This document shows positions 1-64,000 of a stretch of 64,000 nucleotides of DNA, one piece after another. How positions within the stretch are numbered: position 1 is the first letter of the stretch; each line of letters begins with the position of its first letter. A program made the position numbers and the translations under genes. The DNA comes from Halanaerobium sp. MA284_MarDTE_T2 (lineage in GTDB: Bacteria > Bacillota > Halanaerobiia > Halanaerobiales > Halanaerobiaceae), in contig NZ_QPJE01000004.1 in NCBI RefSeq assembly GCF_003337245.1, positions 62,001 to 126,000 of the forward strand, written 5' to 3'. The notes below the pieces were generated by a model, which worked only from the letters and a program-made list of their open reading frames with translations, was not told where the DNA came from and searched no databases.

Positions 1-682
1 TTAAATCTATGGCATGATTGCCTCCAAGAATTTTATTGGTTTCTCTAATATTATTCTGATAAATATCTGCTGTTGTAATATTATTTTTAGTATTTTTTAT
101 TTTTTCTAAAGCTTCTTCTTTCTGAAGGCCTTTTAAAAGTTCTTTTCTTTTTTTAAACTTAAGTGGAGGTATAATATAATAACCGGAGTAATCACTTGTT
201 GTTACCACTACATTTTCTTTTTCCAGATATTCCAGATGCCTGCCGAAAAAGTTTATGGCTGCAAAATTTCCATTTCTGGAAGTTAAAAGACATGGTTTAA
301 CATCTGTATCAATAAAGAAAAGGTAGTCTAGCTTTGGCTCAGATATTAAACTTTGTAGGATTACTAAATTTCTACGTTTTCCATATGGTATTAGCTGGTG
401 ATAGTCAAATTCTGGTGTGCGCAGAAAAAAGTTAATTTCTTTTTTAGTTAATCCATATCTTTTGAGCTTATAATTAAATTCTGGATCATAGTTCATCTGA
501 ACAAGATCCAGTTTAATAGTCTGGCGCAGCCTTTCTACTACTTCAGATTTATAACCATGAGAATAGCAGACTATTAGTTTTTCTGGTTCATAGCCGTGAG
601 CTCTTGCATTAGCAATAAAATCAATAAATGGATGAATGGAGTTCAAATAATTACAGATTGCCCCCACTGCAATTTTTGCCAT
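1..682 (-). CDS. Putative glycosyltransferase-like protein, C-terminus cut by window edge
   Basis: Reading the minus strand from an ATG at 682 gives an open frame of about 227 codons that runs off the left edge. A strong Shine-Dalgarno run (GGGGGAGGGG) lies just upstream of the ATG. The protein starts MAKIAVGAICNYLNSIHPFI and carries an acidic FFIDTDV stretch about 125 residues in, typical of the DxD metal/nucleotide-sugar site of GT-A glycosyltransferases. A further SDYSGYYIIPP segment follows. There is no signal peptide or clear membrane segment in the visible part. The fold assignment is inference from the DxD-like motif. The substrate is unknown, and another nucleotide-binding family cannot be excluded. 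Confidence 0.5.
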   Translation of the reverse strand, partial: MAKIAVGAICNYLNSIHPFIDFIANARAHGYEPEKLIVCYSHGYKSEVVERLRQTIKLDLVQMNYDPEFNYKLKRYGLTKKEINFFLRTPEFDYHQLIPYGKRRNLVILQSLISEPKLDYLFFIDTDVKPCLLTSRNGNFAAINFFGRHLEYLEKENVVVTTSDYSGYYIIPPLKFKKRKELLKGLQKEEALEKIKNTKNNITTADIYQNNIRETNKILGGNHAIDL

Positions 683-719
683 TTTGTCCCCTCCCCCGTA
701 TTTTACCGTTTATATAAAT

Positions 720-1082
720 TTATTTTTCTGCAACATAACGGTATACTATATCTTCAACTGTAATAATTCCAGCCAGATGACCTTCTTCATTTACAACAGG
801 CATACCACTAATTTCATTTTCTTTTAAAATTCTGGCTGCTTCAGCAATAGTGTCATCTTCTTTAACTGTTATTAAATTTTCTGACATAAAATCTTTAATT
901 GGCATATCTCTGTCGTGCTCAATCATTAGATCACCATCTGTAACAATACCAACAAGTTCATTATCTTTGACGACAAGAAGCCGCCCTATATTGTAATAGG
1001 AAAGAAGTCTTGCTGCTTCGTTTACATCACTATCTACTTCAATTATTACTGGATCTTTAGTCATTATTTCCTGTACCAGCAT
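720..1082 (-). CDS. CBS-domain pair protein
   Basis: A 120-residue protein made almost entirely of two CBS motifs (about residues 5-58 and 65-118). The first shows VQEIMTKDPVIIEVDSDVNE and LVGIVTDGDL; the second shows DFMSENLITVKEDDTI and LAGIITVEDI. CBS pairs bind adenosine nucleotides and act as energy-sensing modules. A stand-alone pair such as this usually regulates a partner in trans, which is not identifiable here. The start is the ATG at 1082, preceded by an AAGGAGG ribosome-binding site. It is transcribed in the same direction as the upstream glycosyltransferase-like gene, with about 35 bp between them. Confidence 0.9.
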   Translation of the reverse strand: MLVQEIMTKDPVIIEVDSDVNEAARLLSYYNIGRLLVVKDNELVGIVTDGDLMIEHDRDMPIKDFMSENLITVKEDDTIAEAARILKENEISGMPVVNEEGHLAGIITVEDIVYRYVAEK

Positions 1083-1203
1083 TTATAAAACCTCCTTAAT
1101 TATCAATCTCAATATATATTTATATTCTATAATTAGTGCCAAAATCCTTTAAAAAGGAAAAAATAACTAGATTTTATTTAAAATTAGGTAGGGTAATAGA
1201 ACC

Positions 1204-1215
1204 GGACAAATGTCC
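1204..1215. promoter_or_regulatory. Perfect palindrome GGACAAATGTCC, possible operator
   Basis: A 12-bp perfect inverted repeat (GGACA, 2-bp centre, TGTCC) lies in the 256-bp region between the divergent CBS and WYL genes, about 125 bp before the WYL start codon. A short symmetric site in a divergent promoter region next to a DNA-binding regulator is a reasonable operator candidate. Nothing in the sequence proves binding. Confidence 0.35.
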
Positions 1216-1338
1216 TAAATGAAAAAAGTAATTTTTAAGAAAAATCAGCATTTATTTTGATAAATAAAAGGGAATTAGATTATATTTACCGAAATATAAA
1301 AATATATGGAAACTATTATTTTTTAGGAGAGGATATTA

Positions 1339-2313
1339 TTGACAGAAACAAACAGGGTATTTCGTATAATTAAGATGATTATGTTGCTAAGACAGCCATA
1401 TGGCAGATGGGATGTTAATAAAATTACAGAGACTTTTGATATTTCTGCCCGTACTTTTCATAGAGATAAGAAAATTATGGAAGAACTCGGCATTCCAATA
1501 TATTATGACAGACATTTAAAAGAGTATAAAATACTGGAGACATTTAGATTAGAAAGTCCCAATTTAAACAAAGAAGAAACCGAAGCTATTATGCTGGCAG
1601 CAAAAGAATATAAAAATAAGAATTTTCCTATGAAAAAGGAGCTGGAGTCTGCATTAGCAAAAGTTATTAATTCACTACCTGAATATATAAAAGGGAGTCT
1701 GGGTACTTACATAAATAGTTATGAGATAATTTCTGATCCATTTGTTGATTTAAAAGAACACAGGCAAAAATTTAAGCTGATAAAAAAATCTATTGAAAAA
1801 CAGGAGAGCATAATAATCGATTATTATGCTCTGGGAAAAGATGAAAAAAGTACAAGAAAGATAAATCCATATAATATATTTTTTAATAATGGTGCACCAT
1901 ATTTAATTGCTTTTTGTAATTTGCGTGGTGAGATCAGAACTTTTAGAATTGACAGAATAAAAAACATAAAATTTACTGATGAAAGTTATACTATTCCCAA
2001 TGATTATTCTCTGGATGAACAGCTGCACAATTCCTGGGGTGTTGAACAAGGAGAGGAAGAGCTGGATGTTGAAGTAAAATTTACAGGCAGAGCCGCCCGC
2101 TTTGTTCCGGAATACCAGTGGACTGATAATCAGATAATAAAGAAGTTAGCCGATAATGAAATAATATTTTCTGTAAGAACTACCAGCAGAGAAGAAATAA
2201 AAAAATGGATTTTAAGTTATGGTGCTGAAGCCGAGGTCTTAAAACCTGAAGAATTAAAACAGGAAGTTGCAGAGGTAGCAGAAAAAATGTGTAAAATTTA
2301 TGAAAAAAACTGA
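1339..2313 (+). CDS. WYL-domain transcriptional regulator with N-terminal HTH
   Basis: A 324-residue regulator of the DeoR/YafY-like WYL family. Residues about 1-65 form a winged HTH (ARTFHRDKKIMEELGIPIYY is the usual recognition-helix region). Residues about 135-215 hold the WYL domain (SIIIDYYALGKDEKSTRKIN, PYLIAFCNLRGEIRTFRIDR). The C-terminal part (about 235-320) is the WYL C-terminal extension with a REEIKKWILSYG motif. The start is a TTG at 1339 behind a GGAGAGG ribosome-binding site. WYL domains bind nucleic-acid-type or nucleotide ligands and often regulate phage-defence and CRISPR loci. It lies 278 bp upstream of cas3 in the same direction, so control of the cas operon is plausible but is inference. 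Confidence 0.85.
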   Translation: MTETNRVFRIIKMIMLLRQPYGRWDVNKITETFDISARTFHRDKKIMEELGIPIYYDRHLKEYKILETFRLESPNLNKEETEAIMLAAKEYKNKNFPMKKELESALAKVINSLPEYIKGSLGTYINSYEIISDPFVDLKEHRQKFKLIKKSIEKQESIIIDYYALGKDEKSTRKINPYNIFFNNGAPYLIAFCNLRGEIRTFRIDRIKNIKFTDESYTIPNDYSLDEQLHNSWGVEQGEEELDVEVKFTGRAARFVPEYQWTDNQIIKKLADNEIIFSVRTTSREEIKKWILSYGAEAEVLKPEELKQEVAEVAEKMCKIYEKN

Positions 2314-2414
2314 TGTTTGCGACATAGTGGTGGCAGAGGGATGTGGTAAGATAAAGTTGGAGGTGGGAAAATTTTTCATTTACAGTCATAATATTTTAAT
2401 AATATTTTATTAAA

Positions 2415-2500
2415 TTTCCTAGTAAACGGAATAATCTCTAAATATAAATAATAATGTTTCAGTCTCCTAGTTAATAGAGTAATTAATATTATATCAAATT
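2415..2500 (-). ncRNA. Candidate crRNA-like regulatory RNA (CreR/CreA type) upstream of cas3
   Basis: The minus strand of the WYL-cas3 intergenic region carries two degenerate copies of the array repeat. Positions 2456-2492 match the repeat at about 26 of 37 bases, with a 15-base exact block (TTTCAGTCTCCTAGT on +) covering most of the 8-nt handle and the 3' stem arm. Positions 2415-2430 match at 14 of 16 bases around the stem-loop. Between them is an AT-rich spacer-like segment, 25 nt to the conserved core of the second copy but only 11 nt if that copy were full length. Counting from the handle, spacer positions 6-17 (TATTTATATTTA) are identical, in register, to minus-strand positions 2572-2561 of the cas promoter, which follow a TCC at 2580-2578 that could serve as PAM. 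Positions 2, 4 and 5 mismatch. Expression and function are inferred. Confidence 0.55.
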
Positions 2501-2507
2501 AATTTAT

Positions 2508-2537
2508 ATATTAAAAGTTTTACAAAATATTTGACAA
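2508..2537 (-). promoter_or_regulatory. Divergent promoter for the crRNA-like RNA
   Basis: On the minus strand TTGTCA (2537-2532) is followed after 18 nt by TAATAT (2513-2508). Initiation would fall near 2500, about 8 nt before the first repeat-like copy. The -35 overlaps the -35 of the cas promoter on the other strand, because TTGACAA and TTGTCAA are reverse complements. The two promoters could therefore compete for RNA polymerase. The surrounding DNA is AT-rich, so the -10 is only a moderate match. Confidence 0.4.
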
Positions 2538-2559
2538 TTTGTTTTGGTTTTATTATAAT
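2531..2559 (+). promoter_or_regulatory. Perfect-consensus sigma-70-type promoter of the cas operon
   Basis: TTGACA (2531-2536), 17 nt, TATAAT (2554-2559): both hexamers match consensus exactly with ideal spacing. Initiation is expected near 2566, about 25 nt before the cas3 start. A promoter this strong normally needs a repressor, which fits the nearby WYL gene and the crRNA-like RNA whose candidate target (2577-2553) covers the -10 and start site. Confidence 0.8.
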
Positions 2560-2591
2560 ATAAATATAAATATAATTGGATTAATAAAGAG

Positions 2592-4970
2592 GTGATTAAA
2601 ATAAACGATTTAATTCATGAGAATTATTTAAAAACCAATAGCGGAAAAACAACTACTAACTTTTCTCCATTTAAATATCAAAAGGAAGTAGCAAAGACAA
2701 TATTAGGTGGTCAAAATGTAATATTACAGGCTCCAACCGGAGCTGGTAAGACTCTTGCTTCTATATTACCATTTATTATAGCAAATGAAGAAAATTATGA
2801 CTTTCCTAAGAAATTAATATATTCTACTCCTAGAAGAACATTAGTTAATAGCCTGTTCAACGATATAAGTAAAGAAATTAATAAAGGTTGTTTTAATAGA
2901 GATTATAATGTCACTGTACAAACTGGAGAACATAAAGAAGATAGATATTTTACTGGTGATATAGTTTTTACAACCTTTGATCAAAGTTTATCTTCAGCTT
3001 TAAGTATGCCAATTTCTTTATCTAATAGATTGGCTAATATAAATGTCGCAGCAGTTTTATCTTCATATTTAATATTTGATGAATTTCATCTATTTGATTT
3101 AGAGGGATCATATACAACTACAGTTTTATTATTAGAAAAATTAAAAGAAATTGTACCTTTCTGTATTATGACAGCTACTCTTTCTAATAAAAGAACTAAT
3201 GATCTTGCAGATAAATTAGATGCTAAAGTTATTCGAGCCGATCAGAGAGAATATTTGGAAGATATAGTTACTCAAAAAGGAAAAGAACGTAGAATTAATG
3301 TAAATAATAGAACGATGAATGCTGAAGAAATATTTGATTTACATACCCAAATAAATGGTCCATCAAAAAAATCTATAGTAATGTGTAATAGAGTAGATAA
3401 TGCACAGAAAATATATTCAGATTTAAAATCTATAATTAATAAAAAAGATTACAATATTAATTTGATTTTAATTCATTCTAGGTTTTTAAATAATGATAGA
3501 AGTAATAAAGAAAAAAAAATAAAAAAATTATTTAATAAAAAAAATAGTAATAGTAATGTAATATTAGTTTCTACCCAAGTTATAGAAGTTGGAATTGATA
3601 TTACCTCGGATATTATGCATACAGAAATTTCTTCTATAGATTCATTTTTACAGCGAATTGGACGCTGTGCAAGATACCAAAATGAAAAAGGGGAAATATT
3701 TGTTTATGATGTTTTAAACGATGGTAAGAAAAAATATCTTCCTTATGATGAATTGATAACTTTAAAAACCTTTAAGCATTTAGAAGATATTAATGGACAA
3801 ATTTTGACATCTGAAAAATCTCAAGAAATTATTGATCAAATCTACAGTAAAGAAACAAATATTGATTTGCAGATTAAGGAAAAGACTGATTTTACACCTA
3901 ATAGTTTTATTATAGAGAGCTGGAGTTTTCCAGATAAAAAGAGATATAAAGATTTAATTAGAGATGTAGTAGGATGCAATATCATAATAAAAAAATGGAT
4001 AGTTGATGGTGATTCTCCATATAATTATCAAAGTTTAAGTATTTCCCCCTGGACTCTTAAATCAAAGATAAAAGGAATTGAAGAAGAGACTTCTCAGTGG
4101 TCAGTTAAACAGGTGATTGAGCAGGAAGATGACAGTGATTTTAAATATACTTATAAAAAAATAGATTCAGAAAAAATATATGCTAATGAAACTTATTTAT
4201 TAAATCCAGAATTTTTTGCTTATGATAAAGAAAATGGGTTGCTTTTTAATCAAAGTGGTATAGAATTTAAAAGACTGCCCAAAAATCAGCAGGAAGATGA
4301 GTATAATAATCAAAAATATAAAGAGGAGAGCTATCTGCAGCACATTAATAGTATTAAATCTGAAGTGGATAAATATTTAGATGGAATTAAATATTTAACT
4401 AATTATTTAAAGAAACAGTTTAATTTAAATGATAGAGAATTTAAAGATATTATTGAATTAACTATTTGGGCGCATGATTTAGGAAAACTGCAAAAATCAT
4501 GGCAGGAGGCACATAAAAAAAATGAATTTAAATATATAGCTCATGGAGAAAGAATTTCTAGGCCTCCTGGTCATGCTGGAGAAAGCTTTTGGATAGCTTT
4601 ATGTATAATAGAAGATTTTGTGTTTGATTATATTAAAAAAAATGAAGTTATTATAGATATTATTGGAAAGTCAATTGTCTCTCATCACAGTATTAATTTA
4701 AATAAAATTAGTTCATATAGTATTTCTGAAGAAGTTATAAATTATTTTACAAAGATAAATCACAATTTCTTTAGTAATGACGAACTTGGAAAGTTTATGA
4801 ACCAGAAATTAGATAAATTATTTCTTACACTAAAACCTGGTGAAGAAATCACTGATTTAGCTGACGAAATAAGAATTACGTCTACAGATGAATATTTATT
4901 TTATTTTTTATTAATTAGAATTTTAAGATTATCTGATCAGGAAGCAACAAAAAATTTAAATAAGATCTAA
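2592..4970 (+). CDS. cas3: Cas3: helicase followed by C-terminal HD nuclease
   Basis: A 792-residue Cas3 that degrades DNA after recruitment by Cascade. The superfamily 2 helicase comes first: Walker A APTGAGKT (K near residue 53), Walker B DEFH at 163-166, TATLS near 195, and motif VI QRIGRCARY near 356. The HD nuclease is at the C-terminus, with H628-D629 in WAHDLGKLQ and a downstream SHHS. This is the reverse of the common HD-helicase order. The assigned start is GTG at 2592, but it overlaps the GAGGTG ribosome-binding sequence, so initiation a few codons later at a non-ATG codon (such as ATA 2601) is possible. It is the first gene of an operon that continues to 12236; cas8 starts 15 bp after its stop. 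Confidence 0.92.
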   Translation: MIKINDLIHENYLKTNSGKTTTNFSPFKYQKEVAKTILGGQNVILQAPTGAGKTLASILPFIIANEENYDFPKKLIYSTPRRTLVNSLFNDISKEINKGCFNRDYNVTVQTGEHKEDRYFTGDIVFTTFDQSLSSALSMPISLSNRLANINVAAVLSSYLIFDEFHLFDLEGSYTTTVLLLEKLKEIVPFCIMTATLSNKRTNDLADKLDAKVIRADQREYLEDIVTQKGKERRINVNNRTMNAEEIFDLHTQINGPSKKSIVMCNRVDNAQKIYSDLKSIINKKDYNINLILIHSRFLNNDRSNKEKKIKKLFNKKNSNSNVILVSTQVIEVGIDITSDIMHTEISSIDSFLQRIGRCARYQNEKGEIFVYDVLNDGKKKYLPYDELITLKTFKHLEDINGQILTSEKSQEIIDQIYSKETNIDLQIKEKTDFTPNSFIIESWSFPDKKRYKDLIRDVVGCNIIIKKWIVDGDSPYNYQSLSISPWTLKSKIKGIEEETSQWSVKQVIEQEDDSDFKYTYKKIDSEKIYANETYLLNPEFFAYDKENGLLFNQSGIEFKRLPKNQQEDEYNNQKYKEESYLQHINSIKSEVDKYLDGIKYLTNYLKKQFNLNDREFKDIIELTIWAHDLGKLQKSWQEAHKKNEFKYIAHGERISRPPGHAGESFWIALCIIEDFVFDYIKKNEVIIDIIGKSIVSHHSINLNKISSYSISEEVINYFTKINHNFFSNDELGKFMNQKLDKLFLTLKPGEEITDLADEIRITSTDEYLFYFLLIRILRLSDQEATKNLNKI

Positions 4971-4985
4971 GAAAGGAGTGAATTA

Positions 4986-6857
4986 ATGCGAAAGTTTTTT
5001 ATTGAAAAAGTTGAAGGAGACTATAGTGACGTTTTATTGGCAAGGGGGGTTGCAGAATTAGTAAAAGAAGTTTTTAATCAAAATAATTTTGAAGGAGTTG
5101 ATATTTGGATAAATAATAATGGTGCTTTTTTTGTAATAGAAAGTGAAAAAGAAATAAAAAAAGAGTATTTTAATCAATTGAATTTCAATACACTCTATCC
5201 ATTAATTTATTATGATAAGATGGATGATAAACCAAATTATACAGAAAATATTATTGATTTTACTCAAGAAAAAAAATATAAAGATTGGTCGCCTAATGAA
5301 AGGAAATCTTCATTAATAAGACAGGCAACTGGGATTCCTCTTAGTAATAAGATAATGAATGATATTTATAAAATTAATGATTATTTTTCAGAATTGGTAT
5401 ATTTGATTTTAGAACATTATTCGAATCCTACTGAGAAATTCAATGACCTAGTTGCGAAAATCGATGATTTATTTATTAATATTCAATTAAATAATTTTAA
5501 AAGTATAGTTAAGAATAATCTTAAAGATAATGAATTATCTAGGATAGAGTCAGATTTAGATGAATTATTTAATGAGTTCGAAAATTTTCATTGGAGCAAG
5601 AGAAATAAAGTTAAAGATTTGATAAAAGACAAATTAAATGAAAGTGCAAATAATTTGGAAGAAACAAAAACTATAAAAAAATTATATAATGAAGCTAAAA
5701 TTGATTTTATAACAACTCATAATGCTTTAAGTAGTTTACTTCCAAAAAGAGTTAAAGGTTTAAATAATGATGATATTTCAGCTTCTTCAAGTATTTCACC
5801 AAAAAATACTTCAGAAAATTGGTTGCGTTTATATTTGGTTTTAATTGGTTTTTATAAATCATTAATCTTACAGGGAATGCAGTCCGGGAATAGATTATAC
5901 TCAGTTATTTCTCCAAATCAAGTTTCTATTAGCAGGTTTGATAATATATATGGTAGTGTAGTGAATGGTTTTCATCCTGGTAATACCTTAGAAAAACAAA
6001 ATATTCTTTTCCTCAGTGATTTTATAATTAACCTTTTAGATAAATTAGAAGATTTTAATCAAAGTAAAAGAAGGAAAAGAAGAAGAACAGTACTAAAAAA
6101 TTATATTGAAGGAATTAAAAATGTTTATTTAGTTGATATGGGGCAAAACCATATTATAAAAAATATTTATGATTTAAATGTTCCGAATTGGATTATTTTA
6201 GATGAAGAAAAAGATAAAGTTGGTTTTAAAAAAGTTTTTCAAGAGTTTAAAGAATTGATTACACCAATTGATGATAAAAATGAAGATGTTAAATTATTTC
6301 AGGAGTTATATAATTTTTTAACAACTGAAGAAGTTGGTTCTTTATTAAGTTATTATTATCAGCATGCTTTACTTGCAATGCAGAGGCTGGGGAATAATGA
6401 GAGTGCAAAAATGTATACAAAAAGGAGTGTTAAATTTATTATGAATAAATTAGATAATGCTGGTGGGGGCGGATATTCTAAAATTCTAGAAAATGAGGGT
6501 TTTCAAAATTTTGCTAAGGCAATTAGAAACAGTACTTTAATTCCTATTTATTTAGGTAAAAAGAAAAAAATTAAATTTGGTTTGCTGCAGGATATTAGAA
6601 GAGCTTCTTTAAATAAAGACACTTTAATTACTAAACTTTCAACTTTTATGGCAGATTATAATAATGAGAATGGACTTGATAATTTTCATAATCAAAATCC
6701 TATGAGATCAAATTTAACAACTCAAGATTTTGAAGATATTGTTGCTTTAATTGATGACCATGATTCTAAAATCATTGGTAATATGCTGCTGGCTTATGGT
6801 TTTGGTAAAGATGAAAAAGTAGAGAAAGTAAAAGGAGATGAGGATAATAATGAGTAA
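4986..6857 (+). CDS. cas8: Cas8 family large subunit of the Cascade complex (subtype I-A-like)
   Basis: A 623-residue protein between cas3 and cas7, the normal place for the Cas8 large subunit that recognises the PAM and stabilises the crRNA-DNA complex. Sequence families of Cas8 diverge strongly. Here the call rests on position, size and the I-A-type neighbours rather than on a recognised motif. The N-terminal part (about 1-110) is alpha/beta; the middle is helical with a basic patch (SKRRKRRRT near 365). The last 180 residues are helical and resemble a small-subunit-like bundle. No cysteine zinc motif is visible, unlike Cst1-type Cas8. The stop codon overlaps the cas7 start by 8 bp, indicating translational coupling. 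Confidence 0.8.
   Translation: MRKFFIEKVEGDYSDVLLARGVAELVKEVFNQNNFEGVDIWINNNGAFFVIESEKEIKKEYFNQLNFNTLYPLIYYDKMDDKPNYTENIIDFTQEKKYKDWSPNERKSSLIRQATGIPLSNKIMNDIYKINDYFSELVYLILEHYSNPTEKFNDLVAKIDDLFINIQLNNFKSIVKNNLKDNELSRIESDLDELFNEFENFHWSKRNKVKDLIKDKLNESANNLEETKTIKKLYNEAKIDFITTHNALSSLLPKRVKGLNNDDISASSSISPKNTSENWLRLYLVLIGFYKSLILQGMQSGNRLYSVISPNQVSISRFDNIYGSVVNGFHPGNTLEKQNILFLSDFIINLLDKLEDFNQSKRRKRRRTVLKNYIEGIKNVYLVDMGQNHIIKNIYDLNVPNWIILDEEKDKVGFKKVFQEFKELITPIDDKNEDVKLFQELYNFLTTEEVGSLLSYYYQHALLAMQRLGNNESAKMYTKRSVKFIMNKLDNAGGGGYSKILENEGFQNFAKAIRNSTLIPIYLGKKKKIKFGLLQDIRRASLNKDTLITKLSTFMADYNNENGLDNFHNQNPMRSNLTTQDFEDIVALIDDHDSKIIGNMLLAYGFGKDEKVEKVKGDEDNNE
6441..6857 (+). CDS. Possible internal Cas11 small subunit translated from within cas8
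   Basis: An ATG at 6441 is in frame with cas8 (residue 486) and is preceded by an AAAGGAGTG sequence at 6421-6429 that looks like a ribosome-binding site, though the spacing (about 11 nt) is long. The product would be 138 residues, largely helical, ending with ALIDDHDSKIIGNMLLAYGF and an acidic tail. Known subtype I-A systems encode a small subunit (Csa5) of about this size, and none is present here. Internal translation of Cas11 from cas8 is established for some I-B, I-C and I-D systems. Its use here is inference. Confidence 0.4.
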   Translation: MNKLDNAGGGGYSKILENEGFQNFAKAIRNSTLIPIYLGKKKKIKFGLLQDIRRASLNKDTLITKLSTFMADYNNENGLDNFHNQNPMRSNLTTQDFEDIVALIDDHDSKIIGNMLLAYGFGKDEKVEKVKGDEDNNE

Positions 6858-7806
6858 AAGAGTATATTCAATTTCTATTAATGGTAAAGTTGGACTTAAT
6901 CTTCATGATTTAAATAATGAAAAGTCTGAGGGTAATCAGTTAACAACAAGAAATGTTACAATAACAAATGGAGCCGGTAAACTTGCAACAGTAAATGCTG
7001 TATCTGGAGATATGTTAAAACATATCCAGGCTGCTCATTTATTTAAAATAGCAGAAAATAACGATGATTTACCTTTATGCAGTGGATGCCAAAAATTTGA
7101 TGCTAATAGAATCACAATTGACGATAATTTTGATGAATTTACCAAAAATGATAACACTAAATCTGAGATAGTCGATGAAATGCTTAAAATGTGTGCTGTT
7201 GATGATTTAGAAGGGATATTAATTACAAATAACAATAAAAATATTGGTCGAGATTCGACAGTTGAATTTGGCTGGTTGGTTGCTGTACCAGAAGAGTTTA
7301 ATTCTGAGAACTTATTTCATGTAAAATATTCTGATTTAGAAAAAACTGAAGGCACAGGTAAAAATGAAGGACAGAATATTTTTTATCGTCCTTTAAATTC
7401 CGGCCAATATGCTGTAGTAAATAATCTTGAAATATCAAGAATAGCTTATAATGATATTTCTAAGGATTATGTATTAGATGATGATGCGATTAAAAATAGA
7501 TATCAGGCTTTACTTAAATCAATTATGATGACCTATTATTCTCCAGAAGGTGCAATGAGAAATACTCAGGCGCCTCATATGACCAGCTTTGAAGGAGTAG
7601 TAAGTATCAGTTATAGTTCAGTTCCTGCTCCAACAATTAGTGCTCTTAATCCTGATTATAAAAATGAAATATCTTCTATATCTAATACATTAAACGAAAT
7701 CGGAGAAGAAGTTGAATTAAAAGAATTTAAGAGTATGAGCGAATTTACTAATATAATTAAAGATCTTATTAATGATACTGTTCCTTATGGTGTAAAAAAT
7801 CAATAA
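6850..7806 (+). CDS. cas7: Cas7 backbone subunit, DevR/Csa2 family
   Basis: The backbone RAMP protein that polymerises along the crRNA. The N-terminus (KRVYSISINGKVGLNLHDLN, then EGNQLTTRNVTI and AVSGDMLKHIQAAHLFKIA) is characteristic of the DevR/Csa2 family (archaeal-type I-A Cas7), with the conserved SGxxLKH segment near residue 50. A C-x2-C-like pair (LCSGCQKF near 74) follows. I place the start at the ATG at 6850, which overlaps the cas8 stop and sits behind a GAGG site. A longer version starting at 6838 would have its start codon against the ribosome-binding site. Length is 318 residues, normal for the family. Confidence 0.9.
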   Translation: MSKRVYSISINGKVGLNLHDLNNEKSEGNQLTTRNVTITNGAGKLATVNAVSGDMLKHIQAAHLFKIAENNDDLPLCSGCQKFDANRITIDDNFDEFTKNDNTKSEIVDEMLKMCAVDDLEGILITNNNKNIGRDSTVEFGWLVAVPEEFNSENLFHVKYSDLEKTEGTGKNEGQNIFYRPLNSGQYAVVNNLEISRIAYNDISKDYVLDDDAIKNRYQALLKSIMMTYYSPEGAMRNTQAPHMTSFEGVVSISYSSVPAPTISALNPDYKNEISSISNTLNEIGEEVELKEFKSMSEFTNIIKDLINDTVPYGVKNQ

Positions 7807-7818
7807 GGGGGAGTTATA

Positions 7819-8496
7819 ATGTGGTTAGAAGTTGAATATATACCAACATCGTTATTTTCGTTCAAAGACATAAAAGCAACTAATACTGCTGCTACTTCAT
7901 TATTATTTCCAACTCCCTTTGGAGTTAAGATGGCTTTAATATCAGAAGCAATTAAAGAATTTAATCTGGAAAAAGGTAGAGAAGTTTTTGAACTAATTAA
8001 GGGAAGAGAAATAAAATATAATTTACCAGCAGAAGCAGTTGTAAATAAAACTTTCGGTAGAATCAATGATTTAAGAAATAAGATTGGACGTTCTAAACCT
8101 GCATACAGAGAATATGTATATTTTAATGGAAGCTTAAAACTGGCGATAAATATAGACGATATAAATCAAGAAAAAATTGAATTATTAAAGTCGTTATTTT
8201 TGAGAATTAATTATTTTGGAAAAAAAGGATCTTTTATGCAGTTTAAAGAGTCAAAAATAATTGATAATCTAAATGACAATCATTTAAAATTAATGAGTAA
8301 TGGCGAGATTGATTTCAAATTTAAATCAATTATTCAACAAACTGAAGATATTCCTATAGACGCTAGTTTTGAAGCTATAAACATTTATAATGAAAATGAA
8401 AGTTTATCTAGAGATAATAATGAAAGATTATATGTGGTTAATATAGAAAAAACTTTATCAGGAGATGGTTATCAATATTATAAAATTTCAAATTAA
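7819..8496 (+). CDS. cas5: Cas5 subunit of Cascade
   Basis: A 225-residue RAMP-fold protein directly after cas7 and before cas6, where Cas5, which caps the 5' handle of the crRNA, is expected. The N-terminus WLEVEYIPTSLFSFKDIKAT followed by LFPTPFGVKMALI fits the Cas5a/Cas5t group. The start ATG at 7819 is preceded by AAGGGGGAG. The gap to cas7 is 12 bp, consistent with one transcript. Confidence 0.82.
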   Translation: MWLEVEYIPTSLFSFKDIKATNTAATSLLFPTPFGVKMALISEAIKEFNLEKGREVFELIKGREIKYNLPAEAVVNKTFGRINDLRNKIGRSKPAYREYVYFNGSLKLAINIDDINQEKIELLKSLFLRINYFGKKGSFMQFKESKIIDNLNDNHLKLMSNGEIDFKFKSIIQQTEDIPIDASFEAINIYNENESLSRDNNERLYVVNIEKTLSGDGYQYYKISN

Positions 8497-8508
8497 AGAG
8501 GGATAATG

Positions 8509-9462
8509 ATGGATTTAGCAATAACAACTTTAAAATTTAATTTAATGGCGTTAGAAGATTTATATCTGCCAGAACACCCTGGTTCAACATTTCGGGGTGC
8601 TTTTGGTAGATCTTTAAGAGAAATTTCCTGTAGTTTTGATGATAAAAAATGTAAAGGATGTAATTTGAAAGATAATTGTCCCTATTCTTTGTTTTTTAAT
8701 CCATTTCTAACAGAAAAAGATAAGCTTAAGACCTCTAAAAGATTTAGAAACAAATTGCGTCCTTTTATTTTCAATACAGATAATAATTATAAAAAACAGT
8801 ACTCATCCGGAGAGGAATTAACATTTAAAATTAGAATTTTTGGTTATATGAAGCAGTTTATCCCTTATGTAATTGAAAGTTGGAAAAAATTACAGCAGAT
8901 TGGTCTGGGTTCTGGAAGGAGTAATTTTTTATTAAAAAATATTTGGTCAGAAAATGATTTAAAAGGAAAAAAAACAAAAATCTTTGACTATAAGGATACT
9001 GAGATTAAAAACATTAATAACACAATTTATATTGATGACATAAAGAAAGAAGAATCATATTTTAATTATAAAGTTACTCTGCTGTTTAAAACTCCAACAT
9101 TAATTAAAGTTAATGGGAAATATATCAAGAATAATTTAGAATTTTCTTTATTAATGCGCACTTTATTTAGACGTTTATCAACAATGGCTGCTTTTTATGG
9201 AGAGGAAATGAGTATTTATTTTAATGACTATCTAAATAAAGCTGAAAAAATAAAATTGCTTTATAAAGATTTGGAGTGGAACGACTGGTATCGCTATTCT
9301 GATAAACAGAATAAAAAAATTGAAATGCAGGGATTCACAGGGGCAGTAAGTTATGAAGGAGAAATAGCAGATTTTTTACCATATTTAATCTATGCTCAAT
9401 ATTTAAATTTAGGGAAAAATACTGTTTTTGGTCAGGGTAACTTTGAACTTTTAAATTATTAA
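8509..9462 (+). CDS. cas6: Cas6 crRNA-processing endoribonuclease (Cys-rich N-terminal type)
   Basis: About 317 residues. The N-terminus has the PGSTFRGAFGRSLRE segment and a cysteine cluster (CKGCNLKDNCPYSLFFNPF, near residues 47-66) of the CRISPR_Cas6 family associated with I-A, I-D and III systems. The C-terminus has the glycine-rich GFTGAVSYEGEI and NLGKNTVFGQGNFEL signature typical of Cas6 RAMP loops. It would cut each repeat 8 nt from its 3' end to leave the ACUGAAAG handle. The start is one of two adjacent ATGs; 8509 is 6 nt behind AGAGGG, whereas 8506 is only 3 nt away. cas1 begins 19 bp downstream. Confidence 0.85.
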   Translation: MDLAITTLKFNLMALEDLYLPEHPGSTFRGAFGRSLREISCSFDDKKCKGCNLKDNCPYSLFFNPFLTEKDKLKTSKRFRNKLRPFIFNTDNNYKKQYSSGEELTFKIRIFGYMKQFIPYVIESWKKLQQIGLGSGRSNFLLKNIWSENDLKGKKTKIFDYKDTEIKNINNTIYIDDIKKEESYFNYKVTLLFKTPTLIKVNGKYIKNNLEFSLLMRTLFRRLSTMAAFYGEEMSIYFNDYLNKAEKIKLLYKDLEWNDWYRYSDKQNKKIEMQGFTGAVSYEGEIADFLPYLIYAQYLNLGKNTVFGQGNFELLNY

Positions 9463-9481
9463 TAAAGATTGGAGGGCTTAA

Positions 9482-10492
9482 ATGAAGGAAATCTATTTAA
9501 ATAATTATGGACAGTTTTTGGGTAAAAAAAGTGAAAGATTGGTAGTTAAAGAAAAGGGTAAGATTAAGAGAGAAGAACCTTTTTTTAAAATTAGTCGAGT
9601 GATAATTACTTCTAAAGGTATAAGCTTATCAACTGATGCCATTGAAGAATGCATGAAAAGAGGAATTCAGATTGATTTTTTGAATTTTAAAAATGAACCA
9701 TATGCAAAATTAAGCTCTCCTTTTTTACAGGGAACTGTTAAAACTAGAAGGGCTCAACTGACTGCTTTTGATGATCAAAGAGGTGTTTCTCTAGCCAAAG
9801 CATTTGTTTTAGGGAAAGTAAGTAATCAGGTTAATCTGTTAAAATATATGAGTAAATATAGAAAAAAGAGAAATCCAGAAATCTATAATTATATGTGTAA
9901 GCGAATTAAAGAAATTGAAAAAATGATAAATGAAATATCAGTTATTGAAGATGAAAAAATTGATTTTATTAGACAGGATATAATGACTTTAGAGGCACAT
10001 GCAGCTAAAAAATATTGGCAGACAGTGGCAAAAATATTACCTGAAGAGGTTGGATTTACAGGTAGAGAGACCAGAGGTGCAGTTGATCTTGTAAATTCAA
10101 TGCTTAATTATGGTTATGCTATTCTTTATTCACATGTTCAGGGTGCAGTTATCTTAGCTGGTTTGGATCCATTTGCTGGTTTTATGCATGTAGATCGCTC
10201 TGGTAGGGCTTCTTTAGTTTTAGATTTTGTAGAAGAATTTAGACAACAGACAGTAGATAAAACAATTTTTGCAATGATTAATCGCGGTACTAATTTGGAA
10301 GTAAAAGAAAATAGACTAACTAAAAAAACCAAAAATAAATTTAGAAAAAAATTAAAGAAAAAATTTGATAGTTATCATCAGTATGAAGGCAAAAAAGAAA
10401 AAATCAAAAATATAATTCAGAGACAAGCCAGACATATTGCAACTCATCTTAGAGGTGAAAGAGAATATGAACCTTTTGTAGGGAGCTGGTAG
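9482..10492 (+). CDS. cas1: Cas1 integrase
   Basis: A 336-residue Cas1, the catalytic subunit of the spacer integration complex. The metal ligands are visible: E171 in MTLEAHAAKKYW, H236 in FMHVDRSGR and E251 in LVLDFVEEFRQ. The TGRETRGAVDLVNSMLNYGY and VQGAVILAGLDPFAGF segments are classic Cas1. The ATG at 9482 has a TTGGAGG ribosome-binding site. It is separated from cas2 by 2 bp, so the two partners are co-translated. Length and all key residues are intact, so adaptation should be functional. Confidence 0.97.
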   Translation: MKEIYLNNYGQFLGKKSERLVVKEKGKIKREEPFFKISRVIITSKGISLSTDAIEECMKRGIQIDFLNFKNEPYAKLSSPFLQGTVKTRRAQLTAFDDQRGVSLAKAFVLGKVSNQVNLLKYMSKYRKKRNPEIYNYMCKRIKEIEKMINEISVIEDEKIDFIRQDIMTLEAHAAKKYWQTVAKILPEEVGFTGRETRGAVDLVNSMLNYGYAILYSHVQGAVILAGLDPFAGFMHVDRSGRASLVLDFVEEFRQQTVDKTIFAMINRGTNLEVKENRLTKKTKNKFRKKLKKKFDSYHQYEGKKEKIKNIIQRQARHIATHLRGEREYEPFVGSW

Positions 10493-10494
10493 AA

Positions 10495-10740
10495 ATGCAT
10501 ACTCTGGTTATTTATGATATTACAGAAGACAAAACAAGAAATAAAATTGCTGAAGTTTGTAAAGATTATGGTCTCAAAAGAATTCAGTGGAGTGCATTTA
10601 TGGGAAAATTAAGTATCAACAGAAGAGAAGAATTACATTTGAAATTAGTTCAAACTTTAAAAGATAAATCTGGTGATATACAGCTCTATCCAATTTGTTC
10701 TAAAGACATGAATTTAAAAAAGGAAATAAAAAATGAATAA
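10495..10740 (+). CDS. cas2: Cas2 adaptation protein
   Basis: An 81-residue Cas2, at the short end of normal. The first strand HTLVIYDITEDKTRNKIAEV contains the conserved aspartate (D8), and LKRIQWSAFMGKLSINRRE matches the ferredoxin-like Cas2 core. Cas2 bridges two Cas1 dimers. The cas4 start lies within the last 8 bp of cas2, giving tight translational coupling. Confidence 0.95.
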   Translation: MHTLVIYDITEDKTRNKIAEVCKDYGLKRIQWSAFMGKLSINRREELHLKLVQTLKDKSGDIQLYPICSKDMNLKKEIKNE

Positions 10741-11314
10741 ACTGATACTAAATGTGACTGATATAAAACAGTATATTTATTGTCCGCGCATAATTTATTA
10801 TACTTACTGTCAGCCTGTAAGTAAGAAAAGAACATTTAAAATGGAATTTGGTAGCAAACAGCATGATATAGTTGATCAATTGGAAAAAAGAAGAACTTTA
10901 AAGAGGTATAATTTGGATAAGGGAAATAAAATATTTAAACACAAGGTATTTTCTGAAAAGTATTCTTTAAGTGGTAAATTAGATATGCTGGTAAAACAGG
11001 AAAGAGAAATAGTTCCTATTGAAATGAAGTATACTAATTCTCGACCAGGTTTAAATCATAAATATCAGCTGGCTGGTTACATGCTTTTGATCGAAGATAA
11101 ATTTGAGTTACCAGTTAGAAAAGGGATTATTCATATTATACCGACTAAAGACAGTTATTTTTATAAAAATAATGATCAGTTAAGAAAAAAAGTTAAGCAA
11201 TTAATATTTGAAATAAAAGAATTAATAGAAAAAGAACATTATCCTGATAAGGCTTCAGGATGGAAAAAGTGTAAAGAATGTGAGTTCAAAAATTATTGTG
11301 GAGATGTGGGGTGA
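10733..11314 (+). CDS. cas4: Cas4 Fe-S nuclease
   Basis: A 193-residue RecB-like nuclease. An N-terminal cysteine lies in YIYCPRIIYY, and a C-terminal cluster KCKECEFKNYCGD supplies three more iron-sulfur ligands. The catalytic core is visible as SGKLDMLV (motif II Asp), PIEMKY (motif III E-x-K) and a Q in YQLAGYMLL. Cas4 trims prespacers and selects them for PAM and length. It overlaps cas2 by 8 bp. The Csa1-type paralogue follows 4 bp downstream. Confidence 0.93.
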   Translation: MNKLILNVTDIKQYIYCPRIIYYTYCQPVSKKRTFKMEFGSKQHDIVDQLEKRRTLKRYNLDKGNKIFKHKVFSEKYSLSGKLDMLVKQEREIVPIEMKYTNSRPGLNHKYQLAGYMLLIEDKFELPVRKGIIHIIPTKDSYFYKNNDQLRKKVKQLIFEIKELIEKEHYPDKASGWKKCKECEFKNYCGDVG

Positions 11315-11318
11315 AATA

Positions 11319-12236
11319 ATGTATTTTCTTAATGAAGAAGAAAAGCTATATCTACATAAATCATTAATTCCAGAATCTAGAGATATGTATATTGATTATA
11401 ATCTTAGAGGCTGGAATTGGAATCAACCGCCTTTAGAACCGATTTATGATATTAAATTGGGAGTCGCAGAAACTGCAAATAATTACTGCAGCAGCAATAG
11501 AGACTTATATCTTCAAAAAGTCATGAAAAAGAAATTCAAAGCTAATGATAAAATGCTGGAAGGATCATTATTACACAAGACACTGATGAAATTTATTACT
11601 TCTGCAAAAAAAGAATTATATATCAATGGAATTAAAGAAGTAGAATACGATAATTTGTTTAATTTGGATAGTAATATTATTAGTGAATTAATCGGCTCAT
11701 ATTATTTTAATAACACTTCAAAAGAAAAATTGATCAAAAAAATAGAAAAAATATGGGGATTTGAATCTCAAAGAGTCAAATTTAGGATGCAGGAAGTTTT
11801 ATCTTCCCAACCATATATTGATGTTGATGCTCTAATTCATCAAGTTATTCCAATAGTAGTAGAGCAAAAATTGAACGGATCTTTTATTGGACTAAGTTCA
11901 TATTTAAGTACTGATGCCATAAACTTTTCAGAGCCCATGATAGTTGACACTAAATTTGGAAAAGAAAAAGAGTTTTACAAACTCAGTGTTACTGGTTATG
12001 CTCTTGTTATGGAATCATTATTCTCTTTTCCGGTAAATTTAGGATGTCTTGTTTATCCAGGATTCAAGAACAAAAGAATATTAATTAAAAGAGATCTATT
12101 TATTATAACTGATGAATTGCGCCAAAAATTTATTGAGCAGCGCGACGAAAAAATGAGAATGATTTATGAAGATATTGATCCTGGTATTGCCAATAATTGT
12201 TATAAAATATGTCCTTTTTATGATGAGTGTAATTAA
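11319..12236 (+). CDS. csa1: Csa1-type Cas4 family protein (subtype I-A adaptation)
   Basis: A 305-residue protein recognisable as Csa1 by its N-terminus (MYFLNEEEKLYLHKSL, then LRGWNWNQPPLEPIYDIKLG and ETANNYCSSNRDLYLQKVM) and by a C-terminal cysteine pair (CYKICPFYDEC). The middle has a nuclease-like MIVDTKFGKEKEFYKLSVTGYAL stretch (D-x-K core). Csa1 is a Cas4 relative found with subtype I-A adaptation modules. The start is placed at the ATG at 11319, 4 bp after the cas4 stop; an upstream in-frame ATG at 11280 would overlap cas4 without a ribosome-binding site. It is the last gene before the array leader. Confidence 0.85.
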   Translation: MYFLNEEEKLYLHKSLIPESRDMYIDYNLRGWNWNQPPLEPIYDIKLGVAETANNYCSSNRDLYLQKVMKKKFKANDKMLEGSLLHKTLMKFITSAKKELYINGIKEVEYDNLFNLDSNIISELIGSYYFNNTSKEKLIKKIEKIWGFESQRVKFRMQEVLSSQPYIDVDALIHQVIPIVVEQKLNGSFIGLSSYLSTDAINFSEPMIVDTKFGKEKEFYKLSVTGYALVMESLFSFPVNLGCLVYPGFKNKRILIKRDLFIITDELRQKFIEQRDEKMRMIYEDIDPGIANNCYKICPFYDECN

Positions 12237-12320
12237 ATGAAGGAATTGTTGTCTATTTAAAGAATAAATCAAGTAAGATAATATAATTAGAATTAATTTT
12301 CGCAAAAGGCAGGGGTGTTG

Positions 12321-12410
12321 ATGCAGAAAATAATTTTTCGAGATAAGTCAATGGAATTAAAAGGATTGTCATACTGGAATACCTGTTATATAAGGGTTTG
12401 TTCTTTTTGA
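12321..12410 (+). CDS. Possible 29-residue leader small ORF
   Basis: An ATG at 12321 sits 5 nt behind an AGGGG ribosome-binding site (12311-12315) and opens a 29-codon frame ending TGA at 12410, eight bases before the first repeat. The peptide starts MQKIIFRDKSMELKGLSYWN and has two cysteines. It is unlike any family I know. The good ribosome-binding site is the only support. The ORF overlaps the likely leader promoter, so it could also be a chance frame. Confidence 0.3.
   Translation: MQKIIFRDKSMELKGLSYWNTCYIRVCSF
12366..12394 (+). promoter_or_regulatory. Probable promoter of the CRISPR array
   Basis: TTGTCA (12366-12371), 17 nt, TATAAG (12389-12394); each hexamer matches consensus at five of six positions. 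Transcription would begin near 12401, about 18 nt before the first repeat and in the direction that gives crRNAs with an ACUGAAAG 5' handle. Confidence 0.6.
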
Positions 12411-12418
12411 AAATTGCT

Positions 12419-15400
12419 CTAACATTTACCTCTCCGCTTACTAGGAGACTGAAAGCAGCCAGAGCCGAGTGAAGTACCTTCTCCTAATGTTGCTAACATT
12501 TACCTCTCCGCTTACTAGGAGACTGAAAGGCAGCACAAGCCAGAAGATTATTATTAGAAATAAAAACTAACATTTACCTCTCCGCTTACTAGGAGACTGA
12601 AAGTGCATCTTATTTTGCGCCTGTGTCATCCCAGATGTAACTAACATTTACCTCTCCGCTTACTAGGAGACTGAAAGGATGGATTAGAGGATAAGTGTAT
12701 AGAGTTGGCTAAAGCTAACATTTACCTCTCCGCTTACTAGGAGACTGAAAGCCTTCGCTTCTTGACATCTGTTGTAATAATCTTTGACCTAACATTTACC
12801 TCTCCGCTTACTAGGAGACTGAAAGGTTTTTAATTAATTCATTTTTTATTTGTTCTATTTCCTAACATTTACCTCTCCGCTTACTAGGAGACTGAAAGTT
12901 TCTACAGCCTGAACGAACCCGTTCTCAATCATTTTTCTAACATTTACCTCTCCGCTTACTAGGAGACTGAAAGGCTGATTGAGCCACAATCTGTGCTTCT
13001 GTGGCTGACCTAACATTTACCTCTCCGCTTACTAGGAGACTGAAAGGATACATTGAGTTTTGGCACAATGGATGCAGGATTCTTCGGCTAACATTTACCT
13101 CTCCGCTTACTAGGAGACTGAAAGGCGCCCTCTATTGGTGGCAAACCTGTATCTTTGCTCTAACATTTACCTCTCCGCTTACTAGGAGACTGAAAGCTTC
13201 CTGTATTCATCATACCTTCTGTATCCTTCGTACTAACATTTACCTCTCCGCTTACTAGGAGACTGAAAGTCTGATTAAGTTGTGCCATATCTGACTTTTG
13301 GTCTTTCTAACATTTACCTCTCCGCTTACTAGGAGACTGAAAGTTACTTCACCTTCTTAAATAAAAATCCTACTTTATCGTCTAACATTTACCTCTCCGC
13401 TTACTAGGAGACTGAAAGGTGTCATAATAACCTGTCTGTCTGGCTTACCACTTGCCTAACATTTACCTCTCCGCTTACTAGGAGACTGAAAGTCTTATTA
13501 GCATCTTCTACACCTCTCAAACGCGTAATCTAACATTTACCTCTCCGCTTACTAGGAGACTGAAAGTCTACCCACAATGTAAGCCCATGGCTACAATTTT
13601 GACTAACATTTACCTCTCCGCTTACTAGGAGACTGAAAGAACTCATAGCCGTATCTGCCAAATGCTTCAGCATTGCCTCTAACATTTACCTCTCCGCTTA
13701 CTAGGAGACTGAAAGATTATACACTTCCTTCATTTTGCTGTCAGTAAAATCTAACATTTACCTCTCCGCTTACTAGGAGACTGAAAGATATTAATATTAT
13801 CAAAGATATTAACCATTACTTTTACTAACATTTACCTCTCCGCTTACTAGGAGACTGAAAGTTCAACTCACACTCTACCATATAGTGGGCAAGTGTACCT
13901 AACATTTACCTCTCCGCTTACTAGGAGACTGAAAGGATGACCAGCTGGAAGAGGGAGAGGCTCCACTCTCAGCTAACATTTACCTCTCCGCTTACTAGGA
14001 GACTGAAAGTTCATAGACATTACCAGCACAGTCAACCATCCCATTAACTAACATTTACCTCTCCGCTTACTAGGAGACTGAAAGCTAATATATCCCCTTC
14101 ATATATTTCTTTGCCATTTTTCTAACATTTACCTCTCCGCTTACTAGGAGACTGAAAGGCTGGCTGCGTGCCTGATCTGCTCGACCTTTGGCTTTACTAA
14201 CATTTACCTCTCCGCTTACTAGGAGACTGAAAGATGAAAAGATTATTCAGTCAAAATACAACGAAGATGACTAACATTTACCTCTCCGCTTACTAGGAGA
14301 CTGAAAGTTAACTGTAACTGCTGCATCTTGCCTTGTTGCTGTTACTAACATTTACCTCTCCGCTTACTAGGAGACTGAAAGATTAATCAGCTATAATGAC
14401 AGTGATAGAGGTTCGATCTAACATTTACCTCTCCGCTTACTAGGAGACTGAAAGAGTAAGTGCGAAAATTAGCATAGTGAGTTTCTTCAACTAACATTTA
14501 CCTCTCCGCTTACTAGGAGACTGAAAGTTCCATCAAAAGAGAATTAATTTTTATCTATATTCTCTAACATTTACCTCTCCGCTTACTAGGAGACTGAAAG
14601 GTTTAAGAGTCTGGTTATCTACTCATTTAACCTATGACTAACATTTACCTCTCCGCTTACTAGGAGACTGAAAGGCAAAAATATTTGTAGTTAGTATGGG
14701 CGATCTCTTCTAACATTTACCTCTCCGCTTACTAGGAGACTGAAAGTGTAAATCACTCTCACCTAATGCTGAACCTCTCCATCTAACATTTACCTCTCCG
14801 CTTACTAGGAGACTGAAAGCCCTTTCTCTTTTCATATATCAAATTCAACCTTTAACTAACATTTACCTCTCCGCTTACTAGGAGACTGAAAGTTGTTCTT
14901 TTCCACCTTCCATTTCCGTTACTAAAGTCTAACATTTACCTCTCCGCTTACTAGGAGACTGAAAGGATGTAGTTATGAATACTAAGTGGACTCAGAAGGG
15001 CCTAACATTTACCTCTCCGCTTACTAGGAGACTGAAAGAAGATCAGGAATGTGAGGTTAGTTGATTAATGAATCTAACATTTACCTCTCCGCTTACTAGG
15101 AGACTGAAAGTTTCTGGTGATCCACTCAGTGACGCCTGTAGTATTTCTAACATTTACCTCTCCGCTTACTAGGAGACTGAAAGGGAGAGAATATCCGCTT
15201 TGACGGTGACTTGTACCAGGTACTAACATTTACCTCTCCGCTTACTAGGAGACTGAAAGTCAGGTAAATATTTGAGTCTACGCGGTATGTTAAGCACTAA
15301 CATTTACCTCTCCGCTTACTAGGAGACTGAAAGGCTTAACAGCTTGTTTCCGCAACTTACTTGCTGATAACTAACATTTACCTCTCCGCTTACTAGGAGA

Positions 15401-18400
15401 CTGAAAGGTAAGGGTAATCCTCGTGAGCTGAATGGATTGTGTCCTAACATTTACCTCTCCGCTTACTAGGAGACTGAAAGCACATTTCTGTTCCTGTTTC
15501 TATTAATGTTGTAGACTAACATTTACCTCTCCGCTTACTAGGAGACTGAAAGTTCATATTGTCTTACAGTAGCTTCAGAAGCCATTTCTCTAACATTTAC
15601 CTCTCCGCTTACTAGGAGACTGAAAGTCTGTATGCTCTATTATCGTTTCCAGCCCCATGTCTACTAACATTTACCTCTCCCTTACTAGGAGACTGAAAGC
15701 TTAATAAAACACCGCCTTCAGTTTCATTTGGTTCGCTAACATTTACCTCTCCGCTTACTAGGAGACTGAAAGCATCAGAATTAGATAATAGTAATACAAA
15801 ATATAATTTCTAACATTTACCTCTCCGCTTACTAGGAGACTGAAAGTCAATAGCAAACATTCCATTGAGTGCATACTTTCTCTAACATTTACCTCTCCGC
15901 TTACTAGGAGACTGAAAGGCAAAGTATTTATCTATCACCTTTTCCATATCATCAACCTAACATTTACCTCTCCGCTTACTAGGAGACTGAAAGCGATGTA
16001 CCAATCTAATATTTTGAGCATTGTTTCTTTCTAACATTTACCTCTCCGCTTACTAGGAGACTGAAAGGAGTCCTTTGCTAGCAGCTTTCTTAAACTTGCT
16101 GCCGGCTAACATTTACCTCTCCGCTTACTAGGAGACTGAAAGTTTTAGCAAGGTGGTAAATTGATAAAAGTAAATCTTTCTAACATTTACCTCTCCGCTT
16201 ACTAGGAGACTGAAAGAAGCTGAATCTAAACTATCCTGCATTTCTTTTACTCTAACATTTACCTCTCCGCTTACTAGGAGACTGAAAGTCATTTTCTATG
16301 CCTTCAAATTGTGGGTATGGTTCTACTAACATTTACCTCTCCGCTTACTAGGAGACTGAAAGTCAAATTTAGATTGCCTTTTATCTAATCGTGATTTGAC
16401 TAACATTTACCTCTCCGCTTACTAGGAGACTGAAAGAATCCCAGCGTTCAGACGGTGCGATAGCTCAACACGCCTAACATTTACCTCTCCGCTTACTAGG
16501 AGACTGAAAGCTCCTTTTTTTTAGCTTTTTTTGCCCTCTATACTCTATCTAACATTTACCTCTCCGCTTACTAGGAGACTGAAAGAGAAAGATATGTATT
16601 AGAAGCAGAAGAAATTGTCAGCTAACATTTACCTCTCCGCTTACTAGGAGACTGAAAGACTCATTTGGGCTTTCCAGAATATACTGGACCACTGGGATTA
16701 CTTGTTCTAACATTTACCTCTCCGCTTACTAGGAGACTGAAAGACTCATTTGGGCTACTGTCCAGCTTGCGAAATCATTCTAACATTTACCTCTCCGCTT
16801 ACTAGGAGACTGAAAGAAGTTAACCTGCACTTTACCGCCACCGTTGTTATTAACTAACATTTACCTCTCCGCTTACTAGGAGACTGAAAGAGCTGCTCTT
16901 TCATCACAGATAAACTGCTGATTGTCTAACATTTACCTCTCCGCTTACTAGGAGACTGAAAGATAAACTGGTATTTATCATAAATACACATGTTGCTGAC
17001 TAACATTTACCTCTCCGCTTACTAGGAGACTGAAAGCTGCCCGGTAACGGTGGCAAACCTACTGACTTGCTATCTAACATTTACCTCTCCGCTTACTAGG
17101 AGACTGAAAGTTAATAAAACTTTTCTGTGAACTATCAGCCTTAGCTAACATTTACCTCTCCGCTTACTAGGAGACTGAAAGTCTTCTGTTAGCTCATCAT
17201 TGTGTTTAAAGTATAAATCTAACATTTACCTCTCCGCTTACTAGGAGACTGAAAGCTAAAATAAAATCACCTTCAATCATAAACATTGGTAACTAACATT
17301 TACCTCTCCGCTTACTAGGAGACTGAAAGAATATATATCGCTGATACCACACTCCTGTATATTCCTAACATTTACCTCTCCGCTTACTAGGAGACTGAAA
17401 GCTAACTACTAATTCAGCACGTTTAGTTAATTCCATCTAACATTTACCTCTCCGCTTACTAGGAGACTGAAAGGCTATTCATACTAGAGATTTTGCTGAC
17501 TCTCTACTTTACCTAACATTTACCTCTCCGCTTACTAGGAGACTGAAAGTTCTGACATTGATGCCATCCGCTTATCTACCTTAGCTAACATTTACCTCTC
17601 CGCTTACTAGGAGACTGAAAGACACTGGTATGCAGTGAAGCAAGAGCTTCATCTTCCTAACATTTACCTCTCCGCTTACTAGGAGACTGAAAGTCGGAGA
17701 ATTCCGACACAGAGTCTGGTGATGAATTTCTAACATTTACCTCTCCGCTTACTAGGAGACTGAAAGGCTGACTTGCTATCATCAGCCTGATATTTAGCTG
17801 TCCTAACATTTACCTCTCCGCTTACTAGGAGACTGAAAGGTGCCTTCAAGATCCCTCCCTGCATTTTCAGAAAACCCTAACATTTACCTCTCCGCTTACT
17901 AGGAGACTGAAAGGTACCTGCTCATCTGTCCTCATATCGTCTGCTCTATCTACCTAACATTTACCTCTCCGCTTACTAGGAGACTGAAAGCCATTAGTAT
18001 CATTGGGGTTGTATCAGTTGTTGCGTCTAACATTTACCTCTCCGCTTACTAGGAGACTGAAAGGCTAGTAATAATAATTGTCTAGCTCTCGGTGCTAATT
18101 CTAACATTTACCTCTCCGCTTACTAGGAGACTGAAAGCTCTTTTTTCTAGCCCGGACCAGACTTTTATGATTGCTAACATTTACCTCTCCGCTTACTAGG
18201 AGACTGAAAGGAAACCTCAAGGCAACACTTTCAGCTCTTTTGTCGAATCTAACATTTACCTCTCCGCTTACTAGGAGACTGAAAGGCTTATTGTGCTACC
18301 TCCATCTTCAACAGCCTGTGATCTAACATTTACCTCTCCGCTTACTAGGAGACTGAAAGCCTCTATATTATAATAACATCTTATCCAACTCATTGCCTAA

Positions 18401-19021
18401 CATTTACCTCTCCGCTTACTAGGAGACTGAAAGATAACAAGGTTGCCGAGAGTGAGTGGGATATGGAGATCTAACATTTACCTCTCCGCTTACTAGGAGA
18501 CTGAAAGAGCAAGTATGCTGTCTAATCCGTGCTCTATAACTTCCTAACATTTACCTCTCCGCTTACTAGGAGACTGAAAGGCTGTACATTAATTGCTTCT
18601 CTTGCCATTAATTAATCTAACATTTACCTCTCCGCTTACTAGGAGACTGAAAGTCTCTGGCTAAACTTTCTTTTTGCACAAAATAACCAGTTGCTAACAT
18701 TTACCTCTCCGCTTACTAGGAGACTGAAAGCTTTATCGTCATTTTGGTTACCCCACTTAGATTTGCTAACATTTACCTCTCCGCTTACTAGGAGACTGAA
18801 AGTTCATAACCTTCATTGTTTATTTTAGCTTTTATTGCTAACATTTACCTCTCCGCTTACTAGGAGACTGAAAGTCATATCTTCACCAACATCTTCTTCA
18901 TATAATTTTTCTAACATTTACCTCTCCGCTTACTAGGAGACTGAAAGATATATACAGCAGAGTAATGAGCGAATAGAAAACTTTCTAACATTTACCTCTC
19001 CGCTTACTAGGAGACTGAAAG
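12419..19021 (+). CRISPR. CRISPR array: 90 full repeats of 37 bp, 89 spacers
   Basis: Repeats begin CTAACATTTA and end GACTGAAAG. Counting start positions by eye gives 90 full copies (first 12419-12455, last 18985-19021). Within each repeat TCTCC and GGAGA form a 5-bp stem around an 8-nt loop, and the last 8 nt (ACTGAAAG) would be the crRNA handle. Spacers are 34-41 nt except one of 48 nt (16659-16706). All repeats look identical except the one at 15664-15699, which lacks the loop G. Leader-proximal position next to cas genes and decayed copies at the other end give the + orientation. The near-perfect repeats and complete adaptation genes suggest an active locus. Confidence 0.99.
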
Positions 19022-19061
19022 ATTTACTAGGAGACTGAAAGATTTACTAGGAGACTGAAAG
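19022..19061 (+). repeat. Two tandem 20-bp truncated repeat copies at the array end
   Basis: Immediately after the last full repeat, ATTTACTAGGAGACTGAAAG occurs twice in tandem (19022-19041 and 19042-19061). The last 18 bases of each copy equal the 3' half of the CRISPR repeat, and no spacer lies between them. This marks the trailer end, and looks like slippage or recombination within the terminal repeat. Confidence 0.9.
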
Positions 19062-19156
19062 ATGGGCCTCTGCTGATAATCTCAACATTTCTGTTATGAG
19101 ACAAGAAATATTTCAGTAAGCAGGATATACTTTTCACCAGTAAATATTTAAAAGAA

Positions 19157-19176
19157 CAGGGTATTCTCATACCCTG
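19157..19176 (-). terminator. Hairpin terminator after the insertion-element genes
   Basis: CAGGGTAT and ATACCCTG form an 8-bp stem with a TCTC loop. Read on the minus strand it is followed by TTCTTTT, so it can end minus-strand transcription from 19498-19184. It may also slow readthrough from the array. Confidence 0.55.
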
Positions 19177-19183
19177 AAATTAA

Positions 19184-19498
19184 TTATTGTTCATTATCAA
19201 TTTTTTTATCTAAGTCTTTGAATAAAACATATAATGCTCTGGCAACTGTAATTCCATCAATTGGATTCATAACTGAAGTAAGTTTTTCTCTGTTGTAGGC
19301 TTCATTTTCAGGTTCGATTAGATGACATCCTGCTTCATAATCTGGCATACAGGCAAAAAAGCCCAGTGATGTTTTTCCGAAAATAACAGTAATACTAGAA
19401 AGGCTTTCGACTCTAATCTCAAAATAACTGCCATAATTTTTAAATTCAATTATCCTCCCCAGCCATTTCTGTTTCTGATAATAACAATTAAAAGTCAT
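19184..19498 (-). CDS. Small accessory protein of the insertion element, unknown function
   Basis: A 104-residue frame starting at an ATG at 19498 (MTFNCYYQKQKWLGRIIEFK) behind AGGGAGC. A longer frame upstream overlaps the ATPase remnant and has no ribosome-binding site of its own. The protein looks like a compact beta-rich domain (GSYFEIRVESLSSITVIFG) with a C-terminal helix (GITVARALYVLFKDLDKKI). It follows the transposase/ATPase remnant directly on the same strand, so it is probably the third gene of that element. I do not recognise the family. Confidence 0.55.
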   Translation of the reverse strand: MTFNCYYQKQKWLGRIIEFKNYGSYFEIRVESLSSITVIFGKTSLGFFACMPDYEAGCHLIEPENEAYNREKLTSVMNPIDGITVARALYVLFKDLDKKIDNEQ

Positions 19499-19511
19499 AT
19501 TAAACAGCTCC

Positions 19512-20816
19512 CTAAGTATAGGAGATTTTTTCATTAACTTTTTTGAAAATATCGTCTGTAATAATAGATTTTTTGCTTTTGAAACTCTCAAGTAAAGCAA
19601 CATAACAGGCCTGATTAATCTTTCTTGGAATTCCTGAAGTCATACTGTGAAGCACAGGATAGCATTTTTTATCAATAATTTCATTCTGTATTCCGGCAGC
19701 GTTAAAATGATATTTAACATAATCTTTAGTTTCACTGAGAGAAAGTCCACCACATTCAAGAAATAATGAAACTCTTTGTTTCATGGGGATTGTCATACTT
19801 AGGTTAAGGTTTCTGTTTAAAAGTTGAGGCAGTCCTGCCAGAATTAAAGAAAAATTAGCTCCATCATCATAAAAACTTCTCAGCTCATCAAACATTTCAA
19901 TAGAAAGACTGTGAGCCTCATCAATAATAACACAGTTAAACTTACCCTGAGCATTTTCTTCATGGAAAAAATCAATAATCTGCAACCTAATATCATCAAC
20001 AATATCAATCAATAAATCTCTATTAAATTCTTTAAATGTCTGCCACAGCTCATATAGTTTTCCTTTTTCTGCATAGGAAAGATTTTTAATCTCTAAAGCA
20101 GTAGAAATAATTTCAACAAATTCCTGGCGTTTTAAAGCTTGAACTTTTTCCTCAGCAGCAATATGATCTGTAGTATTAACTTCAGCAGCAGTTTTTTCTT
20201 CAGGATGGTCTCCTGCAGCCTGAAGCTGGACTTTATCTTCCAGTGGGGTATTTAGCTGTTCTTTAAGATAATCCTGATAATTGCTTTTGATATTTTTAAG
20301 ATATTCTCTGCTGATGGTAGAATCAACTGCTGGATCTTCTTCAATGCCGGCCACTGATTTATGTTTTTCTTTTTTAAGATCAATAACTCGGGCTAAACCA
20401 TAATATTTATCCTGATAGTAAACATGCACATTACCCAGATGGAAAGGGTTGTATCTGATTGCTATCTTTTTGTTAACCAGCCTGCCGTCGATGGCATACT
20501 GATTTCCATTAAAGGAGATAACTCCATATTTGCTGACAGTTCTTTCTGCAAAATGCATAAAAGCCTGATCTAGCTGGACTGGAGAAAAATAGCGAAGGCG
20601 GCGGCCTGATTTTAAAGAACTTTCCCACCTTTTAGCTGGAGTAGTGCCCAGAGATGAATGCACTTTATCATTGTATTCTGTTTTTAACCAGGCTGAAAAT
20701 AAATCATTGAGTTCAATAATACTGCTGACTTTGTTGTTTTTTATCTCTGTTAGAAAAGAGCTCTGAACATACTGCCAGAATTTTTCAACTTTCCCTTTTT
20801 TATGTGAAGTATATGA
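19512..20816 (-). pseudogene. Fused remnant: Mu/Tn7-like transposase C-terminus plus AAA ATPase C-terminal half
   Basis: The minus-strand frame is open from 20816. It begins HKKGKVEKFWQYVQSSFLTE, the end of a DDE catalytic core including the final glutamate, continues through the HSSLGTTPAKRWE segment and a Mu-transposase C-terminal barrel (NGNQYAIDGRLVNKKIAIRY), and then passes without a stop into an ATPase from just before Walker B (CVIIDEAHSL) to the C-terminus (GIPRKINQACYVALLESF). The P-loop half of the ATPase and the first two-thirds of the transposase are missing. So one deletion joined the two genes and another truncated the transposase. A TAA codon lies immediately upstream of 20816. 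Neither activity should survive. Confidence 0.75.
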
Positions 20817-20881
20817 TTATGTAAAGTAAATTCTTAAACTGTTGTAACAGCTGTATAGTCTTTAAATTTACTTTACATAAT
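20816..20881. repeat. 66-bp palindromic element with 17-bp perfect inverted repeats
   Basis: ATTATGTAAAGTAAATT (20816-20832) and its exact reverse complement (20865-20881) flank 32 bp that contain a smaller hairpin (CTGTT/AACAG). The left end coincides with the point where the transposase frame breaks, suggesting a miniature inverted-repeat element or paired ends of an insertion sequence left by a deletion. Confidence 0.6.
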
Positions 20882-21070
20882 TTAAGTTGATTTATTGATC
20901 AAATCTTTTCAGTCAGGATAATAAATTTTCATTATACTGCCATTGAGGTTTTTCTTCAGAAAAAACATCAGTCAGCAATTGATAGAAGAAAACGGCTCAA
21001 TCGAAAAAGAAAATCAACAGCTGCATAAAATACCTGGTACAGAAGACAAAAGAAATAATTCACAAAATAC
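20882..21070. other. Intergenic remnant, no intact gene
   Basis: No complete gene is visible between the palindrome and the phn promoter. One short + strand frame near 20975-21070 reads QQLIEENGSIEKENQQLHKI, a coiled-coil-like scrap that could be debris of a transposase subunit. It has no start codon or ribosome-binding site. Confidence 0.4.
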
Positions 21071-21108
21071 TTAACATCTTCTTAACAATTAGTTGCAATT
21101 TTTTAACA
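21071..21108 (+). promoter_or_regulatory. Pho-box-like direct repeats upstream of phnD
   Basis: TTAACA occurs at 21071, 21082 and 21103, with a degenerate TTGCAA at 21093. The spacing is 11, 11 and 10 bp, one helical turn. PhoP sites in Firmicutes are TT(A/T/C)ACA-like hexamers repeated every 11 bp. A TATATT -10 candidate lies at 21143-21148. Control by phosphate limitation would fit the transporter downstream. Confidence 0.6.
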
Positions 21109-21190
21109 ATTCGGAAATAATCCTGTAACTTTGATGTGTCATTATATTAATTGCAATAGGAAAATAAAAATAACCCGGAGGTAATAATTA

Positions 21191-22147
21191 ATGAAAAAAA
21201 TTGGACAAGCTTTTACCGTACTAATTCTTTCGATTTTTCTTTTTAGTGGATTTGTAATGGCAGCCGAGATGGACTTTGGTGATTTAGGAGAAGAATTTGT
21301 TGACTATGATGGAGATTTAGTTGCCGACATACCTGCTGCTGAATCTGAATGGATCAATCCCGATACAATTATTTTTTCGTATACACCTGTAGAAGAGCCT
21401 TCAGTCTATAAGAATGCCTGGTCAGATTTTTTGGACTATTTAGCTGAGGTGACTGGTAAAGAAGTTATGTTTTATGCAGTTGAAAACTATGCTGCTCAGT
21501 TGGAAGCTTTAAGAGCAGGAAGAATTCATATTGCTGGTATCAATACTGGTAGTGTCCCCTTTGCTGTAAATACTGCCGGAGTTGTTCCTTTTGCAATGAT
21601 GGCAGCTGAAGACGGAAGTTTTGGTTATGAGATGGAAATTATTACTCAAAAAGATAGTGAGCTTGAAACTTTGGAAGATTTAGAAGGTAAAACAATTGCT
21701 TTTGTATCTCAAACATCTAACTCTGGTTTCAAAGCACCATCTGCAATTTTAAAATCCGAAATGGGTTATGAAGCTGGTAAAGATTATCAGACAACATTTA
21801 GCGGCCGTCATGATAACTCAATTATGGGAGTTTATAATGGTGACTACGAAGTTGCTGCCATTGCCAATTCTGTAATGCACAGAATGGATGCCAGTGGAGC
21901 AATTGATATGTCAGAAATCAAAACAATTTATAAATCTCAGACATTCCCGACAACTGCTTACTCCTATGTAAATAACCTGCATCCTGGTCTGGCTCAAAAA
22001 ATTAAAAAAGCGTTCTTTACCTTTGACTGGACAGGAACAAGTTTAGCAGCAGAATTTGAAGATGATAAGTTTATTCCAATTGATTATAAGACTTACTGGG
22101 AAGTTATTAGGACTATAGATAGAGCCAATGGAGTGGAATATAAATAG
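21191..22147 (+). CDS. phnD: Phosphonate/phosphite-type ABC transporter substrate-binding protein
   Basis: A 318-residue protein with a clear Sec signal peptide (MKKIGQAFTVLILSIFLFSG, cut near VMAAE) and no lipobox cysteine. The mature part is a PhnD-type binding protein: FSYTPVEEPSVYKNAWSDFL, LRAGRIHIAGINTGSVPFAV, LEDLEGKTIAFVSQTSNSGF and YNGDYEVAAIANSVMHRM are the usual lobe motifs. It would deliver phosphonate, phosphite or phosphate to the PhnC/E complex. The ATG is preceded by CCGGAGG. It is first in the operon behind the Pho-box-like repeats and is separated from phnC by a strong hairpin, which often lets the binding protein be made in excess. Confidence 0.9.
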   Translation: MKKIGQAFTVLILSIFLFSGFVMAAEMDFGDLGEEFVDYDGDLVADIPAAESEWINPDTIIFSYTPVEEPSVYKNAWSDFLDYLAEVTGKEVMFYAVENYAAQLEALRAGRIHIAGINTGSVPFAVNTAGVVPFAMMAAEDGSFGYEMEIITQKDSELETLEDLEGKTIAFVSQTSNSGFKAPSAILKSEMGYEAGKDYQTTFSGRHDNSIMGVYNGDYEVAAIANSVMHRMDASGAIDMSEIKTIYKSQTFPTTAYSYVNNLHPGLAQKIKKAFFTFDWTGTSLAAEFEDDKFIPIDYKTYWEVIRTIDRANGVEYK

Positions 22148-22240
22148 AAATTAACTGAATATAAATTGACATAGTTTTTGTATTATTGCTGGGGTGGCAG
22201 AGGTGGTTAAAAGAGCCGCTTTTGCTTTTAATAAAACAGT

Positions 22241-22277
22241 TACCGGGTACCTGGAAAAAATATTCAGGTACCCGGTA
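22241..22277 (+). repeat. 13-bp perfect inverted repeat between phnD and phnC
   Basis: TACCGGGTACCTG (22241-22253) and CAGGTACCCGGTA (22265-22277) pair around an 11-nt A-rich loop. No T-tract follows, so it is more likely an mRNA-stabilising or processing hairpin than a terminator. It is GC-rich compared with the surroundings, like a REP-type unit. Confidence 0.75.
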
Positions 22278-22299
22278 CCTATATAGAGAGGTGAAAAAA

Positions 22300-23148
22300 T
22301 TGCTTAAAATAAATAATTTGCATAAAGAATATCCAGGAGGAGATTTAGCTCTACAGGGAATTAATCTGGAATTAAAAAAAGGAGAAATTGCAGCAGTGAT
22401 TGGTCCATCAGGAGCGGGGAAATCTACTTTAATTCGCTGTATTAACCGTCTGGTTGAGTCAACAGCAGGAGAAATAATTTTACAGAATCAGGATATTAAT
22501 CATCTTAATAAAAAAGAATTAAAAAATGCCAGAAGAAAAATGGGTATGATTTTTCAGGAATATGCCCTGGTTGAAAGATTAACTGTTATGGAAAATGTTC
22601 TCTCAGGCAGACTGGGGTATTTATCTTTCTGGAGAGCCTGGCTGCGCAAGTTCCCACAAAAAGATATTAATCAGGCTTATCAGATTTTGGATAGGCTGGG
22701 CCTAAAAGATCATGTTTATAAAAGATCAGACCATCTGTCAGGTGGACAGCGACAGCGGGTTGGAATTGCAAGAGCATTGATGCAGAATCCAGATTTACTT
22801 TTAGTTGATGAGCCAACAGCCAGCCTTGATCCCAAAACCGCTCGCCAGATTATGCGTTTAATTACTGAAATGGCCAGGGAAAGAGAGCTTGCTGCTTTAA
22901 TAAATATTCATGATGTACTTTTGGCGAGAGAATATGTAAGTAGAATTATTGGAATGAAAAAAGGAAAGATTGTTTTTGACGGCAGTCCAGCAGATTTAAA
23001 TAAAGATACCTTAACTACAATTTACGGAGAAGAAGACTGGAATAACTTTAAGGATAAAGATCAAGAAAATTTGGCATCTGAAGGAGGTAATGACCTTGCT
23101 GACAGAGAGCAGCGGAAATTACAGCTGGCAGCGTCCACATCTAATTAA
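22300..23148 (+). CDS. phnC: Phosphonate-type ABC transporter ATPase
   Basis: The ATPase has Walker [10 protein letters not shown]-loop [20 protein letters not shown], signature [16 protein letters not shown], Walker [14 protein letters not shown] and a switch histidine in NIHDVLLA, all as in PhnC. The frame is open from 22186, but the natural start is the TTG at 22300 behind AGAGAGGTG, which gives [20 protein letters not shown]. The last 58 bp overlap phnE, whose ribosome-binding site lies inside this gene. The C-terminus carries a short extension after NNFKDKDQ that exists mainly because of this overlap. Confidence 0.93.
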
Positions 23149-23902
23149 GAATAAAAACAAAAGAGCAATAATTTATTTACTTGCTGCGGCTTATATAATA
23201 TTTACTTTTATTTCTCTGAAAATTGATTCCCAGCGAATTATACTTGGTCTGAGCAGAAGCCAAAAATACTTTGCTGATTTTTTAAGACCGGATTTTATCT
23301 CCCGCTGGAATTCGATTGTTGATGGGATTTTAGAAAGTCTGACGATGACTTATGTGGCAACTGTATTTGGTATAATTATTTCAATTCCTTTTGCTTTTGG
23401 AGCAGCAGAGAATATATCTCCAAAGCCGATTTATTACTTATCACGAGCAGTGATAGTTATCTCAAGGAGTTTTCAGGAAGTAGTTATTGCAATTTTTTTT
23501 GTGGTAGTTATTGGTTTTGGTCCAATGGCAGGAGTTTTAACCTTAACTTTCAGCAGTATCGGCTTTCTGTCAAAATTACTGGCAGAAGAAATTGAGGATA
23601 TTGACTGGACTCAGGTGGAAGCGGTTAAAGCCACCGGAGCTTCCTGGCCGCAGCTAATGACTTATGCTATATTGCCTCAAATTTTACCCCGGTTTATTGG
23701 TCTATCGGTTTACAGACTTGATATTAACTTTAGAGCTTCGGCTGTAATCGGTGTTGTTGGTGCTGGCGGAATTGGTACAACTTTAAATGCCGCTTTTGAT
23801 CGCTACGAATTTGATTCTGCTTCCGCTATTTTGATTGTGATGATTGCGATTGTACTTCTAGGAGAATTGTTTTCTTCCTTTATTAGAAAAAAGATTAAAT
23901 AG
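23090..23902 (+). CDS. phnE: Phosphonate-type ABC transporter permease, first copy
   Basis: A 270-residue integral membrane protein with about six predicted membrane segments. The EAA loop [20 protein letters not shown] is the PhnE signature for contact with PhnC, and [20 protein letters not shown] is the conserved C-terminal motif. The ATG at 23090 is preceded by GGAGG inside the end of phnC. A second PhnE follows, so the channel is probably a heterodimer. Confidence 0.92.
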
Positions 23903-23930
23903 TGGTTATTAAATGGAAGGGAGTTTTAAA

Positions 23931-24731
23931 ATGTCTAAAAAAGATTATAACTGGCAGCTAAAAAGCACACTTAGAATTTTAAAAGAAATTTTGTTCTGGG
24001 CAGCGGGTATCTGGCTTTTTATTTACTGCTGGAATATTATCTCAGCTCGAACAATCTGGCCCTTTGTTTATGATGGGGCTGAACAGGGCTCAAAATTACT
24101 AATGAGGATGTTTCCTCCAAACTGGCCTTATTTTATAGATCTTTTAAGACCAATCTGGGATACAATAACTATTGCCACATTAGGAACATTGGCTGCTATA
24201 TTACTTTCCCTATTTGTAGCTTTTTTGGCTGCAGAAAATACTTCACCCCATCCACTTTTAAGACAGCTGGCTCTTCTGATAATTGTAACTTCCCGCTCGG
24301 TAAGTTCTTTAATCTGGGCGATAATTTTAGTGATTATTCTGGGACCAGGAGTGCTGGCCGGAATAATTGCAATTTCTTTAAGATCAGTGGGATTTGTCTC
24401 CAAACTCCTTTATGAGAGTATAGAAGAAATTGATAGAGAACAGGTAGAAGCAGTTGAAGCTACTGGAGCCTCTAAATTTTCCGCTTTAATTTACTCTGTT
24501 GTGCCCCAGGTTTTTCCTTCATTTGTAGGGACAGCTGTATATAGATGGGATATTAATATTCGCGAATCAACAGTTGTTGGTTTAGTAGGAGCTGGTGGAA
24601 TTGGGCTTCAGTTAAATGAGGCAATTTTGGGGCTTAAATGGCCTGATGCAATTATAATTTTTATGATGATTTTATCATTAGTATTATTTTCGGAATTATT
24701 TTCAGCTAAAATTAGAAAAACTCTTATTTAG
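23931..24731 (+). CDS. phnE: Phosphonate-type ABC transporter permease, second copy
   Basis: A paralogue of the preceding permease, with EEIDREQVEAVEATGASKFS in the EAA loop and VYRWDINIRESTVVGLVGAG near the end. The frame opens at 23913, but the ATG at 23931 has GGAAGGGAG at a better distance, giving MSKKDYNWQLKS as N-terminus. It is the last gene of the operon; remnants of an insertion sequence follow within 100 bp. Confidence 0.92.
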   Translation: MSKKDYNWQLKSTLRILKEILFWAAGIWLFIYCWNIISARTIWPFVYDGAEQGSKLLMRMFPPNWPYFIDLLRPIWDTITIATLGTLAAILLSLFVAFLAAENTSPHPLLRQLALLIIVTSRSVSSLIWAIILVIILGPGVLAGIIAISLRSVGFVSKLLYESIEEIDREQVEAVEATGASKFSALIYSVVPQVFPSFVGTAVYRWDINIRESTVVGLVGAGGIGLQLNEAILGLKWPDAIIIFMMILSLVLFSELFSAKIRKTLI

Positions 24732-24819
24732 TGCACTATCGTTTGTAAAACCAATTTTTGGATGGGTGACCGGCAGCCAGAAATTGGAGAAGGAAGAATA
24801 ACCAGAAAGGGAGATAATT

Positions 24820-25105
24820 ATGAGTAAAAATACTAAACGCTCACCTGAAGAAAAGATGAAAATTGTTCTTGAAGGTCTTTAAAATGATAATATCTCTGAG
24901 ATCTGCCGCAAACATGGTATTTATGAGAGTCAGTTTTATCAGTGAAAAAAAGACTTATTGGTTCTGTCAGTAAAGTCTTTAGAAACAAAAAGAAAAAAGA
25001 TCCTGAAAAAGAGAAACTTAAAGTGGAAGAGAAATTTATGATTTTTATGAGAAATATTATGATAAAGAAAAAGATGTGGATTATCTTGATCTGATAAATT
25101 TAAAT
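24820..25105 (+). pseudogene. Decayed IS3-type transposase OrfA fragment
   Basis: From the ATG at 24820 (with AAAGGGAG upstream) the frame reads KRSPEEKMKIVLEGL, stop, NDNISEICRKHGIYESQFYQ, stop, KKRL. This is the HTH start of an IS3-family OrfA in which AAA became TAA and TGG became TGA. The remaining sequence is lysine-rich and interrupted. Upstream, CCAATTTTTGG and CCAGAAATTGG (about 24751-24787) form an imperfect inverted repeat that may be part of the element. No intact transposase is present between phnE and 25236. Confidence 0.65.
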
Positions 25106-25235
25106 TAACGAATAAATTTAGATTAGCGTAAAAAAATTACTTTTCATTTAGAATAATATCTGATATTCTTAAATAAATCCATTATCAACATTAGAAGTGC
25201 TGGTAGTGGATTTTCTTTCTACAGGAGGTTACTTA

Positions 25236-27134
25236 ATGAAAAAAATAGATAAATTAAGTAAAAAAGAAAAATACTTTGCCATAATATTATTTGCAGGATT
25301 TCTTTTAAAATACAATTACCTCCTGCTTCGTATCTTTTATGTACCATCAATAACAGGAATTGTACTCAGAAATATCCTGTTTGCACTGCTTTTTGTAAAA
25401 TTTTTACTGCCTCTTATCCACAGCAGAGAAGGCAGATTAAAATTATTCTTTTTCTCTTTTATCTTTACAGTTCTATTTATGTCCAATTACTGGTATAATC
25501 GCTATTTTGGTAATTATCTCAGTTTTTTTGATATTGTTTTTGGAGAAAGAACAGGTTCATTTTCTATGGTAGAGGTTCTAATAAAGCAGATAATTAAAAT
25601 TTATGATCTTTTCTTTATACTTGATATTATCCTTTTGTTTGTCCTTTTATTTATGGCTGTACCGATAGAAAAAACTATTAAAAACCATAAAATTTTTAGT
25701 GAAATTAATCTGGATTTCAGCAGTATGATGATTAGTGGTTTTTTGGTGGTGGTGCTTCTTTTTTCTCAAATATTTTTAACCAATATAATTTTAGGAGGTA
25801 ATAATCCGGTTGGACTTTACAGAAAAGGAACATCAGAATTTGTAAATGTTTATGGAATACTGCCGTTATATCTTTTTGAAAGCTCCAAATTTTTAAATAT
25901 TGATAAAATAAAACAAAAAAAAGTAAAACCCACCTCTGATATCCCTTATTATAAAAAGCAGAAACAGCTGAGTGATGTGGATCTAATAGATAAAAATTCC
26001 AACATAATTTTTATACAGGTAGAATCACTGGATGAAAAAATGATTGGTTATACTCACAATGGAAAGGAAATAACTCCATTCTTGAACAGCCTAAAAGAAA
26101 AAAATATGTACTTTGAAAATTTTTATGCTCAAAAGGTTAATGGAAGTTTTGATGCTGATCTATCTGTTTTAACCTCTCTTTATCCTGTAAATAAAAGTTA
26201 TGTTTTTAAAGAAATCGACATGGCAAATTTTTCATCTCTTCCTAAAATGTTAAAAAACAGGGGATACAGCACACTGGCATTTCATGGTAATGTCAAAACA
26301 TTTTTTAATAGAAGTGAAGCTTACCCGGATTTAGGATTTGATGTTTTTTACAGTGAAGAAGATTTTGATAAAAATAATTCACTTCAGGATGGGGATGACA
26401 AAACACTTGGTATAAATGATTATGATTTTTTTGATCAGTCTGTAGATTATCTTGCAGAAGCTGAAAAACCATTTTTTGCATATTTTATCACATTAACAAG
26501 TCATACACCTTTTAATTTTTATCCTGAGGCAATGGTAAGGGATAAGTTTTCGGATATAGATAATATTTTTGTTAGAGATTATTTTCGTTCTGTAAATTTT
26601 GTTGATAAATCCCTACAAATGTTCTTTAAAAAATTAGAAAAAAATGATTTAATGGAAAACACAGTGGTTGTAATTTATGCTGATCATGAATCAGAAATTG
26701 ACACATCAGAATATTATTCTGGGATAGATTTAGAAACAATTAGAAACATTAAAGCTCCCTATCACATCCCTCTTTTTATAATACATGATGATATTGGGGC
26801 TGAACTGTCATCCAAATATGGTACAACAACAGATATTGCTCCCACAGTACTTGATATAATGGGGTGGGATACTTTGCCCCAGCAGTTTGTAGGTTCTTCA
26901 CTGCTGCTGGAACAGGAAAAACCGCTGCTTTTTTTACATGAAAATCCTCAAGTTTTGTATAAAGAACAGTTATTTGTAAAAAAGCAGAATGAATTTTTAA
27001 AGATTGGTTATCTTGAGGGAAGGGAAAATTCAGTGCAGCTTAAAGAAGAACAGACCGAAAATATTGCTGAGATCATTGAATTTATGCGGAAAATATTTTT
27101 GACAACAGAAACAGTAATTCCTGGAGGTGAATAA
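25236..27134 (+). CDS. LTA synthase / MdoB-family phosphoglycerol transferase
   Basis: A 632-residue protein with about five N-terminal membrane segments (to about residue 190) and a large extracytoplasmic sulfatase-fold domain. Motifs: NIIFIQVESLDEKMIG (first metal ligand, E), FYAQKVNGSFDADLSVLTSLYP (nucleophile region), LAFHGNVKTFFNR and VVIYADHESE (metal-binding D-H). In LtaS the nucleophile is Thr; here the aligned residue appears to be Ser in NGSFDAD. Such enzymes move phosphoglycerol from phosphatidylglycerol to a glycolipid, glucan or teichoic-acid chain. The start at 25236 has AGGAGG. The next gene, a GDPD, overlaps the stop and may turn over the product. Confidence 0.85.
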   Translation: MKKIDKLSKKEKYFAIILFAGFLLKYNYLLLRIFYVPSITGIVLRNILFALLFVKFLLPLIHSREGRLKLFFFSFIFTVLFMSNYWYNRYFGNYLSFFDIVFGERTGSFSMVEVLIKQIIKIYDLFFILDIILLFVLLFMAVPIEKTIKNHKIFSEINLDFSSMMISGFLVVVLLFSQIFLTNIILGGNNPVGLYRKGTSEFVNVYGILPLYLFESSKFLNIDKIKQKKVKPTSDIPYYKKQKQLSDVDLIDKNSNIIFIQVESLDEKMIGYTHNGKEITPFLNSLKEKNMYFENFYAQKVNGSFDADLSVLTSLYPVNKSYVFKEIDMANFSSLPKMLKNRGYSTLAFHGNVKTFFNRSEAYPDLGFDVFYSEEDFDKNNSLQDGDDKTLGINDYDFFDQSVDYLAEAEKPFFAYFITLTSHTPFNFYPEAMVRDKFSDIDNIFVRDYFRSVNFVDKSLQMFFKKLEKNDLMENTVVVIYADHESEIDTSEYYSGIDLETIRNIKAPYHIPLFIIHDDIGAELSSKYGTTTDIAPTVLDIMGWDTLPQQFVGSSLLLEQEKPLLFLHENPQVLYKEQLFVKKQNEFLKIGYLEGRENSVQLKEEQTENIAEIIEFMRKIFLTTETVIPGGE

Positions 27135-28119
27135 TATTACTAAGTATTTTCTTTTAACACTGCTGATAATTATTATACTTATCTCTGTGTATGGAATATA
27201 TTCATTTATTAAACCATCTAGACTTGGTAAGGAAATACTTAATAATTATAATTTAAATTATCCAGCTATAATTGCCCACCGAGGTGCTTCAAATGAAGCT
27301 CCTGAATCAACTGTACCCGCATTTAAAAAAGCCTTAAAAATTGGAGCTGATTATATTGAGGTGGATGTGCAGAGGACAAAAGATGGAGAGCTTATTATTT
27401 TTCATGATGAGAATTTAAAAAGGCTGTCCAATGTAGAAGAAATTTTCCCCAAAAAGGCTGATAAAAATATAGATGAATTTACTTTAAAAGAGCTCAAAAA
27501 ATTGGATTTTGGATCTTGGTTTAATAATGCTTATCCAAAAAAAGCAAGCCCTGAGTATAAAAATCTTAAAATTATGAAGCTGGAAGATTTAATAAAAATG
27601 ATGAAAAATAAAAGTACAAAAACTGGTCTATGTATAGAATTTAAATACCCTGAAAAATATCCCGATATCGAAAAACAGACTGTTAATTTGCTCGAAAAAA
27701 CCGGCTGGCTTGAAAAACAATTAAAAAATAATATACCGAATTTACTTATATTCTCTTTTTCTGAAGAAAGTTTAAAAAAGATTAGAGATTTAAGTTCAGA
27801 TTTAATAAGAATTTTACTTCTAAATGATAATATGGTCAGTATTGGCAGCTGGAAAAATTGGACTGAAAAAGCAGATGAATTTGCACATGGTCTGGCAGTT
27901 AAAGGGTTTGTCAGCTGGCCCTGGCATATTTCTTCAGCTCACCGCAGGGGTCTGTTTGTTTACTCATATGTAATTAACAAGTCCTGGCAGCTAAAAATTC
28001 TTTCTAGAGTTAAAGCAGATGGATATATAACAGATAGACCTGAATTGATAACCTCATTTTTTAATAGACTGGAAAAAATAACAGAAGAATTGACAGGAGA
28101 TTTAATCGAAAAACAGTAA
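27127..28119 (+). CDS. Membrane-anchored glycerophosphodiester phosphodiesterase
   Basis: An N-terminal membrane anchor (FLLTLLIIIILISVYGIYSF) is followed by a GDPD TIM barrel: IIAHRGASNEAPESTVPAF (catalytic His and metal ligands), YIEVDVQRTKDGELIIFHDE (E-x-D and second His), LCIEFKYP and ADGYITDRPE. It hydrolyses glycerophosphodiesters to glycerol-3-phosphate. It is translationally coupled to the LtaS-like gene. The GTG start at 27127 lies within the GGAGGTG ribosome-binding sequence, so true initiation may be at ATT 27136, which has better spacing. About 327-330 residues. Confidence 0.9.
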   Translation: MNNITKYFLLTLLIIIILISVYGIYSFIKPSRLGKEILNNYNLNYPAIIAHRGASNEAPESTVPAFKKALKIGADYIEVDVQRTKDGELIIFHDENLKRLSNVEEIFPKKADKNIDEFTLKELKKLDFGSWFNNAYPKKASPEYKNLKIMKLEDLIKMMKNKSTKTGLCIEFKYPEKYPDIEKQTVNLLEKTGWLEKQLKNNIPNLLIFSFSEESLKKIRDLSSDLIRILLLNDNMVSIGSWKNWTEKADEFAHGLAVKGFVSWPWHISSAHRRGLFVYSYVINKSWQLKILSRVKADGYITDRPELITSFFNRLEKITEELTGDLIEKQ

Positions 28120-28272
28120 TTTAAATGGGATTTTGTGTAAAACCGATAAAAAAAATAGAAAACTTTTTATTTGGTAAAATATTTAATAAAACACAGCAAA
28201 AAAATGTGATAAAATACAGTAAAGTGTTATTGTTGAGTAGTTTAATAAAATATTTGTGAGGAGGAAGGGTAA

Positions 28273-29439
28273 ATGGATAATTTTGTTTTTCAAAATACAA
28301 CTAAAATAGTTTTTGGAAAGAATACAGAACAGGAAGTGGGAGAATATACTTCAAAATATGGAAAAAAAGTTCTGCTTCATTATGGTGGAGGCAGTATTAA
28401 AAAATATGGTACCTATGATAAAGTTGTTAATTCTTTAGAAAAAGCAGGTATAGAATATGTAGAATTGGGTGGAGTAAAGTCCAATCCCAGAGTTGACCTT
28501 GTAAGAGAGGGTATAAAACTGGTAGAAAAAGAAAATGTAGATTTTATTCTGGCTGTTGGTGGTGGAAGTGTTATTGATTCAGCCAAAGCGATAGCAGTTG
28601 GCCGCTATTATGATGGAGATGTGTGGGATCTGTATCAGGGCCAGCTAAAAATTAAGCAGGCACTTCCTCTAGGGGTTGTACTCACCATTCCTGCTGCTGG
28701 AAGTGAATCTAGCGATGCATCTGTAATAACAAATATGGACGGTATGTACAAAAGAAGTATCCATTCAGATAAAATAAGGCCAAAATTTGCAATTATGAAT
28801 CCGGAATTAACATATACCCTGCCTGATTATCAGACAGCTGCCGGTGCAGTAGATATAATGGCACATATTATGGAAAGATATTTTACCAACACACCAGATG
28901 TAGACTTTACAGATAGGCTCTGTGAGGGATCACTAAAAGCAGTGATAAGTAATGTTCCAAAAGCATTGAAAGAAAATGATAATTACCCTGCCAGAGCTGA
29001 GATAATGTGGGCCAGCACTATAGCTCATAATGGACTGCTCGGAACCGGAAGAGAAGAAGACTGGGCCTCACATCAAATAGAACATGAACTGAGTGGAATA
29101 TATGATGTAGCACATGGTGCTGGGTTAGCAGTTATATTTCCAGCCTGGATGGAATATGTATACAAACATGATGTAGAAAGATTTGCTCAGTTTGCTGTAC
29201 GTGTTTGGGATGTCGATCCAGATTTCAGTGATTTAAACTGGACAGCGAAAGAAGGCATCAGAAAAACAAAAGAATATTTTCACTCTATTGGTATGCCGAC
29301 AACACTTAACGAATTGGATATTCCTGGGGACAGACTGGAAGAAATGGCAGAAAAATGTACCGAAAATGGATCTGTCGGCAGTTTCCTCAAATTAAACAAA
29401 ACAGATGTATTAAAGATATACAGAATAGCTCAGGAGTAA
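28273..29439 (+). CDS. Iron-containing alcohol dehydrogenase (butanol dehydrogenase type)
   Basis: A 388-residue group III alcohol dehydrogenase. The NAD(P)-binding GGGSVIDSAKAIAVG stands near residue 95. The metal-binding aspartate and histidines are in AAGAVDIMAHIMERYF and HQIEHELSGIYDVAHGAGLA. It resembles YugJ/BdhA, which reduce aldehydes to alcohols at the end of fermentation using NADH or NADPH. It has its own ribosome-binding site (GAGGAGG) and appears monocistronic. It is followed by a 12-bp-stem inverted repeat at 29455-29485. Confidence 0.93.
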   Translation: MDNFVFQNTTKIVFGKNTEQEVGEYTSKYGKKVLLHYGGGSIKKYGTYDKVVNSLEKAGIEYVELGGVKSNPRVDLVREGIKLVEKENVDFILAVGGGSVIDSAKAIAVGRYYDGDVWDLYQGQLKIKQALPLGVVLTIPAAGSESSDASVITNMDGMYKRSIHSDKIRPKFAIMNPELTYTLPDYQTAAGAVDIMAHIMERYFTNTPDVDFTDRLCEGSLKAVISNVPKALKENDNYPARAEIMWASTIAHNGLLGTGREEDWASHQIEHELSGIYDVAHGAGLAVIFPAWMEYVYKHDVERFAQFAVRVWDVDPDFSDLNWTAKEGIRKTKEYFHSIGMPTTLNELDIPGDRLEEMAEKCTENGSVGSFLKLNKTDVLKIYRIAQE

Positions 29440-29454
29440 TTTTATAAAGATAAT

Positions 29455-29485
29455 TACTGTCCTGTCTAAAAATGACAGGGCAGTA
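29455..29485. repeat. Inverted repeat after the alcohol dehydrogenase gene
   Basis: TACTGTCCTGTC and GACAGGGCAGTA form a 12-bp stem with one G-T pair around a 7-nt loop. No T-run follows on the + strand, so it is either a weak terminator or an mRNA 3'-end protector. Confidence 0.5.
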
Positions 29486-29520
29486 TAATAAAAGTTCGAA
29501 AATAAACTGGAGGTGGGTAA

Positions 29521-30027
29521 ATGCTGCAGAGAATATTTTCATTCTTTTTTCTGCTGATTGTCTGGATAATTTTTTCTGGCCGCATCTCTTTTGAAGTCCT
29601 AATAGTTGGTATGGCTGCTTCATTTTTGATAACAATATTTTTTAGTGATCTATTGTTTAGAGCCCCAGAAAAAAGGCGGCCCTGGTATTCTTATGTTCGC
29701 AAATTTTTTCTTATACTAATGTTTATTCCTGTGTTTTTCTATGAAGCACTAATGGCTTCATTAAAAGTTTCGTACCATGTTTTAGAAAAAACCCCTTCCT
29801 TTAATCCCGGGATTGTTAAAGTAAAGACAGAGCTGGAAGATATAACGGCATTAACTCTGCTTGCTAACCTTATTACTCTAACTCCGGGAACACTAACTCT
29901 CGATTATGATAAATCAGAACAGGTCTATTACATCCACTGGATAGACGTAAAAACGGTTGAAGAAGCCGAATTGAAAAAGAAAATAATTGCTCGTTTTGAA
30001 AGATGGCTGGAGGTGATTTTTGAATGA
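29521..30027 (+). CDS. mnhE: Mrp antiporter subunit MnhE
   Basis: A 168-residue membrane protein and the first gene of an eight-gene Mrp operon. Two N-terminal membrane segments, RRPWYSYVRKFFLILMFIPV, and the conserved LTLLANLITLTPGTLTLDYD region are typical of MnhE/MrpE. The Mrp complex exports Na+ in exchange for protons, which matters for a halophile. The ATG follows GGAGGTGGG. The end overlaps mnhF by 4 bp. Confidence 0.93.
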   Translation: MLQRIFSFFFLLIVWIIFSGRISFEVLIVGMAASFLITIFFSDLLFRAPEKRRPWYSYVRKFFLILMFIPVFFYEALMASLKVSYHVLEKTPSFNPGIVKVKTELEDITALTLLANLITLTPGTLTLDYDKSEQVYYIHWIDVKTVEEAELKKKIIARFERWLEVIFE

Positions 30028-30281
30028 TAATAGGGTTTGCTATTTTTTTCACAATACTTTCAATTATAGTTTCATATCGTGTAATAAAAGGACCAACAAT
30101 TACAGACCGATTGATTGGTGCTGATACAATTGGAATATTTTTATCGATAGTTATGCTTTTAATAGCATTAGAATATGATCTTTATCTTTTAATCGATATA
30201 GTACTTGCATATGCGGTACTGCTGTTTATAGATGTTCTGATTTATGCGAAATATTTTGAGCACGGGGAGCTGTATAAATAA
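30024..30281 (+). CDS. mnhF: Mrp antiporter subunit MnhF
   Basis: An 85-residue protein with three membrane segments and the MnhF core YRVIKGPTITDRLIGADTIG. It overlaps both neighbours by 1-4 bp, so the E, F and G subunits are translationally coupled. Confidence 0.93.
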   Translation: MIIGFAIFFTILSIIVSYRVIKGPTITDRLIGADTIGIFLSIVMLLIALEYDLYLLIDIVLAYAVLLFIDVLIYAKYFEHGELYK

Positions 30282-30619
30282 TGAAAATAAATATAATTAT
30301 TGCTTATTTTTTAATGTCAACAGGAGCTATCTTTGCAGTTATTACAGTGCTGGGACTGCTCAGATTTCCTGATGTATATACAAGAATCCACGCTGGAGCT
30401 GTTGTACTTACAATAAGTGCTGTACTGGTCACTTTAGGAACCGCCATATATGTCTGGGAGTTTTTCTTAAGCATGAAGGTGCTGTTAATTGGAGCTTTTT
30501 TTCTCTTTTCCAATCCTATGGCAACTCATGCTATTGCAAGGGCCTCTTACAGCAGAGAAATTGCACTGCCAAATGAGTATAAAATCGATGAATATTTCAG
30601 TTACCTTGGGAGAGATTAA
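30281..30619 (+). CDS. mnhG: Mrp antiporter subunit MnhG
   Basis: A 112-residue protein with three membrane segments and the MnhG signature VLGLLRFPDVYTRIHAGA followed by NPMATHAIARASY. It starts on the last base of mnhF and is followed by the DUF4040 gene after 2 bp. Confidence 0.93.
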   Translation: MKINIIIAYFLMSTGAIFAVITVLGLLRFPDVYTRIHAGAVVLTISAVLVTLGTAIYVWEFFLSMKVLLIGAFFLFSNPMATHAIARASYSREIALPNEYKIDEYFSYLGRD

Positions 30620-30621
30620 AA

Positions 30622-30861
30622 ATGATCATTTTAGAATGTATGCTGCTTTTTTTTCTGGTTATGTCGGCAACAATGGCTGTTATCTTTGAAAAAGAACTTA
30701 TTTCTATAATTTTTCTTTCAATTTTTTCTATTATATTAACAGCTATATATCTTATTTACAGAGCTGCAGATGTCGCACTTGCTGAAGCTGTAATAGGTGC
30801 TGGCTTAAATACTGCAATTTTTATGAGTGCCATAAGTCAGATAAGGAAAGGGAAATCCTGA
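30622..30861 (+). CDS. DUF4040/MbhD-like small membrane subunit of the Mrp complex
   Basis: A 79-residue, three-segment membrane protein (AVIFEKELISIIFLSIFSII, then RAADVALAEAVIGAGLNTAI). It matches the DUF4040 domain, which in seven-subunit Mrp systems is the C-terminal part of MrpA and in membrane-bound hydrogenases is the separate subunit MbhD. Here it stands alone, as in the Mbh-type arrangement. Confidence 0.85.
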   Translation: MIILECMLLFFLVMSATMAVIFEKELISIIFLSIFSIILTAIYLIYRAADVALAEAVIGAGLNTAIFMSAISQIRKGKS

Positions 30862-30894
30862 AAACAATTTATGTCATATTATGAAGGAGGCTTT

Positions 30895-31614
30895 ATGAAG
30901 AAAAAACTGACACATATAGCAGTAATTACTATTTTAGCTGTTTCTGGAGCTGCTGTGTTTTTCAATCTAAAGGTAATGTCTTTATATAAGGATATACCGA
31001 GAGGTATTTCAAGATATTTTATTTCTTTTGGTCTGCAGGACACAGGTTCACTTAATCTGGTAACTGCTATTTTATATGATTATAGAGCATTTGATTCATT
31101 GGGAGAAAGTACTGTTATTTTTGGGGCAGTTAGTGGAATTGTTCTAATTTTATCCCGTAAAATGCTGCCGGTATCTTCGCATGGGCTATCATTTATTGTA
31201 AAAAGAACTCTGGGGATTATGACACCTTTTATTGCACTTTTTAGCATATATGTTATTACTCACGGCCATCTGTCACCTGGGGGAGGATTTCAGGGTGGTG
31301 TAATTCTGGCTGCTATTTCAATTATTTTTAGTATAGTATATGGTAGTGCGTTTGATTATAAAAGATATAGTCCACAGATGAAAACTACCATGGAAACAAC
31401 AGGAGCACTAATGTTTATAAGTATTGGTGTGCTGGGCATATTTTTTGAGGGATTTTTTCTGGATAATCTCAATTTTTTGGGAGGAAAAGCTGGGACACTG
31501 ATAAGCGCCGGCAGTATACCTATTATAAACATTGGAATTGGTTTAAAAGTAGGTGCAGGTTTGGCAATAATATTTTACAGTATGATTCAAAAAACATTTA
31601 GAGAGGAGCTCTAA
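30895..31614 (+). CDS. mnhB: Mrp subunit MnhB with N-terminal MbhE-like extension
   Basis: A 239-residue membrane protein that appears to fuse two domains. Residues about 1-75 contain NLVTAILYDYRAFDSLGEST, the MbhE-like segment normally at the end of MrpA; the rest is MnhB (YVITHGHLSPGGGFQGGVIL). The frame opens at 30871, but the ATG at 30895 is the one behind GAAGGAGG. It is 1 bp from mnhC. Confidence 0.88.
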   Translation: MKKKLTHIAVITILAVSGAAVFFNLKVMSLYKDIPRGISRYFISFGLQDTGSLNLVTAILYDYRAFDSLGESTVIFGAVSGIVLILSRKMLPVSSHGLSFIVKRTLGIMTPFIALFSIYVITHGHLSPGGGFQGGVILAAISIIFSIVYGSAFDYKRYSPQMKTTMETTGALMFISIGVLGIFFEGFFLDNLNFLGGKAGTLISAGSIPIINIGIGLKVGAGLAIIFYSMIQKTFREEL

Positions 31615-31615
31615 T

Positions 31616-31951
31616 ATGCTGAATAATTTTATATTTGCATTTTTATTTATGTTAGGGCTTTATGCAGTAATAATAAAAACAAATTTAATTAAAATGGTAA
31701 TTGGACTTAATATCATGGAAGCAGCTGTATTCTTATGGGTTATTGCTTTTGCCGATGTAGGAAAAGATGTTCCAATCTATCATCTGGGGCGTGTGGGAGA
31801 AAATTTTAATGATCCAGTACCACAGGCTTTAACTTTAACAGGTATAGTTATTGGTGCCAGTACTTCAGCACTTCTTTTGACACTTATTATAGAATTAAAT
31901 AAATTTACCGATACAATTGATAGAAATAATTTAAAGGGGTTGAATGATTAA
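31616..31951 (+). CDS. mnhC: Mrp antiporter subunit MnhC (NuoK-like)
   Basis: A 111-residue NuoK-like protein with three membrane segments. NLIKMVIGLNIMEAAVFLWV and DPVPQALTLTGIVIGASTSA are the conserved MnhC motifs. mnhD follows with no gap. Confidence 0.94.
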   Translation: MLNNFIFAFLFMLGLYAVIIKTNLIKMVIGLNIMEAAVFLWVIAFADVGKDVPIYHLGRVGENFNDPVPQALTLTGIVIGASTSALLLTLIIELNKFTDTIDRNNLKGLND

Positions 31952-33487
31952 ATGGATATAGAAATATTATTATTAATTGTAGTACCCCTGGCCACTGCAT
32001 TTTTGATTCCTCTTATTGACCTTATAAGTACAAGATTGAGAAGAATACTTATTTTTTTCAGCTCAATAACAGAAATATATATAATTCTTTCAATTTTTAT
32101 TAAAAATTATAGTTCACTTAAAGCAGGAAATTTTTTTCTAAAATATAATCTGGGCGGTTGGAGTCCGCCTTTTGGTATTAATCTTGCTATGGACAGTTTG
32201 AGCTTATTATTTTCTCTTATAGTGACCCTGGCCCTTTTTATGATTGTAATATTTTCAATTGGTTTTATTGGTCATCATGAAGGCAAATATTATGTTCTCT
32301 TTTTTTTAGTTATTGCTTCAATAGAAGGTGCACTTCTAACGGGAGATATATTTAATCTTTATGTATTTATAGAGATAATGACAATATCTACTGCCCCTCT
32401 TGTTGCTTTTAAAAGATCGCAGGAATCTACCGAAGCTTCAATTAAATATCTGTTCTATGGAATAACAGGAGGAGTGTTCTTTTTTATTGGGGTTATCTTA
32501 ATCTATTTCAGTCTTGGTACTTTAAATATGGCTGAAATAGCACGAGATTTTGACTTAATAGACAGTACAATGAAGATTACCATTACAGCTGTTTTTATGC
32601 TTGGTATGTTAATTAAACTGGGAATTTTTCCCTTTCATTACTGGCTGCCAAAAGCACATAGTGCCTGTCCAGCATCTATAAGTGCTGTGCTGTCAGGTAT
32701 TTTGCTGAAAGTATATCTGTACATATTTATTCGTATTTTCTGGACAATGATTAACTTTAACTTTCTTGTAGATATACATATTGCACCCTTTATTCTGGAC
32801 CTTGCTTTAGTATCAAGCATTTTAGGGCATATATTTGCTCTGCAGGCAGATGATCTAAAAAGGATGCTTGCATTTTCCAGTATTGGACATATTGGCATGA
32901 TACTGGCAGTTGTTATGCTTAATACAGAAGCAGGATTTTATGGAGGTTTGCTCCACATAATTAGTCATATGCTTATGAAGTCCGGTCTATTTACTGCAAG
33001 TGGCTATCTGCTTCAGTATACAATTTCCCATAATATTGATGATTTTAAGGGAGTTGGATATCGGAACCGCTTATTATTTATTTCTTTTATTATATTGTCA
33101 CTTAGCATGATAGGTATGCCTCCACTGATTGGTTTTGTTAGTAAATGGTATGTTCTAATGGCATTTTTAAAGGCAAGACATTTTTTCGGTGCTTTTATAG
33201 TTATTTTCGGAAGTTTAACAGCTGTAGTTTACTATTTGCGGTATATTTCTAAAGCATATGAAGAAATAAAGCTGACAGAAGATGATCTTAAAAGAGAGAT
33301 ATTCAGCAGACCTCTGTTATCAGTTTTTTACAGAGAAAAAATCGTAACATCGGTAGTATATATATTTACTTTTCTGGTTATCTTCTTTGGTATCGGATTT
33401 AAATTATTTGATATGCCCATAAAAATGGCTGCTGCAGAACTGACAAACCCACAGAGATATATAGACCTTATTAATTTGGGAGGTTAG
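31952..33487 (+). CDS. mnhD: Mrp antiporter subunit MnhD (ion-translocating, NuoN/L-like)
   Basis: A 511-residue polytopic protein with the proton-antiporter M domain. FNLYVFIEIMTISTAPLVAF carries the essential glutamate in an early helix, and LIKLGIFPFHYWLPKAHSAC with SAVLSGILLKVYLYIFIRIF contains the key lysines and broken-helix region. It is one of two channel-type subunits in the operon. The stop lies 2 bp before the next subunit. Confidence 0.93.
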   Translation: MDIEILLLIVVPLATAFLIPLIDLISTRLRRILIFFSSITEIYIILSIFIKNYSSLKAGNFFLKYNLGGWSPPFGINLAMDSLSLLFSLIVTLALFMIVIFSIGFIGHHEGKYYVLFFLVIASIEGALLTGDIFNLYVFIEIMTISTAPLVAFKRSQESTEASIKYLFYGITGGVFFFIGVILIYFSLGTLNMAEIARDFDLIDSTMKITITAVFMLGMLIKLGIFPFHYWLPKAHSACPASISAVLSGILLKVYLYIFIRIFWTMINFNFLVDIHIAPFILDLALVSSILGHIFALQADDLKRMLAFSSIGHIGMILAVVMLNTEAGFYGGLLHIISHMLMKSGLFTASGYLLQYTISHNIDDFKGVGYRNRLLFISFIILSLSMIGMPPLIGFVSKWYVLMAFLKARHFFGAFIVIFGSLTAVVYYLRYISKAYEEIKLTEDDLKREIFSRPLLSVFYREKIVTSVVYIFTFLVIFFGIGFKLFDMPIKMAAAELTNPQRYIDLINLGG

Positions 33488-33489
33488 CT

Positions 33490-35034
33490 GTGATTTTATT
33501 AATTGATCAATTTTTAAATAGTATAATATGGGAAAGTTATTTTCCCCTGCTGGCAGGAACCGGAGTTATTTTAACTTTAATGACTGCCCTGGCAGCCTGG
33601 CACTATATTAAAACAAAAAAAATGTGGTATTATATTATAACAGCTGTATATATATTAAGCTTTTTAACTGTAATACTTACAGATAACTGGTTTTTCTTTC
33701 TGTTTGGATGGGAACTTGTAACTCTTACCACAACCTTCCTGCTGGCCTGGAGCAGCTGGAAGCTGGTCAAGCAGTATTTTGTTATACAATTTGCCGGCAG
33801 CAGTATACTGCTTTTTGCGGTCCTGACTGCAAATGCTGCTGGGTATGCTAAAATTGGTGTAATCGATTCTTTCTGGCTTCAGTTTCTGCTGATTATGGGG
33901 GTAGGAATGAAAAGCGGTTTATTTGGTTTTCACTTCTGGCTGCCTCCAATTCATTCTGAAGCACCAGCACCGGTAAGTGCCATTCTATCAGGCTGGGTAG
34001 TAAAACTGGGCTATATTTTTCTTTTAAAAATCATCCCCATAGAAACCGGTAACCCGATACTTTTCTTTTTGGGTTTTACAATGATAGTTTATGCAGGTTG
34101 GAAGGCATTTAGATCCAGTGATTTAAAAGTTATGCTGGCCTACAGTACTGTCAGCCAGCTTGGATTTATAGCACTTGCTGTTGGAATTGGTGGTAAGTAT
34201 GGATTCCTGGGTGCGGTTCTCCATATTATTGCACATGGATTTGCTAAAACATCACTTTTTATTGCAAGTGGTATCTGGCAGAAAGAGTTTGGAAGCAGAG
34301 TTTTTTATGATTTTAAAGATGCAGTGCTGAGGCGGCCTGTTAGTGGTATTGTCACTATACTTGGTTTTTCATCACTCAGTGGAGTAATATTTACGGCAGG
34401 ATATAACAGTAAATATCTTATTAAATCTGCTCATAGTTCAGGATTTTTAAATTATATTATTTTCTTTCTTTTAGGACTGCTGACATTTTTCTATGCAGGT
34501 CGAACGGTTTACTGGATATTTTTTAATAAAAACAATGGAGAATATTCTTCTGAAAGTCTGTTGAAAGATATCAGCAGTTATCCAATCTATAAAACTGATC
34601 TTGCAGCACTTCTGATAGGTGGAATTGCTTTAATTGTAGTTGGATTATTTCCAGAAATACCCGGCAGTCTTATACCACAGCTGGCAGATAAAGATTTTCA
34701 TATACTGTCAGGAATCAGAGATACAATTATTTATCTGGCTGTTGTAATTTTTGTTTTAAAGAGAAAGTCAGGATTTGTATTTGAGGTTAGAGAAGATCTT
34801 TCACTGGAAAAATATCTTCAGTCATTTTTAAATTTTGTTTATAAAATAGGGAAAAAGAGTATTAAATTTGACACTGAAAAAATATTTGAAATATTTTTCT
34901 ATAATGCTATATTTAATGGAGCAAGAAAATTATATAATTTTATCTACCAGGATTTTTCTATACAGATTCTCTGGATACCGATATTTTTGACAGTATTACT
35001 GCTCTGGAATCAGATATATTCATTTTTTAATTGA
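33490..35034 (+). CDS. Second MnhD/NuoN-like antiporter subunit (in place of MnhA)
   Basis: A 514-residue polytopic protein of the same proton-antiporter family (NWFFFLFGWELVTLTTTFLL with the conserved Glu, GMKSGLFGFHFWLPPIHSEA, PVSAILSGWVVKLGYIFLLK). It begins with GTG behind GGGAGG. Standard Mrp systems have one MrpA and one MrpD; here the operon ends with two D-like subunits and the MrpA C-terminal domains are carried by separate genes. It therefore probably fills the MrpA channel position. Confidence 0.85.
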   Translation: MILLIDQFLNSIIWESYFPLLAGTGVILTLMTALAAWHYIKTKKMWYYIITAVYILSFLTVILTDNWFFFLFGWELVTLTTTFLLAWSSWKLVKQYFVIQFAGSSILLFAVLTANAAGYAKIGVIDSFWLQFLLIMGVGMKSGLFGFHFWLPPIHSEAPAPVSAILSGWVVKLGYIFLLKIIPIETGNPILFFLGFTMIVYAGWKAFRSSDLKVMLAYSTVSQLGFIALAVGIGGKYGFLGAVLHIIAHGFAKTSLFIASGIWQKEFGSRVFYDFKDAVLRRPVSGIVTILGFSSLSGVIFTAGYNSKYLIKSAHSSGFLNYIIFFLLGLLTFFYAGRTVYWIFFNKNNGEYSSESLLKDISSYPIYKTDLAALLIGGIALIVVGLFPEIPGSLIPQLADKDFHILSGIRDTIIYLAVVIFVLKRKSGFVFEVREDLSLEKYLQSFLNFVYKIGKKSIKFDTEKIFEIFFYNAIFNGARKLYNFIYQDFSIQILWIPIFLTVLLLWNQIYSFFN

Positions 35035-35151
35035 GTTTTAGATAAATCCAGACATTTTGTTGATTACAAAATATATCAAAATTGGTTTTTAATAGTTTTC
35101 TGATGGTAAAATAAAATAGAATATATAAAGAAAAGAATTGAGCCGATAATT

Positions 35152-36419
35152 ATGCTGAACAATAAAAAGAGTGTTTATTCCTGGGTGATTTATGACTGGG
35201 CAAATTCTGCTTTTGCAGCCACAGTTCTGGCAGCAGTACTGCCGATTTTTTATAAAGATGTTGCTGCAGCTCATCTGGCACCACATATTGCGACATCATA
35301 CTGGGGATATACTCAAACAGCTGCCATGATAATAATAGCTGTTCTATCTCCAGTGCTTGGAGCTGCGGCAGATTACAGTGATTCCAAAAAAAGTTTCCTC
35401 AAATTTTTTGTATTTTTAGGTACATCTGCTACTGCAGTATTGTTTTTTGTTGAGAGGGGAAATTATATTGCAGCCTCCCTTTTATTTATAACTGCCAATA
35501 TCGGTTTTGCTGGAGGAAATGTATTTTACGACGGATTTTTAACAGATATTGCTTCAGATGAGAATATAGACTGTATCTCATCTCTTGGTTATGCGGCCGG
35601 TTATCTAGGTGGGGGTATTCTGTTGGCAATTAATCTCCTCATGATTTCCAGACCACAGCTATTTTGTATTTCTGATTCAATTAAAGCTGTAAGAATTTCT
35701 TTTGTAACAGTTGCTGTCTGGTGGCTGCTTTTTTCTATACCAGCCTTTGTAAATCTCCCCTCATCCAGAAATATAGTTAAGAAAATTTCTTTTCAAGAAC
35801 AGGGTATAATAAGTTTTAAAAGATTAAAAAATACCTTTAGAAATATAAAAAAATACAGAGAACTGTGGAAATTTCTGCTTGCATTTTGGCTGTATAATGA
35901 TGGTATTGGAACAATAATCAGAATGGCAGCTATCTATGGACGGGAAATAGGAATTGGGCAGTCTGATCTGATAGGTGCTTTACTGCTGACACAGTTTATC
36001 GGAATACCATTTGCACTTCTTTTTGGAAGAATGGGCCAGCATTTTGGAGCCAAAAAAGGTATATTTGCTGCACTGACGATTTATATTTTTGTACAGTATA
36101 CGGCTTTTTTCTCAGCACAGCACTGGATTTCTGGATTCTTGCTGCTTTAGTTGGTCTGGTACAGGGAGGAGCACAGGCATTGAGCAGGTCTCTTTATGGG
36201 AGTATGATTCCCAGGGATAAATCGGCTGAATTTTTTGGATTTTTTGGAGTATCCAGCAAGTTTGCAGCAGTTTTAGGGCCAACTGTTTTTGCTGCTGTAT
36301 CACAGCTGACTGGTTCAGGCAGAAATGGAATACTTGCTGTTGCCCTATTTTTTATACTGGGTATGATTATGCTGTCAGCTGTAGATGTAGAAAAAGGGAG
36401 AAGTGAGGCCAGACAGTAA
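35152..36419 (+). pseudogene. MFS transporter of the UMF1 (Atg22-like) family, frameshifted
   Basis: Two consecutive frames together give a full UMF1-type permease. The first (35152-36150) starts SVYSWVIYDWANSAFAATVL and has about nine membrane segments. It shifts near 36105-36110, where a run of six T would need seven to continue. The second frame then reads ALDFWILAALVGLVQGGAQA and LSRSLYGSMIPRDKSAEFFG, typical of the C-terminal half. Restoring one T makes a single protein of about 420 residues. The shift could be a real inactivating mutation, a phase-variable tract or a sequencing error. Function of the family (amino-acid-like efflux or uptake) is uncertain. Confidence 0.8.
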
Positions 36420-36601
36420 TTTAAACCTGCAAATAATCAGTTGAAATGATGAAATGACGTGAACCTCTCCACCCAAATTACAGATTCAGATGGATTTTTT
36501 TGGCTGTTTTAGATAAAAAATATATAAAAAGTTAAATAAATTTTTATATTGAAATTTGAAATACACTTTTTGAAATACGTATTAAAGAAAGGAAGTTTGC
36601 T

Positions 36602-37480
36602 ATGCCAGATTTCTGGACACACATGATTTCAGGACAAAAAGTAATTAAAGAGCTTGAAAATGATAATTTTAGAAATATATTGTACAGTGAAATGAGCTGG
36701 TATAATTTCGGCTGTCAGGGTCCTGATTTTCTTTTTTTTAATAATTTTTTACCATGGGAAGAAGAAAGTAGTGGTTTAAAAGCAGCAGAAGTAATGCACC
36801 AGCAGAAAACAAAAGTAATGCTGAAAAAACTAATTGATTACTGCAAAAATATTTATAATAATGAACAAATAGGAGAGAAAACCTCAAAGAAACTGCTGGC
36901 ATATACAGCAGGGTTTCTGCTGCACTATTCACTTGATATGAAGGTACATCCTTTTGTCTATGCCCATGATGGGGAAGGTGACAGACATAAAAGAATAGAG
37001 ATGAGCCTTGATATTTATCTTGTAAAAAAAGAATGGGATACAGGAGCTGATTTTTTAAAGCCGACCGATTATATTGATCTTGGTGATAGGCTTCCAATTC
37101 AAATAGAAGAATTATACAGCTATCTGCTCAGCACTGTTTTTAATTATAGTGACAAAATTGATTTTCTGCAGAAATCATATCTTGATTTCAAGAAATTCCA
37201 TAATATATTTTACAGCCCTTTTAAATTTAAGTATATAATTTTTAAACTGCTTAATCTTTTTGTAAAAGAAGATCTTTCTCTCTACAGCTACAGTGAAAAG
37301 TCAAATAATGAAATATTAGATGAAGAAGATTACAGAGTCTTTTATCAGCTTTTTGAAGCAGGTATCAGACAGGGAACCGAACTGCTAAATTTATTTTATC
37401 AATATCTGAACTCAGGAGTAGAATTTGAAATTTTGCAGGAAAAACTTCCAGCAATTAATTTCTTGGGAAGAAAAATATAA
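36602..37480 (+). CDS. Zinc-dependent phospholipase C-like protein
   Basis: A 292-residue protein whose N-terminus PDFWTHMISGQKVIKEL, then FGCQGPDFLFFN, and TAGFLLHYSLDMKVHPFVYA supply the His/Asp zinc ligands of the zinc-dependent phospholipase C / S1-P1 nuclease fold. There is no signal peptide, so it appears cytoplasmic. Such proteins are common in Firmicutes and their true substrate is usually unknown. The ATG follows AAAGGAAG. It is monocistronic by spacing. Confidence 0.8.
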   Translation: MPDFWTHMISGQKVIKELENDNFRNILYSEMSWYNFGCQGPDFLFFNNFLPWEEESSGLKAAEVMHQQKTKVMLKKLIDYCKNIYNNEQIGEKTSKKLLAYTAGFLLHYSLDMKVHPFVYAHDGEGDRHKRIEMSLDIYLVKKEWDTGADFLKPTDYIDLGDRLPIQIEELYSYLLSTVFNYSDKIDFLQKSYLDFKKFHNIFYSPFKFKYIIFKLLNLFVKEDLSLYSYSEKSNNEILDEEDYRVFYQLFEAGIRQGTELLNLFYQYLNSGVEFEILQEKLPAINFLGRKI

Positions 37481-37661
37481 AAAATAAGTATAATAAAGGA
37501 TTTTTAGAACATATCTTGAATAAAAAATTAATATGAGTCGACTGCTGTTATAGAATGGTTCAGGCGACAATTTTATATGCAGAGAGGGGTGAATACTAAA
37601 ATTGTGCTAAAAAGCAGGGTGATAAGTAAGAAAGAAAAAATTTTTGGAGGTGTTTTTAACA

Positions 37662-39200
37662 TTGATAGACGAGAGAGAAATGAGTAATGAGAAAGAGTCT
37701 ATGTTTTATAGATTTTTAAGTTTTGTTGAGAGAATAGGAAATAAATTACCTCACCCATTTACACTATTTGTTATTTTAACTGTTCTGATGGTTTTAGTAT
37801 CTTTTGTCACAGGAATAGCAGGAATACAAGTCACACATCCAACAGATGGATCTAATGTCAGCGCCAGAAATTTGCTGAGTGGTGAAGGAATAGAATATAT
37901 GATACTAAATTTGATCAGCAATTTTACCGGATTTAGGCCACTGGGTCTGGTTTTAGGGATGATGCTTGGTATAGGTCTTGCTGAAAAAGCCGGACTTATG
38001 TCAGCATTTATGAAAAAGTTCATGTTAGGTGCTCCAGAAAAACTGCTTCTGGGTGCTATATTTCTTATTGGTATCTGTGGGAATATAGCCTCTGATGCAG
38101 CTGTTATTATTGTTCCTCCACTTGCGGGTGCTATATTTTATGGAACTAAAAGAAATCCTCTTGTTGGTATAGCTGCAGGATATGCGGCTGCTAGTGCTGG
38201 TTTTACCGCCAATCTCCTTATTGCAGGTACAGATGCACTGCTGGCAGGTATTACCGAAGAAGCCGCTCAGTCCATGCAGGCAGGGATAACAATTTCTCCT
38301 GCTGTTAACTATTATTTTATGGTTGTTTCTACCTTTGTACTTACAGTTGTAGGTGCATGGGTCACACAGAAGTTTGTTGAACCTCAGGCGGGAGAATATG
38401 TTGCAGAACAGGAGATTGAAGATGATGGAGATTTAAGTGTTTCAGATCAGCAGAGTAAAGGACTTAAAAATGCTGGAATTGTAACAGTTTTGTACTGGGC
38501 TTTAGTTGTTGCAGCTATAATACCACAGGGATCTCCCCTTAGAGGGCCTGGTGGAAGTTTAATCCCGTCCACCTTTCTCAGCGGAATAGTACCATTTATT
38601 TTATTCTGGTTTATAGCAATCGGTATTGCTTATGGTAAAACAGTTGGAACAATAAAATCGGAAGCAGATGTACCCAGGTTGATGGGAGAAGCCATAAAAG
38701 ACATGGCAGGATATATAGTGCTTGTTTTTATTATTGCTCAGTTTGTAAGTTACTTTAACTGGACAAATCTTGGTATGATCCTTGCCGTAAAAATGGCAGA
38801 TCTGCTTGAAATCTTCAACTTTACTGGATTCCCGATGGTGGTAGGAGTAATAGCAGTTAGTATGTTTATTAACTTATTTATCGGCAGTGGTTCTGCAAAA
38901 TGGGCCCTGCTGTCACCGGTTTTTGTGCCGATGTTTATGATGCTCGATCATTCACCGGCATTTGCTCAGCTTGCTTACAGAATTGGAGATTCTACCACAA
39001 ATGCAATAACACCACTGTTTCCATATTTCCCGATAGTGCTTGGATTTATGAAAAGATATGATGAAGATAGTGGAATTGGTACAGTGATATCCTATATTAT
39101 GCCATATACTATAGCATTTGGGGTTGTCTGGATTATACTGCTGGCCATCTGGTATTTCGCAGATCTACCTATTGGTCCAGGAGCAGGTATTTTTCTTTAA
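37662..39200 (+). CDS. AbgT family transporter (p-aminobenzoyl-glutamate-type)
   Basis: About 512 residues with about 12 membrane segments. RIGNKLPHPFTLFVILTVLM, LGMMLGIGLAEKAGLMSAFM, GNIASDAAVIIVPPLAGAIF and FINLFIGSGSAKWALLSPVF are diagnostic AbgT motifs. The likely start is TTG at 37662, 9 nt after GGAGGTG; an ATG at 37680 is also possible. AbgT proteins import p-aminobenzoyl-glutamate or export antimetabolites. Two M20 amidohydrolases that could cleave the imported dipeptide-like compound follow downstream. Confidence 0.9.
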   Translation: MIDEREMSNEKESMFYRFLSFVERIGNKLPHPFTLFVILTVLMVLVSFVTGIAGIQVTHPTDGSNVSARNLLSGEGIEYMILNLISNFTGFRPLGLVLGMMLGIGLAEKAGLMSAFMKKFMLGAPEKLLLGAIFLIGICGNIASDAAVIIVPPLAGAIFYGTKRNPLVGIAAGYAAASAGFTANLLIAGTDALLAGITEEAAQSMQAGITISPAVNYYFMVVSTFVLTVVGAWVTQKFVEPQAGEYVAEQEIEDDGDLSVSDQQSKGLKNAGIVTVLYWALVVAAIIPQGSPLRGPGGSLIPSTFLSGIVPFILFWFIAIGIAYGKTVGTIKSEADVPRLMGEAIKDMAGYIVLVFIIAQFVSYFNWTNLGMILAVKMADLLEIFNFTGFPMVVGVIAVSMFINLFIGSGSAKWALLSPVFVPMFMMLDHSPAFAQLAYRIGDSTTNAITPLFPYFPIVLGFMKRYDEDSGIGTVISYIMPYTIAFGVVWIILLAIWYFADLPIGPGAGIFL

Positions 39201-39212
39201 TTATTAGTATAA

Positions 39213-39245
39213 AGGCAGGGATTTATTTCCCTGCCTGTTTTAAGT
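39213..39245 (+). terminator. Intrinsic terminator after the AbgT gene
   Basis: AGGCAGGG and CCCTGCCT form an 8-bp stem with an 8-nt AT loop, followed by GTTTTAAG. It probably only attenuates, because the functionally linked M20 genes lie 55 bp downstream with no obvious separate promoter. Confidence 0.75.
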
Positions 39246-39299
39246 AATCAAGGTGAATTTTAACTGTCTTTATTTTTTCAAAAAAAGGAGGTAGATTTT

Positions 39300-40496
39300 T
39301 TGTCTGCTAAAGAACTTAATGAGATGATTGTAGAAAAAGTAAACTCTTTGGAAAATTGGATGATTGAAATAAGAAGAGATATACACCGGCACCCAGAGCC
39401 AAGCCGCAGTGAGTTCAGAACTTCTAAAAAGGTAGAAGATATACTAAAAGATCTTGGTGTTGAAGTTAAAACTGGATTTTATAATACAGGTTTAACAGGT
39501 CTTATCAGAGGAAAGAAAAAAGGGAGGACACTTGCTTTTAGATTTGACATGGATGCACTTGAGATGGATGAAGAAACAGGGCTGGATTTTGCTTCTAAAA
39601 ATGAAGGTGTTATGCATGCCTGTGGTCATGATGGTCATACTGCAGTGGGGCTGGCCTTGGCAAAAATTCTGGTGGATTTCAAAGAGGAGATAAATGGGAA
39701 TATTAAACTGATCTTTCAGCCAGCCGAAGAAGATGCACCACACGGTGGAGGAGCTAAATATATGATTCAGGAAGGTGTGCTCAAAGATCCGGATGTTTCT
39801 GCTGCTGTTGGAATTCACCTCTGGCCTGCACTGAAGCTGGGAGAAATCGGAGCAAAAACAGGGCCAATGATGGCAGCTTCAGATCCCATAACAGTTGAAG
39901 TAACCGGAAAAGGTGCCCATGCATCACTTCCCAATCTGGGTATTGACCCAGTTGTGGCTGCTGCACAGATCGTTAATAATCTCCAGACAATTGTCAGCAG
40001 AAATGTAGATCCTTTTGAACAGGCTGTGGTTACAATTGGTAAATTTATTGGTGGTACACGTTATAATACAATTCCGGGAAGAGTCAACTTAGAAGGAACT
40101 GTGCGGACATTTAACGAAGAGGTCAGAGATAAGGTAGAAAAAAGAATTAAACAAATTTGCGAAAAAACTGCTGAAGCAATGGGAGCATCAGCTGAGGTTG
40201 ATTACAGCAGAGGCTATCCACCTACAGTAAATGATGAAAAAATGGTGAATCTGGCCGCCCGTTCTGCCAGAGATATTCTTGGGGAAGATGCTTTTGTGGA
40301 TATAGATAGACCGGCTCCAGGTGGAGAAGATTTTGCATATTTCACAAAAGAAATTCCTTCAGTATATATGTGGCTTGGCTATTCGGAGGAAGATAAAGAA
40401 ATATTTCCACCTCACAGTCCTAAATATAATTTTAACGAAAAAGCACTTTCTTATGGTGTTAGAGTGCTGAGCAGAATTGCATTAAATTGGAGATGA
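39300..40496 (+). CDS. M20 family amidohydrolase (hippurate hydrolase/AbgA-like)
   Basis: A 398-residue M20D metallopeptidase. IRRDIHRHPEPSRSEFRTSK, FRFDMDALEMDEETGLDF, HACGHDGHTAVGLALAKIL (zinc-binding Cys/His), IFQPAEEDAPHGGGAKYMIQ (catalytic Glu) and HASLPNLGIDPVVAAAQIV are all present. These enzymes hydrolyse N-acyl or N-aminobenzoyl amino acids. The start is TTG behind AAAGGAGG. The second M20 gene begins 6 bp after the stop. Confidence 0.93.
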   Translation: MSAKELNEMIVEKVNSLENWMIEIRRDIHRHPEPSRSEFRTSKKVEDILKDLGVEVKTGFYNTGLTGLIRGKKKGRTLAFRFDMDALEMDEETGLDFASKNEGVMHACGHDGHTAVGLALAKILVDFKEEINGNIKLIFQPAEEDAPHGGGAKYMIQEGVLKDPDVSAAVGIHLWPALKLGEIGAKTGPMMAASDPITVEVTGKGAHASLPNLGIDPVVAAAQIVNNLQTIVSRNVDPFEQAVVTIGKFIGGTRYNTIPGRVNLEGTVRTFNEEVRDKVEKRIKQICEKTAEAMGASAEVDYSRGYPPTVNDEKMVNLAARSARDILGEDAFVDIDRPAPGGEDFAYFTKEIPSVYMWLGYSEEDKEIFPPHSPKYNFNEKALSYGVRVLSRIALNWR

Positions 40497-40502
40497 TATC
40501 TT

Positions 40503-41798
40503 ATGTATGATAATCAGGCTAAGTGGGAAGAACTGGAAAAGAAAATCATAAAATACAGGCGTGATTTTCATAAATATGCTGAAACAGGATGGACTGAATT
40601 TAGAACTGCATCCCGTGCTGCTGCCTATTTAGATAAACTCGGTTATGATATTAAATATGGAAGAGAAGTTTTTGGCGAGAAGAGCAGAATGGGGCTGCCT
40701 GGCGAAGAAGATTTGGAAAAACACTATCAGAGAGCTATCAAACAGGGAGCAGAAGAAGAATATGTTCAGGCTATGAAGGGTGGTTTTACAGGTGTTGTTG
40801 CTGAACTGGATAATGGTGCTGGCCCGGTAACAGCATTTCGATTTGACATGGATGCTGTAGATATAACAGAGAGTACTAATGAAGACCACTTACCTTTTAA
40901 AGAAGGTTTTGCTTCTGTAAACGAAAATGCCATGCATGCCTGTGGACATGACGGCCACACTTCTATTGGACTTGGACTGGCTGAAGTTTTGATGAACAAT
41001 AGAGAAAAATTTTCCGGCAAGATAAAACTTATATTTCAGCCTGCAGAAGAAGGTGTTAGAGGAGCAAAATCAATGGCTGAATCTGGTATTGTTGATGATG
41101 TAGATTTTATTTTTGGTCTGCATCTTGGACTTGAAGCTGATTCGGGGGGAGAACTTTACCCTGGCAGTGAAGGATTTCTTGCTACTTCGAAATTTGATGC
41201 ATTTTTTTCTGGAAGACCGGCTCATGCAGGGGCAAAACCGGAAGAAGGAAAAAATGCTTTACTTGCTGCAGCAAATGCAGCTTTGAACCTTCATGCCATT
41301 TCCCGCAGTAGTAAAGGAGTAACAAGAATTAATGTTGGCAAAATGAAAGCAGGATCAGGGAGAAATGTTATAGCATCTGATGCTCATCTTGTTATAGAAA
41401 GCAGGGGAGCAAGTTCTGAACTGAATAATTATATTTATGATAATGCGATAAGGATTTTAGAATCATCGGCGCATATGTATGATCTTCAAATTGAAGTTAA
41501 AGCAATGGGTGGTGCGGAAAGTGGAGAAAGTGATGAGGAATTAATAAAAGCAGTTAAAAATGCAGCCTTAAATATAAAAGTCTTCGAAAAAGTACATAAT
41601 GAGAAAATGAATCTGGGAGGGAGTGAGGATTTCACTTATTTCCTTAAAAGGGTTGAACAGAGAGGTGGGAAAGGCTGCTATATTGCTCTTGGTACAGATC
41701 TTAAGGGAGGGCACCACACCAGGAAATTTGATATTGGTGAACAGGACTTGATTAACGGAGTTAAACTTCTTTCAGCTTTAATTCTGGAACTAACTTAA
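40503..41798 (+). CDS. M20 family amidohydrolase, AbgA-like with insertion
   Basis: A 431-residue paralogue of the preceding gene. It has RRDFHKYAETGWTEFRTASR, FRFDMDAVDITESTNEDHLP, HACGHDGHTSIGLGLAEVL, IFQPAEEGVRGAKSMAE and GRPAHAGAKPEEGKNALLAA. A charged insertion of about 35 residues (GEKSRMGLPGEEDLEKHYQR and following) lies between the first helix and the metal site, as in AbgA of p-aminobenzoyl-glutamate hydrolase. In Escherichia coli AbgA and AbgB form a heterodimer next to AbgT. The same grouping here supports that role, though the substrate is inference. Confidence 0.9.
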   Translation: MYDNQAKWEELEKKIIKYRRDFHKYAETGWTEFRTASRAAAYLDKLGYDIKYGREVFGEKSRMGLPGEEDLEKHYQRAIKQGAEEEYVQAMKGGFTGVVAELDNGAGPVTAFRFDMDAVDITESTNEDHLPFKEGFASVNENAMHACGHDGHTSIGLGLAEVLMNNREKFSGKIKLIFQPAEEGVRGAKSMAESGIVDDVDFIFGLHLGLEADSGGELYPGSEGFLATSKFDAFFSGRPAHAGAKPEEGKNALLAAANAALNLHAISRSSKGVTRINVGKMKAGSGRNVIASDAHLVIESRGASSELNNYIYDNAIRILESSAHMYDLQIEVKAMGGAESGESDEELIKAVKNAALNIKVFEKVHNEKMNLGGSEDFTYFLKRVEQRGGKGCYIALGTDLKGGHHTRKFDIGEQDLINGVKLLSALILELT

Positions 41799-42014
41799 AA
41801 TATATCTCCTTATTATACATTTTGCAGGCAGATTTGCCACTTAATAATAGATAAAAAATAAGTATAATAAATTAAAGGTAAACTAATTTGAAATATATTT
41901 TGATATATATGATGAAGGGATTTTTTGTTTTCTGTTGAACATTATTAATAAATGCGGAAATTTAAAAGAATATTAAATATACACGGAAATAAATAGATCT
42001 AAGAGGAGGATAAA

Positions 42015-42917
42015 ATGAAAAAGGTTATATTTGATTGTGATAACACACTGGGACTAAAAAAGAAAGAAGTTGATGACGGACTGGCTTTTCTTTTTCTCCT
42101 CGGCAGAAAGGACATAGATCTGATGGGTATCAGCAGTGTTTTTGGCAATAGTTCTCTAAACAGAACTTTTGAAGTCACTGAAAAAATGCTTCAGGATTTT
42201 TCTTTAAAAGGCAGAATTCCGCATTTGAAGGGAGCAGAAGGACCAGGAGATTTTGATACAGAAGCAGCTGATTTTATGGCTGAAAAAGCAGCTGAAAACA
42301 AAGGAGAAATAACAATTATTGCAGCAGGCGCACTTACAAATTTGTATACTGCCTGGAAAAAAGACAGCAATTTTTTTAAAAATGTAAAAGAAATTATTGT
42401 TATGGGTGGTACAACAGATCCTCTCAATATTAGCAGTGAGATAATTCCCGAATTAAACCTGTCCTGTGACCCTGAGGCAGCCGAAAAAGTTTTGCAAGCA
42501 GATGTACCGGTTGCACTGATGACCGGTAATCTCTGTCTGGCGGCAAGATTTGGGGAAAAATCATGGCACCGAGTTGGTCGTTCACAGAATAAGCCTGTGC
42601 GTGCATATATAAAAGATAAAATTTCAGACTGGTACCAGTATTCGTCAGAAATAATTGGTCTGTCTGGATTTTATATGTGGGATGTTGTACCTGCAGTTTA
42701 TATGATAGCCCCAGAACTGTTTTTGTATAATAAGTGTAAGTTGGTCTCTACAGCGGAAGATCTTAAAAATGGCAGGATCAAAACAGAAAAAACAGATGGT
42801 AAGCTTGCAGATGCTGCGGTTATAAACCTTCCGTCAACAATAATTGATACAAAAAGATTTAAAGATATTATTTTTGCAGCCTGGGATAATATAGAAATTG
42901 TTCCAGAGGGTTATTAA
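42015..42917 (+). CDS. Nucleoside hydrolase (IunH family)
   Basis: A 300-residue protein. The start FDCDNTLGLKKKEVDDGLAF is a variant of the DxDxxxDD calcium-binding motif of nucleoside hydrolases. IIAAGALTNLYTAWKKD, EIIVMGGTT and ELNLSCDPEAAEKVLQADVP are further family motifs. MWDVVPAVYMIAPELF replaces the usual D-H near the end with D alone in that stretch. It would release the base from ribonucleosides. The spacing in the first motif is unusual, so the specificity or metal site may differ. A strong terminator follows the stop. Confidence 0.85.
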   Translation: MKKVIFDCDNTLGLKKKEVDDGLAFLFLLGRKDIDLMGISSVFGNSSLNRTFEVTEKMLQDFSLKGRIPHLKGAEGPGDFDTEAADFMAEKAAENKGEITIIAAGALTNLYTAWKKDSNFFKNVKEIIVMGGTTDPLNISSEIIPELNLSCDPEAAEKVLQADVPVALMTGNLCLAARFGEKSWHRVGRSQNKPVRAYIKDKISDWYQYSSEIIGLSGFYMWDVVPAVYMIAPELFLYNKCKLVSTAEDLKNGRIKTEKTDGKLADAAVINLPSTIIDTKRFKDIIFAAWDNIEIVPEGY

Positions 42918-42944
42918 AAAGAGTCGGGATTCCGGCTCTTTTTT
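42915..42944 (+). terminator. Intrinsic terminator after the nucleoside hydrolase gene
   Basis: AAAAAGAG(T)CGG and CCG(G)CTCTTTTTT form a stem with one internal mismatch around GATT, ending in a T-run. A classic rho-independent terminator. Confidence 0.85.
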
Positions 42945-43109
42945 CTTTACGTTAATTTCAATTTCTGTTATACTTAAAAATAAAATAAAAAAATCATGGG
43001 GGTGAAAAAACTAATAAACAATTAAAATAGTGTCTGGTTGAGGGAAAAGAAAGGCAAATTTAGCAGGATATTTATAAAATTAAAATGAGAAGTTAGGAGT
43101 GAGTAATTG

Positions 43110-44612
43110 ATGAAAAAGTTAATAATTTTATTAATTGTTTTAAGTATCAGTTTTTCTCTGACTGCAGCAGCACCACAGAATGGGGGTACACTGATTGTTG
43201 GACTTGATGATGACCCACCAATGCTGGATCCACACATGTCAACAACCAGAGTGGACAGACAGGTTTTTATGAGTTTATATGACAGCCTGCTGAAACTTGA
43301 TCCTGAACTAAATATTAAACCAGGACTGGCAGAAGATTGGGAAATAAGTGAGGATGGTACAAAATATATTTTTTATCTTCGCGATAATGTGGTTTTTCAT
43401 GACGGAACAGATTTTGACGCAGAAGCAGTTAAATTTAATTTTGAAAGAATGCTTGATCCAGAACTTGGTTCTCCACGTAAAAGTGATCTGGATTTAATTG
43501 AAGAAATAGAGGTGGTTGACGAATATACAATCAGCCTTAAACTTTCTAAAGCATATGTCCCATTTTTGAGTACACTAACTGATAGAGCAGGAATGATGAT
43601 TTCTCCAGCGGCTCTGGAAAAATATGGAGAAAACTTTCCGTCCCATCCTGTTGGCACAGGTCCTTTTAAATTTGTAGAAAGAGAAATGCAGGACAGGATA
43701 GTTTTAGAAAAAAATGAAAATTACTGGCAGGAAGGCCTTCCCTATCTGGATAAAGTTATTTATAAACCATTTACTGATGGTAATGTGAGGCTTGTAAATT
43801 TAACTTCAGGAGAGCTGGATTTGATAGATGAAGTTCCACCCAAAGATATAGAAAAATTAGCCGAAGATGACAGTATAAAAGTCAGCACAGTTAGTGGACT
43901 TGGATTTCAGGGAATCTGGATCAATAAAGCTGTAGAACCTTTCAGCAGTGATGCACTGACACAGGCACTAAATTACAGTATTAACCGTGATGCAATAGTG
44001 AATGTTGTTTTTGGAGAAGCAGCATTTCCGGCCCACAGCCCCTTTCCTCCTGGAACATCAGTACATGATGAGAGCAGAGAAGTGGTTCAGGTTAACACTG
44101 AAAAAGCAAAAGAACTGCTTAAAGAAGCTGGAAAAGCAGATGGATATGAATTTAATATGCTTGTATCACCAGAACCTACTGCAAAACAGACTGCACAGCT
44201 GATTCAGTCTATGGCTTCACAGGTAAGAATAAAAGTTAATATTGAACTGCTGGAATTTGGTACTCTGATAGACCGCCTTATGGCTACAAACTATCAGGCT
44301 GTTTTAGTTGGCTGGAGTGGAAGAGTAGATCCTGATGGAAACACCTATAGATTTTTCCACAGTGAAGGTTCAATGAATCAGAGCAATTATTCCAATCCAG
44401 AGGTAGATAAACTGCTTGATGCTGCCAGAATAGAAAGTGATCCAGCAAAAAGAAAAGAATTATATGGAAAGGTAGTAGAATATCTGGATAAAGAACTTCC
44501 ATATATATTTGTATATCACCCTAAAGAACTAAAAGCACACAAAAATAGAGTAAATGGATTTACACCATATCCTGACGGTCTTATGAGGCTGCATGAAGTT
44601 TGGGTAGATTAA
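43110..44612 (+). CDS. Peptide/oligopeptide-type ABC transporter substrate-binding protein (family 5)
   Basis: A 500-residue exported protein with a signal peptide (KKLIILLIVLSISFSLTAAA) and no lipobox. Motifs: GGTLIVGLDDDPPMLDPHMS, GLAEDWEISEDGTKYIFYLR, VVFHDGTDFDAEAVKFNFER and HPVGTGPFKFVERE. The family binds peptides, glutathione, nickel chelates or sugars; the exact ligand cannot be read. The ATG at 43110 immediately follows an in-frame TTG and sits behind TAGGAG. Two permease genes follow but no ATPase genes. Confidence 0.92.
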   Translation: MKKLIILLIVLSISFSLTAAAPQNGGTLIVGLDDDPPMLDPHMSTTRVDRQVFMSLYDSLLKLDPELNIKPGLAEDWEISEDGTKYIFYLRDNVVFHDGTDFDAEAVKFNFERMLDPELGSPRKSDLDLIEEIEVVDEYTISLKLSKAYVPFLSTLTDRAGMMISPAALEKYGENFPSHPVGTGPFKFVEREMQDRIVLEKNENYWQEGLPYLDKVIYKPFTDGNVRLVNLTSGELDLIDEVPPKDIEKLAEDDSIKVSTVSGLGFQGIWINKAVEPFSSDALTQALNYSINRDAIVNVVFGEAAFPAHSPFPPGTSVHDESREVVQVNTEKAKELLKEAGKADGYEFNMLVSPEPTAKQTAQLIQSMASQVRIKVNIELLEFGTLIDRLMATNYQAVLVGWSGRVDPDGNTYRFFHSEGSMNQSNYSNPEVDKLLDAARIESDPAKRKELYGKVVEYLDKELPYIFVYHPKELKAHKNRVNGFTPYPDGLMRLHEVWVD

Positions 44613-44760
44613 CTGAGATTGTTTTGCTTAAAAATAAAGTGATATAAAAACAGAGTAAAACTGGATTTGCAGGCTATATTTAGTATTTGTCAATAATAAA
44701 CCGAGTTAAATAAACCGAGTTATGTATAAACTAAATTAAGTTGAGTATAGGAGTAGATTT

Positions 44761-45714
44761 ATGAGTAGATATTTAATACAGAGAATAATAATGATGATAC
44801 CTGTTTTATTACTTGTTACAGTACTGATTTTTTCGCTAATACACTTAACTCCAGGAGATCCTGCCCTGATGATGCTGGGGCAGGAGGCCTCTCCTGAGGC
44901 ACTGGAGGCACTGCGTGCCAGAATGGGACTTGACCGCCCTCTGGTTGTTCAGTATTTCAGCTGGCTAAAAAATGTGGTCAAAGGTGATCTTGGAACTTCT
45001 ATCAGAGACAACCGCAGTGTAGCAGAAGCAATATTTAAAAAAATACCCATCACTTTAGAACTTGCACTTTTAGGTATTTTAATATCCATTGTGATTGCTA
45101 TACCGGCAGGTATTATTTCTGCCGTAAAAAAAGGTACGGTTTTTGATTATTCCAGTACCCTGATAGCACTTGGAGGTATATCTATGCCCAGTTTTTGGGT
45201 GGGCATTTTGCTAATATATCTTTTTGCTGTTCAATTTAAAATTCTACCACCATCTGGTTATATTTCTCCATTTGAAGATTTATCACAGAATTTAAAACTG
45301 ATGATTATGCCTTCACTTTCTCTCGGCATAAGAATGGCTGCTGTGACAATGAGAATGATGCGCTCCAGCCTGCTGAATGTGCTTCAGTCAGATTATGTTA
45401 GAACTGCAGCGGCCAAAGGACTTCCCGAATTTGTTGTTATATTAAAACATGCTGTCAGAAATTCACTTATTTCTGTAGTAACGGTTATTGGCCTGCAGAT
45501 GTCAGCTTTTTTAGGTGGAGCTGTAATTACAGAGCAGATTTTTGCTATACCTGGATTTGGCAGGCTGGTTGTTCAGTCTATCTTTAATCGTGATTTCCCG
45601 ATGCTGCAGGGTTCAATTTTAATAATGGCGATAATGGTTATTTTTGTTAATTTGGCAGTTGATATAACTTATTCCTTCCTTGATCCAAGAATATCTATTG
45701 GAGGTGGGGAATAA
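44761..45714 (+). CDS. Peptide-type ABC transporter permease (DppB-like)
   Basis: A 317-residue permease with six membrane segments. The N-terminus SRYLIQRIIMMIPVLLLVTV, LTPGDPALMMLGQEASPEAL and the EAA loop RTAAAKGLPEFVVILKHAVR followed by GGAVITEQIFAIPGFGRLVV are typical of DppB/GsiC. It ends on the first base of the next permease. Direct repeats (AAACCGAGTTA twice, 15 bp apart, 44698-44723) precede the gene. Confidence 0.92.
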   Translation: MSRYLIQRIIMMIPVLLLVTVLIFSLIHLTPGDPALMMLGQEASPEALEALRARMGLDRPLVVQYFSWLKNVVKGDLGTSIRDNRSVAEAIFKKIPITLELALLGILISIVIAIPAGIISAVKKGTVFDYSSTLIALGGISMPSFWVGILLIYLFAVQFKILPPSGYISPFEDLSQNLKLMIMPSLSLGIRMAAVTMRMMRSSLLNVLQSDYVRTAAAKGLPEFVVILKHAVRNSLISVVTVIGLQMSAFLGGAVITEQIFAIPGFGRLVVQSIFNRDFPMLQGSILIMAIMVIFVNLAVDITYSFLDPRISIGGGE

Positions 45715-46532
45715 TGTGGAATAAATTTAAAAGAAACAAACTTGCTTTAATTGCAGCAGCTGTCATATTTTTGGAAGTACTGCTGGCTATATTTGCTCCA
45801 CTTATTGCACCATATGATCCGCGTGAGCCAGATTATGTAAATTTTCTTAAAGGTCCGGGAGAAAATCACCTGCTGGGTACCGATGATTTAGGCAGAGATG
45901 TGTTCAGCAGACTTATTTATGGGATTCGTGTTTCTCTGTCTGCAGGATTAATTTCTGTCTTGATTGCTCTAGCGGTTGGTATTCCCATCGGCTTAATTGC
46001 TGGTTATTACAGGGGATTTCTAGATGAATTTGTGATTATGAGATTTACAGATGCAATGATGTCTCTTCCTTCACTTGTTCTGGCCCTGGCTCTGAGTGCC
46101 ATTATGGGAGCAGGTTTAAAAAATGCAATGATAGCTATTGGTATCATATTTACACCTAGGTATATAAGACTTGTAAGAGGGGAAGTTCTTTCTATTAAAG
46201 AAGCACAGTTTGTTGAGGCAGCAAAATCACTGGGTATGTCAGATATCAGAATTTTATTTAAGCATATTTTACCCAATATTATGAGTCCAATTCTGGTTCA
46301 GGCAACTCTGAGTATTGCATCAGGTATAATTGTAGAAGCAAGCCTGAGTTATCTGGGGCTGGGTACACAGCCGCCTATTCCAAGCTGGGGAACTATGCTG
46401 AGTACCGGACAGGGCTATCTGGATCAGGCACCGTGGATTGCACTTTCTTCCGGTATGGCAATCTTTATTTCAGTACTTGCCTTTAATTTGATGGGAGATG
46501 GATTAAGAGATATGCTGGACCCCAAAATATAA
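45714..46532 (+). CDS. Peptide-type ABC transporter permease (DppC-like)
   Basis: A 272-residue permease with the DppC N-terminus FKRNKLALIAAAVIFLEVLL, HLLGTDDLGRDVFSRLIYGI, the EAA loop FVEAAKSLGMSDIRILFKHI and SYLGLGTQPPIPSWGTMLST. It pairs with the preceding DppB-like subunit. The ATPases that should energise them are absent, since the next gene is a CsoR-type regulator, so the complex must borrow ATPases encoded elsewhere. Confidence 0.92.
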   Translation: MWNKFKRNKLALIAAAVIFLEVLLAIFAPLIAPYDPREPDYVNFLKGPGENHLLGTDDLGRDVFSRLIYGIRVSLSAGLISVLIALAVGIPIGLIAGYYRGFLDEFVIMRFTDAMMSLPSLVLALALSAIMGAGLKNAMIAIGIIFTPRYIRLVRGEVLSIKEAQFVEAAKSLGMSDIRILFKHILPNIMSPILVQATLSIASGIIVEASLSYLGLGTQPPIPSWGTMLSTGQGYLDQAPWIALSSGMAIFISVLAFNLMGDGLRDMLDPKI

Positions 46533-46586
46533 TTTAATTATCATATATTATTTAAGGTAACGAAAAAACCCAAAAGAGGTGTTAGT

Positions 46587-46865
46587 ATGAATTCATTATC
46601 AGAAGAAGATAAGAAAAACTTAGATTTGCGCCTGCGGAGAATAGAAGGCCAGGTAAGAGGATTGCAGAGGATGATAAAAGAAGATAAATACTGTGTGGAT
46701 ATTTTAACACAGATAAACGCATCCAGGGGTGCTTTAAAAAAAGTAGCACTCAAAGTACTGGATAAACATATAAATGGATGTGTGAAAAATGCTATTTCAG
46801 ATAAAAAAGGAGAACAGGAGATTATTGATGAGCTGCTCGATGTTATAGATAAATTTACCGATTAA
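46587..46865 (+). CDS. CsoR/RcnR-family metal-sensing repressor
   Basis: A 92-residue all-helical repressor: RLRRIEGQVRGLQRMIKEDK is the DNA-contact helix. The ligand set C36, H61 and C65 (YCVDIL; HINGCVKNA) is exactly that of Cu(I)-sensing CsoR. It has its own ribosome-binding site (AAAGAGGTG). No copper exporter or chaperone gene is adjacent, so its target lies elsewhere, or it senses persulfide or another metal. Confidence 0.9.
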   Translation: MNSLSEEDKKNLDLRLRRIEGQVRGLQRMIKEDKYCVDILTQINASRGALKKVALKVLDKHINGCVKNAISDKKGEQEIIDELLDVIDKFTD

Positions 46866-46921
46866 TATAACAGCCCTTTTGTGTTAAGTCTCATTAAATT
46901 TAAAGGTGGGGTGAAAATTTA

Positions 46922-47680
46922 ATGCTTGCACTAGAGAAAATAATTGCTTCATTTGTAATGCCGCCCGGACTATTTATTGTACTGCTGTTTATTCTGACAG
47001 TTTATCTTATTATTAAGGGAAAAAGTGGAATTATAAAAATTATCTCTGTAATTTTTCTGCTAATTATGATAGTATTATCAAGTGGAATTGGTATAAAAAT
47101 ACTGGTTATTCCACTTGAAGATTATGCAGACAGTATAAGTGTTGAACCACTAACCCCACATCCGGTGGCTGTTCTTGGTGGTGGAATATATTACAGAGAA
47201 GGGAGAGGAGCTTATCCCGGTCTCTACAGCCTGCAGAGAATTATTAAGGCATATAAAATACACAATCTGCACAGGACAGAGATTATATATAGTGGAGGGG
47301 TAGCTTTGGGTTATTCGGAAACATCTGAAGCTGAAGTAGCTGCAGATGTACTGGAAAATCTGGGGATGGAAATGGAAAATTTTATAGAAGAAGATAGGGC
47401 CAGAACTACATTCGAAAATGCTGAACATATAAAACAGTGGATGAATGATAATGATTATGATAAAATTTATCTTGTCACTTCGGCCATACATATGGCCAGA
47501 TCAGCTGCTGTTTTTAAAAGTCAGAATATAGATTTTTTACCGGTTCATTCGGGATATATCTTCAGCCATAGGCTGGGATATTTAGAATATTTACCTAATC
47601 GGGGAGCTCTAACAGCAAACTTAAATGCCCTGCATGAGTGGGTGGGGCTTTTCTGGTATTATCTAACAGACAGAATTTAG
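46922..47680 (+). CDS. YdcF/SanA-like DUF218 membrane protein
   Basis: A 252-residue protein with two N-terminal membrane segments (GLFIVLLFILTVYLIIKG and VIFLLIMIVLSSGIGIKI) and a DUF218 domain (HPVAVLGGGIYYREGRG, IIYSGGVALGYSETSEAEVA, EDRARTTFENAEHIKQWM, YLVTSAIHMARSAAVFK). Relatives (ElyC, SanA) act in envelope and peptidoglycan precursor metabolism. The N-terminal topology resembles ElyC. The function here is inferred only at that level. Confidence 0.88.
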   Translation: MLALEKIIASFVMPPGLFIVLLFILTVYLIIKGKSGIIKIISVIFLLIMIVLSSGIGIKILVIPLEDYADSISVEPLTPHPVAVLGGGIYYREGRGAYPGLYSLQRIIKAYKIHNLHRTEIIYSGGVALGYSETSEAEVAADVLENLGMEMENFIEEDRARTTFENAEHIKQWMNDNDYDKIYLVTSAIHMARSAAVFKSQNIDFLPVHSGYIFSHRLGYLEYLPNRGALTANLNALHEWVGLFWYYLTDRI

Positions 47681-47810
47681 ATACAGAAAAAGTAGTTTAA
47701 ATTAGAGTCTGTTAAATAAAATGTTAATTAATCTTATGATGTGGGAAAATCATCTTATTGATTTCTTAAGAAAAACAACAATATAAGTCATATAAGAAAG
47801 GAAGTTGAAT

Positions 47811-48647
47811 ATGAAGATCGATTTACACATGCACAGTACATATTCTGATGGAACTCTCAATCCTGAAGAACTTGTAAAAAAATCTGCTGAGAGGGGATTG
47901 GAAGCTATTTCTCTGACAGATCACGATACAACAGCAGGAACAGCTGAAGCTGCTCAAGTGGCGAAAGATTGCGGTATAGAATTTGTACCGGGAATAGAAA
48001 TATCAACCTATCATGGTGAAGCAGAATACCATATTTTAGGTTATTTTATTGACATTGAAAATCAAGAATTAAAAAAATTGAGTGATGAAATTATTCAGTC
48101 CAGAATTGACAGGACAAAAAAGATTCTCAGTAATTTGAATGAAATGGGATATCAGCTGGATTATGAAGATATAGAAGAATATGCATCCGGTGTCAGTATT
48201 GGCCGCCCACATATTGCAAGAGCACTGGTAAAAAAAGGTTATGCAGAAACAATAGCCGATGCTTTTACTGATAAGCTGATAGGTGGAGGAAGTCCTGCTT
48301 ATGTTGAAAAGAAAAAAGTCAGGCCGGAAACAGTAGTAAAAACTATTTTGAAGTCAGGTGGAATTCCTGTAATTGCACATCCATTTTTGATAAATCATGG
48401 AGATCCCTTAGAAAAAAAGGATATCGAAAAATTAAAGCAGGCCGGACTTAAAGGAATAGAAGTTTATCAGAGTAAACATGATGAAGTTAATACTTTAAGA
48501 TATAAAAAAATTGCTGAAGAGCTGAATCTCTTAATAACAGGGGGTTCTGATTATCATGGAGATAATTCGCCTGGAATCATGCCTGGAGAATGGGGAATAG
48601 ATTATGATGATTACCAAAAATTAAAAATTGCAGCAAATACAGATTAA
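47811..48647 (+). CDS. PHP-domain phosphoesterase (RNase AM/YciV-like)
   Basis: A 278-residue metallo-phosphoesterase. KIDLHMHSTYSDGTLNPEEL, ISLTDHDTTAG, FVPGIEIST, GRPHIARALVKKGY, PVIAHPF and GSDYHGD give the His/Asp/Glu trinuclear metal site of PHP proteins, in the order seen in nucleoside 3',5'-bisphosphatase / RNase AM. The start is the ATG at 47811, 6 nt after AAAGGAAG; an in-frame TTG lies two codons upstream. It is the last gene before the methionine transporter leader. Confidence 0.92.
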   Translation: MKIDLHMHSTYSDGTLNPEELVKKSAERGLEAISLTDHDTTAGTAEAAQVAKDCGIEFVPGIEISTYHGEAEYHILGYFIDIENQELKKLSDEIIQSRIDRTKKILSNLNEMGYQLDYEDIEEYASGVSIGRPHIARALVKKGYAETIADAFTDKLIGGGSPAYVEKKKVRPETVVKTILKSGGIPVIAHPFLINHGDPLEKKDIEKLKQAGLKGIEVYQSKHDEVNTLRYKKIAEELNLLITGGSDYHGDNSPGIMPGEWGIDYDDYQKLKIAANTD

Positions 48648-48801
48648 GATTAATTATCATTATAAGGAGAATTCTAATAATATACTATTGAGTCACTTAA
48701 ATATACATGAGTTACTTAAATATACAGCTGAGAAAAGCAGCAGAATTTTTGAGTCAAACAGTGAGCCAAACAGGATAAATAGAAAATTTTTTATAAAAAA
48801 C

Positions 48802-48830
48802 TTGACAAAGACTGAAAGCAGTGATAAACT
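48802..48830 (+). promoter_or_regulatory. Promoter of the SAM riboswitch-metNIQ transcript
   Basis: TTGACA (48802-48807), 17 nt, TAAACT (48825-48830) with a TGA immediately upstream of the -10 (extended -10). Initiation near 48837 leaves a short lead before the aptamer at 48873. The same GTGATAAACT box occurs before the SLH porin at 59166-59175. Confidence 0.6.
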
Positions 48831-48872
48831 TTTAAATAACTTAAATTTAAATAAATTAAAAATAAATATGAA

Positions 48873-49011
48873 TCATCTAGAGTGGCGGAGGGACTGGCCC
48901 TGTGATGCCCGGCAACCTACCTGAAATATAGGTAAGGTGCTAATTCCTGCATTTCCTTGAATGGAGATGAAAGATGAGGGGTAATTTAATCCTCTCATAG
49001 AGGATTTTTTT
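48873..49011 (+). promoter_or_regulatory. SAM-I (S-box) riboswitch with terminator
   Basis: The aptamer has the S-box core: GTGGCGGAGGGACTGGCCC, GATGCCCGGCAACC and AAGGTGCTAATTCCTGC. Helix P1 is TCATCT (48873-48878) with AGATGA (48972-48977). An intrinsic terminator, AATCCTCT/AGAGGATT plus T-run (48988-49011), follows. ATGAGGGG, which shares the 3' side of P1, can pair with CCTCTCAT as antiterminator. So SAM binding favours termination and methionine shortage switches metNIQ on. Confidence 0.97.
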
Positions 49012-49018
49012 AATGCAG

Positions 49019-49049
49019 GCCGCTCTAAATAGGAGCGGTTTATTATTTT
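49019..49049 (+). terminator. Second hairpin with T-rich tail between the SAM riboswitch and metN
   Basis: CCGCTC (49020-49025) and GAGCGG (49033-49038) form a 6-bp stem with a 7-nt loop, followed by TTTATTATTTT. It lies after the riboswitch terminator and just before the metN ribosome-binding site, so it is either a backup terminator or a second control point. Confidence 0.6.
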
Positions 49050-49067
49050 GTGAAGGGTGATCTGACA

Positions 49068-50090
49068 GTGATAAAAATAGAAAATTTAAGAAAAAGTTAT
49101 CAATCAACACAGGGAGATATAGAAGCAATATCCGGGCTTGATCTGGATATAAACACAGGTGAGATATTTGGTATTATTGGCCCAAGTGGTGCCGGGAAAA
49201 GTACTTTGATACGAATGCTTAATCTGCTGGAAAAACCAACAGCAGGATCTATTAATATAAATGATGTTGACCTGACAGAGCTCAGTTCTAAAGACTTAAG
49301 ACAGGCAAGGCAGAAAATAGGCATGATTTTTCAGCATTTTAATCTGCTGACTTCGCGCACTGTTAGGAGTAATGTAACTTTTCCTCTGGAAATAGCAGGA
49401 GTAGGGAAAAAGCAGAGAGAAAAGAGAGCAGATGAGCTGATAGAGCTTGTAGGACTGACAGATAGAGCTGATCACTATCCGGCTCAGCTTTCTGGAGGGC
49501 AGAAACAGAGGGTTGGTATAGCCAGGGCACTTGCCAATGAACCGGATCTTCTCCTTTCTGATGAGGCAACATCTTCACTGGATCCAGAAAGCACCAAATC
49601 TATTCTGGATCTTTTAGGTAAAATTAGAGAGGAAATGAATTTAACGATAATTCTCATTACACATGAGATGGGTGTAATTAAAGAAATATGTGACAAAGTT
49701 GCAGTAATTGAAGAGGGAAAGGTTATAGAAGAAGGAAAAGTGCTCGATATATTTGCCAGACCGCAAAAAGCTCTTACTAAAAAGTTTATAAGTTCTGTGG
49801 TAGACTTCGATCTGCCGCCAAAAGTTATAAAATTAATTAAAGAAAAGCGTCCGGGCCAGCTAATTAGAGTTTCATTTATTGGAGAAAAAACCCACAGGCC
49901 GCTGATATCCTATCTGGTAAAACAGTATAATATAGATGCCAATATACTTTATGGTAATATAGATGAGATTCAGACAGTACCTTTTGGAACCCTTATTCTG
50001 GATTTAGAAGGTAATCCGGAAAGTATAGAAAAATCAATAAATTTTTTGATAAATGAAGGATTAAGAGTGGAGGTGTTAGAGAATGTTTGA
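49068..50090 (+). CDS. metN: Methionine ABC transporter ATPase MetN
   Basis: A 340-residue ATPase: Walker [11 protein letters not shown]-loop IFQHFNLLTSRTVRSNV, signature [33 protein letters not shown] and THEMGVIKEICD. The C-terminal NIL/ACT-like domain (LIRVSFIGEKTHRPLISYLV onward) that senses methionine is present. The start is the GTG at 49068, 8 nt behind AGGGTG; an upstream GTG at 49050 would overlap the hairpin tail. The preceding SAM riboswitch confirms the substrate. It overlaps metI by 8 bp. Confidence 0.96.
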   Translation: MIKIENLRKSYQSTQGDIEAISGLDLDINTGEIFGIIGPSGAGKSTLIRMLNLLEKPTAGSININDVDLTELSSKDLRQARQKIGMIFQHFNLLTSRTVRSNVTFPLEIAGVGKKQREKRADELIELVGLTDRADHYPAQLSGGQKQRVGIARALANEPDLLLSDEATSSLDPESTKSILDLLGKIREEMNLTIILITHEMGVIKEICDKVAVIEEGKVIEEGKVLDIFARPQKALTKKFISSVVDFDLPPKVIKLIKEKRPGQLIRVSFIGEKTHRPLISYLVKQYNIDANILYGNIDEIQTVPFGTLILDLEGNPESIEKSINFLINEGLRVEVLENV

Positions 50091-50754
50091 GGCTTTATCA
50101 GGACTGGCCCGGTATAATGATTTAATGTGGTCAGGACTTTTGGAAACATTATATATGGTGGGGCTTTCACTTTTTGTGGCAGTTTTGGGTGGTATTCCCC
50201 TTGGTGTAATAACTACAATTACCAGAGAAGGGCATATTCTTCCCAATAAATCACTAAATACAGTTTTGGATGGAATGATTAATATTGGCAGATCAATCCC
50301 ATTTATTATTTTAATGGTGGCAGTAATTCCATTTACCAGAATGATAGTGGGAACTTCCATCGGAACAACAGCCGCTGTAGTACCGCTTTCTCTGGCTGCT
50401 ATACCATTTATGGCGAGGATAACTGATAATGCTCTGCTGGAAGTTGATCCAGGAGTTATAGAGTCTGCCCACTCAATGGGAGCTACTCCCTGGCAGATAG
50501 TATATAAAGTTCTGCTGCCAGAATCACTGCCTGCTATAGTGCTTGGTATTACTTTAACTGCTGTAAGTTTAATTAGTTATTCTGCAATGGCAGGAGCAGT
50601 TGGAGGGGGTGGTCTCGGCGATATCGCTATCCGTTATGGATATCAGCGGTTTAAGCTGGGTATTATGCTGGAGACCATTGTTATACTGGTTTTGCTGGTG
50701 CAGATAATTCAGTGGCTCGGCAATAAAGCTGCCGGTGCTTTTGATCATAGATAA
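50083..50754 (+). CDS. metI: Methionine ABC transporter permease MetI
   Basis: A 223-residue permease with five membrane segments. LWSGLLETLYMVGLSLFVAV-like start (here WSGLLETLYMVGLSLF), NIGRSIPFIILMVAVIPFTR, the EAA loop ESAHSMGATPWQIVYKVLLP and SAMAGAVGGGGLGDIAIRYG are diagnostic of MetI. It is translationally coupled to metN and followed by metQ after 93 bp. Confidence 0.96.
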   Translation: MFEALSGLARYNDLMWSGLLETLYMVGLSLFVAVLGGIPLGVITTITREGHILPNKSLNTVLDGMINIGRSIPFIILMVAVIPFTRMIVGTSIGTTAAVVPLSLAAIPFMARITDNALLEVDPGVIESAHSMGATPWQIVYKVLLPESLPAIVLGITLTAVSLISYSAMAGAVGGGGLGDIAIRYGYQRFKLGIMLETIVILVLLVQIIQWLGNKAAGAFDHR

Positions 50755-50847
50755 AATTATTGAATATAGATGCTGGTTATGTTTATATAGAGACTTTTTT
50801 AGAAAAATTAGATTTGACGTAACAAATTTGAAAAGGAGAGGATAATA

Positions 50848-51642
50848 GTGAAAAAAAAATTAATTGTATTAATTGGAGTATTGTCTATTTTACTGGCAGG
50901 AACTGTGGGAGTATTTGCAGCCGATTCTGTTCTGAAGGTTGGTGCAACTCCTGTTCCACATGCTGAAATATTAAACCAGGTTAAAGATGATCTTGCAGAA
51001 GCCGGTATTAAGCTGGAAATCGTTGAGTTTACAGATTATGTAACACCAAATATTGCTCTTTCTGACGGCAGTATTGATGCAAACTTTTTTCAGCATGTAC
51101 CGTACCTTAATAATTTTAGTAAAGACAGAGGTTTAGAACTTTCTGCATTAGATCCGATTCATGTAGAGCCGATGGGATTGTATTCTGATAAATACACTGA
51201 TGTAGAAGAACTGCCGGAAGGTGCAGCAATAGCAGTTTCTAATGACCCATCAAATGAAGGTAGAGCACTGCTTCTGCTGCAGGAAAATGGATTAATAAAA
51301 CTTGAAAATCCTGAAGATCTTAATGCAACTCCATTTGATATAATAGAAAACCCCAAAAACCTGAAGTTTGAAGAACTGGAAGCAGCACAGCTGCCGAGAA
51401 TTCTGCCTGATGTAGCTGCAGCGGTAATTAATACTAATTATGCACTGGAAGCAGGTCTTAATCCAATGGAGGATGCACTTCTTATAGAAGGAAGTAATTC
51501 TCCCTATGCAAATGTTGTAGCTGTAAGAAGTGGGGATGAAGATAGAGAAGATATAAAGAAGCTGATGGAAGTACTCCAGACTCAGGAAGTTAAAGATTTT
51601 ATTCTAAAAGAATATGAAGGATCAGTTGTTCCGGTATTTTAA
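50848..51642 (+). CDS. metQ: Methionine-binding protein MetQ
   Basis: A 264-residue exported protein: signal peptide KKKLIVLIGVLSILLAGTVG cut near FAA, then LKVGATPVPHAEILNQVKDD, VEFTDYVTPNIALSDGSIDA and FFQHVPYLNNFSKDRG, all NlpA/MetQ motifs. Unlike most MetQ proteins it has no lipobox cysteine, so it may be periplasmic and soluble, in line with a diderm envelope. A terminator follows. Confidence 0.95.
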   Translation: MKKKLIVLIGVLSILLAGTVGVFAADSVLKVGATPVPHAEILNQVKDDLAEAGIKLEIVEFTDYVTPNIALSDGSIDANFFQHVPYLNNFSKDRGLELSALDPIHVEPMGLYSDKYTDVEELPEGAAIAVSNDPSNEGRALLLLQENGLIKLENPEDLNATPFDIIENPKNLKFEELEAAQLPRILPDVAAAVINTNYALEAGLNPMEDALLIEGSNSPYANVVAVRSGDEDREDIKKLMEVLQTQEVKDFILKEYEGSVVPVF

Positions 51643-51666
51643 TTTAAACGGTAAAATTTATTTACC

Positions 51667-51702
51667 TGGAGGTGTCAATTAGGCACCTCCATTTTCTTTT
51701 TC
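51667..51702 (+). terminator. Intrinsic terminator of the metNIQ operon
   Basis: TGGAGGTG and CACCTCCA form an 8-bp perfect stem around a 9-nt loop, followed by TTTTCTTTTT. Confidence 0.88.
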
Positions 51703-51749
51703 AGCTGATTTGTTGTATAATATAGTTACTGAAAAAGAGGTGAAAACTT

Positions 51750-52052
51750 ATGAAAAAAAGTTTATTCAGCTTATATAGAATATTTAAGTTTATGAAGGAT
51801 TCTGATATTAAATTAAGTAAAAAAATGCTTTTTTTAGTTCCTGTTATATATTTGATAATTCCCTTTGATTTTATCGGGGATTTTTTCCCACTAGCAGGTC
51901 AGCTGGATGATATAGCTGTATTTGTTTTAATGTGGCCCATACTTAAAAATCTACTCAGTAAATATGATAAAGGAGAAAGAGATTTAAATAAAAGTCGGAA
52001 AAAAGACCCTGATACAGTAGATATCTCCAGAGAAGATTATACTGTAGAATGA
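51750..52052 (+). CDS. DUF1232 (YkvA-like) membrane protein
   Basis: A 100-residue protein with the DUF1232 core MLFLVPVIYLIIPFDFIGDF followed by FPLAGQLDDIAVFVLMWPIL. One or two membrane segments and a charged C-terminal tail (NKSRKKDPDTVDISREDYTV) are visible. The function of the family is unknown. It has its own ribosome-binding site (AAGAGGTG) and a terminator on each side, so it is a single-gene unit. Confidence 0.85.
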   Translation: MKKSLFSLYRIFKFMKDSDIKLSKKMLFLVPVIYLIIPFDFIGDFFPLAGQLDDIAVFVLMWPILKNLLSKYDKGERDLNKSRKKDPDTVDISREDYTVE

Positions 52053-52084
52053 TAGAAGACTGAAAAAAATAATATTTTTTTAAT

Positions 52085-52112
52085 CAGCCGATAATTTTAT
52101 CGGCTGTTTTTT
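52085..52112 (+). terminator. Intrinsic terminator after the DUF1232 gene
   Basis: CAGCCGATAA and TTATCGGCTG form a 10-bp perfect stem with a 2-nt loop, followed by TTTTTT. Confidence 0.9.
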
Positions 52113-52183
52113 GTGTAGAAGATGGATTGTCAGTCCTTTCTGCAGCTTTAAAAATAAAGTTAGAGAATTTTTTTAGATATAAT

Positions 52184-52212
52184 TTGACATAATGAAATTT
52201 TTTTTATATAAT
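52184..52212 (+). promoter_or_regulatory. Perfect-consensus promoter of the efflux operon
   Basis: TTGACA (52184-52189), 17 nt, TATAAT (52207-52212). Both hexamers are perfect, like the cas promoter. Initiation near 52219 falls inside the palindromic operator, so a bound repressor would block it. Confidence 0.85.
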
Positions 52213-52218
52213 TAATGG

Positions 52219-52230
52219 CTGACCGGTCAG
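52219..52230. promoter_or_regulatory. TetR-type operator palindrome CTGACCGGTCAG
   Basis: A 12-bp perfect palindrome at the predicted transcription start, 24 bp before the tetR-family start codon. The TGACCGGTCA core is a typical TetR/AcrR-family operator. Position and symmetry indicate autoregulation of the whole efflux operon. Confidence 0.75.
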
Positions 52231-52253
52231 TATAATAATACAGGGGGTTTAGA

Positions 52254-52838
52254 ATGAGTAAAAATAGAGATACAAAAGAGGAGATATTAAAGTCTGCAGT
52301 GAAACTGTTTTCAAAAAATAATTACCATACAGTATCAATGCTGGAAATTGCTGAAGGTGCAGAGGTCAGCAAAGGTACGGTTTACTGGTATTTTGACAGC
52401 AAAAAAGAACTTTTTCGAGAAATCATTATACAGGGCCAGGACTATTTTAAGGAACATTTTAAAAAAATAGCAGAATCTAATAAAAATACTGAAGATAAAA
52501 TTTGTGAAATTATAAGAACTGTCCTGGAAACTTTAAATGAACACCTGAATTTGCTAACAGTTTTTAGAAATAATATGGAATTAATTAATAAAGAAATTCA
52601 AAACAAACTGGAAAAAAAACATGATGAAATTATAAGAATTTTTTCTGAAATTATTAAAGAAGGTATGGATAATGGAATAATTAAGAAAGAAAATCCTGTT
52701 CATATTTCAACTATGATATTATCAGTTTTGTTTACCCCACATACACAGGATATAATAATAAATATAGATGGAATAGATAATCAGGTAGAGTTTATTTATA
52801 ATTTTATAATGAATGGAATACGCAGAAAGGAGCAGTAG
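52254..52838 (+). CDS. TetR/AcrR-family repressor of the efflux operon
   Basis: A 194-residue regulator: N-terminal HTH KEEILKSAVKLFSKNNYHTV, IAEGAEVSKGTVYWYFDSKKELF, then a helical ligand domain. It is the first gene behind the perfect promoter and palindromic operator, and is followed 1 bp later by tolC-like, hlyD-like and RND genes. It probably represses them until a toxic substrate binds. The ligand is unknown. Confidence 0.93.
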   Translation: MSKNRDTKEEILKSAVKLFSKNNYHTVSMLEIAEGAEVSKGTVYWYFDSKKELFREIIIQGQDYFKEHFKKIAESNKNTEDKICEIIRTVLETLNEHLNLLTVFRNNMELINKEIQNKLEKKHDEIIRIFSEIIKEGMDNGIIKKENPVHISTMILSVLFTPHTQDIIINIDGIDNQVEFIYNFIMNGIRRKEQ

Positions 52839-52839
52839 T

Positions 52840-54168
52840 ATGCACAAAAAAATACAAAATAAAACAGCAATTATATTTGCTCTAATTTTGATCATTTTAT
52901 CTGTCAGTACAGCAGTTCAGGCTGCAGAAGAGTTAGAGTTAAAAAAAGCAGTAAAGATTCTTTTTGAACAAAACAGAACATTAAAAAATGCCAGAAAAGA
53001 TATAGAAAATGCTGAAAAAGATATTCAGCTAACAGTCAGGTCGTATTTTCCCACACTGAATCTGCAGAGTTCATATACAAAGATGGATGAAGGCCAGCCT
53101 CAAATATCATCTTTTGGTCCTGTTGAAGGTCCTGATGAAAATTACAGTACTTCTGTAAATCTCACACAGCCGCTCTGGCTGGGAGGGAAGATTGGTATAC
53201 AGAAGGAAATAGCCGGTTATAATCTGGAAATAGCCAGAAGCAATTATGAAAAGGTACTGGAGGAACAGCTGTTTAATCTGATTCAGTCCTATTATGGTGT
53301 TCTACAGGCTGAAGGAATGGTAGAAATAAGAAAAGAAGCTCTCAATATTGTAAATGAGCATCTGAGAGTTGTAAAAAATAGGATTGAAGCCGGTACAGCG
53401 ATAAGGCAGGATCTGCTGCGCAGTCAGATAGAGCAGAGGAGTGCAAAAGAAGAATTGAGCTCAGCCAGAAATGATTTAAAAATTGCCCGCAGAAGGCTGT
53501 CCCAGCTTCTTGCTTCTGAAGCAGAATATAATACAGTAAGGCCGGAAATTGATTTTGATATAAATCTCAATCAGAACGAACTTTTTAAAACGGCAGTTGA
53601 AAATAATCCGGATTTAATGGTTTTAGAGCTGAACAGACAGATAGTAAAATTAACCAAAAAGCTCGACAGCCAGTATTACCGACCTGATATAGCACTCAAT
53701 GGATCTTATGACTGGAGTGGAGACGAATTTATGTCAGAAGAGGGAGAAAACTGGTCATTAACAGTTGGAGTTTCTGTTCCACTTTATGATGGTGGAAAGG
53801 GAAACATAAATGCTAAAAAAAGAGCAAACCAGATGGAAAAAATTAATAACAATCAGCAGGATTTGCTGGAAAACCTGCAGATAGAAATTAAAGATGTTGT
53901 TTTGAATGTAGAAGAAAATAAACAATCAATTGAACTGGAAAAGCTTTCACTGGAAAATGCTAAAGAAAATTTAGCAATTGCCAATGTAAGCTATAGGGCA
54001 GGAGTAGCCAGCAATACTGATGTAATAGATGCACAGTCAACATATAACCAGGCCAAGGTTTCACTGCTCCAGGCAGAATACAGTTATGAAATTGAGCAAT
54101 TTAGAACTTTATATAAAAGCGGACGCATAAAAGAATACTTTAAGGATGTGATAAACAATGAAAAATAA
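52840..54168 (+). CDS. TolC-family outer-membrane efflux protein
   Basis: A 442-residue protein with a signal peptide (KTAIIFALILIILSVSTAVQ, cut near AAEE) and two OEP repeats. It has long coiled-coil helices and beta segments (TSVNLTQPLWLGGKIGIQKE; WSLTVGVSVPLYDGGKGNIN), the hallmark of TolC/OprM channels. The ATG at 52840 with AAAGGAGC upstream is preferred over an earlier in-frame start inside tetR. Its presence shows that the organism has an outer membrane. It overlaps the next gene by 11 bp. Confidence 0.93.
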   Translation: MHKKIQNKTAIIFALILIILSVSTAVQAAEELELKKAVKILFEQNRTLKNARKDIENAEKDIQLTVRSYFPTLNLQSSYTKMDEGQPQISSFGPVEGPDENYSTSVNLTQPLWLGGKIGIQKEIAGYNLEIARSNYEKVLEEQLFNLIQSYYGVLQAEGMVEIRKEALNIVNEHLRVVKNRIEAGTAIRQDLLRSQIEQRSAKEELSSARNDLKIARRRLSQLLASEAEYNTVRPEIDFDINLNQNELFKTAVENNPDLMVLELNRQIVKLTKKLDSQYYRPDIALNGSYDWSGDEFMSEEGENWSLTVGVSVPLYDGGKGNINAKKRANQMEKINNNQQDLLENLQIEIKDVVLNVEENKQSIELEKLSLENAKENLAIANVSYRAGVASNTDVIDAQSTYNQAKVSLLQAEYSYEIEQFRTLYKSGRIKEYFKDVINNEK

Positions 54169-55633
54169 AATAATACTTATCTTACTGCTGTTAGTCTTTA
54201 TAAGCTCTACAGCCTTTGCGCAGAATAATACTCAGGTTGTAGAAACTGCAAAATCTATTAAAGAAGATATTAGTATAAATGAAATAATTACAGGTATCCT
54301 AACTCCAATTCAGGATGTAGATATTCCGGCCCAGATCGGTGGAGTAGCAGAAAAGGTTAATGTAGAAATTGGAGAGGAAGTTAAGAAAGATGAAGAACTT
54401 ATAAAAATTGATGATGAGTCTCTTTTAATTCAGAAAAAACAGGCAGAGGCTTCTTTGGAGAAAGCTCGTGCAAATTATCAGGAATTAAAAAATGGAGTTA
54501 CTAAGGAAGAAATGGACAGAGTTCGCTCCACTTATGAAAATGCAAAAGCAAGTTTAGAAAGTGCAGAAATAAATCTTAAATTAATGGAAGAAATATATAA
54601 TGACAGAAGAGCTTTAGAACAGCAGCTTGTTAGTGCTGAACAGCAGCTTGAAAGCTCAAAACATAATTTAAATCAGGCTAAAATTAATTATGAGCAGGCA
54701 AAAAGAGATTATGAGCGTTCAAAAAAATTATATAATGATAATGTTATTTCTGAAAAAGAATTTGATAATGCAACAAGTGCCTTTGAAAATGCTGAAGTTT
54801 CTTTAAACCAGGCAAAATCAGCTTTTTCTTTAGCTGAAGAAAATTATCAGCTTGCAAAGAAAACATTTAACAATCCAACAGAATTAAAACAGCAGCTCGA
54901 AAATGCGCGGAGGCAGGTTAAAAATGCCCGCAGTAATTTAGAAGTGGCAGCGGCAAATTTAGCAGAGGCAGAGCGTGGTCCCAGGCAGGAAAGAGTAAGA
55001 GCCGGTCTGGCTTCAGTAAGACAGGCGGAGGCAAGTCTGGCCCAGGTTGAAGATCAAATTTCTAAAACTCAAATAACAGCACCTGTTGCCGGCTTAATAA
55101 ATAAAGTTAATATTGACCAGGGAGAAATAATAGCTGCCGGTCAGACCGTTATTCATCTGGTTAATATTAAAGAACTTTATGCAGAAATTGATGTTACAGC
55201 CTCAACTGCCTCTGCAGTTAAAAAAGGTGAAACTGTAGAAGTAAAAGCTGAAACAATGCAGCATTATATAGAAGGCGAAATTACCAATATATCACCCGCA
55301 GCCGACCCTTCCAGCCGTACCTATTTAGTTAAAGTTAAAATTCCTAATCCTGACCACAGGTTGAGAGCGGGAATGTTTGCTGATGTTAAATTATCTAAGG
55401 GAAGTTCAGGTTCAGCAGTTGTGGTACCAATAGAAAGTATAGTTAATTTAAACAGTGACCAGCCCTATTTATTTATTATAAAAAATAACAAAGCAGTAAG
55501 AAAAGATGTAAAAATTGGAATTACTACTGACAGTCGGGCTGAAATTTTAAGTGGTCTCAGTGAAGGGGAGGATGTAATCATTAGAGGTCAGAGCAACCTT
55601 CAGGATGGTCAGTCAGTTGAGGTGAGAAATTAA
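54158..55633 (+). CDS. RND efflux membrane-fusion (HlyD/AcrA-like) protein
   Basis: A 491-residue periplasmic adaptor with signal peptide (KIILILLLLVFISSTAFAQ), biotinyl-lipoyl halves (IPAQIGGVAEKVNVEIGEEV and ITAPVAGLINKVNIDQGEII) and beta-barrel (LRAGMFADVKLSKG). An unusually long coiled-coil hairpin (about residues 90-300) has heptad-like repeats of NAK/QAK segments. The hairpin is longer than in AcrA and would span a wide periplasm. It ends exactly where the RND gene begins. Confidence 0.93.
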   Translation: MKNKIILILLLLVFISSTAFAQNNTQVVETAKSIKEDISINEIITGILTPIQDVDIPAQIGGVAEKVNVEIGEEVKKDEELIKIDDESLLIQKKQAEASLEKARANYQELKNGVTKEEMDRVRSTYENAKASLESAEINLKLMEEIYNDRRALEQQLVSAEQQLESSKHNLNQAKINYEQAKRDYERSKKLYNDNVISEKEFDNATSAFENAEVSLNQAKSAFSLAEENYQLAKKTFNNPTELKQQLENARRQVKNARSNLEVAAANLAEAERGPRQERVRAGLASVRQAEASLAQVEDQISKTQITAPVAGLINKVNIDQGEIIAAGQTVIHLVNIKELYAEIDVTASTASAVKKGETVEVKAETMQHYIEGEITNISPAADPSSRTYLVKVKIPNPDHRLRAGMFADVKLSKGSSGSAVVVPIESIVNLNSDQPYLFIIKNNKAVRKDVKIGITTDSRAEILSGLSEGEDVIIRGQSNLQDGQSVEVRN

Positions 55634-58600
55634 TGAAGTTATCCGATTTTTCGATAAAAAGATCTGTAACAACTGCGATGATAATCTTGATGGTGCTTTT
55701 GATTGGTTCAGTTTCTCTGTCAATGTTAAGCCTTGATTTGTTTCCAGATATAACTTTTCCGGGAGCAGCTATTATTACCAGTTATGAGGGTGTAGGCTCT
55801 GAGGAAATAGAAAATTTAATCACAAAAGAAATAGAGAGTGCAGTAGCTACTGTTGAAGGCGTAAAAACTATACGGTCCACCTCTTCGAGGGGATCTTCGA
55901 CAGTGGTAGTAGAATTTAACTGGGGTCGTGATATGGACTTTGCTGTTCAGGATCTCAGAGAACAGGTTAATTTAATTAGTGATGCAATTTTACCGGAAGA
56001 TGCAGATGAACCCCTGATCTTTAAATTTGATCCTGCTATGATTCCGATTATGAATTATGGTGTTTCAGCAGATGGATTGGAAATAGATGAAATTAAAGAG
56101 GAAGTTGAAGATGAATTAATTCCCCGTCTGGAAAGAATTTCGGGGGTTGCTCAGGTTTATATGCAGGGTGGACTGGAAAGAGAGATAATTGTATCTGTAA
56201 AGAGAGAGAAACTTAAACATTATAATCTTGGTTTTAACACGATTACAAATATTGTCAGCAGTGAAAATATAAACGTATCAGCAGGCGATGTCCTGCAGGG
56301 TGATACAGAATTTTTAGTTCGGACAATCGGTAAATTTTCTAATTTAGATGAAATTAGAAATATTAATATTCCGGTGGGAAATGGACAGATTAAATTATCC
56401 GATGTAGCAGAAGTTAAGGATGGTTTTGCTGATTTAGAAACTTTATCCAGAACTAATGGAAAACGCAGTTTATCACTCGCAATCCAGAAACAAACTGATG
56501 CAAATACCGTTAATGTAGCAAATGCTGTTAGAGAAGAAATAGAACAAATAAAAAAGGATTATCCTAATTACCATTTTTCAATTGCAATGGATCAGTCTGA
56601 GTTTATAAATAAATCCATTGCCAGTGTAAGTCAAAATGCTATTGTTGGTGGACTGTTAGCTGTAATTATACTTTTTTTGTTTTTAAGAAATATTCGCAGC
56701 ACAATAATTATTGCAACAGCGATGCCGATTTCAATTATTGGCACTTTTATCTTAATGTACTTTGCTGATGTTAATTTAAATGTTATATCTCTTGGTGGTC
56801 TTGCTCTTGGAGTCGGTATGCTGGTTGATAATGCAGTAGTTGTTCTGGAAAATATTTATAGATACCGTAGTTTAGGTGAGGGTAAAGTGGAAGCTGCCCG
56901 AGAAGGATCCTCTGAGGTTGGAATGGCTATTGTTGCTTCCACAATTACTACTGTAGTTGTTTTTTTACCCATAGTTTTTGTTGAAGGAATGGCAGGTCAG
57001 TTATTTAAAGACCTGGCACTCACAGTAGCTTTTTCTTTAATTGCTTCTCTGATAGTTGCTTTAACCCTGATTCCTATGCTGTCTTCCAAGATTTTGAAAG
57101 TTACACAGAAAGAATTAGACAGAACTGAAAAAGAAGGTAGAATAAGAAAAATTTATCGGACAGCACTGAGCAGAGTGCTTAAACACCGCTGGGTAGTTGT
57201 CGCATTATTAGTAGTTCTGCTGATCGGTAGTTTGGCACTAATTCCACAAATAGGATTTGAATTTATGCCCAGTACAGATCGGGGATCATTTTCAGTCACC
57301 TATGAACTCCCGGTAGGGACTTCATTATCACGTTCCAACGAAGTTTCTACAGAAATTGAATCTGTACTGATGAATATAGAAGAAATTAAAACAGTAATTG
57401 CTACAGTTGGATCTGATAGTCAGAGGATGTCTACTTCTTCCAGCAGTCATGTGGGAATTATAAGTGTGGACCTGGTTGATCTGGCTGAGAGAGATCGGTC
57501 AACAGCAGAAGTAATGGAAGAAATTCGACAAAAAATTAATATCCCTGATGTAGACCTCACTGTCGAAGAACAGCAGGGCTTTGGTGGAGGTGCACCAGTT
57601 AATGTAAAACTATTTGGGGACGATTTAGATGTATTAGAGCAGGAAACTGCAAAAGCCACTACAGCCATAGAAGATATTGAGGGTTTAAGAGAAATTGACA
57701 ATAGTTTTTCAGAAGGACAGCCCGAATATAGAATAAAGGTTAACCGCTCTATTGCAAGCCGCTTTGGTTTAAATGTAAGTCAAATTGCAAATACAGTTAG
57801 AACAGCTATCAATGGAAGTACTGCAACCAAATATGAAGTTGCCGGTGATGAGTATGATATTAGAATTCGTCTGGAAGAAGATCAAATAGAACAGATGTCT
57901 CAGGTGCCAGAACTTAATATTCAAACTGCATCTGGTGAAATGATACCATTAAGCAGGATAGCAGATCTGGAAATTGCTGAAGGACCAGTAGAAATTTTAC
58001 GCAAAGATCAGGAGCGTCATTCTGAAATAACTGCTGATATTCACGGTGTAGACCTTGGTACAGTAATGACTCAGATTCAATCTCGCTTATCAGAATTAGA
58101 ATTACCGGATGGTTATAGATTCAGCTATGAAGGTGAATTTGAAGATATGCAGGAATCATTCAGCAGTCTTGGGATGGCTTTCGGACTGGCTGTAATTTTA
58201 ATTTATATGGTTATGGCTTCTCAATTTGAATCATTAGTCCATCCATTTACAATTATGTTCACTATTCCACTGGCTTTGATAGGTGTAATATTTGGGATGT
58301 ATATAACCAACTCTATAGTTTCTGTTGCTTCAATATTGGGTTTAATAACTCTGTCCGGTATAGTTGTTAATAATGCTATAGTAATGGTTGATTATATTAA
58401 TCAGCTGCGCCGCAGAGGTACAAAAAAGATGGAAGCTATTATAACAGCTGGAACGGTTAGGCTGAGGCCTATTATGATGACTGCACTGACAACAATTCTG
58501 GGTCTGCTGCCTATTGCTATTGGTATTGGCGAAGGTTCAGAATCAACTCAGCCAATGGGGATAGTTATTGTAAGTGGACTGACATTTGCTACTTTCTTAA

Positions 58601-58707
58601 CATTATTTGTAATTCCTATTTTCTATTCCTTAATTACTGATCTAAGGGCATTTATTATTGCTAAATATAAAGGAATAACCCGGGAGGAAGCAGAAAAGAG
58701 GATATAG
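55633..58707 (+). CDS. RND-family efflux pump (AcrB/MexB-like)
   Basis: A 1024-residue inner-membrane transporter of full length. The N-terminus LSDFSIKRSVTTAMIILMVL, DLFPDITFPGAAIITSYEGV, the TM4 proton relay LGGLALGVGMLVDNAVVVLENI and C-terminal MVMASQFESLVHPFTIMFTI with SGIVVNNAIVMVDYINQLRR are all HAE-type RND motifs. It exports drugs, bile-like amphiphiles or other toxic compounds through the TolC partner by proton (or possibly sodium) exchange. Confidence 0.96.
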   Translation: MKLSDFSIKRSVTTAMIILMVLLIGSVSLSMLSLDLFPDITFPGAAIITSYEGVGSEEIENLITKEIESAVATVEGVKTIRSTSSRGSSTVVVEFNWGRDMDFAVQDLREQVNLISDAILPEDADEPLIFKFDPAMIPIMNYGVSADGLEIDEIKEEVEDELIPRLERISGVAQVYMQGGLEREIIVSVKREKLKHYNLGFNTITNIVSSENINVSAGDVLQGDTEFLVRTIGKFSNLDEIRNINIPVGNGQIKLSDVAEVKDGFADLETLSRTNGKRSLSLAIQKQTDANTVNVANAVREEIEQIKKDYPNYHFSIAMDQSEFINKSIASVSQNAIVGGLLAVIILFLFLRNIRSTIIIATAMPISIIGTFILMYFADVNLNVISLGGLALGVGMLVDNAVVVLENIYRYRSLGEGKVEAAREGSSEVGMAIVASTITTVVVFLPIVFVEGMAGQLFKDLALTVAFSLIASLIVALTLIPMLSSKILKVTQKELDRTEKEGRIRKIYRTALSRVLKHRWVVVALLVVLLIGSLALIPQIGFEFMPSTDRGSFSVTYELPVGTSLSRSNEVSTEIESVLMNIEEIKTVIATVGSDSQRMSTSSSSHVGIISVDLVDLAERDRSTAEVMEEIRQKINIPDVDLTVEEQQGFGGGAPVNVKLFGDDLDVLEQETAKATTAIEDIEGLREIDNSFSEGQPEYRIKVNRSIASRFGLNVSQIANTVRTAINGSTATKYEVAGDEYDIRIRLEEDQIEQMSQVPELNIQTASGEMIPLSRIADLEIAEGPVEILRKDQERHSEITADIHGVDLGTVMTQIQSRLSELELPDGYRFSYEGEFEDMQESFSSLGMAFGLAVILIYMVMASQFESLVHPFTIMFTIPLALIGVIFGMYITNSIVSVASILGLITLSGIVVNNAIVMVDYINQLRRRGTKKMEAIITAGTVRLRPIMMTALTTILGLLPIAIGIGEGSESTQPMGIVIVSGLTFATFLTLFVIPIFYSLITDLRAFIIAKYKGITREEAEKRI

Positions 58708-58749
58708 AAGGGTAAAATGTTGACAAAAAATTATAAAGGAGAATAAGAT

Positions 58750-59088
58750 ATGACTGTTAGAGAATTTGCAGATGAGTTTGATCTGGAAGTGGTTGCAGGC
58801 CCGGCTCTGGATAAAGAAATAGGTGGTGTATATTTTGGTGATATTCCACATGATGTAATGGAAAGGGCAGAAAGGAATGATATCTGGCTTACTATAAGGA
58901 ATGATCTGGTGGCAGTTGGGGTGGCCCTGCTGGCAAATATATCTGCTGTTATTGTAGTTGAAGGGCTGAACTATGAAAAAATTGCAGTAAAAAAAGCCTG
59001 TGAAAATGATGTTAATCTTTTAAAATACAGTGGATCCAAATTTGAACTGTCGGCTAAGTTTATTAAAAAATATTATTCTATAGATTAA
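58750..59088 (+). CDS. DRTGG-domain protein
   Basis: A 112-residue protein matching the stand-alone DRTGG domain: TVREFADEFDLEVVAGPALD, GVYFGDIPHDVMERAERNDI, WLTIRNDLVAVGVALLANIS and GLNYEKIAVKKACENDVNLL. Such proteins occur with CBS and serine-kinase-like regulators in anaerobes and with hydrogenase clusters. Their role is probably sensory or regulatory. It follows the efflux operon by 40 bp with its own ribosome-binding site (AAAGGAG). Confidence 0.82.
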   Translation: MTVREFADEFDLEVVAGPALDKEIGGVYFGDIPHDVMERAERNDIWLTIRNDLVAVGVALLANISAVIVVEGLNYEKIAVKKACENDVNLLKYSGSKFELSAKFIKKYYSID

Positions 59089-59145
59089 AATAAAGTATAA
59101 AACAGTATTTATTTGTCACAAATATTAATTTTAAATTAATAACTA

Positions 59146-59175
59146 TTGACAAAGTATAAATTATTGTGATAAACT
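59146..59175 (+). promoter_or_regulatory. Promoter of the porin leader transcript
   Basis: TTGACA (59146-59151) followed by TGATAAACT, with -10 TAAACT at 59170-59175 after 18 nt and a TGA just upstream. The -10 region matches that of the SAM-riboswitch promoter. Initiation near 59182 would leave a 5' leader of about 355 nt. Confidence 0.55.
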
Positions 59176-59213
59176 ATGAATGATGATTAGATATGATAAT
59201 TATGTAATTAATT

Positions 59214-59334
59214 AACCAGAAGAAATCTTGAAAATTTTTTCATAAATAATTACATCTGAAGACAGCTTGTGACCCCTTGTTGTTCTTTCTAGGATGATTA
59301 TTTTAGGGACACAGGTTTTCTTCTGGTTTTTTTT
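59214..59334 (+). ncRNA. Structured leader RNA with three-way-junction fold and terminator-like closing stem
   Basis: AACCAGAAGAAA (59214-59225) pairs with TTTCTTCTGGTT (59317-59328), which runs into more T residues to 59334. Inside, TGAAAA/TTTTCA makes a small hairpin (59229-59242), and CTTGTG-A-CCC pairs with GGG-A-CACAGG (59266-59275 with 59306-59315, one A-A mismatch and one G-T pair). The closing helix plus T-run looks like a terminator, so this could be an attenuator, riboswitch or stand-alone small RNA upstream of the porin gene. It matches no riboswitch class I can recall. Confidence 0.55.
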
Positions 59335-59418
59335 AAAAAGGTTTGTCATTCTGTCCTAAAATTTAAAGAAGGGGGGATGGTGAAGTATTAATATTTTTTG
59401 GACAGATCGACATAGATA

Positions 59419-59500
59419 GATCTGGGAGAAAAGTACTAATAAAAGGATAAGGAAACAAGGCAACTTATCTGAAAAAATTAAGAAATTCTATCTCCAGATC
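59419..59500 (+). repeat. Long-range inverted repeat in the porin 5' leader
   Basis: GATCTGG-G-AGA (59419-59429) and TCTCCAGATC (59491-59500) can pair over 10 bp with one bulged G, bringing the 3' end of the leader close to the ribosome-binding site (near 59523). It may influence translation or mRNA stability. From 59335 to 59539 there is no gene. Confidence 0.45.
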
Positions 59501-59539
59501 AAAAATAATAATTGAAAAACGAAAGGGGATAAAATATTT

Positions 59540-61594
59540 ATGAAAAAGTTGACAGTGCTATTGGTAGCAGTTATGCTGCTGACAGCTGCATTCAGTGTTT
59601 CTGCAAGTACATTTTCTGATGTACCCAGCAACCACTGGTCTTATGATGCAATTAACAAATTAGTTGCTTCAGGTGTTATTACAGGTTATCCAGACGGCAG
59701 TTTTAGAGGTGGACAGCCAATGACTCGTTACGAAATGGCTGTTATGGTAAGCCGTGCACTTGACAACATTGCTGCAGAGCGTGCCGCTTTGGAAGAAAAA
59801 GTGGATGACATGGGCAGTGGACTTACTACTGCACAGGCTCAGGATGTAACAGCAATTGTTAAAGCCTTAATGGAAAAGAACACCAATGAAGAACTTAGTG
59901 ATGCTCAGGCAGAAGAAGTAGCAGATATGGTAGAATCTCTTACCTTTGAATACAAAGCAGAACTTAAAGTTCTCGGTGCAGATATTGATGCATTAGGTAA
60001 AGATGTTGACAAATTAGAAGCTAAAGTAAATGCTTTAGAAGCAGATATGCCTAAAGATCATGTTGAATTTACAGGTACTGTAGCAACATTTGCACAGGTA
60101 GGTGACTATGGAGATGAACAGTACGAAAAGAATGCAACAGCTGAAGCACTGGCTGATGGAGATGCAATGGATCTTGATCTACCAACAGCCGACAATGGTG
60201 GTGGAGACTATGATGATTTCCCTGCTGAAGAGGCACTGTGGCAGGAAATCGATTTTGGTGTAAATGGAAGTTATAAAGATGTTAACTTCGATTTAGTAGT
60301 AGATACCGTTACAAATGGCTTTAGAGATTATGACAGCATTTACTATGGTGATTATGAGGAGCATGTTTTAGGTGAACAGGGTGACGATCAGGATTTTGTA
60401 ATGGATACAGCTTTACTGACTGTCGAAAAAGGTGGTTATGTATTTACAGCTGGAGACAATGATGATTATACAGTTGAACAGTATTTCTTTGATGATGAAG
60501 ATATGGAAGGTCTAACACTTTCAGCTCCATTCTACGGCTTTGATGTAAATGCATTTGCATTTGGCTATGATGATGGTTATAGTGAAGGTAATAGAAGTGG
60601 TGACGAATACTATGGTGTAACAGCATCTAAAGTATTTAACAATAGCAAAGTAACCGGTAAAGTGTATAATGGTAGATTTGATGCAAAAGATTATGATGCT
60701 AATGGTAATGGTATTATTGATACTAGTGAATATAAAACATTCACAGATAAAAATGGTAATGACGTAAACTCTGAAACAGTCACTAATGTAGCTGTAGAAG
60801 TTCAATCAGATATTACTGACGCTTTAACTGTTAATGGTGAAGCTGTATTTAATCAGTTAGAAGAAGCAGATACCAGTGACAGCCTGTTCAGAGTTAATGC
60901 TGACTATTTATTTAATGACAAGTGGAGCTTCAGAGGTGGAGTAGAAGTAGTTGGTGAAGAATTCAATGGTGGAGCTAAATACGGATATGTTTCAAGCAGA
61001 TCTGAAGCTGATCTTGAAGAAGACTATGACTATGATAAATATGAGTTAGGTACAACATATGTTGTAAATGACAACAACAGTATTCTTTTTGATGCAGCTA
61101 TGGTTAAATTTGATAGTGCTTCTTTGAGTGACGATGTTATGAACGCTTTTAGTGTTGCAGATAAAGCAGATGAAGATAAAACTTCATATAAGCTCGGCTG
61201 GAAAAATCTTTACGGCAAATTCACCAACCATGCATCTGTAGAATTTATCAAAAACGATTATTATACAGATGAAATTGATGATGATGCAACAGTTGTTGCT
61301 TTAGGTACAGTTTATGACTGGAGTGAAAAGACCAATTTAAGAGCAGAAGTTGTCAACAAACAGGCAGACTTATATGACAACGAAGATGTCTGGGATCGCG
61401 ATATGGAATATACCTATCTTAAAGCTGGTGTAGACTATAAGCTGGCTGAAAACATCGACTGGGTTACAGATGTAATGTATATTACCGGTGATGTTGATCA
61501 GTTAGAAGATGTGGATGGCCCAATTAGAGATTCTCATGATAAAGTTGATATCGATGGCAGCTTTATCACAACATCTCTATCAGTTAGTTTCTAA
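59540..61594 (+). CDS. SLH-domain outer-membrane porin (OmpM-like)
   Basis: A 684-residue exported protein: signal peptide KKLTVLLVAVMLLTAAFSVS, one SLH domain (TFSDVPSNHWSYDAINKLVA then ITGYPDGSFRGGQPMTRYEM), a helical coiled-coil stalk (about residues 85-170), then a large beta-rich acidic domain ending in SFITTSLSVSF. The terminal aromatic residue is typical of outer-membrane barrels. In diderm Firmicutes such proteins tether the outer membrane to peptidoglycan through the SLH domain and form pores. The strongly acidic composition suits a halophile. The long structured leader and terminator suggest an abundant, regulated product. Confidence 0.92.
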   Translation: MKKLTVLLVAVMLLTAAFSVSASTFSDVPSNHWSYDAINKLVASGVITGYPDGSFRGGQPMTRYEMAVMVSRALDNIAAERAALEEKVDDMGSGLTTAQAQDVTAIVKALMEKNTNEELSDAQAEEVADMVESLTFEYKAELKVLGADIDALGKDVDKLEAKVNALEADMPKDHVEFTGTVATFAQVGDYGDEQYEKNATAEALADGDAMDLDLPTADNGGGDYDDFPAEEALWQEIDFGVNGSYKDVNFDLVVDTVTNGFRDYDSIYYGDYEEHVLGEQGDDQDFVMDTALLTVEKGGYVFTAGDNDDYTVEQYFFDDEDMEGLTLSAPFYGFDVNAFAFGYDDGYSEGNRSGDEYYGVTASKVFNNSKVTGKVYNGRFDAKDYDANGNGIIDTSEYKTFTDKNGNDVNSETVTNVAVEVQSDITDALTVNGEAVFNQLEEADTSDSLFRVNADYLFNDKWSFRGGVEVVGEEFNGGAKYGYVSSRSEADLEEDYDYDKYELGTTYVVNDNNSILFDAAMVKFDSASLSDDVMNAFSVADKADEDKTSYKLGWKNLYGKFTNHASVEFIKNDYYTDEIDDDATVVALGTVYDWSEKTNLRAEVVNKQADLYDNEDVWDRDMEYTYLKAGVDYKLAENIDWVTDVMYITGDVDQLEDVDGPIRDSHDKVDIDGSFITTSLSVSF

Positions 61595-61641
61595 ACAGAC
61601 AGATAATAAGTTGAGAATATAAATTTCTCATCATTTCTAAT

Positions 61642-61672
61642 GGACCCCGGTTTTGCCGGGGTTCTTTTTTTT
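61642..61672 (+). terminator. Intrinsic terminator of the porin gene
   Basis: GGACCCCGG and CCGGGGTTC form a 9-bp stem (one G-T pair) with a TTTTG loop followed by a run of T. Confidence 0.9.
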
Positions 61673-61696
61673 AATTGAAAAAGATTTTTCTATAGA

Positions 61697-61728
61697 AAAA
61701 GACCCACCATTTTAAATGGCAGGTCTTT
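61697..61728 (-). terminator. Terminator for the ribonucleotide reductase gene (minus strand)
   Basis: AAAGACC-CA-CCATTT and AAATGG-CA-GGTCTTT form an interrupted stem. Read on the minus strand it is followed by TTTTTC. It lies 64 bp past the reductase stop and separates the convergent genes. Confidence 0.65.
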
Positions 61729-61791
61729 CTGCATTTCTAACAGTAATTTTCGGAAACTTCTTAAAGATATTAAAGACAGGTTTATTAATAT

Positions 61792-64000
61792 TTATCTAAC
61801 CGGACAGGCCCCTGTGTCACAGTCGGCTTCATCCAGTTTTCTTTCCATAAATTCACTTTCATATTTGGAGACCAGGGAAGGGTTGAATCTCTTCATATCT
61901 GCTTCCCTTTTATTATATTCTTCTTCGGTTATCTCTTCATATGGCATTAGGTCGTAAAAATTGTCGCTGTAGGATAAGAATGATATTCCAACAGTACTGT
62001 CCCAGTTGTTCCAGAGCCATTCTTCTACATCACCCCATTCATTATCTTTAACATGGACTGTTATAGATGCATTGTGGTCAACATAGTTTTCCATAAACAT
62101 TTTGTATGTTTCCAGCTGTTCGATGGCATCAACATCTGCCTTAACTTTTCCTTCAGGTGCTTTAACTGGAAACTCAATTACCAGGGTTTCTGGGTCATCT
62201 GGATTGTGCCCTACTTCTGGATGAATAGGGTAATCAAGTTCCTCACATACTCTGGCCAGTGGATCTGAGGCTGATATGCGCACCCTTCTTATATAATATG
62301 GGCTGTGGGAATAATGAAGTCCACTGGAGACGGTAGGCATCTGTGTCTGTGTTCCTTCCGGTTTAACTGTAGTTACCAGCAGTGGTTCATTATCTCCAAC
62401 TTCTTTGGCTATTTCTGCTGCAGCCTGATGTGCTGTTTCCCGGAGTTCTAACAGCAGTTCTGCTTCCTGTTCTTTAGAAAGCCCGGCAGCGTTTTTCATA
62501 TCCTGCCATCCAGTAAGGGAAGTTCCTATCAATCTGTCCCTTTTATTAATCTGATCCCATTCCGGTAGTTCAAATTCTATTAAAGCCATTCTATATCCGG
62601 CACGTGCTGAGAGCTTTTGTGCTTCAAACATTGTTTTTTTGTCCAGATTACCTTCTTTATCAACAAATGACATTACATTGAGCGATGTAAGGTTGCAGAC
62701 ACCTCTAGAATCAAGCAGTATTTCTGCACAGGGATTTACACCTTTGAAGTTTTCTCTGCGCCTGCTGGCCTCTACAGCATTTATAAAACCAGGTTCTCCA
62801 CTGTAGCGCATCTGTTTGATATGCCATTTTAGCTGTTCTCTGTCAGGTTTTTTCTCATAGAAGATGCTGTTGTTGCTCATCTGTCTGTGTGATATTTCCG
62901 GGTTTATTACCCACTCATCATTTTCTTTTACATAAAGGCTGCTTTTTGCCTGGGCTATTTCTTTGTCATCTCGGCTGAAAAGACATATTTGAGATGATCT
63001 TCTTACTCCACCGGAAACTACATTTTCTGCAATTATATTGGCAATATCCATAGCATCTATCGGCTTTAGTTTAACTCTGTTTAAGCTGTCTTTATCTCTG
63101 TCCGGTTTCTGGTTGAGCAGCTTATCTATTTTTGTAAACATCCTCTTTAAACTCTGGTGACCGGAAGCTGTTCCACCAAATGTTTTCAGTTTTTCTCCTT
63201 TAGGGCGAACAGAATCATAATTGAAGATTATGCTTTTTAAGGGCCTAAAGGCATGGTCAACTAGAAACTTAAAATAATATTCTAATGACTGTATCCAGCC
63301 TTCTTTACTATCACCTACATTGATTTTTACCACATCTTCTTCATTAAACTCAAAATTGGTATATTCTCTTCTTTCTTCTTTTGCTGCAGGTTCATAATAT
63401 TTGTGGATTACTTCTACATCTGTCCTTATTTTTGGCAGTTTTTCAACATCACGGGGAAGTACCCGAAAGCCGACACCTGATCCGATCATCAACAGATAAA
63501 AAAGGTCCTGGTAGGCTTTGAAGCTGTCAATTACAGTAAATGAGCAGTTGTAATTGCTCATTCCATATTTTTTAGATGATTCTGTAGAAGCTGTCCAAAG
63601 TGTACGTCCAGCTAAAAAGTTCCGCAGATTATATACATTATCATAAAGTTTTTCTGCTTCTTTTCTGGTGGTCTGTGCAAGTGAGCAGTTATATTCCACA
63701 GCTCTTTTTACTGTTTCCCACCAGTATTCCCGGCGCTGTTCTTCTTCCAGCCAGCGAGAATAAGTTCTGTAATAAATAAATTCCCCCAGCTCTGTTGGAA
63801 ATGGATTTGGCTGGTGTTTATATTTGCTTAAAAATTCCTGAGACAAAAGATCATTTTCTTCACTTTTTCTTTTCTTTCTTGATTTCTGCCTTTTACTTCT
63901 GTAGATTATATATGTTTTTGCAGTAGAGGTATAGCCTGATTTCATCAGTTCTTCTTCAACTAAATCCTGAATCTCTTCAACCTTAGGCACCCTACCTTCT
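61792..64000 (-). CDS. Adenosylcobalamin-dependent (class II) ribonucleotide reductase, N-terminus cut by window edge
   Basis: At least 735 residues of a class II reductase. GMSNYNCSFTVID and NPCAEILLDSRGVCNLTSLN contain the active-site cysteines and glutamate, GVGFRVLPRDVEKLP and GTQTQMPTVSSGLHYSHSPY are core motifs, and the tail CDTGACPVR is the redox-shuttle cysteine pair, as in the Lactobacillus-type monomeric enzyme. The frame stays open through a GTG at 63990 to the right edge. VPKVEEIQDLVEEELMKSGY looks like the end of an ATP-cone, so the real start lies outside the window. It makes deoxynucleotides with or without oxygen. Confidence 0.93.
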   Translation of the reverse strand, partial: EGRVPKVEEIQDLVEEELMKSGYTSTAKTYIIYRSKRQKSRKKRKSEENDLLSQEFLSKYKHQPNPFPTELGEFIYYRTYSRWLEEEQRREYWWETVKRAVEYNCSLAQTTRKEAEKLYDNVYNLRNFLAGRTLWTASTESSKKYGMSNYNCSFTVIDSFKAYQDLFYLLMIGSGVGFRVLPRDVEKLPKIRTDVEVIHKYYEPAAKEERREYTNFEFNEEDVVKINVGDSKEGWIQSLEYYFKFLVDHAFRPLKSIIFNYDSVRPKGEKLKTFGGTASGHQSLKRMFTKIDKLLNQKPDRDKDSLNRVKLKPIDAMDIANIIAENVVSGGVRRSSQICLFSRDDKEIAQAKSSLYVKENDEWVINPEISHRQMSNNSIFYEKKPDREQLKWHIKQMRYSGEPGFINAVEASRRRENFKGVNPCAEILLDSRGVCNLTSLNVMSFVDKEGNLDKKTMFEAQKLSARAGYRMALIEFELPEWDQINKRDRLIGTSLTGWQDMKNAAGLSKEQEAELLLELRETAHQAAAEIAKEVGDNEPLLVTTVKPEGTQTQMPTVSSGLHYSHSPYYIRRVRISASDPLARVCEELDYPIHPEVGHNPDDPETLVIEFPVKAPEGKVKADVDAIEQLETYKMFMENYVDHNASITVHVKDNEWGDVEEWLWNNWDSTVGISFLSYSDNFYDLMPYEEITEEEYNKREADMKRFNPSLVSKYESEFMERKLDEADCDTGACPVR

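Follow-up and report, generated by a model that had tools for sequence, protein, structure and literature searches.

A degenerate repeat-guide-repeat element antisense to a bacterial type I-A cas operon as a probable CreR-type autorepressor

In the gap between a WYL-domain regulator gene (1339-2313, plus strand) and the cas operon downstream of it, two degenerate copies of the CRISPR repeat flank a short AT-rich segment on the minus strand, which raises the question whether they are debris of an array or encode an RNA directed at the cas genes themselves. The window, i.e. the whole 64 kb stretch of DNA that was analysed, contains a complete type I-A system, comprising the operon (2592-12236, plus strand; cas3, cas8a, cas7, cas5a, cas6, cas1, cas2, cas4 and a csa1-type cas4), the WYL regulator and a CRISPR array (12419-19063, plus strand) with the 37-nt repeat CTAACATTTACCTCTCCGCTTACTAGGAGACTGAAAG, from which 89 spacers were extracted. 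The presence of Cas8a, Cas5a, Cas7a and Csa1-type Cas4 bears out the earlier I-A assignment. Among other features of the window, an inverted repeat GGACAAATGTCC upstream of the WYL gene (1204-1215) is a possible operator, a TGTTTGCGACATAGTGG-like conserved stretch directly after the WYL stop codon (2314-2345) is also found in the closest relative G001 (L034, ~12310-12365), the array ends (19004-19063) with three exact tandem copies of the 20-base 3' end of the repeat, TTACTAGGAGACTGAAAGAT, and a SAM riboswitch (RF00162, 84 bits) is located at 48870-48980. As to the repeat copies in the gap, the sequence-only reading had proposed a crRNA-like guide aimed at its own cas promoter; this is the best reading of the locus and is upheld by the comparison of related genomes, and we assign a probability of roughly 0.85 to the element being a CreR-type autorepressor of its own cas operon.

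The gap between the WYL gene and cas3 spans 278 bases, and its minus strand holds pseudo-repeat 1, the guide (pseudo-spacer) and pseudo-repeat 2, the whole element covering 2408-2492. Both degenerate repeat copies claimed from the letters alone are indeed present: pseudo-repeat 1 (2456-2492) matches the array repeat at 26/37 positions, with a 15-base exact block ACTAGGAGACTGAAA that includes the handle, and pseudo-repeat 2 (2408-2444) at 19/37 overall, with a good match in its core (2416-2431) only. Pseudo-repeat 1 carries the 5' handle ACTGAAAC (2463-2456; 7/8 matches) and the hairpin arms CTCT (2479-2476) and GGAG (2467-2464) separated by a loop of eight, while in pseudo-repeat 2 the handle is lost (ATTTAATA) and the hairpin core reads TTCC-8-GGAA (2431-2416). 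The array stem CTCC/GGAG is hence altered to CTCT/GGAG in the first copy and to TTCC/GGAA, a compensated form, in the second. The guide ATTATTATTTATATTTAGAGATTA (2432-2455) comprises 24 nt from the end of the handle to the stem of pseudo-repeat 2. With respect to tracking of the array repeats, the copies retain hairpin and handle, though the repeat sequence as a whole is not kept. When all 2.47 Mb of the genome were scanned, the handle block CTAGGAGACTGAAA was found without mismatches outside the array solely at 2457-2470, and a repeat-profile scan revealed no further ectopic repeat copy in the window. The arrangement is that of CreR, with a repeat-like pair around a spacer-like guide, beside the cas genes and outside the array, and the handle and repeat features required for Cas6 processing and Cas5 binding are in place. 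No known RNA family was found at the element in Rfam, and the structural case rests on comparison with relatives, because folding the element as a single sequence gives no better result than folding shuffles of it (z -0.46).

The guide matches the promoter of the cas3 operon, TTGACA-17-TATAAT (2531-2559, plus strand; 12/12 to consensus). The target (2561-2579, minus strand) consists of a CCA PAM (2579-2577) followed by ATTATATTTATATTTA (2576-2561) and lies immediately downstream of the cas3 -10, across the expected start site; the partial complementarity to a cas promoter adjoining a PAM is again as in CreR. The target reads CCA-ATTAT-ATTTATATTTA and the guide ATTAT-T-ATTTATATTTA, and in this register guide positions 1-5 are paired, one extra T stands at 5/6, and 11 pairs follow. 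An extra base of this kind in the guide departs from standard Cascade pairing. In the sequence-only reading, guide positions 6-17 had been aligned without offset to the promoter minus strand beside TCC, with mismatches at seed positions 2, 4 and 5. The identity holds as written and the mismatches are real in the TCC register, but CCA one base over fits better, and with a CCN PAM and the extra guide base the mismatches largely vanish. The TCC register is possible and is ranked second, because TCC is found only here and in one relative (Natroniella sulfidigena, G052), whereas CCN adjoins the target in 6/6 genomes with such a unit. CCN is favoured because of these six targets and because the strain's own array has one protospacer with CCA (in G003, 33/35 matching) and one with CCT (in its own genome, a case that rests on reading spacer 58 as a slipped integration copying 13 nt of the next spacer). 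Both CCT and CCA PAMs are functional with the I-A Cascade of T. tenax (PMC4005679). Weaker protospacer matches (G013 and phage YopX-type matches, G035, G031 and G027) were too diverged for reading a PAM. Spacer 58 itself (16657-16705) is self-targeting, with a perfect match on the strain's own contig C13 (56825-56861) inside a chromosomal gene that resembles prdC as read from the translation, and in its array unit the repeat and 13 nt of the next spacer are duplicated.

How far this match exceeds chance was assessed in several ways. When both strands of the window were searched and the guide itself excluded, the cas3 promoter site ranked first with a score of 15, the next site scoring 13, or 11 when CCN is demanded, and a genome-wide search (2.47 Mb) for the pattern CCN-ATTAT-(0-1)-ATTTATATTTA gave a single hit. 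None of 286 natural spacers and only 3 of 4,680 AT-matched 24-mers scored as well against the cas3 promoter, and shuffling of the promoter region gave p 0.0002 with CCN. Shuffling of the guide alone gave p ~0.02-0.05, a modest value because the guide is nearly pure AT, and the earlier caveat that AT-richness inflates chance matches is well taken. For the same reason the locus is inconclusive when considered alone; the local match, judged as a sequence match, constitutes only fair evidence, and it is the five relatives that make the case strong.

These relatives were found by two routes. A Cas8a search yielded five members of the class with the same operon (64-72% identity), G044 and G052 among them, and array searches yielded further type I loci whose repeats belong to this family but whose effectors differ (G041, G046 and G057). 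An antisense repeat-guide-repeat unit beside the cas operon is present in five genomes of the same class: in two type I-A systems (G044 and G052), where it lies in the WYL-cas3 gap, in one I-B-like system (G041; Cas8b/Cas7b/Cas5b with a Cas3d-like helicase), and in two I-D systems (G046, with Cas10d/Cas7d/Cas5d/Cas11d, and G057, which has a second form of I-D). G001 lacks the element, as do G050, G055 and G056, and in the latter three the WYL gene nearly abuts cas3. Some superficially similar features were rejected. In G056, three plus-strand degenerate repeats just upstream of WYL (L030:12099-12283) have spacers without a match to its promoter, and a 14-base CCN match lies in coding sequence and is taken as coincidence; in the distant I-A system of G167, cas3 is preceded by one antisense copy resembling the repeat (L040:7178-7214), whose guide matches no promoter there; and a repeat-like copy in G044 (L026:6400) is the end of an array.

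Across the six genomes, guide and matching promoter change in concert, as the related-genome comparison proposed earlier would have it, and pairing is conserved although the sequences differ. In a matrix of six guides against six promoters, every guide fits its own promoter best (self scores 12-20, best cross score 12), 0/286 natural spacers reached any of the observed scores, and all six targets adjoin CCA or CCT. The units of G041, G046 and G057 were located by their repeats, and each guide was then found to match its own effector-operon promoter beside CCA. Reading of the sequences places the PAM end of the target 15-18 bases downstream of the -10 in 5/6 cases (the -10 assignment in G044 is ambiguous), and the target of G057 is on the opposite strand. 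The repeats tell a similar story, with 12/12 pseudo-repeat stems pairing, five of them with altered arms, which in the relatives read TCCC/GGGA (first pseudo-repeat of G052 and of G046) and TTTC/GAAA (first pseudo-repeat of G041). Stems were counted by script, because the MAFFT alignment misplaces them when loop lengths differ. The repeat hairpins are preserved through compensatory changes. Pseudo-repeat 1 retains the handle, which is mostly missing from pseudo-repeat 2, and the distance from the handle end to the second stem is 24-39 nt in these units as compared to ~50 in those of the array. Because the six elements share part of their descent, comparisons among them are not fully independent.

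The positions at which pairing is interrupted follow a pattern. Internal mismatches fall at positions 6 and 12 in G041 and in G057 and at 12 in G044 and in G046, i.e. 6/6 at position 6 or 12, while the present guide and that of G052 (target CCT-TGAGT-GTGTATATTATTA, guide TGAGT-T-GTGTATATTATTA) have instead one extra guide base at 5/6, in the same form. If mismatches were spread evenly over positions 2-14, such a coincidence would have a probability of ~1e-5, a post hoc figure that ignores shared descent. Cascade flips out every sixth position, as shown for type I-E, and in the same I-E system a PAM and five seed pairs are enough for Cascade binding, while cutting requires extensive pairing (PMC5904413). 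A tentative idea, which we hold to be somewhat less than an even bet, is that regulatory guides of this class obey a kink code, pairing within five-base segments and losing pairing only at 6 or 12 or adding a base at the first kink. If true, such a code would set apart guides that bind and repress but do not cut, and it would be retained as effector modules are exchanged between I-A, I-B-like and I-D.

In the proposed mechanism, the mini-CRISPR (creR-type) unit would be transcribed from the minus strand, away from cas3, into a crRNA-like RNA, which Cas6 would cleave at pseudo-repeat 1, leaving the handle ACTGAAAC, and which would then be loaded into Cascade; the predicted RNA 5' ends would start with ACTGAAAC in this strain or ACTGAAAT in G052. 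The CCA PAM and ~16 pairs, interrupted at the first Cascade kink, would guide Cascade to the site just past the cas3 -10, where the bound complex would cover the start site and block transcription of the entire cas operon. Cas3 cutting would presumably not be triggered, the pairing being too short and imperfect. Repression should lift once Cascade is taken up by array crRNAs or disabled by anti-CRISPRs, in keeping with reviews of CreR (PMC12737573, PMC13131331), and loss of Cascade would be expected to derepress the operon.

The main rival to autorepression is decay, because the unit of this strain has a weak promoter and no terminator: a creR that was once active, as it still would be in G044 and G052, may now be dying and no longer be made or loaded. 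The present element is the most degenerate one, with the handle of pseudo-repeat 2 lost, and the closest relative G001 lacks it altogether. Its candidate promoter, TTGTCA-18-TAATAT (2508-2537, minus strand), matches consensus at 9/12, and no terminator was found for the element, while strong antisense promoters (TTGACA-18-TATATT, 11/12), located as the weak candidate is here, and terminators behind pseudo-repeat 2 are found in G044 and G052, the latter having the strongest element of all. However, the handle block is intact, the target match is unique, the hairpin changes are pair-preserving in both pseudo-repeats, and the loss of the second handle is usual for CreA, and we regard decay as improbable, though it deserves to be kept in mind. 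The candidate promoter lies back to back with that of cas3, the two -35 boxes sharing the same bases on opposite strands, and plain promoter competition or an antisense RNA could regulate cas by divergent transcription independently of Cascade; this is quite unlikely, as it leaves the handle, the hairpins, the PAM and the kink-position mismatches unexplained. More doubtful still is a stray array fragment, in which the two copies would be old repeats from an array that was inverted or left behind, and the promoter match an AT-rich coincidence: the low complexity of the guide and its modest shuffle value would fit, but not the same place and antisense orientation beside the cas operon in six genomes, nor differing guides that each fit their own promoter beside CCA or CCT, nor the dedicated promoters and terminators of G044 and G052. 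Equally hard to credit is a CreA-type antitoxin restraining a toxin gene rather than cas, for despite the same RNA anatomy the target lies within the cas3 promoter instead of that of a toxin gene, the targets in relatives are effector-operon promoters, and no small ORF was seen between the target and cas3.

With autorepression of cas as the preferred reading, the bacterial I-A case and its I-B-like and I-D relatives suggest a general layer of control that persists when the effector is exchanged. Mismatches at the kink positions could serve as a directly testable sequence signature by which to tell regulatory guides from immune ones, and the six pairs of guide and promoter are at hand as test cases.

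Among known systems, the I-A operon of Sulfolobus is repressed by Csa3b plus Cascade, with the CARF-HTH protein directing repression; as there, the I-A effector would help to repress its own operon, whereas here an RNA guide would direct it, with a WYL regulator nearby. Shmakov et al. (NAR, 2023) reportedly described, in type I and V-A loci, mini-arrays and crRNA-like elements of CRISPR origin, in which two repeats stand by themselves around a spacer with partial complementarity to cas promoters, as in the present element. CreR is known in type I-B, I-E and V-A systems (Liu et al. 2023 Cell Host Microbe 31:1481, via PMC12737573 and PMC13131331). As portrayed in those reviews, CreR shares with the present element a mini-CRISPR beside the cas genes, partial complementarity to a cas promoter and the expected autorepression by the effector, and differs from it in that the host here is a bacterial I-A system (with I-B-like and I-D relatives), the guide is short (24-39 nt between the handle and the following stem) and two I-A members have an extra guide base at the first kink. 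The element would hence be a known kind of regulator, here in a bacterial I-A system, and the loci may already stand in the 2023 surveys of Shmakov and of Liu. CreA of CreTA likewise has two degenerate repeats, with the handle kept in the first and degenerate in the second, and limited seed-side pairing; unlike CreA, which targets a toxin promoter and whose haloarchaeal repeats lack a conserved hairpin, the element described here targets cas and has hairpins conserved by compensation (PMC9458426).

Follow-up and report, generated by a model that had tools for sequence, protein, structure and literature searches.

Conserved internal translation of a bacterial cas8a, the gene for the large subunit of a type I-A CRISPR–Cas system, very probably yields a separate small subunit that sequence comparison identifies as a predicted Cas11a. 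The first-pass annotation of the window (the whole 64,000-nucleotide stretch of Halanaerobium sp. MA284_MarDTE_T2 analysed here) had proposed an internal Cas11 inside cas8. This proposal is supported by a sequence match of the product to Cas11a and by a start codon with a Shine–Dalgarno sequence at the Cas11 boundary in 23 of 28 homologous genes. What the analysis shows is a start site that is conserved, a product that matches Cas11a in sequence and no separate csa5; the case is stronger than that annotation knew, as the site is conserved across the bacterial I-A Cas8a family and is not the peculiarity of one gene.

A type I-A operon without a separate small-subunit gene

We identified a complete CRISPR–Cas operon in the window, in the order WYL regulator, cas3, cas8a, cas7, cas5a, cas6, cas1, cas2, cas4, csa1 and CRISPR array:

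1339..2313, + strand: WYL-domain regulator, upstream of the operon (Pfam WYL, E 4.1e-20)
2592..4970, + strand: cas3 (TIGR01587 at 43-399; TIGR01596 HD at 605-783, 30.7 bits, below the cut-off of 43.45)
4986..6857, + strand: cas8a, large subunit, 623 aa (PADLOC Cas8a (I-A) PDLC01417, residues 353-611, E 4.6e-24)
6838..7806, + strand: cas7, Csa2/DevR family (Pfam DevR, 2.1e-65; TIGR01875 above cut-off)
7819..8496, + strand: cas5a (PADLOC Cas5a I-A PDLC01390, E 3.1e-73)
8506..9462, + strand: cas6 (PADLOC Cas6, E 4.8e-84)
9482..10492, + strand: cas1 (TIGR00287, E 9.3e-84)
10495..10740, + strand: cas2 (TIGR01573, E 3.5e-16)
10733..11314, + strand: cas4 (TIGR00372, E 7.2e-33)
11280..12236, + strand: csa1, type I-A Cas4 family (TIGR01896, 208.8 bits, cut-off 103.35)
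12414..18948, limits approximate, no strand assigned: CRISPR array (repeat search; repeat period ~74)

On these profile matches the system is of type I-A, as judged by Cas8a, Cas5a and Csa1 together with a probably Csa2-like Cas7; the Cas8a large subunit is present together with Cas5a and Csa1, and these marker proteins fit the label 'I-A-like' that the locus had been given earlier. The best NCBIfam match of cas7 is a type I-A family (TIGR02583, E 3.7e-34), although its 118.3 bits fall short of the family's cut-off, 212.6; the cas8a product matched no Pfam or NCBIfam family. Whereas type I-A is stated to have cas3' and cas3'' split into two genes (PMC10212523), cas3 of the window is one unsplit gene of 792 aa in which the helicase precedes a C-terminal HD nuclease domain, and we therefore file the system as a I-A variant rather than the textbook form.

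The two Cas4-family genes, cas4 and csa1 (10733-12236), are adjacent and overlap by 35 bases. The CRISPR array is very long: a 35-base repeat fragment, forming a single family, occurs in it 52 times. Just past the array, a frame on the minus strand (19512-20663) combines two partial proteins, the C terminus of a Mu-type transposase (PF09299, E 5.7e-9) and the last part of an AAA ATPase (PF13401, E 3e-8). It is apparently a decayed transposon, of which the genome has no second copy and the fetched loci have none. Mu-like transposons are mentioned for some I-A systems (PMC12669027).

Gene-by-gene profile matches revealed no separate csa5/cas11 in the operon, and the genome holds no other convincing match to Cas11a (cas8 itself scores E 0.08 and one other match E 0.55). 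The lack of such a gene at the locus, remarked on in the first-pass annotation, is thus confirmed for the operon.

An internal start within cas8a

Within cas8a, an in-frame ATG at 6441 lies behind AAAGGAGTG, both located as first described, and opens a frame that runs to the end of the gene:

6421..6429, + strand: Shine–Dalgarno sequence of the internal start, AAAGGAGTG (-9.0 kcal/mol with the 16S tail)
6441..6857, + strand: internal in-frame ORF, predicted Cas11a, 138 aa (start ATG 6441 = Met486 of Cas8a; PDLC01488 match)

The product has a calculated mass of 15.5 kDa and pI of 5.7. Among the 21 in-frame internal starts of the gene, counted from codon 13 on, ATG 6441 has the strongest anti-Shine–Dalgarno pairing (-9.0 kcal/mol), the runner-up reaching -6.3. 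The site of the window is not beyond chance by itself: when the gene is recoded synonymously with its own codons, 12.5% of trials attain -9.0 (P 0.125). Across homologues it is far beyond chance. It is also among the weakest of the homologues' sites, and its aligned spacing between Shine–Dalgarno sequence and ATG is 12, a value in the tail for the window's genes, most of which have 6-10.

Met476 was considered as an alternative start and dropped, the codon not being conserved. The internal AUG lies in the loop of a predicted hairpin formed by an AU-rich inverted repeat (6433-6451). This hairpin is predicted in five of six close relatives, with one paired change in a relative, but its z-scores are -1.9 to +0.6 and shuffles match the covariation score 48 times in 500; it is not significant, and we do not claim it.

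Conservation among distant homologues

The Cas8a model matched 16 of 398 genomes of the phylum. Class-by-class searches added L053-L055 and otherwise nothing new, and a plasmid search added Deinococcus gobiensis and five cyanobacteria. Viral contigs gave no relatives at the sensitivity used. Together with close relatives, these searches provided the 28 cas8a genes that were aligned, all of which match PDLC01417; one of them, L054, is an open frame without the N-terminal part. Further plasmid searches yielded just one incomplete match, in Allocoleopsis, which covers 35% of the query and was left out. The cas8a of L043 looks split, but runs of N in its contig point to the assembly as the cause; the start at its boundary, an ATG preceded by AGGGAGG (-12.1), is not among the counts.

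At the column of Met486, an in-frame start preceded by a Shine–Dalgarno sequence (-9.0 to -17.6 kcal/mol) occurs in all 23 non-cyanobacterial genes, which come from Bacillota and one Deinococcus. The start codon is ATG in 15, TTG in six and GTG in two of these genes, for example AAAGGAGGTCTTAATT-ATG, ATGGAGGTGTTTTTA-TTG and TGAGGAGGATTATC-GTG; Deinococcus gobiensis (L047) is among those whose site is canonical. The boundary site is the top-ranked internal start in 18 of the 28 genes and among the top three in 23/23 of the non-cyanobacterial ones. The five cyanobacterial genes all keep ATG at the site with no Shine–Dalgarno sequence (-3.1 to -3.9; ranks 4 to 15), and their annotated cas8 starts are likewise weak in anti-Shine–Dalgarno energy (+1.3 to -4.5).

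No small ORF separates cas8a from cas7 in the neighbourhoods examined (that of L044 ends before cas7). Deinococcus and cyanobacterial plasmids (L047-L052) carry this I-A family, and some of the loci adjoin type III-like RAMP genes. In five RefSeq plasmid records and one GenBank record the large subunit is a 'hypothetical protein' and no small subunit is listed.

The site in Halanaerobiales

Of the relatives identified by name, the nearest belong to Halanaerobiales (a MAG, Halanaerobacter jeridensis and Natroniella sulfidigena), and we compared a close set of six genes (the window, L010, L045, L008, L009 and L046). An apparent stop inside cas8a of L010 proved to be the true gene end, at residue 619. 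Among the 23 non-cyanobacterial genes, the weakest energies (-9.0 to -9.9) belong to five of these six, and only L009 is stronger, at -13.7; recoding alone fails to reject chance for L045 (0.37) and L008 (0.30), as for the window, and the spacing is long in the window and its five relatives. These energies, together with the window's spacing of 12, are what would be expected if the internal start worked in other bacteria and were a relic in Halanaerobiales, weakened or lost, so that the window makes little free Cas11a. We consider this unlikely, as the internal ATG is invariant in 6/6 genes and the Shine–Dalgarno sequence is kept through two different codon pairs: four genes have AAA AGG AGT, and two have AAG CGA GGT, which pairs in another register. 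Codon choice at Arg480 also argues against a relic. AGA is the commonest arginine codon in all six genes, yet it never occurs at this position, the only one of 12 invariant arginine columns without it.

Test of the site against chance

The comparative evidence from 14 divergent Cas8a genes is the decisive part of the case. We scanned these representatives (maximum pairwise identity ~53%) column by column under one rule, the mean best anti-Shine–Dalgarno energy of in-frame starts; the remaining half of the 28, made up of five close Halanaerobiales genes, L042, L053, L054, L055 and the five cyanobacterial genes, was omitted. The Met486 column has a mean of -13.46 kcal/mol, with 14/14 representatives at -8.5 or stronger, whereas the best column elsewhere (>25 columns away) reaches -4.66 and the background over 529 columns has a mean of -2.04 and an sd of 1.03. 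In controls taken from the same operons, the same scan gave a best column of -4.88 for cas7 (13 genes; strong sites in <=3/13) and -5.25 for cas3 (11 genes; <=3/11). Synonymous recoding combined over the 14 representatives gives a P of 9e-11. The residues at the internal start site are not conserved, and the signal therefore lies in the nucleotides.

This pattern bears on whether the small-subunit domain is ever made on its own. It may instead work solely within Cas8a, as is said of types I-F and I-G, with the start-like site incidental, and there is a precedent in Thermotoga maritima, in which the predicted internal start of cas8b1 yielded no Cas11 in E. coli, as stated in PMC13199841. A strong Shine–Dalgarno sequence and an in-frame start at the same boundary in every one of the 14 divergent genes would be unexpected without selection for initiation, and we regard a purely fused domain as very unlikely. 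Least credible is a ribosomal pause, in which the conserved sequence would stall translation so that the Cas8 core folds before the C-terminal domain, with no initiation: in the six close relatives the Shine–Dalgarno-like sequence does adjoin a linker of variable length that follows the internal ATG, as at a domain boundary, but a pause requires no start codon, and an in-frame ATG, GTG or TTG lies downstream in all 23 genes, although these triplets account for 5.7% of all codons across the 14 representatives.

Probable identity of the product as Cas11a

The 138-aa product matches the PADLOC Cas11a (Csa5) model PDLC01488 over profile positions 5-102 of 105 (E 1.1e-4). At E 0.01 or better, the model matched the C-terminal parts of 19 of the 28 homologues and none of the 28 N-terminal parts; the match is weak for single proteins and is absent at this threshold from nine of the C-terminal parts. 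When the model was run on the 398 phylum genomes, nine had matches at E 0.01 or better, seven of them within Cas8a reading frames. The matches in the remaining two were in unrelated genes, which from their translations we take to be a selenouridine-synthase-like gene and an ankyrin-like gene. An alignment of 18 full Cas8a proteins has 17 invariant columns, 12 of them within the C-terminal part. By these profile comparisons, the C-terminal segment resembles standalone Cas11a in sequence.

AlphaFold models of the 138-aa product and of full Cas8a, built from a four-row alignment (the window, L008, L009 and L010), have pLDDT values of 46.8 and 44.2, respectively, which are too low for the folds to be used as evidence. 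Foldseek found no match at E 0.001 or better. With the model at pLDDT 46.8 as query, the top chain in VIA-align is Cas10d 666-840 (Z 4.1, 111 residues, rmsd 4.0), and the list also includes 8bmw_A (SsoCsm) and 8fcj_J, a chain with 109 residues from the Cascade of a type I-B CAST; unrelated proteins, including topoisomerases, score nearly equal to Cas10d. These weak fold matches to Cas10d and a few CRISPR small subunits are consistent with a Cas11 identity and are not evidence for it. Sequence searches of the PDB with the C-terminal and full alignments gave no Cas protein and nothing significant.

A proposed pair of proteins from one gene

We propose that cas8a has two translation starts and encodes two proteins. 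Ribosomes entering at 4986 would make full-length Cas8a, of which the C-terminal 138 residues would form a Cas11a (Csa5) domain, and ribosomes entering at the internal Shine–Dalgarno sequence and ATG 6441 would make the Cas11a domain alone. That this protein is made, how many copies of it there are and what it does we infer by analogy with the Cas11 proteins of types I-A, I-B, I-C and I-D: free Cas11a would line the belly of Cascade, beside the corresponding domain of Cas8a, and would hold the DNA strand that is displaced. A single gene would in this way supply each large subunit with several small ones; PMC11899642 gives the number of Cas11 copies as five for I-A, three for I-B and two for I-C, I-D and I-E.

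A fused small subunit has been suggested before. Makarova 2011 (PMC3150331) noted a longer helical C terminus in Cas8a1 where the small-subunit gene is missing and proposed a fusion there, adding that a separate csa5/cas11a gene is not universal in I-A, and for several type I subtypes the large subunit is noted to carry a putative small subunit as a fusion (PMC12669027). Whereas the 2011 proposal concerns a fused domain, ours adds a separately translated protein. The Cas8a model PDLC01417, by comparison, treats the whole protein as one large subunit.

The arrangement in the window is like that of Cas11b, Cas11c and Cas11d of types I-B, I-C and I-D (McBride 2020 as cited elsewhere; for Haloferax, PMC11899642), in that an in-frame start lies towards the 3' end of the gene for the large subunit, and differs in that the large subunit is the Cas8a of type I-A. 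Internal Cas11 is stated for I-D, I-B and I-C in PMC10212523; a distinct Cas11 gene is stated for I-A and I-E in PMC13199841, and a separate one for I-A in PMC11899642. Compared through PDLC01488, the predicted Cas11a is like the archaeal I-A Cas11a (Csa5) in sequence over nearly the whole model and in its small-subunit size, but the archaeal protein has its own gene whereas that of the window lies in frame inside cas8a. McBride 2020 reportedly described internally translated Cas11 in types I-B, I-C and I-D. For Heliobacterium modesticaldum, an endogenous I-A system used for editing is described as having no Cas8a (PMC10758571). No report of an internal Cas11 in I-A was found in the literature searched, in which the scope of McBride 2020 was taken from citing papers.

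If the proposal is true, internal translation of Cas11 extends to subtype I-A, for which a separate Cas11 gene has been stated (PMC11899642, PMC13199841). To rebuild these bacterial I-A systems in a eukaryote, or from genes that have been recoded, a separate cas11a would then be required, a need that has been reported for I-B, I-C and I-D (PMC10212523). We lean towards internal translation being the general small-subunit route of bacterial I-A in this Cas8a family, covering Bacillota, Deinococcota and, with a start that lacks a Shine–Dalgarno sequence, Cyanobacteriota. As the sequence similarity between the internal and the stand-alone form is detectable, phylogeny can test whether the change went towards fusion or towards separation. 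On the general reading, internal Cas11a and stand-alone archaeal Csa5 would belong to a single protein family whose gene is arranged in two ways, which would provide a sequence-level link between both ways of encoding Cas11.
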